Shown here one piece after another: positions 1 to 64,000 of a stretch of 64,000 nucleotides of DNA (position 1 is the first letter of the stretch; every line of letters starts with the position of its first letter). The stretch comes from a virus, in the IMG/VR virus record IMGVR_UViG_3300042479_001767, positions 23,465 through 87,464 of that record. One strand, 5' to 3'. The notes beneath the pieces are model-generated. The model was not told where the DNA came from. It saw only the letters and a program-made list of their open reading frames with translations, and did not search any database. The position numbers were made by a program, and so were the translations under genes.

Positions 1-1220
1 GGTCCTTTGGGGTTTGAAAGCATCATCATCTTTCCGTCTTTTCCAAAGGTTGCAAGAGATGGCTTCAAATCATCATATAATGCGTAATCTAATCCTGAAT
101 CGGGATTATCACCTGCCATAGCAGCAATTTCGTCCATGATTATGCACCAGCAAGTTAGACCAACAAGACCTGATGCACTTGAAGAACCACATTTTAAAGT
201 TAAAGAACCAGAAAATGGATTTAACCCTTGAGCAGTACGGCGTTCATTTTCCTTAATATCATGGTCTGTAAGGAATCTCATTTCAAGTTCAGTGTCTTTG
301 CCAATAAATGGATTGAAATATGGCGAGGCTAGTACTGTTTGTTTGATTTTTGAGAAGATAGCATTCTTTGCTTGTTCTTCATTTTTAGCAACATTCAATA
401 AAACAATTTGATCAAATTCCATTAAACCATATCTGGCTTGTGGATGACCCATAGAAATCAATCTGTACAGTTCATAAAGTGCAATAGCTGAGACTAAGAA
501 TGATTTTCCACTACGTCTTCCAAGTACCAGTACAAGTTCTTGAAATTTGTATCTATTTGTACATTTCTCGTATATTTGATGTCTTAGTTTGGAATCTATT
601 TCATCAGAAAACAAAAGATCTTTTTCTGATTGAAAACCATCAATAACAGGTCTATCTGATAATTTATCTACAAGTCTGATTGCATCAAAGTTTGTAGCTT
701 CTTCTTTTGCATCTTCATATCTTTTTATTCTGACATCATCATCTAAATTAACGCATTCAAGACATGGAGAGTTATCAACTGTAAAAAGTGGTTTTACTAT
801 TTTACCAAGTTTCTTTTTTCTTAAAGTATCTTCCTCATTGTCCTTGATATGTTTCCAAACGCACCCTTCGCATCCATTTCTTTCTTCTAAAGGAACATCT
901 TGAATTTCTAAATTTTCATTTCCTTCTTGCCCCATATAAAAACACTTGAGAATCAATCTTTGCCAAGGATGTGGCTTCAGATTACAAAAATAAGGGTGTT
1001 CTATAAATGTTATGATGTCTACGATTTGATCAGGGTTAAATCTTGTCTTCTCTGGTTTTTTTGGAGGGGATATATCAGTTCTGGCACTTGGCAAAATGAT
1101 ATCGTCAAACTCAGATGCATAGCCAGTGTCTTTGAAGAATTGAGAAACTTCATTAGCTTGCTGCATAAGTTGACTTTTGAGGTCATGTTGCGCTAATTTC
1201 TGCGGATTTGGTTTTCTCAT
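1..1220 (-). CDS. Terminase large subunit, N-terminal part (cut by window edge)
   Basis: The frame opens at the ATG at 1220 and stays open to the left edge (406 codons), so only the ATPase half is present and the nuclease half lies outside. Visible motifs are a Walker A-like LGRRSGKS (Lys about residue 239) and a Walker B with IIMDE (Asp/Glu about 363-364), the usual DNA-packaging motor pattern. Before the ATPase core there is a four-cysteine cluster (CEGC then CLEC) that could bind zinc. In the family this protein pumps DNA into the prohead through the portal and cuts concatemers. The ATG overlaps the stop of the upstream gene (TAATG), so translation is probably coupled. The assignment is strong from the motifs; the family subtype is not resolved. 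Confidence 0.85.
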   Translation of the reverse strand, partial: MRKPNPQKLAQHDLKSQLMQQANEVSQFFKDTGYASEFDDIILPSARTDISPPKKPEKTRFNPDQIVDIITFIEHPYFCNLKPHPWQRLILKCFYMGQEGNENLEIQDVPLEERNGCEGCVWKHIKDNEEDTLRKKKLGKIVKPLFTVDNSPCLECVNLDDDVRIKRYEDAKEEATNFDAIRLVDKLSDRPVIDGFQSEKDLLFSDEIDSKLRHQIYEKCTNRYKFQELVLVLGRRSGKSFLVSAIALYELYRLISMGHPQARYGLMEFDQIVLLNVAKNEEQAKNAIFSKIKQTVLASPYFNPFIGKDTELEMRFLTDHDIKENERRTAQGLNPFSGSLTLKCGSSSASGLVGLTCWCIIMDEIAAMAGDNPDSGLDYALYDDLKPSLATFGKDGKMMMLSNPKG

Positions 1221-1939
1221 TAGTTGTCAGATTGAATTTTGCTCTTCAGGGTTTGTATTTCTTCCCTAATAATTCTTTTATCAGTTTCAGAATCCATTTT
1301 TTCATGGAGTTTGACAAGTACATCAAAAATATTTATAGCATAGATACCTTGATTATCTCTTGCTTCTTTTAGATATAAAATTTTTGTAATTAGTTTTTCA
1401 ACCATTGCTGCTCTTTTGAGCTTCATATCATTATTTTTGGAACAATCCATTCCACGAACATCGTCAAGCTCCACAAGTAAAGCTGTAAGTGCTAATTGAT
1501 GTTCTCTAAAAATCCAAGGAGCAATTAATTCTTCTCTTTGCTCATAATTCTTCAGACCTGAAGTTGCAATTTTCTTAAAATCACAATGCTGGTCCATGTG
1601 TGTGTTAACTTGAACCCAGTTAAGTTTTGCATCAAAATACTTGTGGAAAAAATTGATTACTGATTGTGGCTTTTTACCACTTTCAAGATATACATGTTCA
1701 GCTAAGTCTCTAAAAGCTGAAGTACAAAGTGAACATCTTGGTTCAATAAACTGAGGATATTGAATATCACTCATATTGTCAGGAGGAAGAGGAGATAAGG
1801 GTCTATCTCCTTCTTTCAAATCCTTGAACATTCTAGAAGGTTTATCTATTGTTTTATCTACAGCAGGAATGATAGCATCAACAATCTCTTCTTTATTATT
1901 ATCTTGCATAATGGCTTTATACAAAGCAGAACAAGCCAC
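1220..1939 (-). CDS. Possible terminase small subunit (zinc-finger/HTH-like protein)
   Basis: A 239-residue protein directly upstream of the terminase large subunit and overlapping its start by one base. Residues about 69-120 carry CSLC followed by a helical stretch and then HMDQHC, a C-x2-C...H...H/C arrangement that resembles the zinc-stabilised helix-turn-helix seen in some phage small terminases and other phage DNA-binding proteins. The C-terminal third is charged and helical (likely coiled coil). Small terminases recognise the packaging site and are commonly encoded just before the large subunit, and this position is the main reason for the call. It could equally be another DNA-binding protein of the packaging operon. 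Confidence 0.45.
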   Translation of the reverse strand: MACSALYKAIMQDNNKEEIVDAIIPAVDKTIDKPSRMFKDLKEGDRPLSPLPPDNMSDIQYPQFIEPRCSLCTSAFRDLAEHVYLESGKKPQSVINFFHKYFDAKLNWVQVNTHMDQHCDFKKIATSGLKNYEQREELIAPWIFREHQLALTALLVELDDVRGMDCSKNNDMKLKRAAMVEKLITKILYLKEARDNQGIYAINIFDVLVKLHEKMDSETDKRIIREEIQTLKSKIQSDN

Positions 1940-1974
1940 TACTAGAGCGGCTTGTGCATTTTTTAGGATGAATA

Positions 1975-2688
1975 CTAATCAGATAGCGCTCTTTTAAGTC
2001 TCAAATATGGAGAGACTTGATCAGCAGCAGAAACTATATACTCATCTGCGATGCCGAAATCTGCATAATTTCCTTTTGTAAATTTTTCACTTGTTGATGT
2101 TCCATTTGATAAATCTACTTCTGCTGAACCTTTTCTCATGCTTACAACATATTTATTTGAAGATGCAGTTTTAATTTCTGCACTTTCTTTTTGAGCAATT
2201 AACACTGAATTTAACAATGCTTCTTCTACCCAAGGTTTTAATGCTACATGCAAATGTCCCTTGCCTTGATCAGAAGATTTAGCAATTTCAGCAACTCTTT
2301 GCCAAAATCCTAAACCACGCTCATCAGCTTTTACGATTGAATATGTACCTGAACAAAGTCTTTTTACAAATTCTCTTGCACTGTATTTTTCAAGTGATTT
2401 TTCAATTACCGGAATACAATCTGCATATTTTGTTGGAACTATAGCGACACTAATAACTTCTTTTTGAGCAGATGTAGGCTCATTAAATAAATTAGAAGCA
2501 ACTCTGTCTGCTAATTCTAAATCGAAATTGTCTGCAGCTAATAACTCTACAACTTCTGATTTGGAAAATCCTTGGCTAGCATATTTTTCAGCTTGGGAAC
2601 TGGCTACAACAAATGCGCCATCACTAAGTGTACGCAACTCATTGCGCCAATTATAAATCATGTCATCGGATATGTTTTTTTCAACCAC
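1975..2688 (-). CDS. Hypothetical protein upstream of the terminase genes
   Basis: A 237-residue protein that I do not recognise. The open frame extends to 2853, but the extra 55 residues are an unlikely hydrophobic stretch. The GTG at 2688 is preceded by a strong ribosome binding site (AGGGGAG, 7 bases upstream), so I place the start there. The protein is soluble-looking, mostly helical by composition, rich in Ala, Ser, Glu and Lys, with no cysteine cluster or membrane segment. It is the first gene of the leftward terminase string, diverging from the 937-residue plus-strand gene. A TTGACA lies at 2739-2744 upstream on the minus strand but lacks a convincing -10 at the right distance. Confidence 0.6.
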   Translation of the reverse strand: MVEKNISDDMIYNWRNELRTLSDGAFVVASSQAEKYASQGFSKSEVVELLAADNFDLELADRVASNLFNEPTSAQKEVISVAIVPTKYADCIPVIEKSLEKYSAREFVKRLCSGTYSIVKADERGLGFWQRVAEIAKSSDQGKGHLHVALKPWVEEALLNSVLIAQKESAEIKTASSNKYVVSMRKGSAEVDLSNGTSTSEKFTKGNYADFGIADEYIVSAADQVSPYLRLKRALSD

Positions 2689-2836
2689 AGTGACTTCTCC
2701 CCTTTTAAATAAAAATAACCCTAGACAAGAATGTTGTATGTCAAGGGTTTTTGTGGAACATATCAATATAATACAAAGAATTATAAAATATATTCCATAG
2801 GTAATTATAGTTAGATTGTAAAATAATATCAGTATT

Positions 2837-5650
2837 ATGTGGAATTTTAGCATTCATAAAAAAACTGTAAAGGCAATGGAAGCCTTTGATGTCTTAAGTA
2901 GTGAGGGTATCGATTGGACTGGTTCATTCCAGGATACATTTAAAAAATACAATTTTAACTCTCATGATAAAATGCCTACCGTTTATGACCTAATAAATTT
3001 TATTAAGTATGCTAAAAATACAAGAATCTTGGATATTTATTCAAGAGATAAAAATAAAGGTTCTGATCTTAGATGGTTTTGCAAACAATTAATTACGTTT
3101 GTAGTTGATCAGCTTAGGCACACTGGATCTCCAAACGCAGACACACTTATCATTACTAATTTCTTAGCTCAATGTGCAAAAAATTATGAAACTGATAATC
3201 CTTATAATAAAATCGAAATTGGCACACCAGTTTCAAGTGAAAAAGCAATGACAATGTCAATGAAAAATTTAATTTCAATGAGATACGAAACATTGAATTT
3301 ATTAACTGCAAATAATATTAACATTGAAAATAGTTGCATGATGTACATCATGAGAGGTGACGATGTCAAAAATCATGGTGTTAATGCAGATGATTATGCT
3401 AGAAATCAGATAATAGAACGTGCAATTGATAAATATCCTAAACTTGGATATTTTAAATCTTTAGACAGTGTTTTATTTTATTTGAAAAGTGACATAGCCA
3501 CAAAAGATAATTTGTTAGAAATTTCTGATTATCTTAAATCATTTTCTCTTTCTGGTTTGAAATTTACAGATTTATTTTCTTTTGTAGATGGATTGACAGG
3601 ATCTAGTTTAGATGGAAAATCTATTAAAGATATTATTTATAATGTCCAGACTGATGATCAATTAGAAATATATCTTTATCTAAGAAACAAAGTGGTTAAA
3701 AATAATAATGATTATGAAATAACCAAATCTCTTTTAGAGATTGTTTATAAATTTTTATCTTCATTTTACTTAACTAAATCTAATATCGAAAAATTATTAA
3801 AAGATGATATGTTTGTTGAATATTGTCAAAATCAAGGCGAAAATATAAAAGATCTATGGTTGTATAAGGGTTTTTCAACAGTTGAAGTAATGCAAAACTA
3901 CTTAACAAAAAATCCTGAAAAAATTAAGAATTTCTCAGAAGATGCATTGGCAAGATTAAACGCTACATCACTCCAAAATATTAATCAATCAGCAATTGAA
4001 GCTCAACAATCAATTTTAAAAGATGGACTGTCTTTATTACAAAATGCTATAGACACAAATGTAATTAAGAAACTAGATCCTTTTGTAAGAGATTTTAATC
4101 GTGATTACTCATCAGAATATAAAAAGCCTGAAAAACCTTCAAATGCATCTCCAGAAGAAATGAAAGAATATGAATTGCAGGTTTCTGCAGCAAAAATCTT
4201 TACAGAATGGCAAATTAGTTATTTAGACAGAATGGAGCAAGAAAGATTATTTACATCTATTTCTAAAGAAGATTTGGAAAAATATGCATCTAATATGATA
4301 ATTCTAGAATTTGATGCAAATCAATTAAAAGTTTTTTTAGAATCAAAAAATATTACCAAATTTCAAATTCAAGGTGTAGATTTTGTAAGTGGATTATGGA
4401 GAGGTTTATTTGTACCAAGGTTTCCTACACCTTCAGGACAACCTGTTCCAGCAATTGTAATTAGAACTGATGCATATGACTCTTTAGAACATCATAAACA
4501 GCTATCAGAAAATTTAGGATTTGAAGCTTTTAGGTTTACAGAATCTACTAGAAGACATGAAATTGCACATGCATTACAATATCTTGCTGTTGGTGATGTT
4601 ATGCTAATGGAACCGCAAGAATTAAATCCAGAGCTTACTGAAGGTGAAGCTTATATTATGGATCCGGCAGAATTGTATGCAAGAGTACATGGAGATATTC
4701 CTTATTTATATAATTTATTTGATTCTAGAATTAGAAATCTAACTGTTTCTAAAAAAATATATGAAGCTGCTAAAGAACAATGGATTCACGACATTGTTAA
4801 TGAAAAAATACACTTAATGTCTGGTGGTACTAATCTAAGAAGATTAATGATGCAAGATGAAACACCAGAATTTAGAAAAGAAAATTTTGGTAAATTAAAA
4901 AAATCTGATGGAACAGAAATTGAACTACCAGACCCTCTTGAGGCTATATCAAAAATTCTTGCAAGGCAAAGAATAAAACTTGAAATGATTTTTCATGATT
5001 TATTTACAGTTGCTGATAAAAGAGAAAAAAGAAAAGGTTTGATTAGCAAAAAGAATAGACTTAAAAAACAATTAGAAAGTCTTCCTGAATACGAATATTT
5101 AAAAAGAATTAATCTCGAGAAGGAACTTTATGAAGCAGAAACTGATTTGATAAAAGTTGGTCAAGAACTTATTGTTGATGTTGAAAATGTATCTACTTCT
5201 GTTTTAAAAGGTTATTTGAAAGATTATTTTACAAAAATAAGCAATGCTGTAGCTGAAGGTTTATTAGGACCCGATGTCCTGAATGTAGATGATCCTGATA
5301 GACCTAAATCTTCAGAAAAACCATCCGTCGAACCTGAATTGCCTACAGCTTCCGATATTTCTGATATTACTGAATTTATGATTGGACAATCTAAACCAAT
5401 TCCTGGTGGAAGAAAAATTGATGAAATTATTCCATCATTCATGGGCAAGGCTTTACCAGCTGATTCTTGGACTTGGGAAAAGGGGACGGATCCAAATAGT
5501 CCAGAAAACAGAAAAAGACCTAAGGGAAATTTTCCAGGAATAGAGCCTGTAAAGCCAATGCCTCAATCTAAAATAACTATTGATGCAGATGATCCATTCA
5601 AGACAGATAAAACTGCGTCAGTCTATAATCATAACAGATCAAAAAGATAA
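2837..5650 (+). CDS. Large protein with HEXXH metallopeptidase-like motif
   Basis: A 937-residue protein of unknown family. Around residues 570-620 it has RRHEIAHAL (His574, Glu575, His578) and then DPAELYARV with a possible third ligand Glu612, which fits a zincin-type metallopeptidase or a similar fold found in large phage polyvalent proteins. The N-terminal 550 residues are helical. The C-terminal 130 residues are Pro/Ser/Asp rich and look disordered. No signal peptide is present. It is alone on the plus strand between two leftward operons and its end overlaps the convergent sigma-factor gene by 12 bases. It may be a virion protein carried into the cell, but this is inference. The start is uncertain: ATG 2837 lacks a clear ribosome binding site, and ATG 2876 is an alternative. 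Confidence 0.7.
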   Translation: MWNFSIHKKTVKAMEAFDVLSSEGIDWTGSFQDTFKKYNFNSHDKMPTVYDLINFIKYAKNTRILDIYSRDKNKGSDLRWFCKQLITFVVDQLRHTGSPNADTLIITNFLAQCAKNYETDNPYNKIEIGTPVSSEKAMTMSMKNLISMRYETLNLLTANNINIENSCMMYIMRGDDVKNHGVNADDYARNQIIERAIDKYPKLGYFKSLDSVLFYLKSDIATKDNLLEISDYLKSFSLSGLKFTDLFSFVDGLTGSSLDGKSIKDIIYNVQTDDQLEIYLYLRNKVVKNNNDYEITKSLLEIVYKFLSSFYLTKSNIEKLLKDDMFVEYCQNQGENIKDLWLYKGFSTVEVMQNYLTKNPEKIKNFSEDALARLNATSLQNINQSAIEAQQSILKDGLSLLQNAIDTNVIKKLDPFVRDFNRDYSSEYKKPEKPSNASPEEMKEYELQVSAAKIFTEWQISYLDRMEQERLFTSISKEDLEKYASNMIILEFDANQLKVFLESKNITKFQIQGVDFVSGLWRGLFVPRFPTPSGQPVPAIVIRTDAYDSLEHHKQLSENLGFEAFRFTESTRRHEIAHALQYLAVGDVMLMEPQELNPELTEGEAYIMDPAELYARVHGDIPYLYNLFDSRIRNLTVSKKIYEAAKEQWIHDIVNEKIHLMSGGTNLRRLMMQDETPEFRKENFGKLKKSDGTEIELPDPLEAISKILARQRIKLEMIFHDLFTVADKREKRKGLISKKNRLKKQLESLPEYEYLKRINLEKELYEAETDLIKVGQELIVDVENVSTSVLKGYLKDYFTKISNAVAEGLLGPDVLNVDDPDRPKSSEKPSVEPELPTASDISDITEFMIGQSKPIPGGRKIDEIIPSFMGKALPADSWTWEKGTDPNSPENRKRPKGNFPGIEPVKPMPQSKITIDADDPFKTDKTASVYNHNRSKR

Positions 5651-6220
5651 AAAATCTTCTCCCAAGATAACTTTGATATTTCCCAAGGCTCTCTGCAATC
5701 TTTTAGAGAAAGAACTTTGGGAAATATTTAGCTTTAACGATGCTTCTTCTTGATCTAAACCTTCAAAAAAATAAAGCTCAATTGCTTCTTTTTGTTTTTC
5801 ATTTAACTTATTGATTGCAGAATGTAGTGAAATAACAGTTTCAATCCTGTTGAATGGATCAGTGGAATGTTCTTCAACAACTACATCGCTTTCATAGTCA
5901 GCATGATCTAAATATTTATCGACACAAGATCTATATAAGTTGATATCTATTCTTGTTGATAAAAAATATGAGAAATAAGTAAGATTTGGATTGTACTGAT
6001 CAACTATTTTTTTAAGAACTAATAAAGATTCTTGAAGCATATCTTCTCGATATGGTGACAATTTCAATTCTTTTTGAATACATCTTTGTATTGCACAAAT
6101 AAATAATGGCTTGTAGAAATCATATAATTCTCCTAAAGCAGAGCCATCATTGTCTTTTACTTTTGAAATAAGTTCATTTATATATTCGTAGCGATCTTCA
6201 TACACAAAAATTTTATACAC
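5639..6220 (-). CDS. RNA polymerase sigma factor, sigma-70/ECF-like
   Basis: About 193 residues with two sigma-70 segments. Region 2-like sequence lies at about residues 27-95 (ELYDFYKPLF, then a segment around REDMLQESLLVL). Region 4-like sequence lies at about 138-185 (LNEKQKEAIELYFFEGL and a helix-turn-helix around EEASLKLNISQSSFSKRL). The short linker and size match ECF-type or phage late sigma factors, which direct RNA polymerase to a class of phage promoters. It is last in a leftward operon and overlaps the HolA-like gene by 8 bases. The start is GTG at 6220. A second GTG at 6205 sits exactly six bases after TATAAA (6212-6217), so a shorter leaderless product is possible. Confidence 0.75.
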   Translation of the reverse strand: MYKIFVYEDRYEYINELISKVKDNDGSALGELYDFYKPLFICAIQRCIQKELKLSPYREDMLQESLLVLKKIVDQYNPNLTYFSYFLSTRIDINLYRSCVDKYLDHADYESDVVVEEHSTDPFNRIETVISLHSAINKLNEKQKEAIELYFFEGLDQEEASLKLNISQSSFSKRLQRALGNIKVILGEDFLSF

Positions 6221-7217
6221 TAAGGATTTTATTAATCATCAAGAATAATGAATGATTTTTAGAGCCACTATTTCTCAAATCCTTAATTGTATATACTACT
6301 TGCTCAATCATGTATGCTATTTTAGCAACAGAAGGTGTTGTTTTACCCATCTGAATCTTTATTCGGATTGGATTCTGAGTTTTGATTATAAACTCACTAG
6401 GGACCCAATTTTCGCCCAAATATTTGCCTAATAAATCTTTACATTCTAAAATCTCTGCAACTTTATTAGCATCATAAATATTTTTTTCTTTACAGTCTGA
6501 AACTACTAATAAAAAATATAGCTGTGAAAGCAAAATTAATAGCAAACCTTGTTCGCCAATTGCGCTGCATAGATTGTTGCATGTATCGTACACATCTTCA
6601 TTTTTATTAATCAAGTGATCAATAAATTCAAAAATATCAGTGTTGTTGTCAAAAAGAGAATTTTCAATGTCTTCAAGTTTTACTTCATTCTTAACAGATG
6701 CATGCTTTCTAAGTTCTTGAAATAATAAATCAAGATCGTAAACAATTTTCTCTTTCTTATTGCCAGCAGTTTTAGATTTTATTCTGTATGTTGGACAATT
6801 ATTTATTATCCATTCATAACATGGCTGATCTATTTTTATATCTAAACTTTTTACTTCTTTGTAGCAACATCTTTTGAGAGATTGAACATCGCCAAACATC
6901 GGAAAAGAATAATCAAATATTTTTCCAGATTTTTTTATTTTTGAAATAAAACTATTTCTACCATCAAAACTTTCATCATCGAAAAACAAATGGTATTGGT
7001 TGTTGTTCAGTTGTCCTATGATTTTTATTTGATCATTGCTTGGATTATCTACTAAAAATAGTTTGTCTGAATCGAAAAACTTAGAGTAATTCTTTATTTG
7101 AGATTCTAAATTGAAGACACTTACAATTGTATATCCAGGATGACTGCTAGACAACTGTTGTAATGCCATTGGCTTTGAACCAATAAAAATAGAACTCTCA
7201 GATAATACTACGCTCAT
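6213..7217 (-). CDS. holA: DNA polymerase III delta subunit-like protein (HolA)
   Basis: 334 residues. The general plan resembles clamp-loader delta. A degenerate N-terminal AAA+ segment without a Walker A motif is followed by a helical middle containing IFEFIDHLINKNED, then a C-terminal collar-like helical domain with a LLILLSQLYFLLVV-type helix, where bacterial delta has its ILRHLQRELLLL helix. Delta opens the sliding clamp in the DnaX complex. Identification rests on this pattern and on its place directly downstream of the clamp gene (2-base gap) in an operon with DnaX, so I hold it as probable, not certain. The ribosome binding site GGAG lies 5 bases before ATG 7217. Confidence 0.55.
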   Translation of the reverse strand: MSVVLSESSIFIGSKPMALQQLSSSHPGYTIVSVFNLESQIKNYSKFFDSDKLFLVDNPSNDQIKIIGQLNNNQYHLFFDDESFDGRNSFISKIKKSGKIFDYSFPMFGDVQSLKRCCYKEVKSLDIKIDQPCYEWIINNCPTYRIKSKTAGNKKEKIVYDLDLLFQELRKHASVKNEVKLEDIENSLFDNNTDIFEFIDHLINKNEDVYDTCNNLCSAIGEQGLLLILLSQLYFLLVVSDCKEKNIYDANKVAEILECKDLLGKYLGENWVPSEFIIKTQNPIRIKIQMGKTTPSVAKIAYMIEQVVYTIKDLRNSGSKNHSLFLMINKILSV

Positions 7218-7219
7218 AT

Positions 7220-8332
7220 CTACTCCATTGGGAACATTATATGATTGAAATTATCTGATTGCAAAATACATATTGTATATGAATTGAAATCATAAAATTT
7301 AGCACTTATATTTTCTTGATTTATGACTTCCAATATTTTCATAAAATGATTTGTAAGATAAGAAACATTCAAATCTTCTAATTCTTCATCAAAAGTAATC
7401 TTGTCTGCTGCACCACCAGAAATATCACCTGAACTTGTTAAGATAATTTCTTTATTTTTAGTTGATAAATTAAACAAGTGAGAACCTGAAATATTGTTTA
7501 TGAACTTCAAAGATTTTAGAAATTCACTTTTAGATACATCTATTGTTGTGATATATTTTGAATCAAAAAATCTCTTGAATCCATTATGAACACTTTGGTA
7601 TGAGTTTACTTCAAGATTGGTGCAAAAATAATTACCATTATTACGGATAATTAGTTTGTTTTTATGTATTGAAAATTTTGAATTACTGTCAACAAAGTTT
7701 AATGACAACTCAGCTTGATTTTTACTTAGTAAGAAGGACTGTTCATTTTCATATTTTTTGCCATAAACAGAAATTCTGTGCTTATCTGAAGATTGAGCGT
7801 TGAACTTATTTTCAGAAATAAAGAACATTATAGATGAATATGGGTGCTCTTCAAAATCTGGAGCACATGAAAATGATGTAAACTTGATAGCATTATGAAA
7901 ACTAGTTGAGTCATATTTTACGAAATCAATATTATCATTTATAAAAAATTCATTAGATATTTTATTTTCAAGGCTGTCTGCTTTTGATGTTTTTAACGAT
8001 ACTCTGGTTTTTTTGTTTCCAAAAACCAATTGATTGTCTGACTCAACGAATGCGAATTGAATTTCATCAGTTGGAAAGTTCGTAAATGCATTTGTAAAAA
8101 TATTACAATCTATAGCAAAATCAATAAAATCATCATCAAAATCACATAGGTAAGTATATGCTGCAGAAACACCAGTACTTAGGTATATGAACAACTTATT
8201 GTCATGTGCATGAAAAATAAGACTATCGCCATTGATACTCTTATTTTCACGAGTTGATAATTTCAGTTTATCAATTTTATTGAATAACTGAAACTTCTCT
8301 AAGTGCTCAGACTTTTTAAGTTTAAATTTCAA
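7220..8332 (-). CDS. dnaN: DNA polymerase sliding clamp, DnaN-like
   Basis: 370 residues, the usual length of the bacterial beta clamp (about 366). Two family landmarks can be seen: SSDKHRISVYGKK in the second domain, matching the beta-clamp ATDGHRLA segment, and the C-terminal HIMFPME, matching the clamp C-terminus VVMPMRL that closes the binding pocket for polymerase. The protein is otherwise very diverged and is Asn/Lys/Phe rich. It would form a ring on DNA and tether DnaE. It sits between the PurA/PurZ-like gene and the HolA-like gene. The start is an unusual TTG at 8332 with AGGGG 8 bases upstream, and it overlaps the TGA stop of the preceding gene. Confidence 0.65.
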   Translation of the reverse strand: MKFKLKKSEHLEKFQLFNKIDKLKLSTRENKSINGDSLIFHAHDNKLFIYLSTGVSAAYTYLCDFDDDFIDFAIDCNIFTNAFTNFPTDEIQFAFVESDNQLVFGNKKTRVSLKTSKADSLENKISNEFFINDNIDFVKYDSTSFHNAIKFTSFSCAPDFEEHPYSSIMFFISENKFNAQSSDKHRISVYGKKYENEQSFLLSKNQAELSLNFVDSNSKFSIHKNKLIIRNNGNYFCTNLEVNSYQSVHNGFKRFFDSKYITTIDVSKSEFLKSLKFINNISGSHLFNLSTKNKEIILTSSGDISGGAADKITFDEELEDLNVSYLTNHFMKILEVINQENISAKFYDFNSYTICILQSDNFNHIMFPME

Positions 8333-9324
8333 TGTAACTGCCCCTGGAATTCAATTTCAATACCTGGATTATATTTCGTAATCTGATTCATAAGACAAAG
8401 CATAAATGAACCTTCATCATCAACAAAATGTAATTTACCATCTTGATACCAGTCCCAGCCATTTTCAATCTGAGCTAAAACATCCATTTTGTTTACAATT
8501 AATTTAGTGATTCCATTCATTTGGCAAGCAGTATTTACTTCATCAACATTTAGCCAATCTATTTGTCTTGGTCTACCAGTAGTGGCTCCATATTCTTGAC
8601 CAACCTCACGCAGTTTTTCAAATCGCTCGTCGTGTTTTTGGTATCCTTTAGCTCCAACATAGGTAGAATAACATTTGATAACCCCGACAACATTCCGAAC
8701 TTGCTTAAAATTGAAACCATTATTTAATACTGCTCCTACTCCTGTATTTGACGATGTGACATAAGGATAATCGCCAAAGTCAACATCAAGCCAATAACCT
8801 TGAGCTCCTTCAGCTAAAAATTTCTTTGGGGAAGAATAAATCAAACTGTGCATATCAACAAGATATGGTTCTAATTCAGGAACATCTTTGGCACGAATTC
8901 CAGTACGGGCATACTTGTCTCTGTAACAAGGTCCGTTTCCAGTGCGAGTTGTTCCAATTTTTGTGTCTTTGGAATCTTCGTCAATGTGTTCTTGGGTAAT
9001 TATATGTGCGTTTTCTGCTATTTTAAGGATTGATGTGTCAAACCCAAATCCTTTAAGATACCCAAGTTCGTCAAATAATTTTTGCGTATTGATAACACAA
9101 CCATTACCGATGACACTAGGAATACCATGCAGAATACCACAAGGAACAAGATGCGTAACAATTTTCTCTCCATTGAGGTAAATTGTATGACCCGCATTTC
9201 CGCCTCCATTGAAACGGATAACGTAGTCATATTCACCAGATAAAGCCATTTGATTGGCTATTTTTCCTTTGCCTTCATCCCCATACTGCATACCGATAAC
9301 TACATCAACAATTGAAGTTTCCAT
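8329..9324 (-). CDS. purA: Adenylosuccinate synthetase, short archaeal/PurZ-type
   Basis: 331 residues from ATG 9324 (a GTG at 9330 is also possible). Members of this family join aspartate to IMP (PurA) or to dGMP (PurZ, the first step to 2-aminoadenine DNA). Motifs from the N-terminus: MQYGDEGKGK with the PurA catalytic Asp16, GGGNAGHT with His46, IGTTRTGNGP, EGAQGYWLDVDFGDYPYVTSSN, GATTGRPRQIDW (aspartate loop) and NKMD (guanine recognition, so probably GTP-using). It is about 100 residues shorter than E. coli PurA and matches the compact archaeal form from which PurZ/PurZ0 are thought to derive. Known PurZ proteins have Ser where this has Asp16 and lack the NKxD motif, so the substrate cannot be assigned. 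It lies between sigma-H-like and clamp genes, overlapping the clamp start. Confidence 0.8.
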   Translation of the reverse strand: METSIVDVVIGMQYGDEGKGKIANQMALSGEYDYVIRFNGGGNAGHTIYLNGEKIVTHLVPCGILHGIPSVIGNGCVINTQKLFDELGYLKGFGFDTSILKIAENAHIITQEHIDEDSKDTKIGTTRTGNGPCYRDKYARTGIRAKDVPELEPYLVDMHSLIYSSPKKFLAEGAQGYWLDVDFGDYPYVTSSNTGVGAVLNNGFNFKQVRNVVGVIKCYSTYVGAKGYQKHDERFEKLREVGQEYGATTGRPRQIDWLNVDEVNTACQMNGITKLIVNKMDVLAQIENGWDWYQDGKLHFVDDEGSFMLCLMNQITKYNPGIEIEFQGQLH

Positions 9325-9368
9325 ACGCACATTCTACTTCATAGCAGAGATGTTAGCAAGAGTTGTAT

Positions 9369-10040
9369 TTATTTTTTGTTCAGTGAATCGTTCTCATCCT
9401 TTTTGTATTGAGTGTACACTTCATTAGCTTTTTTACGAATTCTAGTAAGAGCATTATCAACACATTTGGGAGGAACATTTAATGAATTTGAAATTTCTTT
9501 GTAAGATGAATTCATTCCATATTCATTGAAAATTTCAGCTTCTAAAGGAGTTAGTTTATCAATTAGTTTCTTGGAAGTTAAATCATATTCTTCTCTTCCA
9601 ATAATATCAAGAACTAAATCGCACTCAGGAGATTCATCATATGGATTTTTCTTTTCAGGAATAAAATCAGCCAAAGTTTGGAGATTTCCATCGTCACCTA
9701 AAATAATAGGTGCATCTAAAGAAATAGAATCATTCAACACTGAATTTTTCATTCTTTTAGCACTTGCGATTGCTGTTGCTAAATGACGTTTACAGACTAG
9801 ATTGACACAAAAGTTTTTAAAAGTTGTATCTTTGGTTGGATCATAGGAATTAACAGCTTTGTAAACTCCCAACCGCAATTCTTGCATTACGTCTTCTCTA
9901 TCAGCACCTACTATAAAGTAATGGTTGCAGATTTTTTTAAGATCAGGCTCAACCATTTTCAAGAGGTAATTAAAAGATTTACTTTCTCCTCTTTTAGCTT
10001 TTCTAACGATGTCTACTATTCTTGGGTCTTCGGTTGCCAT
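9369..10040 (-). CDS. RNA polymerase sigma factor, SigH-like
   Basis: 223 residues. Region 2 contains FIVGADREDVMQELRLGVYK and FKNFCVNLVCKRHLATAI, very close in pattern to the sporulation sigma-H family (FLIGADREDIVQEGMIGLYK). It is followed by a SISLDAPI segment, also typical of SigH. Region 4 lies at about residues 160-210 (KLTPLEAEIFNEYG, a helix-turn-helix around SYKEISNSLNVPPKCVDNAL). It would reprogram RNA polymerase. The C-terminus is highly charged. The gene lies between dnaX and the PurA/PurZ-like gene on the same strand, 37 bases after dnaX in the direction of the ATG, with CGGGA shortly upstream of the start codon. Confidence 0.85.
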   Translation of the reverse strand: MATEDPRIVDIVRKAKRGESKSFNYLLKMVEPDLKKICNHYFIVGADREDVMQELRLGVYKAVNSYDPTKDTTFKNFCVNLVCKRHLATAIASAKRMKNSVLNDSISLDAPIILGDDGNLQTLADFIPEKKNPYDESPECDLVLDIIGREEYDLTSKKLIDKLTPLEAEIFNEYGMNSSYKEISNSLNVPPKCVDNALTRIRKKANEVYTQYKKDENDSLNKK

Positions 10041-10077
10041 TTTTTTCCCGAAGGCACTTTACTTTTTACAATACTAT

Positions 10078-11136
10078 TTACGCAGAATTTTTTTTCGCGT
10101 ACCAGTCGATTACTTTGAGAATTCCGGTAATTGCTACGATATCCTCAGAAACAGTTTGCCTTATATTACAAGATATGTTATACAACTGTTCCGTTAACTC
10201 AACTAAATAAGTACTAGGAACAGATTTGCTTATATTTTCAATCTCAACATCCTTGTCTACCTTCTTCATTCTTACCAATCTATACTTAAATGCTTCCATT
10301 AAGATATGGGATGAATCTAATATCAAAGAACCCAAGCTTCTCCCCTCTTGATGTGCAGTAGAAATAATTCTAAATGATTCGCTTCGATCACAATTAAGAA
10401 TTGAATAAACTAAATCAAATGATAGTTGTTTTGGAGACATGACAAGAAGTTCTCTAATATTTTCTTCAGATATTTCTTGCAAAGATGCCTGATCTAAAAT
10501 AGAAAGAGCTGTTCTAGCACTTCCATCTGCTTGAACGGCAATCAAATTTAGTGCCTCAATATCATATTTGAAACTTTCATTTGTGCAAACACCAATCATA
10601 ATGTCTCTTAGATTTACATTTGAAAGCTTTCTCATTGGAAATATTTGAGACCTAGTAACGATTGCTCTTAGTATTTTGCTTGGTTCAGTTGTGCAAAAGA
10701 AAAATTTCACAAAAGGTGGAGGTTCTTCTGTAATCTTAATTAATGAAGTTTGAGCTTGAGTGGTAAGCATGTGACATTCATCTAAAATGAAAATCTTATA
10801 CTTGTACATCGGAGACAACCGCGCAAGTTGAATAATATTTTCCCGTATATGATCAACACCATTATTTACAGCACAATTAATTTCATATACATCAGGATGA
10901 GAATCATTTGCTACAGATTTACAAGAATCACATTCACAACTCTCATTGCCTGAAGTGCAATTCATCTTCTTTGCTGCGACACGAGCTAGAGTTGTCTTTC
11001 CTGTACCTGGAGGACCTGAAAGAATATAAGAATGAGTAGTTTTACCCAATGCAATTTGTTGCTCTAGTATTTCAGAAGATTTACTTCCCAAAATCTCATT
11101 AAAGTTTTGCGGTCGATATTTATTATATAAACTCAT
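10078..11136 (-). CDS. dnaX: DNA polymerase III clamp loader subunit DnaX-like
   Basis: 352 residues, shorter than bacterial tau and similar to gamma. Visible features in order: the N-terminal SLYNKYRPQNFNEILG (the classic YRP...F.E..G start of DnaX), Walker A GPPGTGKT at about residues 41-48, a zinc module with CTSGNESCECDSC, a DECH Walker B, the sensor-1 region FFCTTEPSKIL, and VTRSQIFPMR in place of the SRC arginine-finger motif (Arg kept, Cys lost). The enzyme loads the sliding clamp using ATP. It overlaps the upstream 160-residue gene by one base. No tau-type C-terminal polymerase-binding domain is present, so coupling of polymerase and helicase must differ from E. coli. Confidence 0.9.
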   Translation of the reverse strand: MSLYNKYRPQNFNEILGSKSSEILEQQIALGKTTHSYILSGPPGTGKTTLARVAAKKMNCTSGNESCECDSCKSVANDSHPDVYEINCAVNNGVDHIRENIIQLARLSPMYKYKIFILDECHMLTTQAQTSLIKITEEPPPFVKFFFCTTEPSKILRAIVTRSQIFPMRKLSNVNLRDIMIGVCTNESFKYDIEALNLIAVQADGSARTALSILDQASLQEISEENIRELLVMSPKQLSFDLVYSILNCDRSESFRIISTAHQEGRSLGSLILDSSHILMEAFKYRLVRMKKVDKDVEIENISKSVPSTYLVELTEQLYNISCNIRQTVSEDIVAITGILKVIDWYAKKNSA

Positions 11137-11618
11137 TAGTCATCTTCCATAGGAATAATTAATGGTAATGGATCTGGAGATTTAAGTAAATCAGGCAAAC
11201 CTTCTTTTATTTCCCAATAAGGTCCCATGCCCATATGAACAAAATATTCCACTATGAATCCATAATCCATTACATCAAAGTTTCTTATTTTACCATCACC
11301 TTGAGGACTAACAGAGTAAATTGCTTTGAAAATAATCCATTGTTTTTTAGTATCTTCCAGCAGGGACCATTTTTCTTGCCATACAGCAAAGCAGTAATCT
11401 TTGCCTCGTGTTTCTGGATTAGTATTTAATACTTGCCTTACCCAACCTTGGGTTACTCCACTCATGACATATGGCTTGGCATTTTTAGGTTCATAACCTA
11501 TCATTTCAGCAAAATAAATTTTAGAGAGATCCACATATCCAATAAATGGGTGATATCTCTCTTGTAATCTTTCTGCTAAACTTTTATTTTCTAAAGATTC
11601 GGTATATTCAGTTTCCAC
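11136..11618 (-). CDS. Hypothetical protein, first gene of the dnaX operon
   Basis: A 160-residue protein with no family I recognise. It is rich in aromatic residues (many Tyr and Trp, for example KKQWIIFKAIYSV and GYFIVEYFVH-like segments), acidic at the C-terminus (PMEDD), with no cysteine cluster or membrane helix. The start is GTG at 11618. There is no Shine-Dalgarno sequence, but a TGG-TAATAT extended -10 element ends five bases before the GTG, so the transcript may be leaderless. It follows a terminator hairpin at 11641-11664 and therefore probably opens a new transcript that continues into dnaX, the SigH-like gene and the clamp genes. Confidence 0.65.
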   Translation of the reverse strand: METEYTESLENKSLAERLQERYHPFIGYVDLSKIYFAEMIGYEPKNAKPYVMSGVTQGWVRQVLNTNPETRGKDYCFAVWQEKWSLLEDTKKQWIIFKAIYSVSPQGDGKIRNFDVMDYGFIVEYFVHMGMGPYWEIKEGLPDLLKSPDPLPLIIPMEDD

Positions 11619-11623
11619 GTTTT

Positions 11624-11632
11624 ATATTACCA
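11624..11632 (-). promoter_or_regulatory. Extended -10 element before the dnaX operon
   Basis: On the minus strand, TGG is followed directly by TAATAT, which ends five bases before the GTG at 11618. No good -35 was found 16-18 bases upstream. The element comes right after a terminator and resembles the arrangement before 12861, 55248 and 61405. Confidence 0.4.
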
Positions 11633-11640
11633 TAAAAAAT

Positions 11641-11664
11641 AAACCCATCGATTTCGATGGGTTT
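11641..11664 (-). terminator. Rho-independent terminator of the dUTPase transcript
   Basis: An 11-12 bp inverted repeat (AAACCCATCGA with its complement) and a tiny loop. On the minus strand the stem is followed by TTTATTTTTT. It lies between the 110-residue gene and the gene starting at 11618. Confidence 0.8.
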
Positions 11665-11671
11665 AAAACTT

Positions 11672-12004
11672 TTAGAAGCTTAGTTGAGTGACTGCAACAA
11701 CTTGACCATCTTCATCTCTTACAGCAGATGGACCAGTGTCTACACATAATACATCTTCTCTATCAAAAGGAATAAAATCCATTGATATTCTGTTTACAAT
11801 GTAATATACACCATTTTCTGGTTCAGGAAGATTCTCAATAGATTCAAATTGGGTTTCTACAATTGGAATATCAGCTACCTTACCAATAACTCTTTGTTTT
11901 GTTATCACTCGACACGGATTTTCTGCTCTTGTCAAAGTTCCATAACCTGAGATTGTAATGTCATGACCAATAAGATTGACAAACTTTTTAAATTCTGAAT
12001 ACAT
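11672..12004 (-). CDS. Conserved phage-type hypothetical protein
   Basis: About 110 residues. ATG 12004 is chosen because GAGGT lies 7 bases upstream, while the earlier ATG 12025 has no ribosome binding site. The sequence pattern (NLIGHDITI near the N-terminus, PIVETQFESIENLPEPENGVYYIV in the middle read in two parts, then FDREDVL and VRDEDGQVV near the end) resembles a widespread small family of bacterial and phage proteins with an N-terminal NLTPH-like motif and a C-terminal VRDE-G motif. The function of that family is not known to me. It follows the dUTPase gene and ends just before a terminator. Confidence 0.65.
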   Translation of the reverse strand: MYSEFKKFVNLIGHDITISGYGTLTRAENPCRVITKQRVIGKVADIPIVETQFESIENLPEPENGVYYIVNRISMDFIPFDREDVLCVDTGPSAVRDEDGQVVAVTQLSF

Positions 12005-12024
12005 TTTATTTACCTCAGAGTACA

Positions 12025-12543
12025 TTACTTTCCGGTACTTCCCAATCCACCCGTTCGAGACTTGTTTGCTGTTTGACTAAATTCTTCTACTACAACTAAA
12101 TCATGTTCTGCAAGCTTGGCTACAACCATTTGTGCAATACGATCACCATGATTGATAGCAAAAGGCATGCGATTGTGATTAAAAAGAATAACTTTCAATT
12201 CAAAATCTTCACCATCTCCTGAATAATCACAGTCAATTGTTCCTGGAGTATTTAGAACTGTGATGCCATGCTTTGCAGCCAATCCAGAACGAGGTCTAAT
12301 TTGAATTTCGTATCCTTCAGGAATGTTAACATTTAACCCTGTAGGAACAATCAATGAGTTTCCAGGGTGAATCATCATCCCATTGGTGTAATTTGGAATA
12401 CATGCACATAAGTCATATCCAGCAGCGCCTTCAGTTGCTTTCTTTGGAATTATAGCTTCTTCACGAAAAGCCTTAATCTCAACTGTTGCACGTTTAATAT
12501 TAGCATTTGTTACTAAAACTTGTCCACTTCCTGATGTAGCCAT
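12025..12543 (-). CDS. dut: dUTP diphosphatase (dUTPase)
   Basis: 172 residues. The five motifs of trimeric dUTPases are present: GAAGYDLCA (motif 1), RPRSGLAAKHG (motif 2), NTPGTIDCDYSGD (motif 3, with the uracil-stacking Tyr), GDRIAQMVV (motif 4) and the glycine-rich C-terminal TGGLGSTGK (motif 5). It hydrolyses dUTP to dUMP and pyrophosphate, keeping uracil out of DNA and supplying dUMP for dTTP synthesis. There is an extra N-terminal tail of about 20 residues. It is directly after the 105-residue gene with no gap, in a short transcript bounded by terminators on both sides. Confidence 0.95.
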   Translation of the reverse strand: MATSGSGQVLVTNANIKRATVEIKAFREEAIIPKKATEGAAGYDLCACIPNYTNGMMIHPGNSLIVPTGLNVNIPEGYEIQIRPRSGLAAKHGITVLNTPGTIDCDYSGDGEDFELKVILFNHNRMPFAINHGDRIAQMVVAKLAEHDLVVVEEFSQTANKSRTGGLGSTGK

Positions 12544-12861
12544 TTAAATACCTTCCACATTCTTAATCATATCTGCAGTTATTTCTCTATCATCTGGATT
12601 GAATATCAAAGATAATGGAGCTTCTCTAGATTTTAGAGCTATTGTGAAATTAATCAATTCTCTTCCAGCTAAATGTCGATCCATCCCTGTAAGTTCTTTG
12701 ACATCATCCAAAGATAATGTACTCGTTAATGTAACATCTGATTTGACATCTTGCAATTGTAACCAAATGTATTGAACAACTTTTGGTTCATCTTCAGTGC
12801 CTTCTTCTTCTTTTAAGACTGCATCTAAAATCTTTACTTCTCTAACTACTGGTTTTCCCAT
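12544..12861 (-). CDS. Hypothetical protein, first gene of the dUTPase transcript
   Basis: 105 residues, unrecognised. The composition is acidic (EEEGTEDEP near residue 20) with alternating hydrophobic strands, which suggests a small beta-rich domain. There is no membrane segment or cysteine cluster. It opens the transcript that also carries dut. The ATG at 12861 has no Shine-Dalgarno sequence but lies six bases after TGG-TAAAAT, with ATGACA 17 bases further upstream, so a leaderless mRNA is likely. Confidence 0.65.
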   Translation of the reverse strand: MGKPVVREVKILDAVLKEEEGTEDEPKVVQYIWLQLQDVKSDVTLTSTLSLDDVKELTGMDRHLAGRELINFTIALKSREAPLSLIFNPDDREITADMIKNVEGI

Positions 12862-12867
12862 AAAACG

Positions 12868-12896
12868 ATTTTACCACAAAATAAATCTAATGTCAT
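12868..12896 (-). promoter_or_regulatory. Sigma-70 type promoter, leaderless
   Basis: Minus strand: -35 ATGACA (12891-12896), 17-base spacer, extended -10 TGG-TAAAAT (12868-12873), then six bases to the ATG at 12861. It lies directly after the nrdA terminator, where a new promoter is required. Confidence 0.65.
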
Positions 12897-12903
12897 AAAA
12901 AAA

Positions 12904-12927
12904 GAGGGGATCTCTCCCCTCTTTTTT
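12904..12927 (-). terminator. Terminator after nrdA (works in both directions)
   Basis: Stem GAGGGGA/TCCCCTC (12904-12910 and 12915-12921) with a TCTC loop, flanked by A-runs and T-runs on both sides, so it has T-tracts on either strand. It begins three bases beyond the nrdA stop codon. Confidence 0.9.
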
Positions 12928-12929
12928 AT

Positions 12930-15362
12930 TTATGACCCGCAGGCTTCACAATCTGGATTATCTAACCTACATTGAGGAGCATCTACCTCTTCTTCCATAG
13001 GCTTGATTTCTATTTCAATCTTCTTTTCAGTTTGTTGAATGGAAGAAACATCAATTCCCAATCCCTTTAGAGCTTGAGCCTTTGGTTTAGTTCTAAGATA
13101 ATACATACCTGTCTTCAAACCAATTTTCCATCCATAAAAATGAGCAGATGAAAGCTTGGATACAGTGGGTTCAGCCATAAACATATTCAATGACTGAGAC
13201 TGATCAATAAAATAATTACGATCCCTAGCCATTTCAAGAATTGACTTGCCTTTAATCTCCCAAACAGTCTTATATACTTCTTTGATATCTGCTGGAATTT
13301 CATCAATATTTTGAACAGAGCCATTGTCGATAATAAGCTTCATTCTGATATTGTCACTCCATATCCCAAGATTGACAAGATCTTCAACCAAATGCTTATT
13401 GATAATTGCATATTCACCGGAAAGTGTATTTCTCTTGTAAATGTTTGCAGTGAATGGTTCAAAACATTCATTGTTCCCAAGAATTTGAGCAGTAGAAGCA
13501 GTAGGCATAGGAGCAACTAACAAAGAGTTTCTCAAACCGTGTGTCTTAATTTCTTCTTTAAGTGCTGAAAAATTCCACATACCTGAAAGATCATTCTCAG
13601 TTAATCCCCAAAGATCATATTGCAATAACCCTTGAGACGCTGGGGATCCTTCGAATGAAGAATAAGACCCGTATTTCTTTGCTAAATCATTTGAAGCTGT
13701 CAATGCTGCAAAATAAATAGTCTCAAAAATATCTTTGTTTAATTTACGGGATTCATCTGAATCAAAAGCAATACCCATAATAGCAAAAGTGTCTGCTAAA
13801 CCTTGAACACCTAATCCGATAGGACGATGTTTGAAGTTAGAATTTGATGTCTCTTCTGTTGGATAATAGTTGATATCAATTACTTGATTGAGATTGACAG
13901 TAGCCTGATAAGTAACATCAAACAAAGCTCTAAAGTCAAACTTGCGAAGCTTTTTATCCTTCTCTCTTACTTTACCTGATGGAATTAAGACATATTTAGG
14001 CAAAGCAATAGAGGCAAGATTACATACAGCAGTTTCATTCTTGTCAGTGTATTCAATAATTTCAGTACAGAGATTTGAAGACTTGATTGTTCCAAGATTC
14101 TTTTGATTGCTCTTATAATTACATGCATCTTTGTAAAGCATATAAGGAGTGCCAGTTTCAATCTGTGAATCAAGAATCTTTTCCCACAATTCACGAGCCT
14201 TGACAGTCTTTAAACCCTTACCTTCAGCTTCATATTGTTCATACAAAACTGTGAAAGCTTTATTATCTGGTGAATCGTAAGCATCGATCAAACCTGGCAC
14301 TTGTTCTGGTGAAAATAATGTCCAGTTGCCATTCTGCTCAACTCTTTGCATAAATAAGTCAGGTATCCACAAAGCTAAGAACAGATCTCTTGCTCTCATT
14401 TCTTCCTTACCTTGATTCTTGCGAAGATCTAAGAAGTCATAAACATCTCCATGCCAAGGCTCAAGATAAACAGCAATGGATCCTTTACGCTTGCCACCAC
14501 CCTGATCAACATATCTTGCTGTCTCATTAAAGACACGAAGCATAGGGATAATTCCATTAGAATGTCCGTTGGTGCCCTTGATATAACTACCTTTAGCGCG
14601 GATCTTATGAATGTTGATGCCAATACCGCCTGCTGACTGAGAAATTTTGGCACAGTCAGATAATGTCTTATAAATACCTGGAATAGAATCATCATCGACA
14701 TCTAGTAAAAAACAAGATGACAATTGAGGTCGATTTGTACCAGCATTGAAAAGAGTTGGAGTGGCATGGGTAAAAAGACCTTGTGAAAGCATATCGTAAG
14801 TCTTTTGAACCATTTCTAAATTGTCACGCCAGATTCCAACTGCAACTCTCATGTATAGATGCTGAGGAGTTTCCGCTGCTTTACCATCAACTTTAAGCAA
14901 ATAAGATTTTTTCAATGTCATGAATCCAAAGAAATCAAAATTGAAATCACGATCATGCACAATCATTGCATCAAGTTCATTTGCATGGTTTTGAATTACT
15001 GAATATACTTCATCAGATATCATTCCAGACTTTTCGCCAGTTTTAGGATTGATATATTCATAGAGCTTTGTGGCAACTCTGGAGAAATCTTTTTCTACAT
15101 CCTTGTACAGAGCAGTAATAGCAATACGAGCAGCCAACTTACCATAATCAGGATGGGTAGTAATCATAGAAGCAGCAGTCTCAGCACTTAATTGATCAAG
15201 CTCTGTGCTGCTTACACCATCATAAAGACCAGATACAACCTTAGTGCTGACAAGATCTGGATCAACCATATCGTGCAAACTATAAGTTAGCTTCTTAATC
15301 CTGGAGCCAATTTTTTCAAGCTTAAGTGGCTCTTTTGTTCCATTGCGCTTTAAAATATCCAT
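12930..15362 (-). CDS. nrdA: Ribonucleotide reductase class I, large subunit
   Basis: 810 residues, complete. It has an N-terminal ATP-cone-like region (VDPDLVSTKVV...), the active-site cysteine pair (LSSCFLLDV and AVCNLASIAL) and the thiyl-radical segment NLCTEI. It also has PMPTASTAQILGNNE, IDQSQSLN and the C-terminal shuttle cysteines in CRLDNPDCEACGS. It reduces ribonucleoside diphosphates to deoxy forms together with NrdB. The detailed pattern (LYKDVEKDFS, YINPKTG, GTNRPQLSSCFLL, RARDLFLALWIPDLFM, C-terminal CGS) is much closer to the eukaryotic RRM1-type group, which also includes some bacteria and large viruses, than to E. coli NrdA. It starts two bases after the nrdB stop and ends at a strong terminator. 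Confidence 0.97.
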   Translation of the reverse strand: MDILKRNGTKEPLKLEKIGSRIKKLTYSLHDMVDPDLVSTKVVSGLYDGVSSTELDQLSAETAASMITTHPDYGKLAARIAITALYKDVEKDFSRVATKLYEYINPKTGEKSGMISDEVYSVIQNHANELDAMIVHDRDFNFDFFGFMTLKKSYLLKVDGKAAETPQHLYMRVAVGIWRDNLEMVQKTYDMLSQGLFTHATPTLFNAGTNRPQLSSCFLLDVDDDSIPGIYKTLSDCAKISQSAGGIGINIHKIRAKGSYIKGTNGHSNGIIPMLRVFNETARYVDQGGGKRKGSIAVYLEPWHGDVYDFLDLRKNQGKEEMRARDLFLALWIPDLFMQRVEQNGNWTLFSPEQVPGLIDAYDSPDNKAFTVLYEQYEAEGKGLKTVKARELWEKILDSQIETGTPYMLYKDACNYKSNQKNLGTIKSSNLCTEIIEYTDKNETAVCNLASIALPKYVLIPSGKVREKDKKLRKFDFRALFDVTYQATVNLNQVIDINYYPTEETSNSNFKHRPIGLGVQGLADTFAIMGIAFDSDESRKLNKDIFETIYFAALTASNDLAKKYGSYSSFEGSPASQGLLQYDLWGLTENDLSGMWNFSALKEEIKTHGLRNSLLVAPMPTASTAQILGNNECFEPFTANIYKRNTLSGEYAIINKHLVEDLVNLGIWSDNIRMKLIIDNGSVQNIDEIPADIKEVYKTVWEIKGKSILEMARDRNYFIDQSQSLNMFMAEPTVSKLSSAHFYGWKIGLKTGMYYLRTKPKAQALKGLGIDVSSIQQTEKKIEIEIKPMEEEVDAPQCRLDNPDCEACGS

Positions 15363-15364
15363 AC

Positions 15365-16321
15365 TTAGAAATCCTCGTCAAATGAGATTTGTTCTTTAAC
15401 TTCACCAACACCACTTTTGACATAGTCAGCCACTCTCTTCTCAAAGAAATTGGTTTTATTAGCCATAGCAATATTTTGCATAAAGTCAAACGGGTTCTCA
15501 GCATTGTATATCTTGCCAACACCAAGATCCATCAGTAGTCTATCAGAAACATATTCAAGATATTGCTTCATAAGATTTGAATTCATGCCAATCAAGCTCA
15601 CTGGCAATGCTTCTGTGATAAATTCTTTTTCAATAACAAGAGCTGAATCGATAATCTCAATTAATCGCTCTTTTGATAATTTATTTTCAACATGATTATT
15701 GTATAGATGAACAGCAAAATCTGTATGCAAACCTTCATCACGGGAAATTAATTCATTGGAAAAAGATAAACCTGGCATTAACCCACGCTTCTTTAGCCAG
15801 AAAATTGAACAGAAAGATCCAGAGAAGAAAATTCCCTCAACAGCAGCAAAGGCAACAAGGCGCTCGACAAAAGATTCAGAACCAATCCACTTAAGTGCCC
15901 ATTCTGCCTTCTTCTGAACAGCTGGAACGGTATCAATTGCATTGAATAAATAATTCTGTTCTTCTTTATCTTTGATATATGTATCAATCAAAAGAGAATA
16001 GGTTTCTGAGTGGATGTTTTCCATCATAATCTGGAAACCATAGAAAAATTTAGCCTCTGTGTACTGCACTTCAGAAACGAAATTTTCAGCTAAGTTTTCA
16101 TTTACAATGCCATCAGATGCAGCAAAGAATGCTAAGACATGCTTGACAAAATGTTTCTCACCTTCATTCAATTTATCCCAATCTGTCAAGTCTTGGGATA
16201 AATCAATCTCCTCAGCTGTCCAGAAAACTTGTTGAGCTTTCTTGTAATAATCCCAAATATCATGATGCTGTAACGGAAACAAAACAAACCTATTTTTATT
16301 CTCTTCTAGTATCTTTTCCAT
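15365..16321 (-). CDS. nrdB: Ribonucleotide reductase class I, small subunit
   Basis: 318 residues from ATG 16321; a TTG at 16333 would add four. The di-iron ligand segments and radical Tyr region are present: [35 protein letters not shown], and [16 protein letters not shown]. The C-terminus ISFDEDF resembles the eukaryotic R2 tail (TLDADF) that docks into the large subunit. The protein generates the tyrosyl radical needed by NrdA. The overall pattern is strikingly of the eukaryotic RRM2 kind. There is no good ribosome binding site, and a terminator hairpin (16340-16365) stands immediately upstream, so the expression signal of this operon is not clear. Confidence 0.97.
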
Positions 16322-16339
16322 AATTTTTGACAATAAAAA

Positions 16340-16365
16340 ATATCTGAAGCAATTTATCAGATATT
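16340..16365 (-). terminator. Terminator between the 143-residue gene and nrdB
   Basis: Perfect stem ATATCTGA/TCAGATAT (16340-16347 and 16358-16365), followed on the minus strand by TTTTTTATT. It ends less than 10 bases before the TTG/ATG starts of nrdB, so it may also act as an attenuator or processing site for nrdBA. Confidence 0.75.
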
Positions 16366-16412
16366 CTTATATACCTTCCTGTTATTTATCGTGCGGGTTA
16401 TTTTTCTAATAG

Positions 16413-16844
16413 TCAAACATCTTCCAATGCTTCTGGTCTTAATTTGCGTAATATTTCTACCACTTCAAAAAGATTCTTTTGAGCAATGTTTCGTTTCAAT
16501 AGATAGTTTACCATATCATCGACAACTTCGCTAAAATCTTTTTCAGTGACATTGCTTATATATTTTGCACATTTTATAAATGCTGCATCAAATATATATT
16601 GAGATTGCAAATTATTAGTTTCAAAAAACGTATTTTTCACTTTATTAAATGAAATATTAAATTCACCTTTGTACGCCATGGCAACACTTCTCAATGTAGT
16701 CCACGGAGTGTAAGATCTGTACTTTATATTCTGATCACCAGAAGACAATTCCTGAGTAAATGTTAAATCACTTGGTAGTTTTTCACCAATCAAAAGCTTC
16801 CTGACTAAATCTTTTTTGAGTTTTTCTGAGTCGTTTGAATTCAT
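16413..16844 (-). CDS. Hypothetical protein after the deaminase gene
   Basis: About 143 residues, unrecognised, helical and basic, with two hydrophobic patches but no membrane helix. ATG 16844 is preferred because GGTGAT lies upstream; the frame is open back to 16859. It overlaps the deaminase gene by about 62 bases and is the last gene before the terminator at 16340-16365. It has no motif from which to propose a role. Confidence 0.55.
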   Translation of the reverse strand: MNSNDSEKLKKDLVRKLLIGEKLPSDLTFTQELSSGDQNIKYRSYTPWTTLRSVAMAYKGEFNISFNKVKNTFFETNNLQSQYIFDAAFIKCAKYISNVTEKDFSEVVDDMVNYLLKRNIAQKNLFEVVEILRKLRPEALEDV

Positions 16845-17277
16845 AGTAATTATCACCACTGCAGCGTAAAATTAGATTCTCATTTAGCAAATCTGTATCA
16901 GTCCACCAAACATGTTCTATCTTAGCCATTTGCAAGGCTTTTTCACAATTGGGGCAAGGTTTAGCCAATCTAAATTTGCCATGTCTATTAATTCTGATAC
17001 TTAATATAATAAGATCATCCTCTATACTTGATAAATCTAATTTGGATATAACATCACATTCTGCATGAATATATGGATAGTTTTTCCATTTTTCAATGTT
17101 CCACATTCGTCCTATTCTCAAGGCACTTTTAGAACCAGATGTTTCGTTATTCTTGCCCCACACTAATACTTTATTTTTTCTTATGGCAAAAGCATAATGA
17201 AAACAAGGTTTTGATTGATCAGATTTCCAATCATCAAATGCTATTTTCAATGCACGTCTTAATGCCAAACTATTCAT
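16783..17277 (-). CDS. Cytidine/deoxycytidylate deaminase-family protein
   Basis: 164 residues with the zinc-dependent deaminase signature: YIHAECDVI (His ligand and catalytic Glu in HAE, at about residue 73) and KPCPNCEKAL (two cysteine ligands in PCxxC, at about residue 109). The family removes the amino group from cytosine in nucleosides, nucleotides or nucleic acids. In phages the usual member is dCMP deaminase, which makes dUMP for thymidylate synthesis. The neighbouring ribonucleotide reductase and dUTPase support a nucleotide role. The substrate-binding part is diverged, so an RNA- or DNA-editing enzyme cannot be excluded. The ATG directly abuts the stop of the SpoVS-like gene. Confidence 0.75.
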   Translation of the reverse strand: MNSLALRRALKIAFDDWKSDQSKPCFHYAFAIRKNKVLVWGKNNETSGSKSALRIGRMWNIEKWKNYPYIHAECDVISKLDLSSIEDDLIILSIRINRHGKFRLAKPCPNCEKALQMAKIEHVWWTDTDLLNENLILRCSGDNYYEFKRLRKTQKRFSQEAFDW

Positions 17278-17660
17278 TACAATGCAAATTTTATGTCAAT
17301 TGCGAAGATTCTGGTAGATATACCCTTTGCCTTTTTCCCCGCAATTTCTGCACTATATTCCGATTGTCTGCAAATAAGAACAGAGCCATTTGTTAACGAT
17401 TCTACTTCTCTTGACGCTAATCTAAATGCTGACATGACTGAAGAGAGAGCAGTTGGTCCCACAGACAAAACTCTTACATACTCATGTTCTTTTAAAACAT
17501 GCAAAATGCTTCTTGATAAACCTATAGGATCAGTTGGTCTTCTGGAATCATCAGGATCATTAGGATCTCCACCTCGTGCTTTGAGAATCCTAGGATCTGT
17601 AATTTTTGGTTTCTTTTCATTGTTTGCAATTTTGTTTACTGGTTCTTCAATTATATCCAT
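17277..17660 (-). CDS. SpoVS-like (Alba-fold) protein
   Basis: 127 residues. The C-terminal 85 residues follow the pattern of stage V sporulation protein S: a helix with LSRSILHVLKEH, a strand with VRVLSVGPTALSSVMSAFRLA, a second strand with GSVLICRQSEY, and a final GISTRIFAIDIKFA. SpoVS is a small Alba-like nucleic-acid-binding protein known from Bacillus and other bacteria. The N-terminal 40 residues are polar and likely disordered. The AAGGA ribosome binding site lies six bases before the ATG. Together with the SigH-like factor this is the second sporulation-related gene type in the window. The match is by pattern and I am moderately sure. Confidence 0.6.
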   Translation of the reverse strand: MDIIEEPVNKIANNEKKPKITDPRILKARGGDPNDPDDSRRPTDPIGLSRSILHVLKEHEYVRVLSVGPTALSSVMSAFRLASREVESLTNGSVLICRQSEYSAEIAGKKAKGISTRIFAIDIKFAL

Positions 17661-17664
17661 TTTT

Positions 17665-18624
17665 TTATCCTTCTAGCCCAACTAAAGCCATCTTATTCTT
17701 TACATTTTCAAGTGCTTCTTGAAATTCAGTTAATGTACAATTGTAAACTTTAGGATCGTACTTAATATCCTTTGTACCGCTTAATGCTGAGTTGATAATT
17801 TTAAATTCAATTTCGTTCATGCTGTAACGCATTAGATTTTGGATTTTATTTTTGTCTTCTACATGATCATAATAACAATTTTCATCGTCATCTTCTTCAG
17901 ACATGTATACACTCATTGCACGAGGTGAAATTGTTTGGTAATTTGGATAGAGTTCATTGAATTTTTGAAATAACATAGAAGAGTGTTTTGATAAAAAATG
18001 TTTCTTTAATGCTAAAAGAGTAATAATTTTTTGACAAACTTCGCAACCATTTTCTGTTTTATTATCACAATCTGGAAGACATTCAAATGTTCTTGGCATT
18101 TTGTGAGACTTGCAAAATGGACAATGAGAAATATTATCTAAATGAATATTAATATTTTCTAAATGAAGCCATAGAATTTCACTATGATGATTTAAGATGT
18201 GTGTGGAAAGTGGATTTACCCATTTTTCACAAATTGGACATTTTTGTGATGGATTTCTTTTGCCAGCATTGTCAGCTTTAACTAAATTGATATAATTATG
18301 TTGTAATGCGCCAATAAAATAATTCTTAAATTCACCAGAACCATCATAGCGAGACTTTTTTCTTGCTCCTCTTGGTTTCCAGTTTGACAAAACATTGCAG
18401 AAAATTCTAATATAGTCTTGAGCAAAATCTTCTTGAGAATCATATAAATAATGATATTGATTCCACCACTCTTGCATATGTAGCATAGGTGGATAAAGTT
18501 TACAAATATCTTTATAGTGTTTGTCTATTAGAATCTTATTTCCAGAAACTAATGATTTTTGATAACGTAAAATTGCTTGCTCTAAATTTTCTTGAACTTT
18601 TAGGTGCTTTATATCATTTAACAC
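17665..18624 (-). CDS. Sigma-factor-like protein with inserted zinc fingers
   Basis: 319 residues. Residues about 20-115 look like a sigma-70 region 2: DSQEDFAQDYIRIFCNVL, then GEFKNYFIGALQHNYINLV, then KADNAGKRNP. Next come at least two zinc-binding modules: CPICEKWVNPLSTHILNHH and HCPFCKSH, then CEVCQKIITLLALKKHFLSKH. The tail (about 255-319) is helical with YSMNEIEFKIINSALSG and FQEALENVKNK and could be a diverged region 4. I infer a DNA-binding transcription factor that contacts RNA polymerase. The start is GTG 18624 with GGGGAGGG upstream. That ribosome binding site can be buried in a hairpin on readthrough RNA from recJ, and an internal promoter (18652-18680) would free it. Confidence 0.5.
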   Translation of the reverse strand: MLNDIKHLKVQENLEQAILRYQKSLVSGNKILIDKHYKDICKLYPPMLHMQEWWNQYHYLYDSQEDFAQDYIRIFCNVLSNWKPRGARKKSRYDGSGEFKNYFIGALQHNYINLVKADNAGKRNPSQKCPICEKWVNPLSTHILNHHSEILWLHLENINIHLDNISHCPFCKSHKMPRTFECLPDCDNKTENGCEVCQKIITLLALKKHFLSKHSSMLFQKFNELYPNYQTISPRAMSVYMSEEDDDENCYYDHVEDKNKIQNLMRYSMNEIEFKIINSALSGTKDIKYDPKVYNCTLTEFQEALENVKNKMALVGLEG

Positions 18625-18629
18625 AAAAG

Positions 18630-18670
18630 AACCCTCCCCGATAATAAAAATATTATAGTGCTGGAGGGTT
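18630..18670 (-). promoter_or_regulatory. Hairpin that can sequester the ribosome binding site at 18624
   Basis: Outer stem AACCCTCC/GGAGGGTT (18630-18637 with 18663-18670), inner stem ATAATA/TATTAT (18641-18646 with 18651-18656). On the minus strand the 3' side of the outer stem is the GGGGAGGG ribosome binding site of the GTG at 18624. Only RNA started upstream (recJ) contains both arms. Confidence 0.55.
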
Positions 18671-18680
18671 GATTTGTAAA
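18652..18680 (-). promoter_or_regulatory. Sigma-70 type promoter between recJ and the zinc-finger sigma-like gene
   Basis: Minus strand: -35 TTTACA (18675-18680), 17-base spacer, -10 TATAAT (18652-18657). Transcripts from here begin inside the hairpin at 18630-18670, after its 5' arm. Confidence 0.7.
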
Positions 18681-20462
18681 CTACTTTGAATGCTTGATGT
18701 CTTCTATAATCAACACTAAGCTATTTTTACCAGTAAATGTGTCAATTTCAAGAGTGTAAACAAGATCTACTACATCATCAACCTTAAAACTATCAATTAA
18801 ATAACCTCTGCGCCAAGCATTTGCAGATATCCAAGATTTTCCATCTGTAAATTTAATTTTTAAATGCTTGCCTTGTGATAATGGTTTTAATTCTGATATT
18901 TTAATACCCTTGGTGAAAAATAAGGGATTTGGATTTTCAGCACCGAAAGGAGCCAATCTTAATAAGTGATTGTATGTTTTATAATTTAGATCACCAAACA
19001 TGAGTTTTGAATCTACTTCAATCTCTTTTATATTTGTTGGATCACCAATAACATTTGATGCATATTCATTCAATGCATCTCTCATTGCTGGAATATTATT
19101 AATAGCAAGTTCAAATCCAGCTGCAAAAGCATGTCCACCACAAACAGTTGAACCATCTGCTCTTTTCTTAAACAATGCCCATGCTTTTTCAGATTTCAAT
19201 GCATTCAAGATGTTAAAGTTTCGAGTGGAACGACAAGAACCTTTTGCATATCCATCAGTTTTAAAAGAACACACTAAAGTAGGTTTATTATAAACTTCTG
19301 CTATTTTCCCAGCAATCAAACCAATCAATCCTGGATGCCAATCATCTGCACCAAGTATTAGTATATGTTCCTTTTCTAAATCAAAGTTTTTTTCAACGTA
19401 TGCTACAGCTTGTGCAATATTTTCTTCTTGTTGTTTTTGTCTTTTAGTGTTTGCATTATTCAATGTATTTGCTAAAGACTTTGCAATAAAATCATCTTCA
19501 GCCAATAACAAAGATAAAGCTGTTCCAGAATCAGCCAATCTTCCAATAGCATTAATTCTTGGACCTATTTGAAATCCAATACTTGTTGTGGTGACTTCCT
19601 TGACTCCAGCAACTCGTAAAAGTTCTTGTATTCCAGGTTTTGTACTTCTGCTTAAAATTTTACAACCATAGTCTACAATTATGCGATTTTCATCTAACAT
19701 TGGAGCAACGTCAGCTACTGTACCCAAAGCAGCAAATTCAATAAGATCATCTATCAAACTCATAATATCCATCTTGCGAGTTTTAGCTAATCCGAGCATT
19801 AATTTAAATGCAATACCACACCCTGCAAGATAATCAAAAGGATATCTCTTAAAATCTTCAGTTTTATGAGACTTGAAATGTTCTCCAGGATAGTTAGGGT
19901 CATCTCTGTTAGGATTCACAACCCCAATACAATTTGGTATTTTTCCATCATCAGAAGGATGGTGGTGATCTGTGACTATCAAATCTAAACCACATTTTTT
20001 AGCATATTCAGCTGTTTCAAATGCAACAATTCCACAGTCCACAGACATGAGCAATTTAGCTTCACGAGAAATGGCTTCATCTACAGAATGAACTTTGATA
20101 TCATATCCATCTTCCATTCTGTGGGGAACTTTATATTCAAGATTGGCTCCCATCTTTTTAAGTGCTGTGACAACAATAGCAGTGGAAGTGATTCCATCAA
20201 CATCGTAATCTCCCCATACAAAAATCTTTTCCTGATTGTCAATAGCATAATTAATTCTGTCTACAACAGGTTTGAAATCTGGCAACAATGACGGGTTGTG
20301 CAAATGTTTGATTTCTGTTTTAAGAAAATCATTAGCATCTTCAAGATTTGTGATTCCTCTTACTGCTAAAACTTTGGCAATTGTTGCTGGCATTTCAAGA
20401 TCAAATGCTAACTCGTCTACAAGACCATTATCAGCTTTTTTGAGTTTCCAAATTGTTTCCAT
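18681..20462 (-). CDS. recJ: Single-stranded-DNA exonuclease RecJ
   Basis: 593 residues, the normal length. DHH-superfamily motifs are in order: DYDVDGITSTAIV (motif I, about residue 80), SVDCGI (motif II), TDHHHPSD (motif III, DHH), then the DHHA1 segment with RINAIGRLADSGTA, and GGHAFAAGFE near residue 445. An OB-like C-terminal region follows. RecJ degrades single-stranded DNA 5' to 3' using manganese or magnesium. Here it probably serves recombination-dependent replication with RecA and the SbcCD-like complex. It starts directly at the stop of the primase catalytic gene. A promoter for the next gene sits right after its stop codon. Confidence 0.95.
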   Translation of the reverse strand: METIWKLKKADNGLVDELAFDLEMPATIAKVLAVRGITNLEDANDFLKTEIKHLHNPSLLPDFKPVVDRINYAIDNQEKIFVWGDYDVDGITSTAIVVTALKKMGANLEYKVPHRMEDGYDIKVHSVDEAISREAKLLMSVDCGIVAFETAEYAKKCGLDLIVTDHHHPSDDGKIPNCIGVVNPNRDDPNYPGEHFKSHKTEDFKRYPFDYLAGCGIAFKLMLGLAKTRKMDIMSLIDDLIEFAALGTVADVAPMLDENRIIVDYGCKILSRSTKPGIQELLRVAGVKEVTTTSIGFQIGPRINAIGRLADSGTALSLLLAEDDFIAKSLANTLNNANTKRQKQQEENIAQAVAYVEKNFDLEKEHILILGADDWHPGLIGLIAGKIAEVYNKPTLVCSFKTDGYAKGSCRSTRNFNILNALKSEKAWALFKKRADGSTVCGGHAFAAGFELAINNIPAMRDALNEYASNVIGDPTNIKEIEVDSKLMFGDLNYKTYNHLLRLAPFGAENPNPLFFTKGIKISELKPLSQGKHLKIKFTDGKSWISANAWRRGYLIDSFKVDDVVDLVYTLEIDTFTGKNSLVLIIEDIKHSK

Positions 20463-21217
20463 TATATTTTTACCAATAAGTCCTGTTGACCAGAAGATAT
20501 CATTTCCTTTATAGACTCATCTAAAAAAGAAATATCATACTTGCTAGCAAAATCATCAGGGTCCATACCTTTAGGCAATAAAACCCTATGAGCTTTTAAA
20601 GAGTATTCTTTAATTTTAGATAGTATTTTTTCTGATGCAATTTTACCAGCATCATCAGAATCCATTATCACTATAATATTATCGCAATATCTTGCTGCTA
20701 AAGCAATTTGATAATCTGATATAGAAGTGCCACACAATGCACATGTATTCTGATACCCATTATCGTAAAAACTATACACATCAAAGTATCCCTCTACTAA
20801 GATGATATAGTTTCTTATAATTGCTTCTTTTTTAGCATTATTTAGAAAAAATAAATTTCTTGTTTTTTGATAAGGCTCATTTATCCATTTGCCTTTATTC
20901 CATTTATTAATTCTGTCTTGACATTTTGCCGGTTCATGACTATATGAATCCCAAAATGATTGAACAGTCATTTCTGCTGCTTTTGGAATTTGGCGACCAG
21001 CTAGAGCAATAATTTTTCCATCAACATCACAAATGGGAACTATTAATCTTCCCCTCAATAATGGAAAATGATATCTAGAATATGATGGACAAAATCCCAC
21101 TAAATTATCATCTACTATTCTTTTGGATAAATTTCTAGTAGCATAATATTCTTGGGCAATGTTACTATCAGATAAATTACGAGTAAATTGATTATAATAT
21201 GCCTTGCGATCTTCCAT
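20462..21217 (-). CDS. dnaG: Primase catalytic part, DnaG TOPRIM half
   Basis: 251 residues corresponding to the middle of bacterial DnaG. The N-terminal part AQEYYATRNLSKRIVDD and HFPLLRGRLIVPICDVDGKIIALAGR matches the RNA-polymerase core subdomain. The TOPRIM part has LVEGYFDVYS (catalytic Glu, about residue 142) and IIVIMDSDDAGK (Asp cluster, about 185). The CHC2 zinc-binding domain is missing here and is encoded separately at 29881-30507. The C-terminal helicase-binding domain is also missing. The product would synthesise RNA primers with the zinc protein in trans. A promoter TTGCTA-N17-GATAAT ends six bases before the ATG, so the mRNA may be leaderless. Confidence 0.9.
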   Translation of the reverse strand: MEDRKAYYNQFTRNLSDSNIAQEYYATRNLSKRIVDDNLVGFCPSYSRYHFPLLRGRLIVPICDVDGKIIALAGRQIPKAAEMTVQSFWDSYSHEPAKCQDRINKWNKGKWINEPYQKTRNLFFLNNAKKEAIIRNYIILVEGYFDVYSFYDNGYQNTCALCGTSISDYQIALAARYCDNIIVIMDSDDAGKIASEKILSKIKEYSLKAHRVLLPKGMDPDDFASKYDISFLDESIKEMISSGQQDLLVKI

Positions 21218-21223
21218 CTTGTG

Positions 21224-21252
21224 ATTATCTCACATTAAAGGAACTTTAGCAA
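21224..21252 (-). promoter_or_regulatory. Promoter of the primase/recJ string
   Basis: Minus strand: -35 TTGCTA (21247-21252), 17-base spacer, -10 GATAAT (21224-21229), then six bases to the ATG at 21217. A weaker plus-strand TTAAAG-N18-TATAAA (21235-21264) overlaps it and may serve the divergent gene at 21309. Confidence 0.5.
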
Positions 21253-21308
21253 CTAACGTATAAAACTTAAACCAGAGTAAGAATCTTTTCTTTATTAGGA
21301 ATTTTGTC

Positions 21309-22400
21309 ATGGATTTAAATGAATATATTGATTTTATAATTGTTGCTGAAGAACTTGACAAGTTGGGAAGATATGCTGAAGCTGACAATCTTGTAAGATT
21401 AGCTCAATTTCCAAATATGAACCCACAAGGCTTTGGCGGTTTTGGTAATATGGGGGCTGGAAATGGCAATTTATTTACTCCACAAATGCAAGGAGCTGCT
21501 ATAGGTGGAGCTCTTGGTAATGCTGCCTTTAAGAGTCCTGTTGGAACTGCAATTGGAACTTTATTGGGAAGTGAAATTGGCAGAAAACAAGGGAATGAAA
21601 TTCAGCAAAGAAATATCCCATCTGAACAAAAAATTCAAAAATTAAAAGAAGAATTAATCAAATTACAGGCACAACCAGAACCAAGAAATTATGTCAAAAT
21701 GCAAGAATTGCAAAGACAAATCACAACTGAAGAAAAAATTCTCAAAGACACTCAAGCTCTAAGAGCACAAAATCAACCTCAGCCAGCAACACAAACTGCC
21801 AATCAAACAGGATTACCTGCATCAGCATCATTAGACCAATTAAAAGCATACAACGCAGCAAGAGATGCTAAATCGTTTGATGAATTGCAAAAATTAGTAG
21901 CGAATTTCACTTTAGCAGAACAAGCTTTAGCATTTAGATTCTGGAATTTAAAATCTCAACAAGCAGCAACTCAAACTCCAGGGCAACCAGCTGGACAATT
22001 GCAAGCTACACAAATGCCACCTGCTGTAAATAATATTCTTATGAGTATGTTGTATGACTCAGCAATGACAACTCCACAAGCTATCTGGACAAAAATAAGT
22101 ACTTCTGAACAAATTCCAGAAGGATTGAAAAGAGCAGCATTTGATGAATTCTTAAAACTTAGAAGTAATCAGATTTACGGAGCTCAACAAGCACAAGCAC
22201 CTGTAACAGCACCACAGTTTACACCAGCAGAAGATGCAGAAATTAACAAATTAGTATCTCTTGCTTTCGGGCAAGAATCAGGACGAAAATTTAATTTTAT
22301 TAAAAATAAATTCTTAAGAGATCAAATTACAAAACCAATCTACGATGAAGCAATTAAGAGACTAAGAGAGAAAGTTACATTATTGCAAAGTATGAGATAA
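21309..22400 (+). CDS. Hypothetical protein with shared N-terminal LD-G-Y-EAD module
   Basis: 363 residues. The first 30 residues (AEELDKLGRYAEADNLV) resemble the N-termini of two other plus-strand genes at 47537 and 53471. A Gly/Ala-rich segment at about 35-100 (GAAIGGALGNAAFKSPVG, GTAIGTLLGSEIG) looks like a glycine-zipper membrane-interacting stretch. It is followed by a coiled coil (about 108-150) and Gln/Ala/Pro-rich linkers, and a helical C-terminus. Gly-zipper and Gln-rich composition is common in virion or internal proteins, so a structural role is possible but unproven. It is alone on the plus strand, flanked by two leftward operons, and ends at a terminator shared with recA. Confidence 0.6.
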   Translation: MDLNEYIDFIIVAEELDKLGRYAEADNLVRLAQFPNMNPQGFGGFGNMGAGNGNLFTPQMQGAAIGGALGNAAFKSPVGTAIGTLLGSEIGRKQGNEIQQRNIPSEQKIQKLKEELIKLQAQPEPRNYVKMQELQRQITTEEKILKDTQALRAQNQPQPATQTANQTGLPASASLDQLKAYNAARDAKSFDELQKLVANFTLAEQALAFRFWNLKSQQAATQTPGQPAGQLQATQMPPAVNNILMSMLYDSAMTTPQAIWTKISTSEQIPEGLKRAAFDEFLKLRSNQIYGAQQAQAPVTAPQFTPAEDAEINKLVSLAFGQESGRKFNFIKNKFLRDQITKPIYDEAIKRLREKVTLLQSMR

Positions 22401-22411
22401 AAGTAAAACAA

Positions 22412-22435
22412 AAATCCCCTCCGAAGAGGGGATTT
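22412..22435. terminator. Bidirectional terminator between the 363-residue gene and recA
   Basis: Perfect 10-bp stem AAATCCCCTC/GAGGGGATTT with a CGAA loop, T-run after the stem on the plus strand (GATTTTTTTA) and A/T-run on the other. Two convergent genes end here. Confidence 0.9.
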
Positions 22436-22437
22436 TT

Positions 22438-23679
22438 TTATTCTAGCATTTCTTTTGCAGCATCATCAAACGAGATTCCATCATCGTCTTCTTCATCAAA
22501 TGGATCTGTGATGTTTTCCAGTTCTGATGGTGGACCTTTTTTAACAGCAGCAAGAAGATCATCAAGTGGTTTTCCCAACACTTTAAGTCTTCCACAGATA
22601 TACTCAAAGGCAGTGGTAGAATTGTCTCCACGAGTACGTTTTTCTGGAGAAGCTTGACTCATAAGAAGTTTTACAAATTCATATGGGTCTTTGGATTCTA
22701 CTACTTCGCCAGTATCAACATTTGTATAAATAAACTTCTTGCGAACTTCTTTGATATATTCAAAGCCTTTAGCTTTTGCACGATAAAGAAATTCATCTAC
22801 AGGATTGGTGTTGTCATCATCGGTAAACATGATCTTAAAAATACCAGTAAGACCAGGAGTTCCATAGCGAGTTTTCATCACTAGTACTTTTGATTTACCG
22901 CCAATGATTACATCTTGACCAGCTTCATCCTTTTTGGTTACCTGACCATTTGCTCCGTTGATTTTATTAATCCATAAACGCATATGGGTAAAGTAATTCA
23001 TAGCATTACCGCCAGATGCTTGCTTTACCATGGAACCAGGCATTGCACCAGCACCCATATAAAGTTGGTTGATAAGAACAACAATAGTTCCAGATGTAGC
23101 TGTTTTAGCAGTAAGATCTTTTGTTAATCGCTTGACAAAACGAGCATGGAGACCAATTGTCTGTACTTGCTCCATTGATTTTGCAAGTTCATCTTGTGGA
23201 ATCATTGCAGAAACAGAATCTACAATAATAACAGAATAATCACCAGTGTCTGCCATATACTTAAGAAGTTCGCCATACTTTTCAGCAGAACCAACATTTT
23301 CAACAAGAACAAGGTCTTTAACACTTACACCACAGCTGGTTGCACGTAAAGGATAGTATGAATTTTCAATATTGAAAAATGCACATTTTTTGCCTTGCTT
23401 TTGCGCTTCGGCAATAAGTTTGTACCCTAACCAAGTTTTTCCAGATTGTGATTCACCACAAAATTCAACAAGAGTGCCTGAAGGTATACCCATACCAGCA
23501 CCCAAAATTGAATCAACTTCAAAAACTCCAGTTGGAATAAACTCAATCTCTTCGGTGTCACCAGACTTGATGCATTTTTCATCAATGCCTAATGACTTCA
23601 TTTTTTGTTTCAATAACCGAAGCTGATCAGCGCTAATTACTTCTGATAAATTGTCTTTTGAATCTTTTGATTTAGCCAT
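22438..23679 (-). CDS. recA: Recombinase RecA/UvsX-like
   Basis: 413 residues. Walker A GESQSGKT (about residue 71), Walker B YSVIIVDSVSAM (about 150), the L1 region around MIPQDELAKSMEQVQTIG, and the L2 signature KQASGGNAMNYFTHMRLWI, all as in RecA. The C-terminal tail is strongly acidic (DPFDEEDDDGISFDD). RecA coats single-stranded DNA and drives strand exchange, here probably for recombination-dependent replication together with the SSB. The ribosome binding site GAGGAG is 5 bases before ATG 23679. A terminator hairpin sits just upstream, after the SSB gene, so expression is either from readthrough or from an unseen promoter. Confidence 0.93.
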   Translation of the reverse strand: MAKSKDSKDNLSEVISADQLRLLKQKMKSLGIDEKCIKSGDTEEIEFIPTGVFEVDSILGAGMGIPSGTLVEFCGESQSGKTWLGYKLIAEAQKQGKKCAFFNIENSYYPLRATSCGVSVKDLVLVENVGSAEKYGELLKYMADTGDYSVIIVDSVSAMIPQDELAKSMEQVQTIGLHARFVKRLTKDLTAKTATSGTIVVLINQLYMGAGAMPGSMVKQASGGNAMNYFTHMRLWINKINGANGQVTKKDEAGQDVIIGGKSKVLVMKTRYGTPGLTGIFKIMFTDDDNTNPVDEFLYRAKAKGFEYIKEVRKKFIYTNVDTGEVVESKDPYEFVKLLMSQASPEKRTRGDNSTTAFEYICGRLKVLGKPLDDLLAAVKKGPPSELENITDPFDEEDDDGISFDDAAKEMLE

Positions 23680-23693
23680 ATAATCTCCTCAAA

Positions 23694-23717
23694 AAGGGGA
23701 TGGTTTCCCATCCCCTT
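23694..23717 (-). terminator. Terminator between the SSB gene and recA
   Basis: Perfect 10-bp stem AAGGGGATGG/CCATCCCCTT with a four-base loop, followed on the minus strand by TTTTTG and then the recA ribosome binding site. It would lower recA expression relative to SSB. Confidence 0.8.
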
Positions 23718-23724
23718 AGTAATA

Positions 23725-24717
23725 TTAGTCGTTTAACCAGCCCATTGAATCTTCATCATCGTCGTCGTCATCTTCAACAACAACTGGCTTAGGAGCAACC
23801 TTAGCAGTTCGAGTTGGTTTGACAGGAACAACTTCTTCAACCTCATCATCTTCCACTACTGGAGCAGAGACTTTAGGTGGAGAAACTGTATATCCTGAAT
23901 CAGATTTAGGCTTTGCTACAACTGCACTGGAAGATTCTCCCTTAACAAGAGTGTGCTTGAAAATCTTATGCAAAGGATAACCGTATGCAAAGAAGTCATT
24001 CCACTCAGGCATTGAAGGATCTGATTTACGATCAAGAGCATACTGTGTACGCTCAGTTTCGAGTTCTTCAGGAGTAGGCTCACCAGCTTTGCGTAGTAAT
24101 TCAACCATTTCGTCATCTACTTCAACATTTTTGGATTCAAAGTAAACATCGTATTCGACAGACAAAGGTGGTTGTTTGCCAGTAGCTTTGGCAGTGATTT
24201 TTACACAAGGAGATAAACGGGAACCATAATGGCGAGAATCATCTTCGCCATCCCATTCTTCATCTTCGTAATTGCCTTGAGTCTTCTTAGCAATTTCAGA
24301 AAAGATAGCCTTACCCTTCTTGAGAATCTTTACTTTCCATGTGCCATCTTCTTGACGCTCAAGAACATTCTGTGCATACTGGGTTGTGAAGATATAACCC
24401 ATCTTGCGCCAAGGGCATTGATCTGGATCATCATGTCCAATGCGGTTGAATGACTTGTTGACATCAGCATCTGGAAATGGAACCTTCATAGTCTTGCCAC
24501 GAAGTTCTGGATCGTTGTTAGGATTAGGCACATATACCTTGTCGGTATATTCATGGAACATATAAGGATCGCCAACAAGTTTAAGACGACGAGTAACCTT
24601 AGGAGAGTCTTTAACAGACAGGTTTACAATAATGTCTTGTAACTTAGGGAAGGAATTCTGCTGCGGACGAGCAGGGTTGGAAGCAAGCATCTGAGATGCT
24701 GAAACACGTCGAATCAT
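23725..24717 (-). CDS. Single-stranded DNA-binding protein, gp32-like
   Basis: 330 residues from ATG 24717, chosen because GGAG lies 8 bases upstream; the frame also opens at TTG 24756. The core YIFTTQYAQNVLERQEDG and WKVKILKKGKAIFSEIA matches the T4 gp32 segment that ends in FGKKIWDKI, part of its OB fold. Only one cysteine (DPDQCPWRK) remains where gp32 has its zinc site, so the zinc is probably lost. The C-terminus is a Pro/Val/Lys linker followed by a run of aspartates and MGWLND, the acidic tail that recruits partner proteins. Base composition is visibly richer in G+C than neighbours, as expected for a highly expressed gene. It has its own promoter. Confidence 0.7.
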   Translation of the reverse strand: MIRRVSASQMLASNPARPQQNSFPKLQDIIVNLSVKDSPKVTRRLKLVGDPYMFHEYTDKVYVPNPNNDPELRGKTMKVPFPDADVNKSFNRIGHDDPDQCPWRKMGYIFTTQYAQNVLERQEDGTWKVKILKKGKAIFSEIAKKTQGNYEDEEWDGEDDSRHYGSRLSPCVKITAKATGKQPPLSVEYDVYFESKNVEVDDEMVELLRKAGEPTPEELETERTQYALDRKSDPSMPEWNDFFAYGYPLHKIFKHTLVKGESSSAVVAKPKSDSGYTVSPPKVSAPVVEDDEVEEVVPVKPTRTAKVAPKPVVVEDDDDDDEDSMGWLND

Positions 24718-24758
24718 TTTCAAACTCCGTTCTGGGGAACACAGGTCCCTCTTCAAAT

Positions 24759-24787
24759 ATATTACTATATGTTGATGGCTTTTGCAA
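24759..24787 (-). promoter_or_regulatory. Promoter of the SSB gene
   Basis: Minus strand: -35 TTGCAA (24782-24787), 17-base spacer, -10 TAATAT (24759-24764), with a leader of about 35 bases before ATG 24717. Confidence 0.5.
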
Positions 24788-24801
24788 CAGAAATGGAAAA
24801 C

Positions 24802-25530
24802 TTATTTCATTCTTCCATTTCTAGTTCTTACACTAGCACTATCATTATTATACTGCTTTAACGATGGTCGATCCTTACTGTAAAGAGAAGACAAACCTTC
24901 ATTGTTAAAGCTTTGATTGATTCTTGAAAGAGCTTGATGTTCTCTCATTAATCGATCCATTTGAGTTGCAGCAAAATCAATATTTTTCAATACTGCTTCT
25001 GTGTAACTCAAAAGTCTTTTGGCATGTGATAATGCCACCGAAAATGGACTTACTGTAAAAGTAGCTACTGCATCCTTATCAGGTTTAGTACCATTTGTCA
25101 ACTTCATTGCTATTTCTCTCAAGTTTTTATGTGCTTGAAAGATCATTTCATAATGAGCATACACTATGGCAATGATTTCGGACAATCTTGTTCTATATTG
25201 TACTTGCAATGCATACATTGCAGCATGAGCTTCAAAATCAAAATCATGCTTGTTGGGAATTGAAATATCCCAAGTGGCAATTTCTCTTCTAATTTCAAAT
25301 TCATTATAAACAGGCAAAGATGCAATTGCGAATTGCCATATTTCCACTTCTTCAGCAAAACTTTCTTCTGTAACTCCCTTGATTCTTTCAGCAATTTTTT
25401 TAGCAAAATCAGGGTCAGTCCAAGGAGTTATTTCTGGTAAAGGTTTCCATTCGAAATCAGCTAAAAGAATTGTGTCATCATTTTCTTCGCTTATATTTTC
25501 GTCATCTTCTTCTGTATATAAATTGCTCAT
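24802..25530 (-). CDS. Hypothetical protein between DnaE and SSB
   Basis: 242 residues, unrecognised. The N-terminal 25 residues are very acidic (EEDDENISEENDD). The middle, about 60-200, is a long helical region (EIIAIVYAHYEMIFQAHKN, AKRLLSYTEAVLKNID). The C-terminal 40 residues are basic and polar. Its place between the polymerase and SSB genes in the replication string suggests a replication accessory role, but nothing in the sequence proves it. The start ATG 25530 is 10 bases after the dnaE stop. Confidence 0.65.
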   Translation of the reverse strand: MSNLYTEEDDENISEENDDTILLADFEWKPLPEITPWTDPDFAKKIAERIKGVTEESFAEEVEIWQFAIASLPVYNEFEIRREIATWDISIPNKHDFDFEAHAAMYALQVQYRTRLSEIIAIVYAHYEMIFQAHKNLREIAMKLTNGTKPDKDAVATFTVSPFSVALSHAKRLLSYTEAVLKNIDFAATQMDRLMREHQALSRINQSFNNEGLSSLYSKDRPSLKQYNNDSASVRTRNGRMK

Positions 25531-25539
25531 AGCATTTCC

Positions 25540-28500
25540 TCAATCAAATAAATTGTCACTTAATAATGTATTGAATTTATTCGTACTTTTTGTTGGTTTG
25601 TCATTTACTTTATTAGACATTATTTGATCAATTGATAGTGAATTTTTATCAGCTAATCTTTTAAGCCTTGCAGCATTCTTTTCTTCTAAAGTTCTTTGAG
25701 TAACTATTTCATCCCAATGTACCATGAAGTCTTCCAGATATTCAAATTGTAAGATATCAGTTAAACAATCTAATGCATTATGTTCAGCCAAAGCTTGAAT
25801 CATCATTCGGTTAGGTCTTGTACGATAGCAAAGATCCTTGATATCTTCGTAAGGTTGATTCTTTATGATATCTTCAGCACGAGCACCTACACCCTTGACT
25901 GCAGATAATGGAAGAATAATCTCACCTTTAGTGTTTACCATAGTATCAAGACCAGACTCATTAATATTAGGTTCCTTGACAACTATTTTATCAATTTGAC
26001 ATTCTCTTCGCAATATGGCAAGTTTATCTTCATCCAAACGGTCTATTTGAATACAAGATCCAAGCCATTCTGAAGGATAATAATATCTTAACCATGCAGT
26101 GAAATATGATAACAATGCATATGCACATGCATGGGATCTATTAAATGCATATCCGCCAAACTTTGCCATTAATTGAAGAACAGAATCAACTATTGTTTCA
26201 TCTACACCCTTTGCGATACTTTTTGTCTTGAAAAGATTACATGCATCATCAAAGTCTTTGCCTGATTTTTTCGAAATAGCTTTTCTTAATTTGTCAACTT
26301 CAGTCCAAGTGAATCCAGCCATATCACGAGCCATTTTCATAGCTTGCTCTTGATAAACCATAATTCCATATGTCACACCCAAGTGTTGTTTGATAACAGG
26401 ATGGTCATAATGAACACTTTCAGGGTTTTTCTTTCCAAATGCATATTGTGGAATAAAATCCATAGGACCAGGACGGTAAAGAGCAGCAACAGCAATCAAA
26501 TCTTCAATATTAGATGCTTCAACATCTCTTAGAGCCTGTTGCATTCCCTTAGACGCAAATTGAAAAACAGATGCAGTTTTACCTTTTGCATAAATGTTCT
26601 TAAAAATCTTAGGATCTTCCAAATCGATATCTTTAAACTCTATCACTTTTCCATGCAATCTTTTGATGTGCTGTAAACACAATGAGATTTGTTGAAAAGC
26701 TGCCAATCCTAAGAAGTCATACTTAACAAGACCCATGCGTTCAACATTTTTCATGTCATATGCTGAACACAAGTTTCCTTTAGAGTTTTCAATAGGTGCA
26801 TGCATAAATATAGGTTCAGATGAAACAAGCACACCACTAGCATGAACACCAAAGTTTGAAATGGTGCCTACAAGGTGAATAGCATTGTCAATTTCTGTCT
26901 TCCATATTTTGTAATAATGGACAAACTCAGAACTTTCTTGAATAGTATCTTCAATAGTAGATCCAGGCTTTTTGGATATAAGAGCAGATATCTTCAATGC
27001 TTCAGAATGAGTGTAATCTCCATGATGATTGGTAAATCTTTCACTAGATTTTAGACACCCAACCACTGCAGCTTTAGCACCATACCTGCCCCATGTTCCG
27101 ATTTGTGCAACATGCTCATCTCCAAATCTGTGCTTGGTCCAGTCAATTACATCTGCTCTTTTAGAATCATCAATGTCTGTATCGACATCAGGAAGAGCAG
27201 CAATTTTGGAAATTCTTAAACCTTGTTCAGGCAAATCTTCCGTAATACCAAGAATAACAGAAGTCCAAAGTTGAGATTCATTAACTTTTGTTTTAATCCC
27301 CATTTTTGAAAGACTATAAACGTATGCACATAAACCTTGATTTTCTAAAACCCACAATTCTTTTTCAATGTCAGGTTCTTTATCAATATAGTCAGGATTT
27401 TGGCTCAACCAAATTTTAGAAACCTTCTTGAGTTTTTGAACAAAAGGCATTTGATCAACATGAGAATATTTCTCCATCCATTGATTCACAGGATATTCTG
27501 AACAATCAATCTTATATTGAGTGCCACGACCAGGATTGAGAAATCTTTCAAACATAAGATTCCAACGAACAGGATCAACATTGCAAACTTCTAAACAGAA
27601 ATTTACCAATGACCCTACACCAGAACCACGAATTCCATAGTGAATGTCTCTACCTTTCATAAATTCAACCATTTCGCGTTGAATTAAGAAATAGTCAGTA
27701 ACGCCCATGTGCCAAATCTGAGTTAGTTCATAATGTAACCGAGCTAAATACTTCTTATTTGCACCAAAACCAGCAAGTTTTAGACCATTCAAACATAGGT
27801 ATGCCAAGTAAGCTTCATTATCTTTGTAATAAGGAAGCTTAGAGTTCTTGAATTTTCTGAAATCTGGATCATCAGGAATATTAGCTTTTGGAAGTAAGTG
27901 GGGAACATCCAACTTTAAGAAGTCTTCCACCATCTCGGAAATGAGAACAGAGTTTTTCAAAGCTTCTGGTGCACCAACACCAAACACTTTTGTCATGTCA
28001 TCATAAGATTTCAAAAAGAACTGGTGAGAAGAGTATGCTTCTTTTTTGCCACCCTTCTTCTCAGCACCTGATCTGGAATCTCTTTGATCTCGCATTTGAA
28101 TAAGAACATCGTGCAGTTCCCAATCAAGCTTATCTAAATAATGAACATCATTTGACGCAACAACTGGAACGTCATATTTTTTAGCTAAATCTAAAAGATG
28201 TCCCATGTTATGTTTCTGTTCTTCAATACCATGATATTGAAGTTCAACAAAATACCTATCATCAAATAAAGACTTGAATTTATCAACAACACTGTTAGCA
28301 GTAATAAGGTCATCTTTCATCAAAGGTTGATTTAGTTCAGATGCAAGACAGCCCGAAAGAGCAATGACACCTTCAGAATGCTTTTCAATACATTCCCAAT
28401 CAACTCTTGGAGAATAGTGAAAAGCTTCAGGATCATTTCCTAATGCTGACAATGAGAGTAAGTTTTTATAACCCTTTTCATTTTGAGCCAAAAGAGTAAG

Positions 28501-28791
28501 GTGATTTAATTTTCTTCTTCTGCCATCTTCTGTTTTAGATTTATCAAATCTATCAGGACAGGTATACACTTCAATACCAATTATTGGCTTAATTGGATCT
28601 GTAGTACTTGGAATCTTACAGTTTTCTACAAACTCAATTACACCGCCCATTTTTCCATGGTCAGTGATTGCTGTAGCACGAAAACCCATCTCTCTAGCCT
28701 TGTGAGCATATGCTTTTGGAGATGGTAAAGCATCTTGTATTGAAAAGTGAGTATGAGCATGCAAATGCACAAAATCTTTATTGTTACACAT
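25540..28791 (-). CDS. dnaE: DNA polymerase III alpha subunit (DnaE)
   Basis: 1083 residues, close to E. coli DnaE (1160). The N-terminal PHP domain has HLHAHTHFS (residues 9-17) and TDHGKMGG, with metal-binding residues kept. The polymerase domain has GSGVGSLVNFCL, LPDVDTDIDDSKR (catalytic aspartates), the fingers region with YRPGPMDFIPQY, and FNRSHACAYALLSY. It copies the phage genome. No DnaQ-type exonuclease gene is seen in this window, so proofreading might rest on the PHP domain or on a gene elsewhere. The extreme C-terminus LLSDNLFD could be a clamp-binding peptide. A GGGGGA ribosome binding site lies just before ATG 28791. Confidence 0.95.
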   Translation of the reverse strand: MCNNKDFVHLHAHTHFSIQDALPSPKAYAHKAREMGFRATAITDHGKMGGVIEFVENCKIPSTTDPIKPIIGIEVYTCPDRFDKSKTEDGRRRKLNHLTLLAQNEKGYKNLLSLSALGNDPEAFHYSPRVDWECIEKHSEGVIALSGCLASELNQPLMKDDLITANSVVDKFKSLFDDRYFVELQYHGIEEQKHNMGHLLDLAKKYDVPVVASNDVHYLDKLDWELHDVLIQMRDQRDSRSGAEKKGGKKEAYSSHQFFLKSYDDMTKVFGVGAPEALKNSVLISEMVEDFLKLDVPHLLPKANIPDDPDFRKFKNSKLPYYKDNEAYLAYLCLNGLKLAGFGANKKYLARLHYELTQIWHMGVTDYFLIQREMVEFMKGRDIHYGIRGSGVGSLVNFCLEVCNVDPVRWNLMFERFLNPGRGTQYKIDCSEYPVNQWMEKYSHVDQMPFVQKLKKVSKIWLSQNPDYIDKEPDIEKELWVLENQGLCAYVYSLSKMGIKTKVNESQLWTSVILGITEDLPEQGLRISKIAALPDVDTDIDDSKRADVIDWTKHRFGDEHVAQIGTWGRYGAKAAVVGCLKSSERFTNHHGDYTHSEALKISALISKKPGSTIEDTIQESSEFVHYYKIWKTEIDNAIHLVGTISNFGVHASGVLVSSEPIFMHAPIENSKGNLCSAYDMKNVERMGLVKYDFLGLAAFQQISLCLQHIKRLHGKVIEFKDIDLEDPKIFKNIYAKGKTASVFQFASKGMQQALRDVEASNIEDLIAVAALYRPGPMDFIPQYAFGKKNPESVHYDHPVIKQHLGVTYGIMVYQEQAMKMARDMAGFTWTEVDKLRKAISKKSGKDFDDACNLFKTKSIAKGVDETIVDSVLQLMAKFGGYAFNRSHACAYALLSYFTAWLRYYYPSEWLGSCIQIDRLDEDKLAILRRECQIDKIVVKEPNINESGLDTMVNTKGEIILPLSAVKGVGARAEDIIKNQPYEDIKDLCYRTRPNRMMIQALAEHNALDCLTDILQFEYLEDFMVHWDEIVTQRTLEEKNAARLKRLADKNSLSIDQIMSNKVNDKPTKSTNKFNTLLSDNLFD

Positions 28792-28830
28792 AATTCCCCC
28801 GAATAAGCCCCGTCATAGACAGTCATACAC

Positions 28831-29646
28831 TTATTGATGATAGGTTAGTGATAATACAGAATTATTCTCTGCTATAAAACCATTCTTGCCATTATGATAC
28901 TTCCTTGGATCAAGATTTGCAAGAATTATTTTGTCATTTCGCTTCAACTCTTTGGGTCTCAAACAAAGAGGTAATCGATCAAATTCATTTAAGAAATAAG
29001 AATTTGGAATTTGTTTTAAAAGTTGGTAATAATTTTCCTTAGCAATAATTCTATATCGCCAAGGATCTGTTTGATTTTGCATTATGTGAGACAATACTTT
29101 GGAGTCATAACCATTGCTCACAACTTCAAAATTCCTTGATTTAACCACCATCTGAGATGATTTAATTGCATTTCTGACTGATGACTCACTTTGACCTGTA
29201 TTTTTGCATATGGTTGAAATACTAATAGGTCTATGGTCTTCGTATCTTGAAGCAACAATAGCAATAAATATTTCTCTAATTTGCTTTGATGAGCAATTGT
29301 GAAATATCTTAATTGGAATTTTTATAGGCTTACATCTAGTAATATCAGGACTTAATCTTTTGATTATAGAATTTATCCCTAGCAAGCCTAACTGTTTTTT
29401 TCCATGTTTACCATAAGGTTTTCGCCAATATGTATTTTCACCCTTGGATATTTTTGTATATGCCCAAGTTGATTTCAATGACAAAACTTTGTTGGTGATA
29501 TTTAATATATCAGCCAGATTCACAATACCATTTCCTTCAATGTCAATCTTTTTAGATAAAAGCCAAATAATATACAAATCAGCCTCATTGTTTTTTAAAC
29601 AACTAGCTGCTATTTCTGGATATATTATAAGATGCTTGTCAATCAT
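28831..29646 (-). CDS. Hypothetical protein with winged-helix-like segment
   Basis: 271 residues, unrecognised. Around residues 125-175 IREIFIAIVASRYEDHRPIS followed by ISTICKNTGQSESSVRNAIKSS looks like a winged helix-turn-helix, so DNA binding is likely. The rest is basic (many Lys, Arg, Tyr) without cysteine clusters. It lies between the primase zinc protein and DnaE, and overlaps the 84-residue gene by four bases. A role in replication initiation or control is possible by position. I cannot name a family. Confidence 0.6.
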   Translation of the reverse strand: MIDKHLIIYPEIAASCLKNNEADLYIIWLLSKKIDIEGNGIVNLADILNITNKVLSLKSTWAYTKISKGENTYWRKPYGKHGKKQLGLLGINSIIKRLSPDITRCKPIKIPIKIFHNCSSKQIREIFIAIVASRYEDHRPISISTICKNTGQSESSVRNAIKSSQMVVKSRNFEVVSNGYDSKVLSHIMQNQTDPWRYRIIAKENYYQLLKQIPNSYFLNEFDRLPLCLRPKELKRNDKIILANLDPRKYHNGKNGFIAENNSVLSLTYHQ

Positions 29647-29897
29647 TGAATTATATTAGAAAACTTTTCCAACTCTCTTTCTACACCAGCTCTGATAATA
29701 TATTTATCTATTTCTTCATCTTCCAAGTCTGGAAAGGATGCTGACAACATTGTTTTCAAGATATTGTATTTTGCAGCACTTGAGCCTTTGATAATAACAT
29801 TAATTGAAATCTCTTGGGGTGGATTTCTAAATGCTTCTTCAATTTTTTCTACTATTTCTTGTCTTGGAGCAATGTTCAAATTAAGATTGTGATTCAT
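29643..29897 (-). CDS. Small hypothetical protein in the replication string
   Basis: 84 residues, unrecognised. It has alternating charged helices (EIVEKIEEAFRNPP, DLEDEEIDKYIIRAGVEREL) around one short strand (ISINVIIKGSSAAKYNILKTML). There is no membrane segment or cysteine. It overlaps the primase zinc-domain gene at its start by 17 bases and the winged-helix gene at its end by four, so it is embedded in a translationally coupled string. Confidence 0.6.
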   Translation of the reverse strand: MNHNLNLNIAPRQEIVEKIEEAFRNPPQEISINVIIKGSSAAKYNILKTMLSASFPDLEDEEIDKYIIRAGVERELEKFSNIIQ

Positions 29898-30507
29898 TGT
29901 ACTTTAGCATCTTTTCTTTTGATTGTTTACCAAAATCTTTCCACACTTTGGTCAAGTTTTTATAGTCTTGCTTTTCAGTGAGAAGTTCAATTTCTTTATA
30001 AACAGATTCTACCCAATTGAAATCTTCATCATTTATATTTACTAATCTTAAGAACTTTTTAGATCTGTCACTAAATGCAATAAGGAAGTTTGTTTCGGAC
30101 AAACCACCAGGAAATTTATTTTCATTTTCTTTATTGAGATAATCATTAATAGTAGACTTAAATTCATTTACCAAATATTTGAAATCTAAATTGGTAGTTT
30201 CAACTTCAATACCAGAATATGAAGAAATTTTCTGGATTGCTTCAATAAAATTCAAGCCTTCAACATTTTGAACTAGTTTGATAATATCCCCAGTAGCACC
30301 ACAGCCAAAACAATTATATCGATTTGATTCTGTGTTCACTCCAAAAGAAGGATTAGAATCATCATGATTTGGCATTGGGCAACAAGTATTTGCCCAATTA
30401 GACATCTTGGAATCAACGAAATCAGAATTGTATTCGTCTTCCATATAGTTAGCAATAGAAACTGTGCTAATTAATGTATCTATGTATTGCCTAGTGATTT
30501 TTTCCAT
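29881..30507 (-). CDS. Primase zinc-binding part (CHC2-type, DnaG N-terminal half)
   Basis: 208 residues from ATG 30507 (TAATG overlap with the dnaB stop). The N-terminal half has the CHC2 zinc-ribbon pattern: CCPMPNHDDSNPSF then YNCFGCGATGDIIKLV, followed by LNFIEAIQKISSYSGIEV, exactly the start of bacterial DnaG. The TOPRIM domain is absent; the remaining 110 residues are helical and unrecognised. In DnaG this domain finds the start site on single-stranded DNA. Here it must act in trans with the catalytic half encoded at 20462-21217. It is followed by the 84-residue gene and directly preceded by the helicase, a natural partner. Confidence 0.85.
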   Translation of the reverse strand: MEKITRQYIDTLISTVSIANYMEDEYNSDFVDSKMSNWANTCCPMPNHDDSNPSFGVNTESNRYNCFGCGATGDIIKLVQNVEGLNFIEAIQKISSYSGIEVETTNLDFKYLVNEFKSTINDYLNKENENKFPGGLSETNFLIAFSDRSKKFLRLVNINDEDFNWVESVYKEIELLTEKQDYKNLTKVWKDFGKQSKEKMLKYNESQS

Positions 30508-32063
30508 TATGAAAGAACCCAATCTGCAAGGTTGATTTCTTCTTCATCATCATCTTGGACTCTCTCAAATCCAATTTCTTCCACTTCATCTAATTTCTTG
30601 GGATGCAATGGAGTTTTGCCACCAGTAACTTCAGAAGTTGATTTTACAGTGACATTTCCACTAGCTGCAGTATGATAACCCATTATAGTCTCTTGCTCTT
30701 CAGGTGTCATTTCTTCAACTTTGTTATATTCTGGATTCATTCTTACTGGAAAAGGATTGAACCAAGCATCGCGCATTTTAACAGGATGAAATACACAATA
30801 TCCCTTTTCACGATTAGGTTCCATTGCAATAGCATATGTGCAAAGGTGCATTAAGTTTTGTCCACCAGAAGCAGCAGCTTGATCATAAGACATGAATTTA
30901 TTAGCTTCTTTGGACTTTCTAGAATCTCTGATAGTTTCTCTGTTTATCTGTTGTGCTGTGATAATTGGAATGTTGTATCTTTTAGCCATTTTGAATAATT
31001 CTGTAATTGCTTTAGATTGATTTTCCCAGTCTTTTGCACCATTGACAGCATTCCTAACAGTCATGTTACCTATGTAGTCAACAACTAACATATCTGGTTT
31101 GCCTTTAGTAGCAATCAATTCTCTGATTTTTTGATCAATATACTCAGGAGTAGGATCTTCCATGTTTACATCGTATTCAAAATAAGCTCCGGATTTAGAA
31201 TCATTCAACCCATCAACAATAGACTTTAATTCATCTGGAGACAAATTATTATCTTTGAGTTGAGAATATGGAATTTCAAATGACAGAGATATATGCCTTA
31301 ATAGACATAACCAAGAGTTCATTTCAAAAGACATGTAAAGAACATTCTTTTTATTTTTTCTGTGAGCATGAATAGCAGAATTCAAAAGCATTACAGATTT
31401 TCCACCAGAAGAAGGAGCTAAGAAAACTACAATCTGACCTGGTAACCATCCAAATGTCTTAGTATCGATGTTGCTAACACCACATTCAATACCCTTAAAT
31501 AATTCAGGATGATTTATTCTTTTATCATATTCATTTCTGAAAAAATCACCAGATTGAGTGACATCAAATGAATGTCTATCAGCACCAAATTCAGAAAGCT
31601 CTTCTTGAATTTTGTCTAGATTGTCTCTAATGACATTAACTGTTGATTTGATGTCCTGTTGAGTGAAAGAAGCATGACTTTCATCCAACATGTCAGTGAG
31701 GATGTTGTAGCACCTTCGCTCTTTTATCTGAGAAAGAACTTCATGAAAATCATTTTCATTAACTTCTGTATTTTCAATTTCTTCCCAAAGAGTGAGTACT
31801 TTTGCTTTTGATCTTTCTTTCACCTTAGGGTCATTAAGTTTTTGACCCAATACGTATGATGTAAATAAAGATCCACCTGACAATTCATAATACTTAAGGA
31901 TTAAGTCAAAAATGCCTTTGGTGTATGAAACTGTTTCGCTTTCAGCAATATAATTGAAGTGATCTTTAGTAATATTTTTAGACAGCAATTTGTCCATACT
32001 TTTAGCACTTTTAGTGATATGGGCAAGTGCTAAAACTTCTAAATCATAGTGTTCTTGACTCAT
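30507..32063 (-). CDS. dnaB: Replicative DNA helicase DnaB-like
   Basis: 518 residues. The N-terminal domain (about 1-150) is helical. The C-terminal RecA-like ATPase has Walker A APSSGGKSVM (about residue 209), MSFEMN (H2 motif), Walker B MLVVDYIGNM, and ITAQQINRETI with QAAASGGQNLMH, all DnaB-family hallmarks. A C-terminal acidic tail (DDDEEEINLADWVLS) is present. The ring helicase unwinds the fork ahead of DnaE and binds primase. The loader gene ends 4 bases before the helicase ATG, and the primase zinc gene starts at the helicase stop, giving loader-helicase-primase in order. Confidence 0.93.
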   Translation of the reverse strand: MSQEHYDLEVLALAHITKSAKSMDKLLSKNITKDHFNYIAESETVSYTKGIFDLILKYYELSGGSLFTSYVLGQKLNDPKVKERSKAKVLTLWEEIENTEVNENDFHEVLSQIKERRCYNILTDMLDESHASFTQQDIKSTVNVIRDNLDKIQEELSEFGADRHSFDVTQSGDFFRNEYDKRINHPELFKGIECGVSNIDTKTFGWLPGQIVVFLAPSSGGKSVMLLNSAIHAHRKNKKNVLYMSFEMNSWLCLLRHISLSFEIPYSQLKDNNLSPDELKSIVDGLNDSKSGAYFEYDVNMEDPTPEYIDQKIRELIATKGKPDMLVVDYIGNMTVRNAVNGAKDWENQSKAITELFKMAKRYNIPIITAQQINRETIRDSRKSKEANKFMSYDQAAASGGQNLMHLCTYAIAMEPNREKGYCVFHPVKMRDAWFNPFPVRMNPEYNKVEEMTPEEQETIMGYHTAASGNVTVKSTSEVTGGKTPLHPKKLDEVEEIGFERVQDDDEEEINLADWVLS

Positions 32064-32066
32064 CTT

Positions 32067-32873
32067 TTACCTTACTGTCTGTGGTAATCGTATGTGAAGG
32101 CAATTCTTAATTAATGAATTCCAACCACTACCACCATTATAATTGAGTATATTTCCAAATGTCATTATAATGGATGGTTTGCCAGAATTCAATCTAGCTT
32201 TGGAAACTCTATCCAGCTGTGGAATTATTTGAGGAGGCATATATTGGTATATCTCCACCCCATCAATAGCAATAAAATCTAAATGCTTAAATTCTTCTAG
32301 TAAAGTATCTGCTTCTGATTTTTTGTCAAAATCAGACAATGTTTGAATCATATCAGCCCAATCATAATATTTAGCAGTGAGACCTTGCCTTATTGCAGAT
32401 TGAACCAAAACACTAGCGATAAATGTCTTGCCAGAGCCATAACTTCCCTCAAACATCATAGAATGAAGATTGTTCCTGATGTTACCTGTGTGAGTGATCT
32501 TTATATTGACCCCATTGCAGATTTTATATAAATTTTTATCATAAAACTTCAACAATGAATAAACCATCTCACTTATTTTTTGTTGAGGACCAAGATCATT
32601 ACCCAACGAGTCAGTGCGAGTGTTCCAATCATCTGAAGTTTTTTTATAAAAAAGTGAAGGCACATTTGCTCTTTGAAACAACTCAAGAAAAAACTTTTCC
32701 TTGGTACAAGTGCACATGACAGCTTTGCCTTGATAGTTTGTTGTGTAACCATTGTAGTCACACACAAAGCAGCCTTTGCCTTCTTTCATTCTTGCTAGCT
32801 TAGCATGATGCTTCATATCATCAACAGTAATTTTCAATCCTATTAAATCTTCAAAGATATCACTGTCGCTCAT
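32067..32873 (-). CDS. Helicase loader, DnaC/DnaI-like AAA+ ATPase
   Basis: 268 residues. The N-terminal zinc module GCFVCDYNGYTTNYQG with MCTCT (C-x2-C...C-x-C) resembles the zinc-binding N-domain of Bacillus DnaI. The AAA+ part has Walker A GSYGSGKT (about residue 147), Walker B FIAIDGVEIY and a sensor-1-like SIIMTFGN segment. Such proteins open the DnaB ring and place it on DNA. The genomic order, directly upstream of dnaB, fits. It is shorter than full DnaC at the lid. The start overlaps the stop of the Ycf46-like gene by one base. Confidence 0.8.
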   Translation of the reverse strand: MSDSDIFEDLIGLKITVDDMKHHAKLARMKEGKGCFVCDYNGYTTNYQGKAVMCTCTKEKFFLELFQRANVPSLFYKKTSDDWNTRTDSLGNDLGPQQKISEMVYSLLKFYDKNLYKICNGVNIKITHTGNIRNNLHSMMFEGSYGSGKTFIASVLVQSAIRQGLTAKYYDWADMIQTLSDFDKKSEADTLLEEFKHLDFIAIDGVEIYQYMPPQIIPQLDRVSKARLNSGKPSIIMTFGNILNYNGGSGWNSLIKNCLHIRLPQTVR

Positions 32874-34486
32874 TATAAATCTTCCTCTTTAAAATCTGGC
32901 ATGTTGTATTTTACATCATTACAAGAAGCATTTCTAGCACGATCTGAAGCCCATTTTCTTAAAGCTTCAATATCTTCTTTCATGAGCTTGGAAATGGGAA
33001 CTGTATTCTCCAGAGATAAAAGAATATCATTTGTTGTGATTTCTCTTTTGTTGTCGCTAAATGCTTCATACAATGCAGATTCTATAGAGGATTCAATTTC
33101 AGCACCAGTATAAAATTGAGATTCTTTTGCCAGTGTAGATAAGTTAAATTTGTCAATATTTCTTCCACGTTTTTCAATGTGGATTTCAAATATTTTTTTT
33201 CTTTCTGTGAGATTTGGAAGATCAACAAAAAATATTTCATCAAATCTGCCTTTTCTCAATAATTCTGGCGGTAGGTTTGAAACATCATTAGCTGTTGCAA
33301 TGACAAAAACTGGCGCTGTTCTTTCTTGCATCCAAGTGAGCCAAGAACCCAAAACTCTTGAAGTTGTTCCACCATCAGTAGATCCAGAAGATCTGGTGCC
33401 TGACATTCCTTTGTCGATTTCATCACACCATAATATGCAGGGAGCAACTGATTCTGCTACTCTAAATACCTGCCTCATATTATTTTCAGATGAACCTACC
33501 AGACCTGAAAATACTTTTCCCATATCTAATCTTAGCAATGGAAAATTCCAATAAGAAGATACAGCTTTAGCAAATAAAGATTTTCCAGCACCCTGAATAC
33601 CTACAAGTAAAATACCTTTTGGACTTGAAGGAAGCCCATAATCCACTGCATCTTGTGAAAAAGCATTTTGTCTCTTGTAAAGCCAAGTTTTCAAGCCATC
33701 AAGACCACCAATTTTATCTAGATTTGTCTCTGGGTCAATCCAATCTAGCAAACCTGATTTCCTGATAATATCTTTCTTTTGCTGGGAAATAGCCTCATTA
33801 GAAAGTTCTGAATGTTTTATCATGCAATATGCACACACTTGTTCACATTCAGATAGTGTAAGACCACGAAATGAATTAACAATTGAATCTAATTCATCTT
33901 CAGTGTATTGAGTCTTGAATTTATCTGCAAGATTTTTTCTTTGGGATGCTCTTTTTAGCAAATCACCAATCTTTATTTTTATTTCAGATTTGCTAGGTAA
34001 TGGATAATCAAGAACAGGAAGAAATTTTTCCAATTCTGAAGGTATTTCTAATGAATTGGAAATGATAACAAGAGTTTTATTTTCAGTAATAAATTGCTGA
34101 GAAAGATTCTTGATTTGCCTTATAATTCTTAATTCAATCTGATTCTTATAGTTATTGGAACCAAAAAATTTATTAAAATCTTTTACCACTAAAATTGCAT
34201 ATTTATTTTTTGGTACAACAAGATCTTTGAACCAAGTAAGAATTTCATCTTGATCTAGAATTCTTTCGTTTGGTTTTACAGGTAGAAATTCAGGATATGA
34301 AGAGTGTAAGCCAGATACTATATCCCATTGTAATAAATCCCAAGAAGGACTTGCATTTGAACATAATTCGTCAATTGCATCAACAACTCTGTTTTCTTCT
34401 TGGGTGACAAGATAAATGATAGGTCTTTTTGATCTGATCAATAAATCAAGTTCTTTAATTATTTCTTGGGAATCTAGTATATTCAT
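32873..34486 (-). CDS. AAA+ ATPase, Ycf46-like
   Basis: 537 residues. The N-terminal domain begins LDLLIRSKRPIIYLVTQEE and contains WDLLQWDIVSGL, which is the N-domain pattern of the Ycf46 family of cyanobacteria, plastids and various bacteria. The AAA+ domain has Walker A GIQGAGKS (about residue 297), PLLRLDMGKVFSGLVGSSE, Walker B CILWCDEIDKG, sensor-1 VIATANDVS and the arginine finger segment LLRKGRFDEIFF. Ycf46 is a non-proteolytic AAA+ protein of poorly known function. Its presence inside a phage replication string between the helicase loader and Rad50 genes suggests a role in DNA metabolism or remodelling of a replication complex. Gene ends are fused by ATGA overlaps. Confidence 0.8.
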   Translation of the reverse strand: MNILDSQEIIKELDLLIRSKRPIIYLVTQEENRVVDAIDELCSNASPSWDLLQWDIVSGLHSSYPEFLPVKPNERILDQDEILTWFKDLVVPKNKYAILVVKDFNKFFGSNNYKNQIELRIIRQIKNLSQQFITENKTLVIISNSLEIPSELEKFLPVLDYPLPSKSEIKIKIGDLLKRASQRKNLADKFKTQYTEDELDSIVNSFRGLTLSECEQVCAYCMIKHSELSNEAISQQKKDIIRKSGLLDWIDPETNLDKIGGLDGLKTWLYKRQNAFSQDAVDYGLPSSPKGILLVGIQGAGKSLFAKAVSSYWNFPLLRLDMGKVFSGLVGSSENNMRQVFRVAESVAPCILWCDEIDKGMSGTRSSGSTDGGTTSRVLGSWLTWMQERTAPVFVIATANDVSNLPPELLRKGRFDEIFFVDLPNLTERKKIFEIHIEKRGRNIDKFNLSTLAKESQFYTGAEIESSIESALYEAFSDNKREITTNDILLSLENTVPISKLMKEDIEALRKWASDRARNASCNDVKYNMPDFKEEDL

Positions 34487-35316
34487 TTTAAAAATTTATC
34501 GTATTTAAACCGTGGCTCTCCTGGGTAATCTTCTTCTCGCCACCATGATTCTTTGCTAAACTTCTTTGCTAAAAAAAACAAATCTCTCCAATTTAGCAAA
34601 GCAAATTCTGGTATGTAAGGAGATCGAGATATTGATTTTTGAAATATATCAGACAATATCTTTTTCTCTTCAACAGTTCCAGACTCAAATTTAGTAAACA
34701 ACTTAGATAATCCAGCAACTACATTGTCATAAGATATATCTTTTTGATGAATAAAATAAGTGGCAGCAATAGGAATACCGTATTTTGCAAGAATTTCTTT
34801 TGATCTACCTTTATCATCCATGTCCTTAACTTCATTAAAAATATCAATCAAGCTAATATTAGCACTGGTAAGAACAACATCTTGGTAGAATTTATTCAAG
34901 AACTTTCGTAGATTCATCAGTAAAAATGAACCTACTGACTGTAGTAAAACAGAGTTATTCAAGAAGCACCAATCAATAAACTTTTTGGTCCATATTTGTT
35001 TGGGTAATTGATTTTCTTCCATGAAATCAAATATTTCATTAATAAGTTTGTTGTCAGAAATATATGTTATTTTGTATTTGCCTTTGAAAATTTTATAATA
35101 TTCTTCTGCAAAATAATCGACAAAATTCTTACTGGACCAATTTTCTATAGAATCAGGCAAAGTCTTATCGTTCTTCTCAACCAAAGTAGTTTTCTTTCTC
35201 CGTTTGTTGGCAGCAAAAGGATTAGAAAGTTCAGATTGTGAAGGTACAGGTTTAGAATAAATTGACGTGACCATTTCTACTGTGCTATCCGTTTTTTTAA
35301 GACTCATTTTAACCAT
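34483..35316 (-). CDS. Hypothetical protein between Rad50 C-part and Ycf46-like gene
   Basis: 277 residues, unrecognised. The N-terminal 60 residues are polar and basic (NKRRKKTT) and probably disordered. The remainder is helical with many Phe, Tyr and Lys (for example LLMNLRKFLNKFYQDV). There are no catalytic motifs. It overlaps its neighbours on both sides by 4 to 8 bases, so it is made with them. It may be a partner of one of the adjoining ATPases, which is position-based inference only. ATG 35307 (residue 4) is an alternative start. Confidence 0.6.
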   Translation of the reverse strand: MVKMSLKKTDSTVEMVTSIYSKPVPSQSELSNPFAANKRRKKTTLVEKNDKTLPDSIENWSSKNFVDYFAEEYYKIFKGKYKITYISDNKLINEIFDFMEENQLPKQIWTKKFIDWCFLNNSVLLQSVGSFLLMNLRKFLNKFYQDVVLTSANISLIDIFNEVKDMDDKGRSKEILAKYGIPIAATYFIHQKDISYDNVVAGLSKLFTKFESGTVEEKKILSDIFQKSISRSPYIPEFALLNWRDLFFLAKKFSKESWWREEDYPGEPRFKYDKFLK

Positions 35317-36010
35317 CTATTAGAGATTTTTGTTCTTCTTGGATTACATCATATGTTACAGGTGTCATGTTTGCAATACCGTCTTTTTTTGTAACCCTTA
35401 TTATCTTGTTTGCTATTTTTCCAAAGATCTCTTGTCTATGAGTATTAAGAATTAATTGCAAATCATTTTCTTCGACATGGTATTTGATAAACTCAATTAG
35501 ATTTTCCATTTTGCTATCTGCAGATACAGCAGACCATGATTCATCCAAAATGATAAATGCATCATGCTTCTTCATTTTAAGAAATGCTAATCTGGTCAAA
35601 GCACTTGCCACTTCAAGCAATCCACCACCACGGTCATCTATTCCAGTGACTAATTCTTCACCATTTGAATTGGAAACAATTTCAAAACTGATATTGAAAC
35701 CAGATTTTTGTCCTTGTTCTCTTTGCTCTTCATGCTTGTTGAATTGAACACGATAATCGTCTCCGTAAATAAACTTAACACCTAAAGTTACAATACTTTC
35801 AATTGTATCAATAGCTGAATCGCGAATTTCTGTTGCTTTTGAAATCATCATCACTTCAGCCTTTTGAGTATAAGTTTTATCTAGTTTAAGCTTTTCAAGT
35901 TGAGTGTTTAATAAATTTAATCTATCAACATCATTTTTTTTCTGTTTTTCAAGATACTCTAAATGTCTGTCGATTTTGTCGTACTTTTGTTTAAGATCTT
36001 TCAGTGTCAT
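35309..36010 (-). CDS. SbcC/Rad50-like C-terminal half
   Basis: 233 residues. The first 65 residues are coiled coil (KIDRHLEYLEKQKKNDVDRL). The C-terminal part is the second half of an SMC-type ATPase: an ABC signature-like DRGGGLLEVASALTRL (about residues 125-140), Walker B AFIILDESWSAVS and an H-loop in LILNTHRQEIFG. The Walker A half is encoded separately at 37248-38411, so the two must assemble into one ATPase head. The complex with SbcD processes DNA ends and feeds recombination. There is no zinc-hook cysteine pair on this chain. The start overlaps the 85-residue gene by four bases. Confidence 0.8.
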   Translation of the reverse strand: MTLKDLKQKYDKIDRHLEYLEKQKKNDVDRLNLLNTQLEKLKLDKTYTQKAEVMMISKATEIRDSAIDTIESIVTLGVKFIYGDDYRVQFNKHEEQREQGQKSGFNISFEIVSNSNGEELVTGIDDRGGGLLEVASALTRLAFLKMKKHDAFIILDESWSAVSADSKMENLIEFIKYHVEENDLQLILNTHRQEIFGKIANKIIRVTKKDGIANMTPVTYDVIQEEQKSLIDG

Positions 36011-36264
36011 TCTGCGTTTTTTATCTCGCTAAGAATTTGTTCTGCTTCGCCTAATTTTTCAACAAGAGTTTGATCAGTAGAGTCATATAAACTCTGGAGC
36101 TTGTTTACTCCAATCCCATATTTTGTTTTAACCTCTGTAGATGTATTTTTGAAATCTGTGAGAAGAACTTCAAGTTCTTTTTCTTTAATATCTTTAACAG
36201 TTTCAGCTCGTGTGATTTCATCTCGCAAAGCTTTTATTCGTTTTGTGTAATCTGCGATATCCAT
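36007..36264 (-). CDS. Small coiled-coil protein inside the Rad50/SbcD cluster
   Basis: 85 residues that look almost entirely coiled coil (YTKRIKALRDEITRAETVK, DIKEKELEVLLTDFKN). There are no cysteines. It lies between SbcD and the Rad50 C-terminal half, overlapping the latter by four bases. By sequence and position it could be the returning arm of the split Rad50 coiled coil, made as its own chain. Alternatively it is an independent accessory subunit. No family recognised. Confidence 0.6.
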   Translation of the reverse strand: MDIADYTKRIKALRDEITRAETVKDIKEKELEVLLTDFKNTSTEVKTKYGIGVNKLQSLYDSTDQTLVEKLGEAEQILSEIKNAE

Positions 36265-37251
36265 TTATGCCTCTGTCTTTTTAGTGTTGTTGTTGAACTT
36301 TATCATAGCATTTACAGCAATTTCAATTACTTCTTCTTCAACATCTCTCGCCTTTGCAAAATCTTTAATCGCTTCAATTTTGTCTTCCAAAGTTGTGTAA
36401 GACCATGTACCAGATTGAAATGATGCAGTTTGCTTTACAAATTCCTTAAGTTCTTGCTTTACAGCTTTCTCTTCTTTGATTTCTTCCAATCTGAAAACTT
36501 GCTCTGCTGGCAAGGCAGTTTTCAAAGGAATATATTCAATATTGTATGTATTTCCATCCAAATCGTATTCCATCAATACAACATAGATATCTCTTTCCAA
36601 ATTGTCTTTTTTAGCAGATGTTCTTCCTACAGCCCCTGGATTGATGAACATTCTGCCATCACTTCTTTCCTGGGACATAGGTGTATGAATATGACCAGCA
36701 AACACAACTTGGGTATTAGGATGAAGTGGTAAATCCTTAAACATCGTGACTCGATACATACTGTTAGGCTTGTCTGATATAGCAGCATGACATGCCCAAA
36801 TAACTGCAGGTTGAGTGGTCAAGAATCCATTTTCAAGACTCTCCTCAATATCTGGAATAAAATGAGCAAATGCTACGCTAAATTCAGCACAGTAATCCAT
36901 TTTTTCAATGACATTTGCTTCAATCAAAGATCCTAAATCAGATTCCATGAGTGGATATGAACTTTCGATATCATGATTGCCCACAACAACGAATTTTCTG
37001 AATGACCATGGTTCTCCATTTTTTTGACTATGCAAATGTTTGATCAGAGTGTTTCTTGTTTTTGGTCCTGATAGCCTGTGGTCAAAAATATCGCCTAAAT
37101 ATATAACATAATCAACTTTATTAGCTTCCGCTATCTCTAAGGTTTCTAGAAATTTATTTGTCGATGTGAGCCAATATTCATCAATTCTATTGGCTGGATT
37201 TTTGTCTTTGCAATGGTTGTCACCCACAACAAGTGTTTTGATTTTTTTCAA
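36265..37251 (-). CDS. sbcD: DNA exonuclease SbcD/Mre11-like metallophosphoesterase
   Basis: 328 residues. Calcineurin-like phosphoesterase motifs are in order: VVGDNHC (motif I variant of DxH), YLGDIFDH (GD), VVGNHDIE (GNHD), AFAHF, and FAGHIHTPM (GHxH). These make the two-metal nuclease centre of SbcD, Mre11 and T4 gp47. It works with the Rad50-like ATPase encoded on both sides. The start ATG overlaps the stop of the Rad50 N-terminal half by four bases. The C-terminal about 90 residues (VKQELKEFVKQTAS...) would bind the Rad50 coiled coil. Motif I has Asp-Asn-His spacing, with the first Asp in GDNH. Confidence 0.88.
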   Translation of the reverse strand: MKKIKTLVVGDNHCKDKNPANRIDEYWLTSTNKFLETLEIAEANKVDYVIYLGDIFDHRLSGPKTRNTLIKHLHSQKNGEPWSFRKFVVVGNHDIESSYPLMESDLGSLIEANVIEKMDYCAEFSVAFAHFIPDIEESLENGFLTTQPAVIWACHAAISDKPNSMYRVTMFKDLPLHPNTQVVFAGHIHTPMSQERSDGRMFINPGAVGRTSAKKDNLERDIYVVLMEYDLDGNTYNIEYIPLKTALPAEQVFRLEEIKEEKAVKQELKEFVKQTASFQSGTWSYTTLEDKIEAIKDFAKARDVEEEVIEIAVNAMIKFNNNTKKTEA

Positions 37252-38411
37252 ATTAATTCACCACCAAATTTGTTACAAATATCGCAAACAATCTTTTCAT
37301 CAATCAAGATAGTTTTGATTCTCTCATACTCTTGCTTATCAGTATCAATCTTGCTAGCTAAATTTGAAATTTCATTATTTTTAGTGTCAATCAAAGTTTT
37401 CTGGTCAGAAAAAAAATCAATAAACTTTTTCAAATCATTCAATTTATTTTTCAATGATTCAATGTCAGAAATTGATTGCACGAAGTTGTCATCACAAATG
37501 GCTGTAGCTTTTGAGATTTCAGTTTCAAGAGCTGCTTTATTATTGTTGTATTTATTTACTATTTTTATATATGCAGATAGATTTTTAAATTTATCTTCTA
37601 AAGTTTCCAAATCATTCAAATGATCAGACACGGAGTTTATTATTTTGTCACATTCGCCAATGGTGTTAGAAATTTCACGATTAGAATCTTTTAATCTTTG
37701 AAGTTTATCTATATATTCAGAAATCTGTTTGCAATCTTGCTCAATCAAAGTGCAATTATTTAAAAGTTCTTCAAGATTTATTTTGTGAAGTAAATCATTT
37801 TCTAAATCAGCGTATTTTTCATCAATCTCAGATTTAAGCTGATCATAATCTTTGGATTTTGATTTAAAAGATTTTTCAATTGTATGCACTTCAGATCCAA
37901 GATTTTTACCCACTTCTTCAAGATCTCCAATATTGAGAAGTTGAGATAAAGTTTTGGGCATAGATTGTGATGTCTGATCAATCAAAAATAATTTCTTCGA
38001 TTGTTTGGCATAATACAAGGCTTTGTTTTCTTCATCTTTTGGTAAGTTCAGAAGAAAAGTATTTACAGCCTCAGGGTATTTTGTGCTAAAGTTTGAATAC
38101 ACAGTGAAGTTTTCATCTTCAGGATGTTTGAATTCAACTTTATTTACACTGTCGCCCTTGGAACGTGATATCACTCTGCCATCAGAAAATTCAACTGTTA
38201 CTTTAGCAAACTTAGCCTTTGTTAGTTTATTAACGTAGGATGTGCCTGAAGACATATTGTCAAGAACAAACATCAACGCTCTGACAAAAGCTGTTTTTCC
38301 ACTGTCTGAAGTGCCAGTGATAATATTCGTACCAGGCTCAAGAGTGACAAATGTATCTTTGTGATTGGCAAAGTTTTCTATCCTGACGCTTTTTATATGA
38401 TTTCCATTCAT
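37248..38411 (-). CDS. SbcC/Rad50-like N-terminal half ending at the zinc hook
   Basis: 387 residues. Starts IKSVRIENFANHKDTFVTLE, then Walker A GTSDSGKTAFV (about residues 32-42) and a Q-loop-like stretch with YYAKQSKKLFLIDQ. About 220 residues of predicted coiled coil follow, and it ends VCDICNKFGGELI at the very C-terminus. The CDIC pair is the Rad50 zinc hook, which normally lies in the middle of one long chain; here the gene stops a few residues later. The missing return coil and Walker B half are on separate genes (36007-36264 and 35309-36010), with sbcD in between. All junctions overlap by 1-4 bases, so it is not a recent frameshift. Confidence 0.82.
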   Translation of the reverse strand: MNGNHIKSVRIENFANHKDTFVTLEPGTNIITGTSDSGKTAFVRALMFVLDNMSSGTSYVNKLTKAKFAKVTVEFSDGRVISRSKGDSVNKVEFKHPEDENFTVYSNFSTKYPEAVNTFLLNLPKDEENKALYYAKQSKKLFLIDQTSQSMPKTLSQLLNIGDLEEVGKNLGSEVHTIEKSFKSKSKDYDQLKSEIDEKYADLENDLLHKINLEELLNNCTLIEQDCKQISEYIDKLQRLKDSNREISNTIGECDKIINSVSDHLNDLETLEDKFKNLSAYIKIVNKYNNNKAALETEISKATAICDDNFVQSISDIESLKNKLNDLKKFIDFFSDQKTLIDTKNNEISNLASKIDTDKQEYERIKTILIDEKIVCDICNKFGGELI

Positions 38412-38896
38412 TTCATCATAATACTATCCAATAAATCAGGAAAATGCAATTCTATAAATTCATCCTTGACTAAAGAAAGTACATCATTTATTTCGTTGAG
38501 TTTTGGAATATAAATTTTATTTATTTGAGCTTCTTCAATGATTATTAGCCCTCGCATTGAGCAACATTTTGATTGTTTTTGGTCAATAAAAATTCTATTA
38601 CACGATGCACATGTAAATTTGCATTTTGAATACAAGGGTATTGCTATTTGCGATTCCGTATTTATATCATGAGATGCAAATGATAAATATGTTGAAGAAT
38701 GATAATCTTTATTGTAATGACATGTTTTCTTAATAATCTTACCTTCAGTTTCAATTTCAATAATCTTTTTTTGTTTTATTTTATAATTATCACTGAAGGC
38801 AAATTTGTTGTCTGAAATTTTATATGGTTCTGCCACTTTTACCATAATTTCATTTTTGAATTTGGTGAATCTATATAAATGAGAAGGGGTATTCAT
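38408..38896 (-). CDS. Hypothetical zinc-binding-like protein, head of the recombination string
   Basis: About 162 residues from ATG 38896; ATG 38845 is an alternative, and neither has a clear ribosome binding site. Residues about 95-120 hold CKFTCASC followed by KCCSM, a cysteine cluster that could bind zinc. The rest is strands with many Ile and Lys. The end overlaps the Rad50 N-terminal half by four bases. The ATG at 38896 lies only one base from the ATG of the divergent plus-strand gene, so one of the two starts may be further inside. No family recognised. Confidence 0.5.
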   Translation of the reverse strand: MNTPSHLYRFTKFKNEIMVKVAEPYKISDNKFAFSDNYKIKQKKIIEIETEGKIIKKTCHYNKDYHSSTYLSFASHDINTESQIAIPLYSKCKFTCASCNRIFIDQKQSKCCSMRGLIIIEEAQINKIYIPKLNEINDVLSLVKDEFIELHFPDLLDSIMMK

Positions 38897-38897
38897 A

Positions 38898-39092
38898 ATG
38901 AAAATACTTATTGATAAAGATATGTTATTGATGGATTTATACGAATTAAGAAAACATATTATGGAGGCAGCATTAATTTCTGATGATGCAAAAGAAGCAA
39001 AAGACAAGCTTGATAAAGTTGTTCAAATGATACAAACTTATCCTGATGCAGAAGTTACTTCATCATTCCCAAAAACGAGGCTAAAAAGATGA
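38898..39092 (+). CDS. Small hypothetical helical protein
   Basis: 64 residues, mostly helical and charged (LYELRKHIMEAALIS, AKEAKDKLDKVVQMI). The ribosome binding site GAGAAGGGG lies upstream of ATG 38898. TATAAA at about 38873 may be its -10 element. It overlaps the next gene by four bases (ATGA), so the two are a pair. No family recognised. Confidence 0.6.
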   Translation: MKILIDKDMLLMDLYELRKHIMEAALISDDAKEAKDKLDKVVQMIQTYPDAEVTSSFPKTRLKR

Positions 39093-39331
39093 CACAGGCT
39101 CAATTAGATAAAATAATGGAGTTAGCTGAAAATGGCGAAATCTCTATAACAGAAATTGGAAAAATCTGCGGGGCTCTTTTAGAATCCAATAGTAGACATT
39201 TTAAAGAGATAAAATCTAAAATGAAATCTTTGGAAGAACAATTATCCAGTGTAGAAGAAAAGCTGGATATGATTATTGAAAATCAAAGTCCAGCTTTTGG
39301 AATTATTGTTGAGGATGACGAGGAAGACTAA
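39089..39331 (+). CDS. Small coiled-coil protein with acidic tail
   Basis: 80 residues. The N-terminal half (LDKIMELAENGEISITEIGKI) may be a small helix-turn-helix, the second half is coiled coil (KEIKSKMKSLEEQLSSVEEKL), and the last residues are acidic (VEDDEED). It is coupled to the 64-residue gene upstream. Its last codons form one arm of a hairpin shared with the convergent gene at 39328. No family recognised. Confidence 0.6.
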   Translation: MTQAQLDKIMELAENGEISITEIGKICGALLESNSRHFKEIKSKMKSLEEQLSSVEEKLDMIIENQSPAFGIIVEDDEED

Positions 39332-39341
39332 TCTTCCTCGT
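39318..39341. terminator. Bidirectional terminator formed by the ends of two convergent genes
   Basis: Perfect 10-bp stem ACGAGGAAGA/TCTTCCTCGT with the loop CTAA. The loop contains the stop codon of both genes (TAA on plus, TAG on minus), and both proteins end in Glu-Glu-Asp because the stem is palindromic. Confidence 0.75.
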
Positions 39342-39804
39342 TTGCTTTTGTGTCTGCTAAATTTACTTCAATTCTGAATCTTTGATCAGTTTCGTAGCTT
39401 GCAAAAATACCAGTGCTTACTTGATAAACTTGGGTGCTGCCAGTGTATGGACATGTGATTGTGTAGTTCCCTTCATCATCAATAACCATTTCACCAAGTT
39501 CAAGCTTGTTTCTACTTTTTACATTCTTTTCAGCATCAGAAGTAGTGTCGTAATCAATATCAATTACTCCTAATGCTCGCTCACCCTCACTTGTAAGATC
39601 ATCATCATCAAAATCGTCCAATAAATCAATATCATCAATTGGAACTTCAATTTCAACTAGCTGTCCATCTTTTTCAACTGTCACTTTATGAAATTGAAAA
39701 TTGTGCAAACTGCCACTAATCTCATTGATTTCACTAAATGCAGATTCTGTTTGTGCTAATGCAGTGGCAGCATCAGCAATTGTTCCACTTACTTTTCTTT
39801 CCAT
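39328..39804 (-). CDS. Hypothetical acidic protein
   Basis: 158 residues, unrecognised. Strongly acidic middle (IDDIDLLDDFDDDDL), beta-rich C-terminal part (NYTITCPYTGSTQVYQVSTG) and an acidic end (ANEED). There is no signal peptide. It follows the exported 284-residue protein on the same strand with a 13-base gap, so they may be functionally linked. Its last codons form the shared terminator. Confidence 0.6.
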   Translation of the reverse strand: MERKVSGTIADAATALAQTESAFSEINEISGSLHNFQFHKVTVEKDGQLVEIEVPIDDIDLLDDFDDDDLTSEGERALGVIDIDYDTTSDAEKNVKSRNKLELGEMVIDDEGNYTITCPYTGSTQVYQVSTGIFASYETDQRFRIEVNLADTKANEED

Positions 39805-39817
39805 AGGTGTATCCTTT

Positions 39818-40672
39818 TTACTGAGATAATAAATTTGTTTCTGAAGTGATCAATGAATGTAAAGAAAAATGCAATTCAATTGGATAGTTTAAGCCACCAA
39901 TAGGAATAAATTTAAAACTTTCTTTTTTGTCTTTTTCAACATACATGACAACTGAATCAAATTTCTTACCAGCAGGCTTCATATTTGTTATGAATATCTT
40001 ACCTTTGTTTTCAAAAATAATCAAACCTGCTCCACCTCTTGGAGAAAAAGAAACTTTCAATATACCAGATTTTTTAGGATTTATAACCACAACAATGTCA
40101 TTTCCATATTGACCTTTAATTGCTAATGGTATTGGATCTCCAAGACGAAAACTTGACGGAATATCATAATCCACTTCTTTATCAATTTCAAAATAATATT
40201 TATTTTGATAAAAGGGCAAAGAAGACATTGTTTCATTTGATGATCCAAACTTGTAAACTATGGAATCACTTTTTTGAAAATCGCCTTCGATGATTCCTGA
40301 TATTGTTTCTGATGGATCTAAAACACTGGAACAGTTTAAAATTGCATCAAGCGGCTTTGCATACATGAAATTTTTGGTTGCTATTGTTCCAGCTTTTTCA
40401 GGTGATTGATCTGAATAAGATCCTTTTTTCAGATTCTTTACTGTTTTTGAAGTATTGATTGTAAAACTTTGTTTTTTATCAGTTCCATTTTTGTAATGAT
40501 AAAAATACCTTACTCTAGTATTTTGTTTATAATTATTCTTGTAGATAATTCCAGGTTTTTTTATTGTTTCTGGAGTATTCAAATAAACAAAATGAGTTGA
40601 TGATGCGTGATATAGATATAAAGCAGTTAAAAGAGCTTTAATTGATAAAAGAAATTTAGTAAACAACGCCAT
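39818..40672 (-). CDS. Hypothetical protein with N-terminal signal or membrane anchor
   Basis: 284 residues. The N-terminus has a Lys followed by a hydrophobic stretch (FLLSIKALLTALYLYHASS), which fits a signal peptide or membrane anchor. The rest is beta-rich, with many Tyr, Lys and Ser, and repeated strands (KYYFEIDKEVDYDIPSSF, GILKVSFSPRGG). It could be an exported or envelope-located protein. An excellent ribosome binding site GGGGGAGAT precedes ATG 40672. It diverges from the 866-residue gene. No family recognised; function unknown. Confidence 0.6.
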   Translation of the reverse strand: MALFTKFLLSIKALLTALYLYHASSTHFVYLNTPETIKKPGIIYKNNYKQNTRVRYFYHYKNGTDKKQSFTINTSKTVKNLKKGSYSDQSPEKAGTIATKNFMYAKPLDAILNCSSVLDPSETISGIIEGDFQKSDSIVYKFGSSNETMSSLPFYQNKYYFEIDKEVDYDIPSSFRLGDPIPLAIKGQYGNDIVVVINPKKSGILKVSFSPRGGAGLIIFENKGKIFITNMKPAGKKFDSVVMYVEKDKKESFKFIPIGGLNYPIELHFSLHSLITSETNLLSQ

Positions 40673-40739
40673 TGTTATCTCCCCCTAAAATAACCTTAAC
40701 TAAAATATTATTCGAGTTTGTAGGGCTAGAACACTGTAT

Positions 40740-40768
40740 TTGAGAAAAAAACAGATAGTGTATATTAT
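40740..40768 (+). promoter_or_regulatory. Promoter of the 866-residue gene and following string
   Basis: -35 TTGAGA (40740-40745), 17-base spacer, -10 TATTAT (40763-40768), about 15 bases before ATG 40783. Confidence 0.7.
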
Positions 40769-40782
40769 TTACAGGGATAAAA

Positions 40783-43383
40783 ATGTTCAATTTCAAAAAA
40801 TTCGCTAACGATTTAAACTTTGCAGAAAAAGTAGATATCAAATCTATTCCCGGCACTTTAGAGCAAAAAGTAGAATGGGTTAAAAATTGGTTTTTAAGAA
40901 ATGGTGTTGAACTTAGTGTTCAAGATGCATATGCAATGCTTGGACATGTGCCACTTGGACCAGAAGCTCAACATTTAGAGAAATATAGAGCGAATATTAA
41001 TCAACTTCGTGATTTGGCTGGAGATGCGCTGAAGCAAATTGTTTTATCTCAAAGACCTGATCTTCGACAAAGAGTTATGAATGGTGAGAAAGATGCCAAA
41101 AAGGAACTTGATAGATTAATATATGTTACAGTGTCCAGTAAACTTGGCGCAATAGTTGAGCACACCATACAACTTGCAAATCAAAAATTTATACCAGAAT
41201 TGGTCAAACTTCATTCTTCTTCAACAAGAACACTTTTAGATGTCGATGCATTGAGAAAATATGATTCTCCAGAAGAAATTGCAACCATTCAAAACTTTAT
41301 TAGTGAAGAGATCATGAGATTAAAGAATGAAATAAACACTAAATTCTTAAGAATTTGGGAATCTTTCAATAAAATAAATCCTGATCTGACTCTTGATCAT
41401 ATGTTTTTTATTCTTCAAAATACAGCAAATCAAATTCTTAAAAATGAAGAAATTCCTCTGTCACCCGAAGATAAAGAAAACATCAAAGCTCAAGTGGTAG
41501 ATTTAGCCAAATCAGTTCAGAACATGAACAACTCAGGAGCAGTATGGGCAAGAATATTATCATTGCATCCTGATGCTCCAAATGTTGAAGAATGGAAACA
41601 GTTTATTCCAGATGAACTAAAGGCAACTTGGAATATTATTGCTGTCTTACAAATATTCCATAGACAACTTGAATATGAAGCTGTGCCTGTAAGAGTTGTT
41701 AGCAATGAAACTGGCAAAACAGAATTACTAGATACAAGTTATTTATATTTTTACCCAGGACTAAAACCTGATGGCACTAAGTTTGAATCAGATGCAGAAA
41801 AGAAGCAATTTGCATTGGATAGACTTAGAGATTGTGTTGAAAATGGTTATGAAAATGAAAGAATATTTTCTGCACTAAGTATCACAATCAAAAAAGCTCC
41901 CAAAATTGATCAAACTGTAGTAGAAAATGCACCAGAAGATGAAGAACCATCCGAAGATTTAGAAATTTCTGAAGATACCAAGGCAGCTGAGCCAAAAGAT
42001 AAAGATGCATCACTAATCAGATATTACTACAGATTTATTTGTACTAAATCTACTAATACCGCAAGCTTAATGCAAGCAAATTCACAACTTGGTAGTTTCA
42101 GAAATGATTTAAGAGCTGCCGGATTAGGTCATGTGGCTGATTTATTATCAAAGGCATATGAAAAACAACCTGATCTTAGATACAGTGATTTGGATCTCAT
42201 GTTCTTATCAGGAGAAGAAGGGAATATGATCAATGAACTTAGAGAAAATTATAATCTAGATGCTATTCCTTTCCCTGTGAAGATTCCTTGCCCAGTTGAC
42301 AATCCTACATCTGTAAGTAGATTTGAAATTGACTTTTTATTACCATGCGATATTTTGGTTAGATTTAGAAAAAGATATCAAGAATTTATGGATGAAAATA
42401 CTGGAGAAAGAACCAAAATTTTTCAAACTTTCCCAGTTGTTGAATCGCAAGTCATGTTTGTAGGTGAGTATTTTGGATACAGAAGAACCAAACCTTACTT
42501 TCCAAAATATACAGGAAGACCATGGGTCAAACCAAATGGAGATTTGCCAGTTTATTCTTACAAAAAATCTGGAAAAACATACGATGTAAGACCTGGTGGA
42601 TTTTGTAGATATTTGGAGTTTTACAAATTAAAAAGAGAATGGAAAGTTTTCACCACTGAAATAATTGCAGACATTATGGGTACAAGAACTTTATCTTTAG
42701 ATGACAGACATTTAGAGAAACCTACCCTATTGATGAGCGCATTAGATGAACAAGGTATTGTTTATCAATCTCCAAGATGCACTCCAGAAGTTGGATGCAA
42801 AGCTACAAAATTAATTGAAGAAACCGTGGGCAGAACTCCAGAAGTTGAAAAATTCATTGATGAGAGATATTTGAGGGAAAATTTTGATTCTCCTAAAAAT
42901 AGATGCTTAAGACTAGTTGATTGTTGTATTGCAAACTTAAAATTGACAACTGCCTTAGCAAGAACTAGAGATGAATTTATTCCTGCTGATGATCCAAATA
43001 ATTTTTTAGGAAAAGGCTTTAATAGGCAAACAATGTATGATCATCTTCAAGAGAAAAGACGCATTTTGGAAGAAATTTCAATGTTAGAAAAGATGCACCT
43101 TGATGATTTGGAAGATAGCGAAATATTACAAGATTTGCAATCAGCTAGAGCAAATTTAAAAGGATTTTATTCTTCCCCTATTTATGATTTCAAAATGAAG
43201 TTTGAAGAAATATGTGAAAATCCTAATGGTGAAATATATAAGAAATTACAAAAATTTCAATTATTAAGAAAAGAAATAGAATCTGAAACTCAAAAATACA
43301 CTTTGTATGAACTAAGAGTAAAAATAGCTGAAATTGATAACACATTCCTTGCTGAAAGAATAAAAGACGATGAGGTCATATAA
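40783..43383 (+). CDS. Large hypothetical protein (possible structural or packaged protein)
   Basis: 866 residues, unrecognised. The N-terminal 370 residues are helical. A Glu/Asp/Pro-rich linker (EDEEPSEDLEISEDTKA) lies near 390-410. The C-terminal half has a beta-rich segment with SRFEIDFLLPCDILV and, about 45 residues later, QVMFVGEYFGY, faintly like a PD-(D/E)XK nuclease core, and then coiled coil to the end (LLRKEIESETQKYTLYELR). It is the first gene of a rightward string with TAATG junctions, leading to two paralogous proteins, so a tail or baseplate role is possible. I cannot assign a function. Confidence 0.6.
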   Translation: MFNFKKFANDLNFAEKVDIKSIPGTLEQKVEWVKNWFLRNGVELSVQDAYAMLGHVPLGPEAQHLEKYRANINQLRDLAGDALKQIVLSQRPDLRQRVMNGEKDAKKELDRLIYVTVSSKLGAIVEHTIQLANQKFIPELVKLHSSSTRTLLDVDALRKYDSPEEIATIQNFISEEIMRLKNEINTKFLRIWESFNKINPDLTLDHMFFILQNTANQILKNEEIPLSPEDKENIKAQVVDLAKSVQNMNNSGAVWARILSLHPDAPNVEEWKQFIPDELKATWNIIAVLQIFHRQLEYEAVPVRVVSNETGKTELLDTSYLYFYPGLKPDGTKFESDAEKKQFALDRLRDCVENGYENERIFSALSITIKKAPKIDQTVVENAPEDEEPSEDLEISEDTKAAEPKDKDASLIRYYYRFICTKSTNTASLMQANSQLGSFRNDLRAAGLGHVADLLSKAYEKQPDLRYSDLDLMFLSGEEGNMINELRENYNLDAIPFPVKIPCPVDNPTSVSRFEIDFLLPCDILVRFRKRYQEFMDENTGERTKIFQTFPVVESQVMFVGEYFGYRRTKPYFPKYTGRPWVKPNGDLPVYSYKKSGKTYDVRPGGFCRYLEFYKLKREWKVFTTEIIADIMGTRTLSLDDRHLEKPTLLMSALDEQGIVYQSPRCTPEVGCKATKLIEETVGRTPEVEKFIDERYLRENFDSPKNRCLRLVDCCIANLKLTTALARTRDEFIPADDPNNFLGKGFNRQTMYDHLQEKRRILEEISMLEKMHLDDLEDSEILQDLQSARANLKGFYSSPIYDFKMKFEEICENPNGEIYKKLQKFQLLRKEIESETQKYTLYELRVKIAEIDNTFLAERIKDDEVI

Positions 43384-44375
43384 TGTCTTTATTAACTTCA
43401 GATTACATAGCTAGTTGGTTTTTTCTGCAAAAAAAAGATTTCACTGGTTTAAGTCAAATATTACAACCTTATTATGTTCTTGAAAGCTTGGATTATAGCA
43501 AAAATGTTGGTACAGAAGCAGTTGATTTAATTCAAGGTGATGCTGGTGTTCATGTAATTAACACTTCTGAAACAACATTTAAAACAACTATCAGTTCTGA
43601 AGCGTTGATTATAAAAGATGTTGATAGCACCACTGTTCAGTACAGAGATATTTTTGATATCTTTCTAGAAGATTATTATGCTCTTCTAAATTATTTTTTC
43701 ATTCCATCTACAGATTTGAATAATAATGGTGGAAATTCTAATGATTTATTCAGTGGAAACAAAGTTAGAATAGAAAATCTCTTCAATAATGCAACTATCA
43801 CTATTGGACAAAAGATTTCATGCAATATCGATTACAATTGTGTATATTCTAATAAGTTTAATGTTGCATACAATAATTATTCCGAAGGTTTACAGGGAGA
43901 TTTTGATTTTATTGCTAGAACAGCAAGAAATTATGATTGTAGATTTTTCATAGACAATACTAATGATTATTATATAAAATCTGGCTCTTTGACTATTAGC
44001 ATGAACCATAAACAAGTTTATATTGCAAATACTAAAAATTCTGTTCCATTTTATTCTCCACAAGGATACAAAGTTTCAGGCAGTATCACAGTATTGGTAA
44101 AAAACTTTGATTTTGAAAATATCCCTACATATGGAAATATTTCTTTATTAATAGGAGATAGATATTTAGAATTAGGTCAAGCTAGTATAAAATCAGAGTA
44201 CAACAGAAAACTTAATGCATCTGAAAGTGCATCAACCATGACAATTCAATTCACTGGATACGCAAGATTAGGTGCTGGAATTAATAATTCTACATGGCTT
44301 ACTTATTTCCAAAGTAAATTGGATCAAGAAAAGTTTACCAAAGTATTGCAAAAAATTAATGGATATTTATCATAA
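43383..44375 (+). CDS. Hypothetical protein, paralogue A of a tandem pair
   Basis: 330 residues. It shares its layout with the next gene: both begin MxLLxxxY(I/F)xxW, and both contain a matching C-terminal segment (here YYIKSGSLTISMNHKQVYIA and KVSGSITVLVKNF). They are therefore diverged tandem duplicates. The composition is beta-rich, with many Tyr, Asn and Ser, as in phage tail, tube or baseplate proteins. The TAATG junction with the 866-residue gene shows coupled translation. A virion role is inference from composition, pairing and position. Confidence 0.6.
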   Translation: MSLLTSDYIASWFFLQKKDFTGLSQILQPYYVLESLDYSKNVGTEAVDLIQGDAGVHVINTSETTFKTTISSEALIIKDVDSTTVQYRDIFDIFLEDYYALLNYFFIPSTDLNNNGGNSNDLFSGNKVRIENLFNNATITIGQKISCNIDYNCVYSNKFNVAYNNYSEGLQGDFDFIARTARNYDCRFFIDNTNDYYIKSGSLTISMNHKQVYIANTKNSVPFYSPQGYKVSGSITVLVKNFDFENIPTYGNISLLIGDRYLELGQASIKSEYNRKLNASESASTMTIQFTGYARLGAGINNSTWLTYFQSKLDQEKFTKVLQKINGYLS

Positions 44376-45250
44376 TGCCACTCTTATCTCCTGAATATTT
44401 TGGCACATGGTATGTTATTACTTTGGATGGCAAAAGAAGAATTTTGCAATCTTATAGTGAAACATTAAATCTTGAATCTAGCAATGAAAAATCTGCTCTT
44501 GTAGGAGATATTGGAAAGCATATCGCTGATATTGGTCCATATCATTATGCATTGTCTTTGACCTCACCAATATTAATTTTAGAGCCATATGGTGTTTTTT
44601 ATGATGCTTTTGATATTGTCTTGGAGAATCTTGACAAGATACAGCAGCCTATTACAGCTTCAAATATTTCAACTTATGAATATGTAATGCAAAGTGCATC
44701 AATAAACATTGCAACAGATGGTTCCAACGTATCTACGCAGCTTGAATCATGGCAAGATTTTGCTAACGCGAAAGAATACCGTCCAGCAGATGATTTCTTT
44801 TATGGTAGAGTGGCAAAATTTTATGATATTTATTTTTCAATGTTTGGAAATGAATATTTAGTACAGAGTGCTAATTTAAATATAAAAGTAAACAATGATA
44901 AGCATTTTTATATTGCTGGAACGAATGATTTTCTTGGTAATCAAGTGCCCAAGTATTCAATAAATGGGTATTCAGTATCTGGTGATATTACGTTATTGAT
45001 AAAACCTGATCAATATGAAACTTTAAAACTTTATAACGCTCAAAGCCCTGGCATATTTAATGCATTAAAAGAATCTGTCAAACTAAAAGTTTTTTACAGA
45101 CCAACTGGTGTAAACAGAGATAAAACAATTGATTTTGGTGATTTTGCATTTATGCCTAGTATTGAATTATCTATCAATCCAAATCAAATTATCACTGCCA
45201 AGATTAATTTCTACACCTTGTTTAGAAGAACTAGTGTAATCAATTACTAG
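44375..45250 (+). CDS. Hypothetical protein, paralogue B of a tandem pair
   Basis: 291 residues, related to the preceding gene (compare YLVQSANLNIKVNND, HFYIAGTNDF and YSVSGDITLLIKPD with the corresponding parts of paralogue A). Beta-rich and soluble. The TAATG junction at 44375 couples it to paralogue A. Probably a structural protein of the tail or baseplate, though no named family is recognised. Confidence 0.6.
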   Translation: MPLLSPEYFGTWYVITLDGKRRILQSYSETLNLESSNEKSALVGDIGKHIADIGPYHYALSLTSPILILEPYGVFYDAFDIVLENLDKIQQPITASNISTYEYVMQSASINIATDGSNVSTQLESWQDFANAKEYRPADDFFYGRVAKFYDIYFSMFGNEYLVQSANLNIKVNNDKHFYIAGTNDFLGNQVPKYSINGYSVSGDITLLIKPDQYETLKLYNAQSPGIFNALKESVKLKVFYRPTGVNRDKTIDFGDFAFMPSIELSINPNQIITAKINFYTLFRRTSVINY

Positions 45251-45253
45251 TTG

Positions 45254-45259
45254 TATAAA
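45254..45259 (+). promoter_or_regulatory. -10-like element six bases before the RusA-like start
   Basis: TATAAA preceded by TG, ending exactly six bases before ATG 45266. No clear -35. Part of the recurring leaderless pattern. Confidence 0.3.
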
Positions 45260-45265
45260 CCATAT

Positions 45266-45799
45266 ATGGAAGATATTCACCGTATTGATTTATCTGAATA
45301 CGAAGATAAATTAAAAGCATTAGAAAATTTACAAGACGGTGAGTTGATACTAAAGTTTGCAATTCCTGGTAGACCTTCAACCAAAAAAACTTCACAAAGG
45401 GTAGTAAGACGAGGTGGTTTTACTAAAATTTTACCTTCTATTTTGTATGAAAAATATGAAAAGCATTGTAAAACATTTTGTGAAGATGCATGGAAAAATC
45501 ATAATCTTCCACCTATTGATTGTGGTATCGCAATCAAAATTAAAGTTTATTTAGATTCTTGGATTGTTGGTGATGAATGCGGTTATCAACAAGCGCATGG
45601 AGACATAATTCAGGCTCATGGAGTCATAGAAAACGATATGTGGATTCATTGGGTTGATAAAAATGAAAACATGATTTTTTATGATAAGGAAAATCCAAGA
45701 ATTGAAATTGAAATATGTAGGCACAGACATGCCAAGGAAACTTTTAGGGAAGATCAAAGAATAAAGGAAGCAAAGAAGCTTGCAAAAATAAAAAAATGA
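45266..45799 (+). CDS. RusA-like Holliday junction resolvase
   Basis: 177 residues from ATG 45266 (TTG 45251 is a longer option). The pattern fits the RusA fold: FAIPGRPSTKKTSQRVV, a long helix with YEKYEKHCKTFCEDAWK, the strand IAIKIKVYLDSWIVGDECG, then AHGDIIQAHGVIENDMWIHW, matching the RusA PDxDNxxKxxxDxLNG...V-x-D-D segment, and PRIEIEI. The catalytic aspartates would be those in GDIIQ and ENDMW; the usual DN pair is altered. Resolvases cut branched DNA before packaging. The fold assignment is fairly good, activity uncertain. Confidence 0.6.
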   Translation: MEDIHRIDLSEYEDKLKALENLQDGELILKFAIPGRPSTKKTSQRVVRRGGFTKILPSILYEKYEKHCKTFCEDAWKNHNLPPIDCGIAIKIKVYLDSWIVGDECGYQQAHGDIIQAHGVIENDMWIHWVDKNENMIFYDKENPRIEIEICRHRHAKETFREDQRIKEAKKLAKIKK

Positions 45800-46296
45800 A
45801 ATGGTATGTTTATATTGCTAGAGATGATGAAGATATTGTCGAAGGCATTTGTAATGATTTGATAGCTGAAGATAATTTATTAAATTATGAAAATGATTGG
45901 GCTACAAATTATAAGATTGTATGGTTTCTAGAAACAAAAAATAAAATAGATGCACTTTCAAAGTTGAAGTCTATATCTATCCTGTCTCTGGAGCAAAAAT
46001 TAGATTTAATATCTGAATCTAAAAAAATAATTATCATGTCTGAAAATCATGACATTGATAAAGAAAAATATCCCTTAGTGGTAAATTTAAAATGTACATT
46101 GGAAATTATCAATTTCTTCAATGAACTTCCAGAGCTTTGGAAACTTAATGATTTGTATCTTGAAAATGTAGCTGAATATCTAGCTATAAGAAGAAGTCAA
46201 GTTATCAATGTGAAACTTTGGGATATTTCAATTGATTCATCCAAGTATGTTGGAATTATCACCAAAGAAAAATTTTATCCTATTATTAAATACTAA
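45796..46296 (+). CDS. Hypothetical protein with faint GIY-YIG resemblance
   Basis: 166 residues. The first 75 residues (WYVYIARDDE, IVEGICNDLIAED, KNKIDALSKLKSI, LEQKLDLI) follow the order of a GIY-YIG domain of the UvrC/URI kind, but the second Tyr and the catalytic Arg are not in place, so it would be inactive or a false likeness. The C-terminal part (NVAEYLAIRRSQVINVKLWD) may be a helix-turn-helix. It overlaps the RusA-like gene by four bases. No secure family. Confidence 0.5.
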   Translation: MKWYVYIARDDEDIVEGICNDLIAEDNLLNYENDWATNYKIVWFLETKNKIDALSKLKSISILSLEQKLDLISESKKIIIMSENHDIDKEKYPLVVNLKCTLEIINFFNELPELWKLNDLYLENVAEYLAIRRSQVINVKLWDISIDSSKYVGIITKEKFYPIIKY

Positions 46297-46316
46297 AAGC
46301 GGACCGAAGTCCGCTT
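46297..46316. terminator. Terminator between two convergent genes
   Basis: 8-bp stem AAGCGGAC/GTCCGCTT. The loop is CGAA on the plus strand and TTCG on the minus strand, the classic stable tetraloop. A short TTTT follows on the minus strand; the plus side is less T-rich. Confidence 0.7.
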
Positions 46317-46340
46317 CTAATATTTTGAGTTTTATGACAA

Positions 46341-46667
46341 CTAAGCTGGAACAATAAAGTGTGGCTCAGTGTCAGAGATGGAAAATTCACCCTTAACACC
46401 AAGAGGCTCAATCAGATCCTTCATTCGCTCTTGAAGTGCAACAGTGTTCTCATTCAAGGAATCATTGATTAGATTCAAGCGCTCTTGTGCCTGTTGAAGC
46501 TGTGCTGCATACTGCTGCGCAACATTGACAAACTCAAGAACATCAGCCTTCTGAGCCTTCAACTCAAGAATTGACTGACGCATAGCTACTAACTCAAGAT
46601 AATCCTCATGAGAAATTGTTGGGTTGTCTCCACCCTCAACCTCTGATACTACGTTCTCTTCACTCAT
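46341..46667 (-). CDS. Small coiled-coil protein
   Basis: 108 residues. The centre is coiled coil rich in Gln and Ala (FVNVAQQYAAQLQQAQERL), the N-terminus is acidic, and the end (EFSISDTEPHFIVPA) forms short strands. Codon use and G+C are visibly higher than in neighbours, which with its consensus promoter (TTGACA-N17-TATCAT) suggests high expression. It is transcribed alone between two terminator/promoter regions. It may be a scaffold-like or abundant structural protein; no family recognised. Confidence 0.65.
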   Translation of the reverse strand: MSEENVVSEVEGGDNPTISHEDYLELVAMRQSILELKAQKADVLEFVNVAQQYAAQLQQAQERLNLINDSLNENTVALQERMKDLIEPLGVKGEFSISDTEPHFIVPA

Positions 46668-46704
46668 TTTTTGGTTAACCTCTAATGATCATTTGATCTG
46701 TTTT

Positions 46705-46733
46705 ATGATACCCACAAAATATCATATTGTCAA
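46705..46733 (-). promoter_or_regulatory. Strong promoter, leftward
   Basis: -35 TTGACA (46728-46733), 17-base spacer, -10 TATCAT (46705-46710). Drives the 108-residue gene. Confidence 0.8.
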
Positions 46734-46736
46734 TTG

Positions 46737-46765
46737 TTGACTATGCTTTTCATCCGTGGTATATT
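46737..46765 (+). promoter_or_regulatory. Strong promoter, rightward
   Basis: -35 TTGACT (46737-46742), 17-base spacer, -10 TATATT (46760-46765). Its -35 lies three bases from the -35 of the leftward promoter, so the pair is back to back. Confidence 0.8.
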
Positions 46766-46799
46766 TCAAATGTATTTATACAACAAATAAGGATATCAA

Positions 46800-47486
46800 A
46801 TGAAAGAAGTTACAATTGCACCATCTGATTTTGCTTTTTTATATAGCGAATCTCCATGGGCTTTTCATCAGAAATATATCTCAGGCATCAGGAGACCACC
46901 ATTAATTCTTCCTAAAATCTTTAACACAATTGATGGTGCAATCAAAGAATCTTATGCTGACGAAGATTTTTCTAAAATATCTAAATACTTGCCCCAAGCT
47001 ACTCTACGCACATCTTCAAAATGGGTAAAGTCCAAACCTATCGTCAATCCTCAATACGATATTTCTGTTCAAATTATTGGCAAGATTGATGGTTATCTTG
47101 AATATCCTGATGGCAATGTATCTATTGTTGATTTCAAAACAAGTGAGATAAATGAAGAATTTGCACAAAAGTATAACTTGCAACTTCACTCATATTGCTA
47201 TTCTGTGATAAATCCTGACAATAGTAATTGTTTGCATCTTGAAAATGTTACCGATCCTGGTTTATTAATTTTTGAACCTAAAAAGTTTATGATTGATCAT
47301 GATTGTAAAGCTGGACTTAAGGGTAACTTGAAATGGATGTCTTTTAAACTTGATATTGATTTTTTCACGAATTTTATCAAGAATGAAGTGATTCCTTTAT
47401 TAGCTGGTCCAGAACCAAAACCACCTGTAGAAGATCCATACTGGAAGTATTTACAACAATTTGGATTTGAGTACGAACAGGAATAA
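46800..47486 (+). CDS. PD-(D/E)XK nuclease (Cas4/RecB-type)
   Basis: 228 residues. The core IIGKIDGYLEYPDG then VSIVDFKTSEINEEFAQKYNLQLHSYCY contains the PD-(D/E)XK catalytic residues (Asp in KIDGY, Asp and Lys in VDFKTS, Gln/Tyr in the following helix), as in RecB and Cas4 nucleases. The N-terminus (APSDFAFLYSESPWAFHQKY) has the S-x-F/Y-x-x-C-like entry helix of this group but no iron-sulfur cysteines. It probably cuts or trims DNA during replication or recombination. It has its own strong promoter and a ribosome binding site AAGGATATCAA before the ATG. Confidence 0.75.
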   Translation: MKEVTIAPSDFAFLYSESPWAFHQKYISGIRRPPLILPKIFNTIDGAIKESYADEDFSKISKYLPQATLRTSSKWVKSKPIVNPQYDISVQIIGKIDGYLEYPDGNVSIVDFKTSEINEEFAQKYNLQLHSYCYSVINPDNSNCLHLENVTDPGLLIFEPKKFMIDHDCKAGLKGNLKWMSFKLDIDFFTNFIKNEVIPLLAGPEPKPPVEDPYWKYLQQFGFEYEQE

Positions 47487-47536
47487 ACAATCTAGTATAA
47501 GAAGAAGACATTGAATATCTCAAAATGGAGTGAAGA

Positions 47537-48556
47537 ATGTCTTCTTTTTTATTTGATCTGATCAACAAAGCAAAACAACTTGATATCGAAGGTAACTATG
47601 TCGAAGCTGACAGAGTGTATTTATCAATGCAAAAGATTGCACAAGCACCCACTGACCCTGTAGATTCAAGTTTTTCAGGAACAGCTCAAGATTCAATGCA
47701 ACAAGCAACAGAATGGTTTGCAGGAAGCGAGTTAGACAGAAGACATAAAGCTAACAATATATTAAATGCCATAATTAATTCATTATTTCGAATTGAATCT
47801 AAGCGCTCATATTCAGTAGGCAATATTTTTACTGGTGCTTCGTATGAAGTCTTTGAATTGTCAGAAGAGAATCTAAAGAAATTTAAAGATATAAGGAATG
47901 AACTTATTAGAATAAGACAAACTTATCGTGATAAATCAATTCCACCTAGAAAAGAATATGATTACAAAATTATTGATATAGCAGCTGAAGAAACTTTAAA
48001 TAATCGCATTGATCAGATTGCTACATACTGTGATGCTATAAATTCGTTAATCAATCATATTGATGGGCTTACTGCAAAAGATTTGGGATCAGCTAATTTA
48101 AATGCTGAACTTAAAATGATTAAAATTAAACTGGCTGAAATAAAAGATCCTACAAAAAAATTCAGTCCAGAATTAATAAATCAAACTCGACAAAATATAC
48201 ATAATACAAGAAATACTGGATTTACTGACAAACCTACAGTTGGTCAACCATTCAAAGAGCCTAGTTCATGGAAAGAAAAAAGAATGCCTGATGCTGCACC
48301 TGATATCTTTGGTGCGACAGTTAGTGGGAGCAAGGCAGCAATTAACTCAGGTGTTGATAAATTAAATAATACTGATGATTCTCAATTTTTAAATATTTAC
48401 CAAGGTGAAATTGAAACGATTGAAAATGCATTTATTGCCAATGAAGGCAAATTAACAGGGCAAGAAAAAGCAAAATATCAAAGAGAGATGAAGAGTTTAG
48501 AAGATAGATATTATACTCTTCTATACAAAGATAAAGAAAAACCATTCGTAGATTAG
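47537..48556 (+). CDS. Hypothetical protein with shared N-terminal LD-G-Y-EAD module
   Basis: 339 residues. The start DLINKAKQLDIEGNYVEADRVY matches the N-terminal pattern of the genes at 21309 and 53471 (read here as two adjoining pieces of one helix pair). The rest is helical with a polar, Gly/Pro-rich linker near 205-240. The ribosome binding site GGAG lies 6 bases before ATG 47537. There is no membrane segment. The shared N-terminus may mark a common location or partner; the function is unknown. Confidence 0.6.
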   Translation: MSSFLFDLINKAKQLDIEGNYVEADRVYLSMQKIAQAPTDPVDSSFSGTAQDSMQQATEWFAGSELDRRHKANNILNAIINSLFRIESKRSYSVGNIFTGASYEVFELSEENLKKFKDIRNELIRIRQTYRDKSIPPRKEYDYKIIDIAAEETLNNRIDQIATYCDAINSLINHIDGLTAKDLGSANLNAELKMIKIKLAEIKDPTKKFSPELINQTRQNIHNTRNTGFTDKPTVGQPFKEPSSWKEKRMPDAAPDIFGATVSGSKAAINSGVDKLNNTDDSQFLNIYQGEIETIENAFIANEGKLTGQEKAKYQREMKSLEDRYYTLLYKDKEKPFVD

Positions 48557-48565
48557 GGGCATATT

Positions 48566-48616
48566 ATGCCTTCTCAAGTTGACAATATATATGACAGATC
48601 TCTTAGTGATGATTAA
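48566..48616 (+). CDS. Tiny 16-residue open reading frame coupled to the next gene
   Basis: MPSQVDNIYDRSLSDD, with AGGGG 7 bases upstream and a stop that overlaps the ATG of the next gene (TAATG). The downstream gene has no ribosome binding site of its own, so this short frame may serve to deliver ribosomes. It could also be chance. Confidence 0.35.
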   Translation: MPSQVDNIYDRSLSDD

Positions 48617-49191
48617 TGCTTCTAGATGTAGAAATAAATAAATTATATAATTACGATTTTTATGGATGTATAGACAAAAAAGAAAAACTTCTTAATTCCT
48701 TAAAATCTTTAGATCTTGAACTTGAATCTTTTGGTGTTTTCAATTTGATTGACCAAAAGATTTCTTCTTTTAATATTCAAAACAATAATATCCAAAATAT
48801 TAATAAGTTTAATATTGATGGTGTTCTTATAGAATCTAACAATTGGTTACATTCTCAACTTGATTCATTATTACACTCAAAATATTCCAGACAAAGTAGA
48901 TATTTATTTAATAATGGTAGTGTGACACCAGAACTTCCAGCTCATTACAAATTTGATCAATTAATTGCTGCTAAATTAGGCTATAAGAGCGATAATTCTT
49001 TATTCGTACCCATTTGGTCTAACACTATAAGAATATCTAAAAATACTGCAGAATTGATTTATTTTCCAACACCTGAACAAACAAAAACTCTTTTGTCTTT
49101 GAACATAAATAATTATATAGTCAAAAATATACATGTTCGGGATGTCTTTGACGAATTAGTTGATAAATTGCCAGCTTTCCATTCATCTTGA
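48616..49191 (+). CDS. Hypothetical protein
   Basis: 191 residues, unrecognised, rich in Asn, Ile, Leu and Ser. The N-terminal half has Asn-rich repeats (NIQNNNIQNINKFNI). The C-terminal half is more regular (FVPIWSNTIRIS, ELIYFPTPEQT). There is no signal peptide. It is coupled to the tiny frame before it and followed by the oxygenase gene, whose promoter-like -10 element lies in the short gap. Confidence 0.55.
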   Translation: MLLDVEINKLYNYDFYGCIDKKEKLLNSLKSLDLELESFGVFNLIDQKISSFNIQNNNIQNINKFNIDGVLIESNNWLHSQLDSLLHSKYSRQSRYLFNNGSVTPELPAHYKFDQLIAAKLGYKSDNSLFVPIWSNTIRISKNTAELIYFPTPEQTKTLLSLNINNYIVKNIHVRDVFDELVDKLPAFHSS

Positions 49192-49198
49192 TTTTTTG

Positions 49199-49204
49199 TA
49201 TAAT
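49199..49204 (+). promoter_or_regulatory. -10-like element six bases before the oxygenase start
   Basis: TATAAT preceded by TG, ending exactly six bases before ATG 49211. No strong -35 and no ribosome binding site. Part of the leaderless pattern. Confidence 0.4.
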
Positions 49205-49210
49205 GTTTGC

Positions 49211-49996
49211 ATGGATATTAATTTTGGAGATGTTTTTGAACAAGAAAAGAAGTGGAAAAGCGCTCAACCTTATCATCATGTCGTAATAGACAATTTTCTT
49301 CCTATAGACATTGCTAATAAAGTTGCCCAGGAATTCCCTGATGTAAATAGTGATTTTTGGTACGAGTATGCTAATCCATTAGAGATCAAGAAGGCATGCT
49401 CTGATTGGAATAAGTTTCCACCATCAATCTATCAAGTTTTCACTGCTTTGATGAATAGACAAGTGGTTGATGTTTTGTCTTTTTTCACTGGAAAAAACTT
49501 GATGGCAGATTCTGGTTTACATGGTGGTGGACTTCATTGCCACAAGGATGGAGGAAAGCTAAATACACATTTAGATTATTCTATTCATCCAAAAATCAAC
49601 ATGCAGCGCAAAGTAAACATTATTGTCTATGTAACTAAAGATTGGGATCCAGCATGGGATGGAGCATTAGGGCTGTGGGATAACGACAATTCTGATGGTG
49701 TTGACAAACCTGGCAATCTTGTTCAAAAAATAGAGTGCAAGTTTAACAGAGCTATAATCTTTGACACAACAATGCATTCTTGGCATGGTTTACCAGACCC
49801 AGTACTTTGCCCTGAGGGTAAATCCAGAAATTCTTTAGCAACATATTACTTGTGCGATCCACCACAAGATGTTGATCCAAGAGGTAAAGCTCTTTATGCT
49901 CCTAGTGAGGATCAGAAAGGTGATTCTCATATTGAAGAGTTGATTCGTAAGCGAGCTAATCTACAAACATTCTCAGAGGTTTATAAAACAAAATAA
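49211..49996 (+). CDS. 2-oxoglutarate/Fe(II)-dependent oxygenase
   Basis: 261 residues from ATG 49211. The double-stranded beta-helix motifs are visible: HCHKDGGKLNTHLDYSIHP (HxD iron ligands in THLDYS), MQRKVNIIVYVTKDWDPAWDGALGLW, and HSWHGLPDPV (distal His) with RNSLATYYLC (Arg for 2-oxoglutarate). This is the prolyl-4-hydroxylase-like group often found near phage and bacterial glycosyltransferases. It hydroxylates a protein, sugar or nucleobase; the substrate is not evident. Its stop overlaps the start of the next glycosyltransferase (TAATG), so the two probably act on the same target. Confidence 0.8.
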   Translation: MDINFGDVFEQEKKWKSAQPYHHVVIDNFLPIDIANKVAQEFPDVNSDFWYEYANPLEIKKACSDWNKFPPSIYQVFTALMNRQVVDVLSFFTGKNLMADSGLHGGGLHCHKDGGKLNTHLDYSIHPKINMQRKVNIIVYVTKDWDPAWDGALGLWDNDNSDGVDKPGNLVQKIECKFNRAIIFDTTMHSWHGLPDPVLCPEGKSRNSLATYYLCDPPQDVDPRGKALYAPSEDQKGDSHIEELIRKRANLQTFSEVYKTK

Positions 49997-50709
49997 TGGC
50001 AACTTTAGATATTATTATGACTGGTTTCACAGGAAGTGATGAAATCAGAGAAATGACAGAAAGATCTATTAGATCATTGCGTGAATCTGAAGGTTCAGAA
50101 GATTTCAATATCATTTTCTTAGAATCAAATCAAGAATCAACTCACAAGTATAATGTTGATCATCAGATTCATCCAGATTTTCCATATCATTGTAATAAGT
50201 ATTACAACATTGGAATTCAATATGCAACTTCTGATTTTACAGGTATTGTAAACAATGACACTTATTTTTACAAAAACTGGTGGACAAAAATGCATGCTGC
50301 AATGGAAAAGCATTCTCTAGATTCAGCATCTCCAAGAAGTCCAGTTGAGCAGTTTGGTCTTATTGCACAATGCGAAATGAAACATAGATTTACACCTCCA
50401 ACTAGAGTGGTAGAAGGTTTTCTTGCTGCATATACTTTTTGCGGTTGGTGTTGGGTAATCCGAAAAGAAGTAAGAGAATGGCTTTTCCCAGTTGATGAGC
50501 AATTTTCATTCTACTATAATGACAATGATGTTGCGATGCACCTTAAGGATCATGGATGCAAGCATGCACTAGTTGCTGGTTCATTGGTTGAGCATTATGG
50601 ACAAAGATCACACAAGGCATTGCATGATCGTGGCGAATACTACAAGCATACTTTTGGGTTAGAAAAGAACTTTGTTGATAAGTGGAAACACATTTTCGAC
50701 AAGCTATAA
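49996..50709 (+). CDS. Glycosyltransferase family 2-like (GT-A fold)
   Basis: 237 residues. N-terminal TLDIIMTGFTGSDEIREM is the nucleotide-sugar-binding strand, GIVNNDTYFYKNWW supplies the DxD-like metal site, and GFLAAYTFCGWCWVIRKEV and FSFYYNDNDVAMHLKD match the acceptor-side and ED-like motifs. It would transfer a sugar from an activated donor. It is coupled to the oxygenase. A diverged paralogue lies at 51689. The target may be phage DNA, a virion protein or host surface glycan. It ends at a bidirectional terminator. Confidence 0.8.
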   Translation: MATLDIIMTGFTGSDEIREMTERSIRSLRESEGSEDFNIIFLESNQESTHKYNVDHQIHPDFPYHCNKYYNIGIQYATSDFTGIVNNDTYFYKNWWTKMHAAMEKHSLDSASPRSPVEQFGLIAQCEMKHRFTPPTRVVEGFLAAYTFCGWCWVIRKEVREWLFPVDEQFSFYYNDNDVAMHLKDHGCKHALVAGSLVEHYGQRSHKALHDRGEYYKHTFGLEKNFVDKWKHIFDKL

Positions 50710-50710
50710 A

Positions 50711-50735
50711 AAAACCCCCTTTTCAGGGGGTTTTT
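50711..50735. terminator. Bidirectional terminator
   Basis: AAAACCCCC, loop TTTTCA, GGGGGTTTTT. T-tracts on both strands. It lies between convergent glycosyltransferase genes. Confidence 0.9.
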
Positions 50736-50737
50736 CT

Positions 50738-51643
50738 TTACCAGGTTGGTTTACTCAAATCAGATAAGAAGTATTCAGCTACACCCTTTGTAGTGTTGTA
50801 TTTCATAAAGTGAGCAACAATCTCACTTTGGTAATATTCATATTCTCTGTCCAAATATTTAGGTTCATTTCGGAAGAAGAATTCAATCTTTGTCATCAAA
50901 GCTTTAGGCGCTCTTGTCATAACAAATCTTGGGCTGTTAGCAATGTTCAAGAAAATTGGAACACATCCATTTCCAATAATTTCCCAATGACGAAGACAAT
51001 CCCAACCTGCCTTTGACATTGTAAATGCATATTTGGAAACTTGATAATCTTGGTAATAAGGTGCTTCGTCCTTGAAAACATATGTTTTTCGATCTCTAGG
51101 ATCAACATGTGCCATTCTCTTTTCCTTCTTTGTGTCAGTGACAACATTGAAAGTTGGAAAACCAAAACCAATTTGATTTACTTTGCCGAAGAACTGCTGA
51201 TATTCGCCGTTATTTTCCCAGATACATTCACGCTTAAAATAACGAGCGCCTTCTCTGATCAGGGGATGGAACTTAGTGTTGTCTTCACCATCTACAAAAA
51301 CAACCTTTTCCTTATCATAATGCTCTAAAACTGTTTCTAAATAATCCTGACATCGCCATACACTTCCGTATACAACATAGTCGAAGTATTTGTTTTTGAT
51401 TTTCTTTACAATATCTTCACGATCTGTATCATCAGGATCTAAAGTTCGAGTTACAGTAAATCCTTTACCATATTGATTTCGAGCTTCTTCATAAGGAAAA
51501 TCCTTGTAAATATGGATTCTTGGGTTTACATCAACTACATCTGCGCCAAAAAGTTCTTTCAATCCGATAAACAAACAGTCATCCTGGTAATCAACCATGT
51601 CAATTGGCTTACCAGCCTTTTTTGATATATAGAGAATTTTCAT
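50738..51643 (-). CDS. Glycosyltransferase-like protein (GT-B type)
   Basis: 301 residues. The C-terminal half is the informative part: QDYQVSKYAFTMSKAGWDCL, RHWEIIGNGCVPIFLNI and APKALMTKIEF follow the pattern of exostosin-like/GT-B transferases that have SKaG-D--RhyEil--GciPi. The N-terminal half (MKILYISKKAG, VVYGSVWRCQDYLE, VVFVDGEDNTKF) is a Rossmann-like domain. It probably transfers a sugar, working with the neighbouring GT-A enzymes. The ribosome binding site GAGGT lies before ATG 51643. A TATAAT element at about 51660 on this strand and a TACAAT on the other form a divergent start region. Confidence 0.7.
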   Translation of the reverse strand: MKILYISKKAGKPIDMVDYQDDCLFIGLKELFGADVVDVNPRIHIYKDFPYEEARNQYGKGFTVTRTLDPDDTDREDIVKKIKNKYFDYVVYGSVWRCQDYLETVLEHYDKEKVVFVDGEDNTKFHPLIREGARYFKRECIWENNGEYQQFFGKVNQIGFGFPTFNVVTDTKKEKRMAHVDPRDRKTYVFKDEAPYYQDYQVSKYAFTMSKAGWDCLRHWEIIGNGCVPIFLNIANSPRFVMTRAPKALMTKIEFFFRNEPKYLDREYEYYQSEIVAHFMKYNTTKGVAEYFLSDLSKPTW

Positions 51644-51676
51644 AAATTACCTCACACCTATTATACATTTTTTTTG

Positions 51677-51682
51677 TACAAT
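51677..51682 (+). promoter_or_regulatory. -10-like element six bases before 51689
   Basis: TACAAT preceded by TG, ending exactly six bases before ATG 51689. No clear -35. Confidence 0.35.
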
Positions 51683-51688
51683 TAGAGT

Positions 51689-52378
51689 ATGAAAAATGTC
51701 GATTTAGATGTTGTTATCACCACAAATTCAAAAAATAGTGATCTTTGGACCATGACTCACAATGCTATAAAGTCTTTGAGAAATTGTATTGGTGGAGAAA
51801 ATTTCAACATAATAGTTGTTGAAACAAACACTAATGCTGAAGAATTTCCAGAAGCTGATGTTACAGTCAAACCAAATGAACCATTCCAAATAAATAAATT
51901 TTACAATTTAGGAGCTGATCATTGTCAAGGCGATTATTTACTAGTAACAAACAATGATGTTTTGTATGATGAGAATTGGTGGGTTCATATGAAAAAATCA
52001 TTCATTGACAATAGTCTTGATACCGCATGTCCACAAGTGACAAATGAACAACCAGACATTTACAATAAATGGTTCAAACAAAAAAATACATTTAAAAATC
52101 TTGAAGGATACGAATGGTTCTTTGGGCAGGCATGGCTAATTACCAAAGATGTCAAAGATTGGTTATTTCCATTAGATGAAAATATTCATTTTTATTTTAA
52201 TGATGACGATATGGTAATGAGATTAAAAGAAAAAAATTGCAAACATCAGCTTGTTTACAAATCAAAAATGCAACATTTCCAAGCTAAATCACACCACATT
52301 CTTAAAGAAGAGGGAAGATACCAGCAAGTTACCTGGGGAACAAAACAATATTTTGATTCAAAATGGAACAAGTCCTAA
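51689..52378 (+). CDS. Glycosyltransferase family 2-like, paralogue
   Basis: 229 residues. Same plan as the gene at 49996: VDLDVVITTNSKNSD, NFNIIVVETNTN, YLLVTNNDVLYDENWW (metal site region), FGQAWLITKDVKDWLFPL and FYFNDDDMVMRLKEK. It is a diverged copy of that enzyme. It may add a second sugar to the same acceptor. A leaderless start is likely, because no ribosome binding site precedes ATG 51689. It overlaps the end of the convergent minus-strand gene by four bases. Confidence 0.75.
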   Translation: MKNVDLDVVITTNSKNSDLWTMTHNAIKSLRNCIGGENFNIIVVETNTNAEEFPEADVTVKPNEPFQINKFYNLGADHCQGDYLLVTNNDVLYDENWWVHMKKSFIDNSLDTACPQVTNEQPDIYNKWFKQKNTFKNLEGYEWFFGQAWLITKDVKDWLFPLDENIHFYFNDDDMVMRLKEKNCKHQLVYKSKMQHFQAKSHHILKEEGRYQQVTWGTKQYFDSKWNKS

Positions 52379-52941
52379 TAATCTAAAATTGAATAACAAA
52401 TATCAACTTCATAGTCTTGGCAATGATCTACAAGTTTGTCCAATACATGAAGTTGATTCAGTACATTTTTATTCACAAAGTTTATATCGTCTGTAAAAGT
52501 CAACTTTTCTTTTGCGCTATTTATTTTATTTCTTAATGATGCTGGAAAAATGACACCTTCTTTTTTGAGATCCAAAATAAAAAGTATTGGATGAATAAAA
52601 TCTTCGCAAACTTCTACTTTCAAATCAGAGCTATTAATGTCACATGAAAATAATTGAAATTCATACGTTGTGTAGTCCAAATCAAAAATGACATAACCTT
52701 TGCAATGGTCATGGTCAAAGTTCTTTTCAAATTTGAAGCCATTTTCTTCAAGTAATCTTTCCCATTCTTTTATTGTTCTTCGATTATTTACTTCAATATT
52801 ATCTGATAATAAAACACTAGAAATAGAGTTGAATTTTGCTGGTTTTATTAATTGTGCTTTCCATAATATTGTTCCAGAAGAAACATTTGATGATTTAAGA
52901 TCTAATATTGCTGGCTTGAATAATAAATATTTGTAGTTCAT
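52375..52941 (-). CDS. Hypothetical protein
   Basis: 188 residues, unrecognised. Mixed alpha/beta composition with a central HDHCKGYVIFDLDYTTYEF strand pair. Four cysteines are scattered, without a cluster. No signal peptide. A weak hairpin (ACTCTT/AAGAGT) and TATAAT lie just upstream of ATG 52941. It converges with the glycosyltransferase at 51689. Confidence 0.55.
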   Translation of the reverse strand: MNYKYLLFKPAILDLKSSNVSSGTILWKAQLIKPAKFNSISSVLLSDNIEVNNRRTIKEWERLLEENGFKFEKNFDHDHCKGYVIFDLDYTTYEFQLFSCDINSSDLKVEVCEDFIHPILFILDLKKEGVIFPASLRNKINSAKEKLTFTDDINFVNKNVLNQLHVLDKLVDHCQDYEVDICYSILDY

Positions 52942-52963
52942 TTACTCTTATTATAAAAGAGTA

Positions 52964-53422
52964 TTAATCTATTTTGTAAGTTTCATCAAATTCTTGTCTG
53001 GCTATTCTGTAAACTTCACTAAAATTGGGACATGGAGATACAATCATGTCTCCAGTTTTCAAAACCATATTTCTACCCCAAGAAGCTACAAACTCCATAT
53101 CGCTTCCTTGGTATACAGTCGCTCTCACTTTGCCCTTAGGTTTTAAGATATGTCCATTTTCAGTTTGATATAAAAAATCGTATCTCTGAATACACATTTC
53201 TTCTGTAACAATATATTCTTCTTGAGATTGAGTATTGAGATTTTTAAGCACAAAATCACCTTCTTTAGCATAGTTTGTTGTTTCTAAACCATCTGAAGTC
53301 CAAGTTTCTATAAACTCTCCAGATGCAGCTTTTCTAGCATAAACTAAAGAAGTCTTAGAATATATCTTTCCCTGAGATTCTATACAGGGGAAAAACATTT
53401 CATAGGCTTCTTTTTGGTTCAT
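52964..53422 (-). CDS. Conserved hypothetical protein (PGDYG-like)
   Basis: 152 residues. The pattern SDGLETTNYAKEGDFVLKN, then EEYIVTEEMCIQRYDFLY, then ASWGRNMVLKTGDMIVSP and QEFDETYKID resembles a small, widespread bacterial domain with an A-x-x-GD-(W/Y/F) motif and Y-x-(V/L)-x-x-x-x-F-x-x-R-Y repeats. Its function is not known to me. It is leftward, divergent from the gene at 53471. Confidence 0.55.
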   Translation of the reverse strand: MNQKEAYEMFFPCIESQGKIYSKTSLVYARKAASGEFIETWTSDGLETTNYAKEGDFVLKNLNTQSQEEYIVTEEMCIQRYDFLYQTENGHILKPKGKVRATVYQGSDMEFVASWGRNMVLKTGDMIVSPCPNFSEVYRIARQEFDETYKID

Positions 53423-53470
53423 ACAGTATATATTCTAATAAGAAGATTCTATTTCTTATGAGGTTACATT

Positions 53471-53836
53471 GTGAATTCTAAATTATTATTTAAAATAATC
53501 AAAACAGCAAATGCATTAGACATTTTTGAAGAGTATGATGCAGCAAATTGTTTAACAAAAATAGCTACTAAAATTGCTCAAATGGATTTAAAAGATGAAA
53601 ATTCATTTTCAGAATGTGATAGCTTGATGTACGATCCTTTAATGACTAGATACAAAATGATGCTTGAAGAAGACTCAAATAATATTGATCAGGAAATTGA
53701 ACAAAAATTAATCATTAAAATAAACAATTGTTTATTTGGAACAAGATTAGATGGCAAAGGGGAATATGTTCTCAAGGATTTACTAAATGATAAATATGGA
53801 ACAAAATACTCAACAATTTTAGAAAATATAGAATAA
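53471..53836 (+). CDS. Hypothetical protein with shared N-terminal LD-Y-AA module
   Basis: 121 residues. The N-terminus KIIKTANALDIFEEYDAANC followed by LTKIATKIAQ is a shortened version of the module seen at 21309 and 47537. The rest is helical and charged. The start is GTG 53471 with GAGGT 7 bases upstream. TTGGTT-N16-TAATAA further upstream may be a promoter. It ends at a terminator hairpin. Unknown function. Confidence 0.6.
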   Translation: MNSKLLFKIIKTANALDIFEEYDAANCLTKIATKIAQMDLKDENSFSECDSLMYDPLMTRYKMMLEEDSNNIDQEIEQKLIIKINNCLFGTRLDGKGEYVLKDLLNDKYGTKYSTILENIE

Positions 53837-53840
53837 CAAA

Positions 53841-53864
53841 AAACCCTCGCATTGCGGGGGTTTT
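53841..53864 (+). terminator. Terminator after the 121-residue gene
   Basis: AAACCC-T-CGC, loop ATT, GCG-G-GGGTTTT. Followed by TTATTGTTTT. Confidence 0.8.
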
Positions 53865-53901
53865 ATTGTTTTAAATAGAATATTTCAAATAGAGGAAATC
53901 T

Positions 53902-54051
53902 ATGAAAAGTAAAATTTCTGCATTGGATATTATTGTTTGTTCAGTGGTTTTAGTAACAATGATTTTGATATTTGTTCCTTTTTATTTGTATTCAAAAACA
54001 ATGAATCATAAGCCAAATTATAATTACAAAAATTTGAAACTTCATAAATAA
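53902..54051 (+). CDS. Small single-span membrane protein
   Basis: 49 residues, MKSKISALDIIVCSVV at the start, then a hydrophobic stretch (VLVTMILIFVPFYLY) and a polar, Asn/Lys/Tyr-rich tail of 19 residues. One membrane helix at about residues 9-30. AGAGGA lies 5 bases before ATG 53902. It is preceded by a terminator and followed by another, so it must have its own promoter, not identified. Such small membrane proteins in phages can be lysis, exclusion or anti-defence factors; no function can be assigned. Confidence 0.6.
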   Translation: MKSKISALDIIVCSVVLVTMILIFVPFYLYSKTMNHKPNYNYKNLKLHK

Positions 54052-54052
54052 A

Positions 54053-54076
54053 AAGACCCTGATTATTCAGGGTCTT
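54053..54076. terminator. Bidirectional terminator overlapping a gene end
   Basis: Perfect 10-bp stem AAGACCCTGA/TCAGGGTCTT with a TTAT loop that contains the stop codon of the leftward gene. It serves the 49-residue gene and the convergent 187-residue gene. Confidence 0.8.
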
Positions 54077-54626
54077 CATCAAATGTAAGTTTTTGTTGTC
54101 CAGACTTCAAGTCATTAAGTTGCTGAGAATTATCAAATCCATGTTTGAAAATATTTCTTGCAGATTTCATATCTTCTTTTGATAAATCAAGCTTTGCAAA
54201 TTTCATAAATGCTTGAAATCTTTCTTCAATTTCATCATCAGTATAAATTGAATTATGGATAGTAAACATACCACTATCCATACCTAAACCATAAGATTCA
54301 GGTCCAAAATTAAATTTATCATATAGCAAGCCTCTATATGAACCATTATCTTTAAAATAGTTTTCAAAGATAACATTTGTAATATAAAAGAATAAAAGTA
54401 GTTGATTATCAGTCTCTAAAGAATCATAATATTCTTTGGCTTTTTGCTTATATTGTTCTCTAACTTGTTCTTCTATTTGTAATAGTTCTTTATGTTCATC
54501 TGAATTTGACCATTCAGTGTATGAATTATAAGTTTTGCCGTTTATTTTAAATGGTTTACTCATTGGATTACCTGTGCTTTCACGAATAGAATCTTCTTTA
54601 CGTTGTTTGACTTCTTCCCATGTCAT
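54063..54626 (-). CDS. Hypothetical protein
   Basis: 187 residues, unrecognised, helical and charged (EEQVREQYKQKAKEYYDSLE), with Tyr/Phe-rich segments (LLLFFYITNVIFENYF) and an acidic end (LTFDEDPE). There are no cysteines or clear motifs. It lies 4 bases after the nuclease-like gene in the same leftward string. Its last codons form an arm of the terminator hairpin. Confidence 0.55.
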   Translation of the reverse strand: MTWEEVKQRKEDSIRESTGNPMSKPFKINGKTYNSYTEWSNSDEHKELLQIEEQVREQYKQKAKEYYDSLETDNQLLLFFYITNVIFENYFKDNGSYRGLLYDKFNFGPESYGLGMDSGMFTIHNSIYTDDEIEERFQAFMKFAKLDLSKEDMKSARNIFKHGFDNSQQLNDLKSGQQKLTFDEDPE

Positions 54627-54630
54627 AGTA

Positions 54631-55248
54631 TCACACTTTTGCCACTAATGATTCAATGTTATTCAAATCTGTATATGGAATATCCCAGTTCCAAAATTCC
54701 ATTCCAGGCATTCTTGCTTTCTTGAAATAGGACTCGTTTATTAATGCTTTTTCAAAAAACCCCATGACAGCAATTTTAGCAAATTTATTTATTCTATCCT
54801 CATTAACAACATATGCTGCAATGTAAATATCATTGTTTAGCTTAAGACGAATGTTCTGATTGCCCCATTTTGTAGCAACAATTAAAAGTGCTCCATGTGA
54901 TGTAGTGGCAGTTTTTACATCTGTTGGCAAGCCATTTATAATAAAATCTGTTTTATCTCCACCTTTTTTATAAGTAATATTCATGGAAAGATCAAGTATT
55001 TTAGCCACAGCCATCTCTCCAAGACATCCACTTCTTTCTGCTTTACAAGGATCTTTGGAATTATTAATCATCCCTCTTCCATAAATCCCACCCTTTTCTC
55101 GTGCCCACATTATTTCGCCAAAATCTTCACACACTTTGTATTCAGTGGGATTAATATCAACAACAGCTGCATGAATATTTGTTTCTAAAACTTTGAAAGG
55201 AATTGATTCAAAGTTTAAATTGCACACTTCGGGTTTATAAAGGTTCAT
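54631..55248 (-). CDS. PD-(D/E)XK nuclease-like protein
   Basis: 205 residues from ATG 55248. The core GCLGEMAVAKILDLS (Glu), then GGDKTDFIINGLPTDVKTATT (Asp in TDF, Asp and Lys in DVKT) fits the PD-(D/E)XK restriction-endonuclease-like fold. It probably binds and cuts DNA; whether host or phage DNA cannot be told. The frame opens further upstream (55320), but ATG 55248 lies exactly six bases after TGG-TATAAT, which supports a leaderless start there. The C-terminal part (MPGMEFWNWDIPYTDL) may bind DNA. Confidence 0.65.
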   Translation of the reverse strand: MNLYKPEVCNLNFESIPFKVLETNIHAAVVDINPTEYKVCEDFGEIMWAREKGGIYGRGMINNSKDPCKAERSGCLGEMAVAKILDLSMNITYKKGGDKTDFIINGLPTDVKTATTSHGALLIVATKWGNQNIRLKLNNDIYIAAYVVNEDRINKFAKIAVMGFFEKALINESYFKKARMPGMEFWNWDIPYTDLNNIESLVAKV

Positions 55249-55254
55249 GATTAT

Positions 55255-55263
55255 ATTATACCA
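55255..55263 (-). promoter_or_regulatory. Extended -10 element before the nuclease-like gene
   Basis: TGG-TATAAT on the minus strand, ending six bases before ATG 55248. TTGTCT lies 18 bases further upstream as a possible -35. Confidence 0.55.
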
Positions 55264-55498
55264 ACGAAGTAAGTATATAGACAACATGGACACATTCAGC
55301 TTCTTCTTTTCGCAATGCAATATAGTAACCTCTTATGAAAATTTCGACAGGACCATTATGCATTAAATTTCTTACAACTCTAACTTCTGTGTCTTTAGTA
55401 AAACCTAGTTCTGATAATCTTCCTCTTGAAGTTCCAGTTACATTTACAACTTTGTAAATATACTTTGAACTTGCACAACAAAGTTTCGTTGAATTCAT
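55256..55498 (-). CDS. FeoA-like small SH3-fold protein
   Basis: 80 residues. KVVNVTGTSRGRLSELGFT, then TEVRVVRNLMHNGPVEIFI, then RGYYIALRKEEAECVHV has the FeoA pattern (L-x-E-L-G-F-x-x-G-x-x-V, then G-P-V-x-I-x-x-R-G, then ALR-x-x-E-A). FeoA domains are SH3-like and either help ferrous iron uptake by FeoB or occur at the end of DtxR-type regulators. A phage copy might interfere with host iron control. The start ATG 55498 sits next to TATGAT, without a clear ribosome binding site. Its end overlaps the promoter of the nuclease-like gene. Confidence 0.65.
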   Translation of the reverse strand: MNSTKLCCASSKYIYKVVNVTGTSRGRLSELGFTKDTEVRVVRNLMHNGPVEIFIRGYYIALRKEEAECVHVVYILTSLV

Positions 55499-55556
55499 AT
55501 CATAGTATTCTCAAATTCATTATGTATTATCTTCTGAAAAATGTATAAAATACAAT

Positions 55557-56108
55557 ATGAATGGAAACTCAATTTTTTTTGAAGGTCGATATACGCCTTA
55601 TTACAATATAATTATCAATATTGCACAATCAGTAGGATGTGAAAATTTTTTAGAGCTAGGTTTAGCTAATGGTGTAAATCACATGTTTATGCGTAATTTT
55701 ATACCAAATTGTGTAGGTGTTGATATGTCTAAAGGATTTGAAGGTGATATTCCTAGATTTTATCAAATGACAACTGATGAGTTCTTTAAGCAAAATACAG
55801 AAAAATTCGACATTATTTTTATCGATGCTTGTCATAAATTTGATCAAGTAAAAATAGATTTTGAAAACTCTTTGAAATGTCTAGAAGACCGTGGAATTAT
55901 TATCTTTCATGACACAGATCCATTCGATGCGCATATGCTAGATGATTCTTTTTCGTCAGACTCATATAAAATCGCTAATTATGTAAGAAAAGAGCATCCA
56001 GAATTAGATTTTATCACTCTACCTGTAAGTAGTATGGGATTAAGCATGTGCAACAGAAGAGATGACGCAAGGCATTTAAAGTTTACTAAACTTACATTTA
56101 ATATTTAG
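55557..56108 (+). CDS. SAM-dependent methyltransferase-like protein
   Basis: 183 residues. NFLELGLANGVNHMFM is motif I (SAM-binding glycine loop), GVDMSKGF motif II, and FDIIFIDACHKFDQVKIDF the post-motif typical of the class I methyltransferase_24 group, followed by LEDRGIIIFHDTDPF. This group methylates sugars or small molecules and is often found in glycan clusters, consistent with the nearby glycosyltransferases. TG-TATAAA ends seven bases before ATG 55557 and there is no ribosome binding site, so it may be leaderless. A hairpin follows the gene. Confidence 0.75.
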   Translation: MNGNSIFFEGRYTPYYNIIINIAQSVGCENFLELGLANGVNHMFMRNFIPNCVGVDMSKGFEGDIPRFYQMTTDEFFKQNTEKFDIIFIDACHKFDQVKIDFENSLKCLEDRGIIIFHDTDPFDAHMLDDSFSSDSYKIANYVRKEHPELDFITLPVSSMGLSMCNRRDDARHLKFTKLTFNI

Positions 56109-56112
56109 CTAT

Positions 56113-56134
56113 AAGGAGCCTTTCAAGGCTCCTT
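56113..56134. terminator. Hairpin after the methyltransferase gene
   Basis: 8-bp stem AAGGAGCC/GGCTCCTT with a six-base loop, followed by ATTTATTTAAC on the plus strand. It also overlaps the end of the convergent 45-residue gene. Confidence 0.7.
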
Positions 56135-56270
56135 ATTTATTTAACTTTAGATCGTCCTTCACTGAATGCTTCATCAATTCTGAAAAAACTTGATCTCGTG
56201 TAAAAATATATATCTTATCTAAAAAATAAAACCAATCATTCTCGATATTGAGAACTTCTTGTAACTTCAT
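56133..56270 (-). CDS. Small hypothetical protein
   Basis: 45 residues beginning MKLQEVLNIENDWFYF and ending SVKDDLKLNK. The start ATG 56270 lies shortly after the stop of the 143-residue gene, with GGTGG seven bases upstream. It is helical and charged, with no family recognised. The reading frame and signal are good, but the size makes the call moderate. Confidence 0.5.
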   Translation of the reverse strand: MKLQEVLNIENDWFYFLDKIYIFTRDQVFSELMKHSVKDDLKLNK

Positions 56271-56272
56271 TG

Positions 56273-56704
56273 TTACCACCAAAGGTCGAACCAGATTTCT
56301 CCTAATATTGCTGCAGCCTTTTTAAGATTGCTTACTCTTTCTTTCTCTAGCTCTAAGGAAACTTCTTCATTTTCACCATTATAATATTCTTGAAATGATT
56401 TAAGGATGAAGTTTAGTTTTTCGTTAAAAGATTCTTCAGTTTCACCACTAGGGAATCCATTATTAAGTTGAATAAATCTTTCTAATCTTGGAATTAAGAA
56501 TAAGGCTAAAGTCTTATCTAAATGCCAAGTTTCAGTATCATCAAATCCCCTTTCATCCCTTTGCTTTTTATATTTCTCAAGTTTTTCGGGCTCATTTGGA
56601 TAAACTTCTTGAGCAATACTAAAGTTGTTTTTTTCTGTAGTCGTAGATGATTGCAAGCAATCTTTTGATTTCTTCTGGGTTGATTTTGATTTGTTTTGGT
56701 TCAT
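56273..56704 (-). CDS. Hypothetical protein
   Basis: 143 residues. The N-terminal 25 are Lys/Ser/Gln-rich and disordered. The C-terminal part (LEKERVSNLKKAAAILGEIW) is helical. The middle has RGFDDTETWHLDKTLALFLIPRLERF and the segment FPSGETEESFNEKLNFILKSFQEY, which resembles a widespread phage protein of unknown function that often neighbours DNA modification genes. It is part of a leftward string with the 63-residue membrane protein upstream. Confidence 0.55.
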   Translation of the reverse strand: MNQNKSKSTQKKSKDCLQSSTTTEKNNFSIAQEVYPNEPEKLEKYKKQRDERGFDDTETWHLDKTLALFLIPRLERFIQLNNGFPSGETEESFNEKLNFILKSFQEYYNGENEEVSLELEKERVSNLKKAAAILGEIWFDLWW

Positions 56705-56709
56705 CTTGG

Positions 56710-56901
56710 TTACTCATTCTCTATCTTTTCAACTTTTTTATAATAATCCATTGCATTTCTCAATGACCATATGGCAAATGCGCCAAGAAGAAAATCACCT
56801 GGCAATGTATTGTAAGTGCGCCATGTATACAAAACTATCAAAATACAAATGGTGTTCCATCCTAATCCTGCAGCTTTATTGTCATCAATTTTATTTTCCA
56901 T
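56710..56901 (-). CDS. Small membrane protein
   Basis: 63 residues with two hydrophobic stretches (TICILIVLYTWRTY and LLGAFAIWSLRNAM) and charged ends (a KKVEKIENE tail). Probably inserts in the inner membrane. TGA-TATCAT lies seven bases before ATG 56901. It is followed by the 143-residue gene with a five-base gap. No family recognised. Confidence 0.55.
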   Translation of the reverse strand: MENKIDDNKAAGLGWNTICILIVLYTWRTYNTLPGDFLLGAFAIWSLRNAMDYYKKVEKIENE

Positions 56902-56950
56902 AATACTTATGATATCACAAAAAAAGAAGGCTGTAAAGCCTTCTTTTTAT

Positions 56951-57190
56951 CTAGTGGAATTCTTGGAAATAAGGACATTTTTGATAGCCAGAACCATCTC
57001 TGACCCATCCATTTCCTTTACATTTATTTTTGCCTTTTCCTAAGCATTCACAAACTCCAATTGGATTTCCATTTCTTATGATAATATTATCGATTTTTGC
57101 TTGTTCTTCTTGAGTAAGATTAAGAAATTCTTCTACTGATCCTACTTTGAATCCAGCATTTTCCAATCGATTTTTCTTATCTTCATCCAT
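56951..57190 (-). CDS. Small protein with HTH-like N-terminus and cysteine-rich tail
   Basis: 79 residues from ATG 57190; the frame opens earlier, but this ATG overlaps the end of the upstream gene. The first 45 residues (KKNRLENAGFKVGSVEEFL, then LTQEEQAKID) match the N-terminal helix pair of antitoxin/transcriptional regulator proteins with an R-L-x-x-A-G-F-x-V-G...EFL pattern. The tail CECLGKGKNKCKGNGWVRDG then YQKCPYF holds four cysteines that may bind zinc. A DNA-binding role is plausible, and it could regulate the accessory cluster. Confidence 0.55.
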   Translation of the reverse strand: MDEDKKNRLENAGFKVGSVEEFLNLTQEEQAKIDNIIIRNGNPIGVCECLGKGKNKCKGNGWVRDGSGYQKCPYFQEFH

Positions 57191-57413
57191 TATTGAATCT
57201 TTCAAACCGCTTTTCAATTTGAAATTTTTCATCGAGAGGTAATACAAGCAAATCAGAAACTTGCCAATCATTAAGTGTTTGCTTATTGATGACAGTTTTA
57301 AATTCTAAATTACCATCAACCAATCGCCAATATTTCACAACATTCCCATTTGTATGTGAAACTTCAGAACCTTGTTTCAACTCATAAAACAAATCAAAAT
57401 TTATATTAAACAT
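57183..57413 (-). CDS. Small hypothetical protein, paralogue of the gene at 59357
   Basis: 76 residues. LFYELKQGSEVSHTN, KYWRLVDGNLEFKTVINKQT and SDLLVLPLDEKFQIEK line up with the 71-residue gene at 59357 (VIEKLNDGYFLIV, TVWRIKNNELQNRVKHKS, IKYLILPMQADYSFKK). It is thus a second repeated small gene in this accessory region, on either side of the Tad2-like array. AGGA lies 5 bases before ATG 57413. Confidence 0.6.
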   Translation of the reverse strand: MFNINFDLFYELKQGSEVSHTNGNVVKYWRLVDGNLEFKTVINKQTLNDWQVSDLLVLPLDEKFQIEKRFERFNNG

Positions 57414-57420
57414 AATTATC

Positions 57421-57825
57421 CTAATCTTCCTCTTCGTTATCAGAATCTTCTAGTGCTGCAGCTAAATCTGCAGGCACTACATCCCACATAAAACCTTTGT
57501 CTTCGAGAGTGTCTGTGTTCCAAGGTTCTAATTCTTCAAGCCAAACACGATAATCTTCATAAGTATCATCATATTCGTCTTGCAAAGTTTCAAAATCTAG
57601 TGAATATTCTTTACCATAAAACTTCATTGCTTTGTCAAAAATACTGCAATCGCAATCAATTTCAAGATAAGCATAACCTTCTTCATTCAAAGGTGTTCTA
57701 CCAGTTCCAAGATATGAAAAATCACTAATGATTTCAATAAGATTTAAGTCATTGATAAGTTCAAGATCAACTTTCCAGTAATCATGACGATAGCAATCAA
57801 TTGTTTGAATTGTAATTTTTTCCAT
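57421..57825 (-). CDS. Hypothetical acidic protein
   Basis: 134 residues, very acidic (YDDTYEDYRVWLEELEPW, SDNEEED). Some DNA-mimic anti-defence proteins have this composition, but no such family is recognised. AGAGGA lies 7 bases before ATG 57825. It lies downstream of the Tad2-like array in the same direction, after a 17-residue frame. Confidence 0.55.
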   Translation of the reverse strand: MEKITIQTIDCYRHDYWKVDLELINDLNLIEIISDFSYLGTGRTPLNEEGYAYLEIDCDCSIFDKAMKFYGKEYSLDFETLQDEYDDTYEDYRVWLEELEPWNTDTLEDKGFMWDVVPADLAAALEDSDNEEED

Positions 57826-57861
57826 AATTATTTCCTCTTATTTTTCTGAAACTTCTGAATC

Positions 57862-57915
57862 TTAGTCAGCAGTAATATCAATGTCAAAAGATAAATTTAA
57901 TTTGTATTTAGCCAT
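57862..57915 (-). CDS. Tiny 17-residue frame after the Tad2-like array
   Basis: MAKYKLNLSFDIDITAD, with a perfect GGGAGG six bases before ATG 57915. That site lies inside the last codons of the preceding array gene, as at the other array junctions. It resembles the first residues of small phage proteins (a K-Y-x-V/L-x-L-x-F-D pattern) and may be a truncated remnant. Confidence 0.35.
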   Translation of the reverse strand: MAKYKLNLSFDIDITAD

Positions 57916-58138
57916 TGATTACCTCCCAATCATCATCTTTCATAATATCATGAAAGATTTCTTGAAGTTTGTATTGAGCCTCTTGTGGTGAATCAACATT
58001 TCTTAAATACATCCAACAAAGAGCTGGTGAATAATGAACCCAAGTGCCTACGTATTCAATATAAGCACCAGGAGACCATTTAAGCATACGGATTTTCTTG
58101 CCTTGTTTCAGCAATTGTAATGCTTCTAATCCACTCAT
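57908..58138 (-). CDS. Tad2/DUF2829-like protein 6 (last of array)
   Basis: 76 residues. It has MSGLEALQLLKQGKKIRMLKW at the start (read in two parts: SGLEALQLLKQGKK and RMLKW), a variable middle, and DDDWEVING at the end. This is the Tad2 (DUF2829) layout: an EAL-x-x-L-x-x-G-K-K helix, a conserved Trp after R-x-x-x-W, and a terminal D-D-W-E-I/V strand. Tad2 binds the gcADPR signal of Thoeris defence and so prevents activation of ThsA. The ATG overlaps the stop of the upstream gene (TAATG). The next tiny frame again uses its last codons as ribosome binding site. Confidence 0.7.
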   Translation of the reverse strand: MSGLEALQLLKQGKKIRMLKWSPGAYIEYVGTWVHYSPALCWMYLRNVDSPQEAQYKLQEIFHDIMKDDDWEVING

Positions 58139-58434
58139 TATCCATCTACCTTTTTGTTATCGTCAACAGTATCTTCTGTATCCCAATAATCAATGTCCCA
58201 ATCATCAGCAATAACATCACCAGGTACTAAATCAAGACCCACTGATGCCAATTCATATTTACTTCCAATTTCATCTGGTTCATCTAGATGATATACAGAC
58301 ACAAAAAAATTGTCATGATATACATACACAAAACAATTGTCATCTTTGTCGTAATACATATATTTTTGTTCCCAGGCAGCTCTTGTGATTGGTTTGCCTT
58401 CCATTAAAGCATCTAATACTTCAGATAATTTCAT
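58138..58434 (-). CDS. Tad2/DUF2829-like protein 5 (longest in array)
   Basis: 98 residues. KLSEVLDALMEGKPITRAAW at the N-terminus and GDVIADDWDIDYWD near the end fit the module. A middle insertion contains several Tyr and Phe (FVYVYHDNFFVSVYH), and there is an extra 15-residue acidic tail. It is the most diverged member of the array by length. The ATG 58434 sits in the last codons of the upstream gene. Confidence 0.65.
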   Translation of the reverse strand: MKLSEVLDALMEGKPITRAAWEQKYMYYDKDDNCFVYVYHDNFFVSVYHLDEPDEIGSKYELASVGLDLVPGDVIADDWDIDYWDTEDTVDDNKKVDG

Positions 58435-58640
58435 TCTAATATCTCCCAATCATCACTCAAAAATTCAGTAGCATCAACAACTCTATTAGTCCAAATAAGT
58501 CTTCCGCCAAAGCCCCATCTAATTTCATTGTGTCGATCTATAGCTCCGAGCATCTGAAACAAATACTCACCTTTTTTCCAATGAAGCCTTCGTACTTGAT
58601 AACCTTTACGAATTGCTTTAAGTGCTTTTATTCCAGTCAT
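58431..58640 (-). CDS. Tad2/DUF2829-like protein 4 (shortest in array)
   Basis: 69 residues. Module signature MTGIKALKAIRKGYQVRRLHW (in two parts: MTGIKALKAIRKG and VRRLHW), then KKGEYLFQM, and FLSDDWEILE at the end. The middle is about 10 residues shorter than in its neighbours. GGGAGA lies 7 bases before ATG 58640, within the WEI codons of the upstream gene. Confidence 0.7.
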   Translation of the reverse strand: MTGIKALKAIRKGYQVRRLHWKKGEYLFQMLGAIDRHNEIRWGFGGRLIWTNRVVDATEFLSDDWEILE

Positions 58641-58873
58641 TCTACTATCTCCCAATCATCCATTAGAAAGTCATCTAATATCTCGTCTGTCAGGAGTACT
58701 GTATCTTCTAGATGATGTAAATCTTCTCCACGATATTGATTGTATTTTGGTGAAGGGGCAATTTTACATCCATCACGAGTCACATAAGTCGCTAAATACT
58801 CGCCATCACGCCAGTGCTTACGCTTGACTTTTTTGTTTTCTCTTAGTGCTATTAGTGCTTCGAATCCAGTCAT
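58637..58873 (-). CDS. Tad2/DUF2829-like protein 3
   Basis: 78 residues. MTGFEALIALRENKKVKRKHW (in two parts: MTGFEALIALREN and VKRKHW), then RDGEYLATYVTRDG, and FLMDDWEIVE. RDGEYL after the Trp matches the W-x-G-x-G-M-F/Y-L segment of DUF2829 well. Start ATG 58873 overlaps the upstream stop (ATGA). Confidence 0.72.
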   Translation of the reverse strand: MTGFEALIALRENKKVKRKHWRDGEYLATYVTRDGCKIAPSPKYNQYRGEDLHHLEDTVLLTDEILDDFLMDDWEIVE

Positions 58874-59118
58874 TCCACTATCTCCCAATCATCCATTAGA
58901 AACTCACCAGCATCTATAGCATCAAAAATACTCATGTAATCAGCAAATTTAGGGTCATCAGGTACGTGCTCTGGAGCTGGTGAAATTGAATCACACTCAA
59001 CACGAATTGACCAAAGATTATCAGAGAAATAAGCTTTACACTTTTCATCTGGTTCCCATGATTCACGTCTAAGTGTAAATCCAGCTTGTAATTTGTCTAA
59101 AGCTTCTCTACCAGTCAT
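58870..59118 (-). CDS. Tad2/DUF2829-like protein 2
   Basis: 82 residues. MTGREALDKLQAGFTLRRESW (in two parts: MTGREALDKLQAG and LRRESW), then a middle with SIRVECDSISPAPEHVPDD, and FLMDDWEIVE. ATG 59118 lies 10 bases after GGGA in the upstream gene's end. Family signature as in the neighbours. Confidence 0.7.
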   Translation of the reverse strand: MTGREALDKLQAGFTLRRESWEPDEKCKAYFSDNLWSIRVECDSISPAPEHVPDDPKFADYMSIFDAIDAGEFLMDDWEIVE

Positions 59119-59360
59119 TCTAATATTTCCCAATCTTTCTTAAGTATATCATCAATTAATCCCTCTGCTATTTCTTGATTAAACATATTCGTCCAAGGGG
59201 TAATGGGATTTAAATCTGGTATTCTTGGAAACTCTTGTGCTTGATGAGAAAAATAACAACCATCAGATGTGAAATAAAAGTGCCAATCAGGATTTCTCCA
59301 ATTGACACATCTTATTTTCTTTCCTTTAGACAATTCTATTAAAGCTTCTATTCCGGTCAT
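59115..59360 (-). CDS. Tad2/DUF2829-like protein 1 (first of the tandem array)
   Basis: 81 residues. MTGIEALIELSKGKKIRCVNW (in two parts: MTGIEALIELSKGKK and IRCVNW), then NPDWHFYFTSDG and ILKKDWEILE. ATG 59360 overlaps the stop of the 71-residue gene (ATGA). It heads a run of six related genes that each begin in the last codons of the one before. Confidence 0.68.
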   Translation of the reverse strand: MTGIEALIELSKGKKIRCVNWRNPDWHFYFTSDGCYFSHQAQEFPRIPDLNPITPWTNMFNQEIAEGLIDDILKKDWEILE

Positions 59361-59572
59361 TCTTCATTTAACTTCTTAAAAGAATAATCTGCTTGCATAG
59401 GTAAAATTAAATATTTTATTGTCATCCAATTTGTTGTTCCTGATTTATGCTTTACTCTGTTTTGCAATTCATTGTTTTTGATTCGCCAAACAGTCAGATT
59501 TCTTTCATCTTTTACAATCAAAAAATATCCATCATTTAGTTTTTCAATAACATCAGAAGGAATAGGCAGCAC
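59357..59572 (-). CDS. Small hypothetical protein, paralogue of the gene at 57183
   Basis: 71 residues. DVIEKLNDGYFLIVKDERN, LTVWRIKNNELQNRVKHKS and IKYLILPMQADYSFKKL. It matches the 76-residue gene at 57183 in order and spacing, so the pair brackets the array. It precedes the array and overlaps it by four bases. Function unknown. Confidence 0.6.
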   Translation of the reverse strand: MLPIPSDVIEKLNDGYFLIVKDERNLTVWRIKNNELQNRVKHKSGTTNWMTIKYLILPMQADYSFKKLNEE

Positions 59573-59841
59573 TAGTCAACCTCATAGTTTTTCCTGAAAG
59601 TTTCTCTGACATTTTTATCCCAAAGCAACTCAGACGCAAAACCAATAGTACCGGAATCAAAATGAACCCATACAGTTTTACCATCATCAGAGAGACTAAT
59701 TTCAATGATATCGTCATTATTATATTGAAACTCTTCACAAAAAATAGATGCTATTTTAGATAAATAAGCTTTAAATCTAGTAAAACTGTATATTCGACCC
59801 CTAACATATTCTTCGCCATAAATTTTTGGATCAGTTTGCAT
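59572..59841 (-). CDS. Small hypothetical protein
   Basis: 89 residues, unrecognised, alpha/beta, with DIIEISLSDDGKTVWVHFDSG as a probable beta hairpin (in two parts: DIIEISLSDD and TVWVHFDSG). It overlaps the upstream membrane protein gene by 11 bases and abuts the 71-residue gene. It belongs to the same polycistronic string as the Tad2-like array. Confidence 0.55.
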   Translation of the reverse strand: MQTDPKIYGEEYVRGRIYSFTRFKAYLSKIASIFCEEFQYNNDDIIEISLSDDGKTVWVHFDSGTIGFASELLWDKNVRETFRKNYEVD

Positions 59842-60019
59842 AAGTGTACCTCACCAATAAACTAACAATTAATGATAACATTGATATAATAATTAAGAGC
59901 TTAGTATTCATTTCAATAAAAGATTTGTCTTTTTCAAAAATAATTTTATATACCCCAGTCATAAAGTAGCAAACTAAAATAAGACATATAAAAGATAATG
60001 CTAATAAAAGAATAGTCAT
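59831..60019 (-). CDS. Small two-span membrane protein
   Basis: 62 residues with two hydrophobic helices (LLLALSFICLILVCYFM at about 4-20, and LLIIISMLSLIVSLLV at about 41-57) and a short charged loop between. AGGG lies 7 bases before ATG 60019. It is the first gene after the consensus promoter at 60038-60065, so it heads the transcript carrying the Tad2-like array. It may be a membrane anti-defence or lysis-related protein; no family recognised. Confidence 0.6.
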   Translation of the reverse strand: MTILLLALSFICLILVCYFMTGVYKIIFEKDKSFIEMNTKLLIIISMLSLIVSLLVRYTYAN

Positions 60020-60037
60020 AAAAAAATCCCTATAAAC

Positions 60038-60065
60038 AGTATACTGCGTATAAGGATTTTGTCAA
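60038..60065 (-). promoter_or_regulatory. Strong promoter of the Tad2-like array operon
   Basis: Minus strand: -35 TTGACA (60060-60065), 16-base spacer, -10 TATACT (60038-60043), about 12 bases upstream of the ribosome binding site of the gene at 60019. Confidence 0.8.
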
Positions 60066-60076
60066 GAAAATATATC

Positions 60077-60265
60077 TTACACAAGTTGCCAAGTGTCTAC
60101 TTTTACATCTTCATCATTTAGATTTTTCACTACCCACTTTGTTTTGCTGTCAAATTTCTTCATAATTTTGTTGTCTGTAAACTTTATATAAACAAAATCA
60201 GAGTCAATAGGTCTTTTTGCAATAGAGCCATTCTTCACAGATGCCCACACATCATAAAAAGTCAT
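60077..60265 (-). CDS. Diverged Tad2/DUF2829-like protein
   Basis: 62 residues. MTFYDVWASVKNGSIAKRP at the N-terminus and VKVDTWQLV at the end follow the module plan (x-x-F-x-D-V/A-L-x-x-V/L-K-x-G, then D-x-W-x-L/I-V), but the central Trp is replaced and the glycine segment is missing. AGAGG lies 9 bases before ATG 60265. It may be a reduced or inactive copy. Confidence 0.45.
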   Translation of the reverse strand: MTFYDVWASVKNGSIAKRPIDSDFVYIKFTDNKIMKKFDSKTKWVVKNLNDEDVKVDTWQLV

Positions 60266-60306
60266 TTCTGTACACCTCTATTAGTATATTTTCAGAACAA
60301 CACTTA

Positions 60307-61176
60307 CTAACCTTTCTTGTGCTCTTCTTGTATTTGGTCTACTTCTGCTATAACATCAACAGCTTCCCAATCATCTGCCAGCATATCTGTGTAATTGATA
60401 GTGAAAGATTTAGCAAATTTACCAACACCCAAATGAGGCAACCAACTTCTTCTTCTAATAGTCAATCCTTGATTTAAATCTTCTAAAACATCTTTGATTG
60501 TTCTGTTAGGTAAAATAACCCAATCTTCTGCAAAAAGATCCTCCACAGTGAAAATTGCTTTAGAATTGTCATATTTATCTGGTGGAAATAAATAAATATT
60601 AGGATTGCCTTTTCTTGTGACAATTTTACCATGATTGATCATTTTTAGAGCCCATGTGATATCGGGCTTAAATTCTATATTATTTTCTTTAGCAAAATCA
60701 TCAAAATTGCTTCCAATATATTTATTTCCAAAACTATCAAAAATTTCGGAATCAACAGCATAGGGTAAATAATCTTCACCTGGATCTAAATAAGGAGAAC
60801 CATTCTTATCCAATTTTGCTGCTTTCCAAGATTTATTTTTACTTTCATAGTGTGTGAAATCTTTGACTTCTTGACCCCACTGTTTAGTTTCATAATAATA
60901 CTTATATATTTTACCATCAACATGAGCAAAACCATATTTAGCCCAATTAGTGCCATTAGAGCGAGGATCTTCTTCTGCTAATAAATCATGGTAGATATAA
61001 CACCCATGAGTTTTCATCATGTTTATAGCTGCTGGTGTATTGTATTCTGCATTTTCGATATTGAAATCATAAAATTTGCTTACATTTTTGACATTCATAT
61101 TTATTCCAGTACGTTTTTCAAACTCACGAATTTTATTGTGATAATAATCTTTTTGACTTTTAGGCGATTTGTCCAC
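60307..61176 (-). CDS. Fusion protein with two C-terminal Tad2/DUF2829-like domains
   Basis: 289 residues from GTG 61176, chosen because GGAGG lies exactly six bases upstream; ATG 61182 directly abuts that site. The N-terminal 170 residues are unrecognised (NIENAEYNTPAAINMMKTHG, KYGFAHVDGKIYKYYYETK). The C-terminal part has two module copies in tandem: WALKMINHGKIVTRKG to VEDLFAEDWVILP, and IKDVLEDLNQGLTIRRRSW to TDMLADDWEAVD. The second keeps the R-x-x-W motif, the first lacks the Trp. DUF2829 domains fused to other domains are known from large phages. The N-terminal domain may add a second binding or catalytic function. Confidence 0.6.
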   Translation of the reverse strand: MDKSPKSQKDYYHNKIREFEKRTGINMNVKNVSKFYDFNIENAEYNTPAAINMMKTHGCYIYHDLLAEEDPRSNGTNWAKYGFAHVDGKIYKYYYETKQWGQEVKDFTHYESKNKSWKAAKLDKNGSPYLDPGEDYLPYAVDSEIFDSFGNKYIGSNFDDFAKENNIEFKPDITWALKMINHGKIVTRKGNPNIYLFPPDKYDNSKAIFTVEDLFAEDWVILPNRTIKDVLEDLNQGLTIRRRSWLPHLGVGKFAKSFTINYTDMLADDWEAVDVIAEVDQIQEEHKKG

Positions 61177-61405
61177 GAGCATCCTCCAATGCAGAAATTA
61201 ATTTATCAAGTTCTTCTTTATCTAAAACAACTGAATCTGAGTAAGCGAAACCATCAAAAAGAATTTTCAATCTTTTTTTCCAATTCAACTTACCATCATT
61301 AAAACCATAATTCCAAAGTGAAATATCTACAGTTTTTAATTCTACATCGGGGCGTACATGCAGAGAATGGCACAAACAATCACAGTTTATTATGGTAGTA
61401 TTCAT
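61160..61405 (-). CDS. Small hypothetical protein
   Basis: 81 residues, unrecognised. CDCLCHSLHVRPDVELKTVD near the N-terminus has three cysteines and a histidine. The C-terminal half is helical (LDKEELDKLISALEDARGQ). TGG-TATGAT ends six bases before ATG 61405, so it is probably leaderless and starts the leftward accessory transcript. Its end overlaps the fusion gene by 17 bases. Confidence 0.6.
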   Translation of the reverse strand: MNTTIINCDCLCHSLHVRPDVELKTVDISLWNYGFNDGKLNWKKRLKILFDGFAYSDSVVLDKEELDKLISALEDARGQIA

Positions 61406-61411
61406 ATCTTA

Positions 61412-61420
61412 ATCATACCA
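61412..61420 (-). promoter_or_regulatory. Extended -10 element heading the leftward accessory string
   Basis: TGG-TATGAT on the minus strand, ending six bases before ATG 61405. No clear -35. Confidence 0.45.
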
Positions 61421-61495
61421 CAAAAAAATATTTTAAAAAACATTTACAACAATATTATCACCACAAAAGTTTTATAACTTACAGGAGCAAAAAAA

Positions 61496-63838
61496 ATGTT
61501 TAATTTTTTTAAGAAAAAACTACCTAGCGATTTTGAGCAGGTACAAGAAAAGGGCAAGGAATTAAGTGAAATTTTTTACAACCCAAACCAAGAACAACCA
61601 GATTTTAATTTAATTGATAAAGTAAAAAAAAGCAAATTCCAAGATTTTGAAGTAGCATCATTTGCAAGTTTTTTTGAAAAGCTTGAATTGATACCTACTG
61701 TTGATCTTGGTGATGTAAATTTGAAGATTAGAACTACAAATCCTTCAGCACCAATTGATGCAGATTTATGTCAAGTTTGGATGAGAAGAACTTATACAAA
61801 TCCAACAAATGGACAAACCACAGAACAATGGCTTAGTTGGGTTCCTAATGATGATGTAGCTAAAAAATATTTCAAGTTTAGTTTATTCTCTGGAGAAACG
61901 CAAACTTTCAATTTTGATGTAAGCACATTTGATGTTGGAAAATATGATAGTTTTAGATTTATCTTCTTCACTTACCATTGGGACGTACTTGCAGATCAGA
62001 CAGCTGAAAATGTTTCATTTGAAATTACTACAAAACAGAAAAGAGTAAAAACTCCATTTGTCGAAATTTTATCCAACAAGATTCAAGACCCAGGTGTTGA
62101 TGGAAAATTGCATATTCCATATGTAATTAAGATGCCAGCTAAGACATTTACTACTTGGGGCGGGTGGTTCTTGTTAGCTAAAGGAGCTTCAATGTTTCAA
62201 CAGCCTTGGATTCCATATGCTAAAAAGAATGGCGCAGATGTTCTTCCTGACGGTGCAACAATGATAGCTGATGGTCCTGATCCATATTGGTATTCCGAAG
62301 GCGAAATTGTTTTTGATTATCCTTCTGTAAGTGGTATTCACAATTTACAATTTGGTTTGTTTGATTATAATTGGAAAATGCAAAACTGGGTTTATCCAGG
62401 CATTAATATTGAAGTCGGTGGAGATAATTGGGTTACTAAATGCCCAGATTCTAAATTGCCACCAAGACTAAGAGTTATCAATGGACAATTGGTAAAGCTA
62501 AGTGGCACAGGCGGAACTGGTGGGACTATATCTAATTGTACACCTTATAATATTTATGAAGGCACAACTGGAGCCAATGCAATCACAGCTATAAGAGGTG
62601 GAAATTACGGCAATCAATATTTGTGGTCAGAAGCACCTGATTATAATCGTACTGGATATTTTAGTTCATTGAAGTTTCTTGGACATAAGTTCTTAAGACT
62701 TTTATTTAACCCAGATAAGTATATTGCTGACAAGATTTACAGAAATAGAATTCAAGACACCATTGGTAAAATGCTTACTGCTGGATGTCATGTGATAGCT
62801 GGACCTCAACATATTCCATCAGGCAATGATTTGTATGAAAAATCTGAAGCTTTTTACAAGCTTGTTGAATTGATGGCTAACAATTGGAAGGGGTTACCAG
62901 TTTGGGTTAGCATTACAAATGAACCTAATGACATTGGTGACTGGAGTTTATGCAAGCCTATCTTTGAAAAGGCAATAACAATTTATCGTTCCATTGATGC
63001 AGATGCATTTATTATTTGTCCAACTTCAAAGTGGTCAAAAGAAAATACAACACCAGAAGCAAATGATTTAATCGATCCTGTATTAGTTGATGCATATGCT
63101 TATCATGCATACAACAATGCTAATGAGGTTGTTCCAAATCTTAAACCATTATTAGATAAAGGCGTAGCTGTAATTGTTGAAGAGTATGGCTGTGGAGATG
63201 CTGAATGGCAAAAAAGTATTAACATTGAAATGCAAAAGCTTTCAAAATTATATCCAAACCTTATAGCGTTTGCTACTTGGGCTTGGACAAGAGCAGGGGA
63301 AGATGCCTGTCCAATGGTTGAGGATGGGAATCTTGCTAATGTCAAATTAACTGCAGTAGGTCAAATGCAAGCGAAGGATTTGAAAACTTGGGACAGTGGT
63401 AACTTTATTACTGAAGGTGGTGGAACTCAACCAAATCCACTTCCTAATCCACAACCCGTACCTGTACATGTAGATGCTTACACAAAGGCTGAAATAGATA
63501 CAAAATTTACTGAATCATTAGCTTTAATAAATGAAGATTTTAAATTACATGTTAAAACTTCTTTAGAAAGTTATGATGTTCTTCAAGATGCAGAAACAAA
63601 GCAATTTTTTGAATCTGCTGTAGTAAATTTAGAACTTGTAGATATTGCTGAAATTGATGCAAAATATACAGATGTGAGTGAAGTTTCAGTTTTGTCAGGT
63701 AAAGAAATTGCTAAGTTCAGAGCTGATTTATATAACAAAGCTCTTAGTGATTATAAGCTTATGCTTAAAGCACCAACAGTAGCAAAATTGTCTGCTTATT
63801 TAGCCAAGTTTATTGAATATATCAAACCACCTGTCTAG
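61496..63838 (+). CDS. GH5-like glycoside hydrolase in a tail-fibre-type protein
   Basis: 780 residues. The N-terminal about 330 residues are beta-rich, with a repeated layout of two similar sandwich-like domains (DLCQVWMRRTYTN...; KTFTTWGGWFLLAKG...). The catalytic domain (about 360-640) has VWVSITNEPNDIGDW, where Glu476 would be the acid/base of clan GH-A, and VIVEEYGCGDAEW, where Glu562 or Glu563 is the nucleophile, plus YAYHAYNNA. GH5 enzymes cut beta-glucans, mannans or related polysaccharides. A Pro/Asn linker and DAYTKAEIDTKF, typical of phage fibre C-termini, follow. I infer a virion depolymerase that acts on host surface polysaccharide. AGGAG lies 9 bases before the ATG. Confidence 0.75.
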   Translation: MFNFFKKKLPSDFEQVQEKGKELSEIFYNPNQEQPDFNLIDKVKKSKFQDFEVASFASFFEKLELIPTVDLGDVNLKIRTTNPSAPIDADLCQVWMRRTYTNPTNGQTTEQWLSWVPNDDVAKKYFKFSLFSGETQTFNFDVSTFDVGKYDSFRFIFFTYHWDVLADQTAENVSFEITTKQKRVKTPFVEILSNKIQDPGVDGKLHIPYVIKMPAKTFTTWGGWFLLAKGASMFQQPWIPYAKKNGADVLPDGATMIADGPDPYWYSEGEIVFDYPSVSGIHNLQFGLFDYNWKMQNWVYPGINIEVGGDNWVTKCPDSKLPPRLRVINGQLVKLSGTGGTGGTISNCTPYNIYEGTTGANAITAIRGGNYGNQYLWSEAPDYNRTGYFSSLKFLGHKFLRLLFNPDKYIADKIYRNRIQDTIGKMLTAGCHVIAGPQHIPSGNDLYEKSEAFYKLVELMANNWKGLPVWVSITNEPNDIGDWSLCKPIFEKAITIYRSIDADAFIICPTSKWSKENTTPEANDLIDPVLVDAYAYHAYNNANEVVPNLKPLLDKGVAVIVEEYGCGDAEWQKSINIEMQKLSKLYPNLIAFATWAWTRAGEDACPMVEDGNLANVKLTAVGQMQAKDLKTWDSGNFITEGGGTQPNPLPNPQPVPVHVDAYTKAEIDTKFTESLALINEDFKLHVKTSLESYDVLQDAETKQFFESAVVNLELVDIAEIDAKYTDVSEVSVLSGKEIAKFRADLYNKALSDYKLMLKAPTVAKLSAYLAKFIEYIKPPV

Positions 63839-63846
63839 TTAAACAA

Positions 63847-63883
63847 ATAATGAACTTGTAAGAAATCCTTACAAGTTCATTAT
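63847..63883. terminator. Long hairpin after the glycoside hydrolase gene
   Basis: Perfect 16-bp stem (63847-63862 with 63868-63883), starting ATAATGAACT, loop AAATC. No T-run directly after it. First of three hairpins in a row. Confidence 0.65.
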
Positions 63884-63886
63884 GAT

Positions 63887-63913
63887 AAGTTATTCGATAA
63901 TTTAGAATAACTT
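63887..63913. repeat. Second inverted repeat
   Basis: Perfect 9-bp stem AAGTTATTC/GAATAACTT with a nine-base loop, three bases after the first hairpin. Confidence 0.5.
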
Positions 63914-63918
63914 GATAT

Positions 63919-63946
63919 ACCATTTTCGTGGTGTCACGAAAATGGT
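63919..63946. terminator. Third inverted repeat, terminator-like
   Basis: Perfect 12-bp stem ACCATTTTCGTG/CACGAAAATGGT with a GTGT loop, followed on the plus strand by TTCATTTAC. Region 63947-64000 beyond it shows no gene or signal I can support. Confidence 0.6.
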
Positions 63947-64000
63947 TTCATTTACAATATTTTTACATTAGGAAAACTTGTCAATACTTCAAATCCCATA

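What the first reader, a model, noticed from the sequence alone, without database searches (positions are those of the whole stretch)
57908..60265. Tandem array of Tad2-like (DUF2829) anti-Thoeris domains
Six adjacent small genes (57908 to 59360) plus a diverged copy (60077) share the layout EAL-x-x-L-x-x-G-K-K, R-x-x-x-W, and terminal DDWEI. By pattern this is the DUF2829/Tad2 domain, known from phages to sequester the cyclic ADP-ribose-type signal of Thoeris defence. Established: Tad2 exists as single small proteins and as fusions. New here: a run of at least six sequence-diverged copies in one operon under a strong promoter. Inference: the copies may cover different signal molecules (different gcADPR isomers or cyclic oligonucleotides), making a broad-spectrum signal sponge.
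Basis: partly seen in the sequence, partly recalled or inferred. Interest (0 to 1): 0.92.

Follow-up and report, generated by a model that had tools for sequence, protein, structure and literature searches.

The report
Tandem cassettes of Tad2-fold phage proteins
An uncultured phage carries a head-to-tail run of six related but very different small genes with the fold of Tad2, a phage protein that soaks up bacterial immune signals; other phages carry runs with different members and swap single genes, which looks like an exchangeable kit against bacterial defences, although no copy has the sequence marks of the Tad2 proteins tested so far.

Summary
Six adjacent minus-strand genes (57908-59360) all match Pfam PF11195 Tad2-like (21-27 bits, E 5e-4 to 5e-6). 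A profile of them finds only solved Tad2/AcrIIA7 proteins in the PDB, and a good AlphaFold2 model of one copy matches only Tad2 structures.

The anti-Thoeris label goes too far. All seven solved Tad2/AcrIIA7 sequences share two loop motifs (GWNGK[G/N]M and an S-x-[S/T]-D turn before the last DW). All six copies, and every member of the other runs of three or more examined, lack both.

What is new is the organisation. Nine related viral loci have the same slot with different sets of Tad2-like genes, and unrelated GC-richer phages have their own runs. One gene (58637-58873) is 83-91% identical in DNA to copies in those phages, with similarity ending at or near the gene's ends. Junctions are built so that one gene's last codons (DDWEI-x-E-TGA) carry the next gene's ribosome site and start. 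Best reading: a swappable array of divergent Tad2-fold counter-defence proteins, probably small-molecule sponges. Ligands are unknown.

The parts
59115..59360 (-). Tad2-like copy A (81 aa), first of the array; its ATG overlaps the stop of the 71-aa gene by 4 nt
   Evidence: PF11195 24.4 bits, E 4.4e-5; nearest relative L015, 50%
58870..59118 (-). Tad2-like copy B (82 aa from ATG); 4-nt overlap with A
   Evidence: PF11195 21.0 bits, E 5e-4; relatives in most of the related loci
58637..58873 (-). Tad2-like copy C (78 aa); 4-nt overlap with B; also found in unrelated phages
   Evidence: PF11195 27.3 bits; AF2 pLDDT 86.5; Foldseek hits 1-11 all Tad2; 91% DNA identity to L007 over 225 bp
58431..58640 (-). 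Tad2-like copy D (69 aa); 4-nt overlap with C
   Evidence: PF11195 25.8 bits; 91% DNA identity to L015 over 229 bp, junction to stop
58138..58434 (-). Tad2-like copy E (98 aa); 4-nt overlap with D; acidic tail after DDWDI
   Evidence: PF11195 25.4 bits; 96.8% DNA identity to L053/L075 over 285 bp
57908..58138 (-). Tad2-like copy F (76 aa), last of the array; 1-nt overlap with E
   Evidence: PF11195 24.0 bits; nearest relative L010, 79%
60307..61182 (-). 291-aa protein with two short Tad2-like domains in its C-terminal half; conserved upstream edge of the island
   Evidence: PF11195 33.7 bits, 2 stretches; related proteins in the other islands, two-domain region about residues 175-281
60077..60265 (-). 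possible degenerate Tad2-like protein (62 aa); doubtful
   Evidence: no Pfam hit; home HMM E 0.004 / 3e-4
59357..59572 (-). conserved 71-aa gene just before the array; not Tad2-like; a paralogue lies at 57183-57413
   Evidence: family of 9 in the islands; hhalign against the Tad2-like profile probability 0.3%
59572..59841 (-). conserved 89-aa gene, upstream edge of the variable slot
   Evidence: present in 9 of 10 islands
57421..57825 (-). conserved 134-aa gene, downstream edge of the variable slot
   Evidence: 58-82% identity in related contigs
57862..57915 (-). truncated remnant (17 codons) of a small gene that is full length after the array in L011, L015, L072 and L075
   Evidence: sequence, similarity 57838-57916, family o8

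Best explanation
This is a variable slot in a phage operon, filled with six divergent proteins of the Tad2 fold that are made together from translationally coupled genes. Each gene works as a cassette: its last codons (GAT GAT TGG GAG ATN NNN GAA TGA) encode the conserved DDWEI-x-E end and also give the next gene a Shine-Dalgarno-like GGGAG and an overlapping ATG, so a cassette can be added, lost or swapped without new regulatory DNA. Most likely the proteins are counter-defence proteins that bind small nucleotide-type immune signals, and the copies differ in the middle segment because they serve different ligands. Shown here: the fold family, the array, the coupling signals, turnover between related phages, and single-cassette exchange with unrelated phages. 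Inferred: that they are counter-defence proteins, that they bind small molecules, and that copies differ in ligand.
For: PF11195 matches for all six. PDB profile search: all matches are Tad2 or AcrIIA7 entries, best E 6.5e-7. AF2 model of copy C, pLDDT 86.5; Foldseek top 11 all Tad2, probability 1.00 and TM about 0.6, including 8smf with gcADPR and 9eib with hisADPR, then nothing above probability 0.25 among those listed. The slot is syntenic in nine related loci but holds different sets, e.g. one Tad2-like gene in L011, two in L009, four in L010, seven in L015. Single cassettes stand out from their neighbours: C 91% over 225 bp to L007, 84.6% over 246 bp to L008 and 83% over 259 bp to L070, in contigs of 47-51% GC whose only other matches to the window are Tad2-like genes and a distant dUTPase; D 91% over 229 bp to L015; E 96.8% over 285 bp to L053 while the next genes are 79%. 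C has GC3 0.29-0.35 in L007/L008/L070 whose long ORFs have GC3 0.51-0.54. Of 61 distinct Tad2-to-Tad2 junctions, 48 are 4-nt overlaps and 53 have a Shine-Dalgarno-like string (part of the sample was picked by this motif). Known Tad2 proteins are signal sponges with differing ligands.
Against: No copy has the GWNGK[G/N]M or S-x-[S/T]-D motifs found in all solved Tad2/AcrIIA7 proteins. No known defence or counter-defence neighbour was identified in the window's island. Only one copy was modelled; tetramer and ligand were not modelled. Host unknown. Small phage proteins often turn over fast without being counter-defence.
Confidence: 0.52

Rival explanations
1. The copies use the Tad2 fold to bind different host proteins (defence enzymes or other host factors) rather than small molecules, in the way that AcrIIA7, a DUF2829 protein, was first described as a Cas9 inhibitor.
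For: AcrIIA7 and BtTad2, annotated as type II CRISPR inhibitor, are in the same family; AcrIIA7 has the DUF2829 domain and DUF2829 proteins occur next to AcrIIA7 homologues (PMC6739104). Loss of the ligand-loop motifs and strong divergence suit protein targets.
Against: AcrIIA7-type proteins also carry the two loop motifs that the array lacks, and the solved family members with known ligand are sponges.
Confidence: 0.2
2. The array gives dose: several copies that bind the same signal, making a larger sink.
For: A sponge acts by stoichiometry (PMC12043709), so more protein gives more capacity; the genes look translationally coupled.
Against: Copies are only 25-43% identical, most have their nearest relative in a different phage, and related phages keep different subsets; simple dose would favour recent near-identical duplicates.
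Confidence: 0.08
3. They are host-takeover or regulatory small proteins of the phage with a Tad2-like fold and no role in counter-defence.
For: The fold also occurs in very short form in the conserved 291-aa protein; PHROG 643, the best PHROG for copy C, is labelled transcriptional regulator.
Against: Rapid turnover and exchange between unrelated phages is typical of defence-related genes; all solved relatives are counter-defence proteins.
Confidence: 0.12
4. They are true Tad2: each binds gcADPR-type signals and blocks Thoeris.
For: Same Pfam family and fold.
Against: Loop motifs of the characterised proteins absent in all six; profile scores near the cut-off.
Confidence: 0.08

Closest known systems
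SPO1 Tad2 (gp34.65; PDB 8sme, 8smf, 8smg, 8wje)
   Same: Fold (copy C model, Foldseek E 1.6e-3, probability 1.00) and family profile; size; EAL-L-G-R-x-x-W start and DW-I/V end
   Different: Single gene; has GWNGK-M and SQTD motifs, absent here; 17-20% identity in the structural alignment
ModTad2/MoTad2 of a Myroides prophage, His-ADPR sponge (PDB 8v3e, 9eib)
   Same: Best PDB profile match (E 6.5e-7); same fold
   Different: Single gene; has the loop motifs; ligand known
AcrIIA7 / BtTad2 (PDB 8kbi, 9kzr)
   Same: Same family; PMC6739104 reports DUF2829 proteins near AcrIIA7 homologues, a hint that clusters exist
   Different: Canonical loop motifs; not described as runs of many divergent copies
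CDN-binding Tad2 proteins (PMC12043709)
   Different: No equivalent insertion was identified in the array copies (middle segments 43-57 residues)
Operons of several anti-CRISPR genes in phages (own knowledge)
   Same: Run of small counter-defence genes with fast turnover
   Different: Those are usually unrelated families; here one fold, diverged, in cassettes

Membership tests
Pfam PF11195 Tad2-like | profile match over most of the domain | tested here: met
   all six, E 5.5e-6 to 5e-4, 3 of 6 over the 25-bit cut-off
Pfam PF11195 Tad2-like | Tad2 fold | tested here: met
   copy C only: pLDDT 86.5, Foldseek top 11 all Tad2; other copies by profile
Tad2 (anti-Thoeris sponge) | GWNGK[G/N]M loop after the first strand | tested here: not met
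   present in the solved Tad2/AcrIIA7 sequences, absent in 6 of 6 copies
Tad2 (anti-Thoeris sponge) | S-x-[S/T]-D turn before the final A-x-DW | tested here: not met
   present in the solved sequences, absent in 6 of 6 copies
Tad2 (anti-Thoeris sponge) | homotetramer with two gcADPR pockets between protomers | not testable with these tools
   only monomers can be predicted here
Tad2 (anti-Thoeris sponge) | binds gcADPR or His-ADPR and rescues phage from Thoeris | not testable with these tools
   needs binding and plating assays
AcrIIA7 | inhibits type II CRISPR-Cas | not testable with these tools
   needs an assay; sequence motifs shared by AcrIIA7 and Tad2 are absent
[quoted passage not shown]
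   middle segments 43-57 residues; strand assignment for five copies not modelled
Cassette array of Tad2-like genes (as described here) | three or more adjacent same-strand Tad2-like genes | tested here: met
   six in the window; runs of 3-6 in 16 further loci, several of them duplicates of one another; several confirmed with Pfam itself

The most novel reading that the evidence does not exclude
Phages of several lineages carry self-propagating cassette arrays of Tad2-fold sponges with different, partly unknown ligands, traded one gene at a time; because Tad2 pockets form between protomers and the first helix, along which the dimers interlock, is conserved in all copies, coupled copies might also assemble into mixed tetramers with composite pockets.
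Probability: 0.3. Interest if true: 0.85.

Novelty: new variant of a known kind. Interest (0 to 1): 0.62.

Why it matters
If the copies bind different signals, each array is a readout of the immune signals that the phage's hosts use, including signals not yet known, and a ready set of binders to identify them. The cassette design would also explain how phages gain and lose sponges quickly, which matters because sponges can be turned against the phage (Panoptes senses sponges that take up cyclic dinucleotides, PMC12657218). The motif-lacking clade widens the Tad2-like family beyond the proteins tested so far.

Tried and rejected
AF2 of the 291-aa protein failed (pLDDT 39.9), so nothing is claimed about its fold. 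The 71-aa paralogue family (59357, 57183) was tested as a distant Tad2 relative and rejected (hhalign probability 0.3%). Copies D, E and the 291-aa protein have no match in 50,697 named phage records, and copy C only 34% matches in Erwinia phages at E 6e-3. Relatives by DNA polymerase are all below 60% identity, so host and taxon stay unknown. Runs of canonical Tad2 were looked for: 80 of 80 loci had one copy, but these were picked by canonical peptides and seen only with up to 3 kb flanks. The junction pattern in bacterial genomes gave 7 loci, none of which appears among those with two or more adjacent Tad2-like domains. Excess of nonsynonymous change in copy E (5 of 5 codon differences) is suggestive but too few to claim positive selection. 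The papers that first described Tad2 and its ligand range are not held, so the pocket description was taken only from a review. Whole-genome download was not available.
Full report
What is there. The window is bases 23465-87464 of an 87,464-base uncultured virus record. On the minus strand, 57908-59360 holds six adjacent small genes, here called A to F in the order of transcription. Each matches Pfam PF11195 (Tad2-like, formerly DUF2829) along almost its whole length with 21.0 to 27.3 bits; three pass the curated 25-bit cut-off and three lie just below. A scan of the whole record with the same family finds these six and nothing else. A profile of the six against all PDB sequences returns seven sequences up to E 10, all of them Tad2 or AcrIIA7 entries: Myroides Tad2/ModTad2 (E 6.5e-7), SPO1 Tad2 (6.2e-5), BtTad2 (0.0013), AcrIIA7 (0.029), SptTad2 (0.4). 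AlphaFold2 on copy C with 40 relatives gives mean pLDDT 86.5; Foldseek against the PDB returns Tad2 structures in places 1 to 11 with probability 1.00 and TM about 0.6, and nothing else above 0.25 among the matches listed.

The 291-aa gene at 60307-61182 carries two short Tad2-like domains in its C-terminal half (33.7 bits) and was missed. The 62-aa gene at 60077 is marginal at best. The claim of a strong promoter is not supported beyond one 11/12 site at 60065-60038.

Anatomy of a cassette. In all six the Trp of the R-x-x-W block is residue 21 and a (D/K)DW block closes the domain; the segment between ranges from 43 to 57 residues and carries nearly all the difference. The junctions read, for example, gatgattgggagatagtagaATGA: the codons for the DDWEI-x-E end hold GGGAG eight bases before the next ATG, and that ATG overlaps the TGA by four bases. 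This string occurs four times in the window, all in the array, and never in shuffles. Over all loci collected, 48 of 61 distinct Tad2-to-Tad2 junctions are 4-nt overlaps and 53 have a Shine-Dalgarno-like string; many loci were collected with this motif, so the fraction is biased, but in the loci found by protein alone (window, L007-L015) I count 12 of 19. What follows, by inference, is that a copy inserted head to tail is translated at once.

Turnover in one slot. Nine related loci carry the same operon (conserved 81-, 89- and 71-aa genes before, 134-, 106-, 63- and 143-aa genes after), and the Tad2-like content between differs: one in L011, two in L009, four in L010, seven in L015, with related genes in different order. 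Pfam itself confirms 11-12 matches in the two larger records G009 and G010 and 8 in G004. Phages of other lineages, mostly of 45-62% GC, also have runs of three to five.

Exchange of single genes. Copy C is 91% identical in DNA to L007 over 225 bp, 84.6% to L008 over 246 bp and 83% to L070 over 259 bp. In an alignment with flanks the identity to L007 and L008 falls to background at or near the start codon and at the stop codon. These contigs have 47-51% GC, and their only other matches to the window are Tad2-like genes and a distant dUTPase. GC3 of the cassette there is 0.29-0.35 where long ORFs have 0.51-0.54, so the gene looks foreign in them. Copy D is 91% identical to L015 over 229 bp and copy E 96.8% to L053 over 285 bp, while neighbouring DNA in the same comparisons is about 70% and 79%. 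Since junctions resemble each other, exact break points inside them cannot be placed. The six copies have different nearest relatives: A and D in L015, B in L009, C in L007, E in L053/L075, F in L010; the flanking genes are mosaic too.

Not canonical Tad2. The solved Tad2 and AcrIIA7 sequences have GWNGK[G/N]M after the first helix and strand, and an S-x-[S/T]-D turn before the final A-x-DW. The review PMC12043709 places the gcADPR pocket at the beta1-beta2 loop, beta3-beta4 loop, beta4, the beta4-alpha3 loop and helix alpha3; assigning the two motifs to these loops is my inference from sequence order. None of the six copies has either motif, nor does any of 70 domains in runs of three or more (not de-duplicated). 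Eighty loci of canonical Tad2 are all single-copy, but that sample was chosen by canonical peptides. So the array genes are members of the Tad2-like family by profile and fold, but fail the sequence test for the tested Tad2 proteins. That lowers the claim that they are anti-Thoeris proteins. It does not exclude that they work as sponges with other ligands: the known family already covers gcADPR (SPO1), His-ADPR (Myroides; PMC13299392) and cyclic dinucleotides (PMC12043709).

Function. The most likely reading is a set of counter-defence proteins, probably binding small signals, diversified in the segment between the constant ends. Purifying selection on A, B, C, D and F (dN/dS about 0.13-0.40) suggests that each is kept. 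Copy E differs from L053 at five of the first 88 codons, all amino-acid changes between residues 40 and 70, which hints at change in the variable segment but is too little to prove selection. Protein-binding roles as first described for AcrIIA7 are the main rival.

Novelty. The held papers that I read describe Tad2 as a single gene, and no paper on runs was found, apart from a remark that DUF2829 proteins occur near AcrIIA7 homologues (PMC6739104). The primary Tad2 papers were not available, so prior notice of such runs cannot be excluded. I rate it a new variant of a known kind.

Noticed in passing
window 8329-9330: Phage adenylosuccinate synthetase (PF00709, 285 bits; NCBIfam PurZ model 121 bits, below its cut-off of 300) with the GDEGKGK motif kept; possible link to modified purine metabolism.
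   Followed up: partly
window 57862-57915: Remnant of a small gene after copy F: it stops after 17 codons, while L011, L015, L072 and L075 have it at about 70-75 aa.
   Followed up: partly
window 61496-63838: 780-aa protein with a GH5 cellulase-type domain (PF00150) on the plus strand beside the operon; 83% identical in L048.
   Followed up: no
window 9369-10040 and 5639-6220: Two sigma-70-family factors, one closest to sporulation SigH models, plus DnaX-, DnaE- and RecA-like proteins: a phage with much of its own replication and transcription control.
   Followed up: partly
window 57183-57413 and 59357-59572: A second duplicated small-protein family in the same operon (conserved W-R, W and L-x-L), unrelated to Tad2-like by profile; function unknown.
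   Followed up: partly
window 58138-58434 against L053 129-410: Copy E differs from L053 at five of the first 88 codons, all nonsynonymous and all in the middle segment.
   Followed up: partly
L070 4449-7757: Tad2-like cassettes interspersed with a ThyX-like gene and a dUTPase directly before the terminase gene in a GC-richer phage.
   Followed up: no
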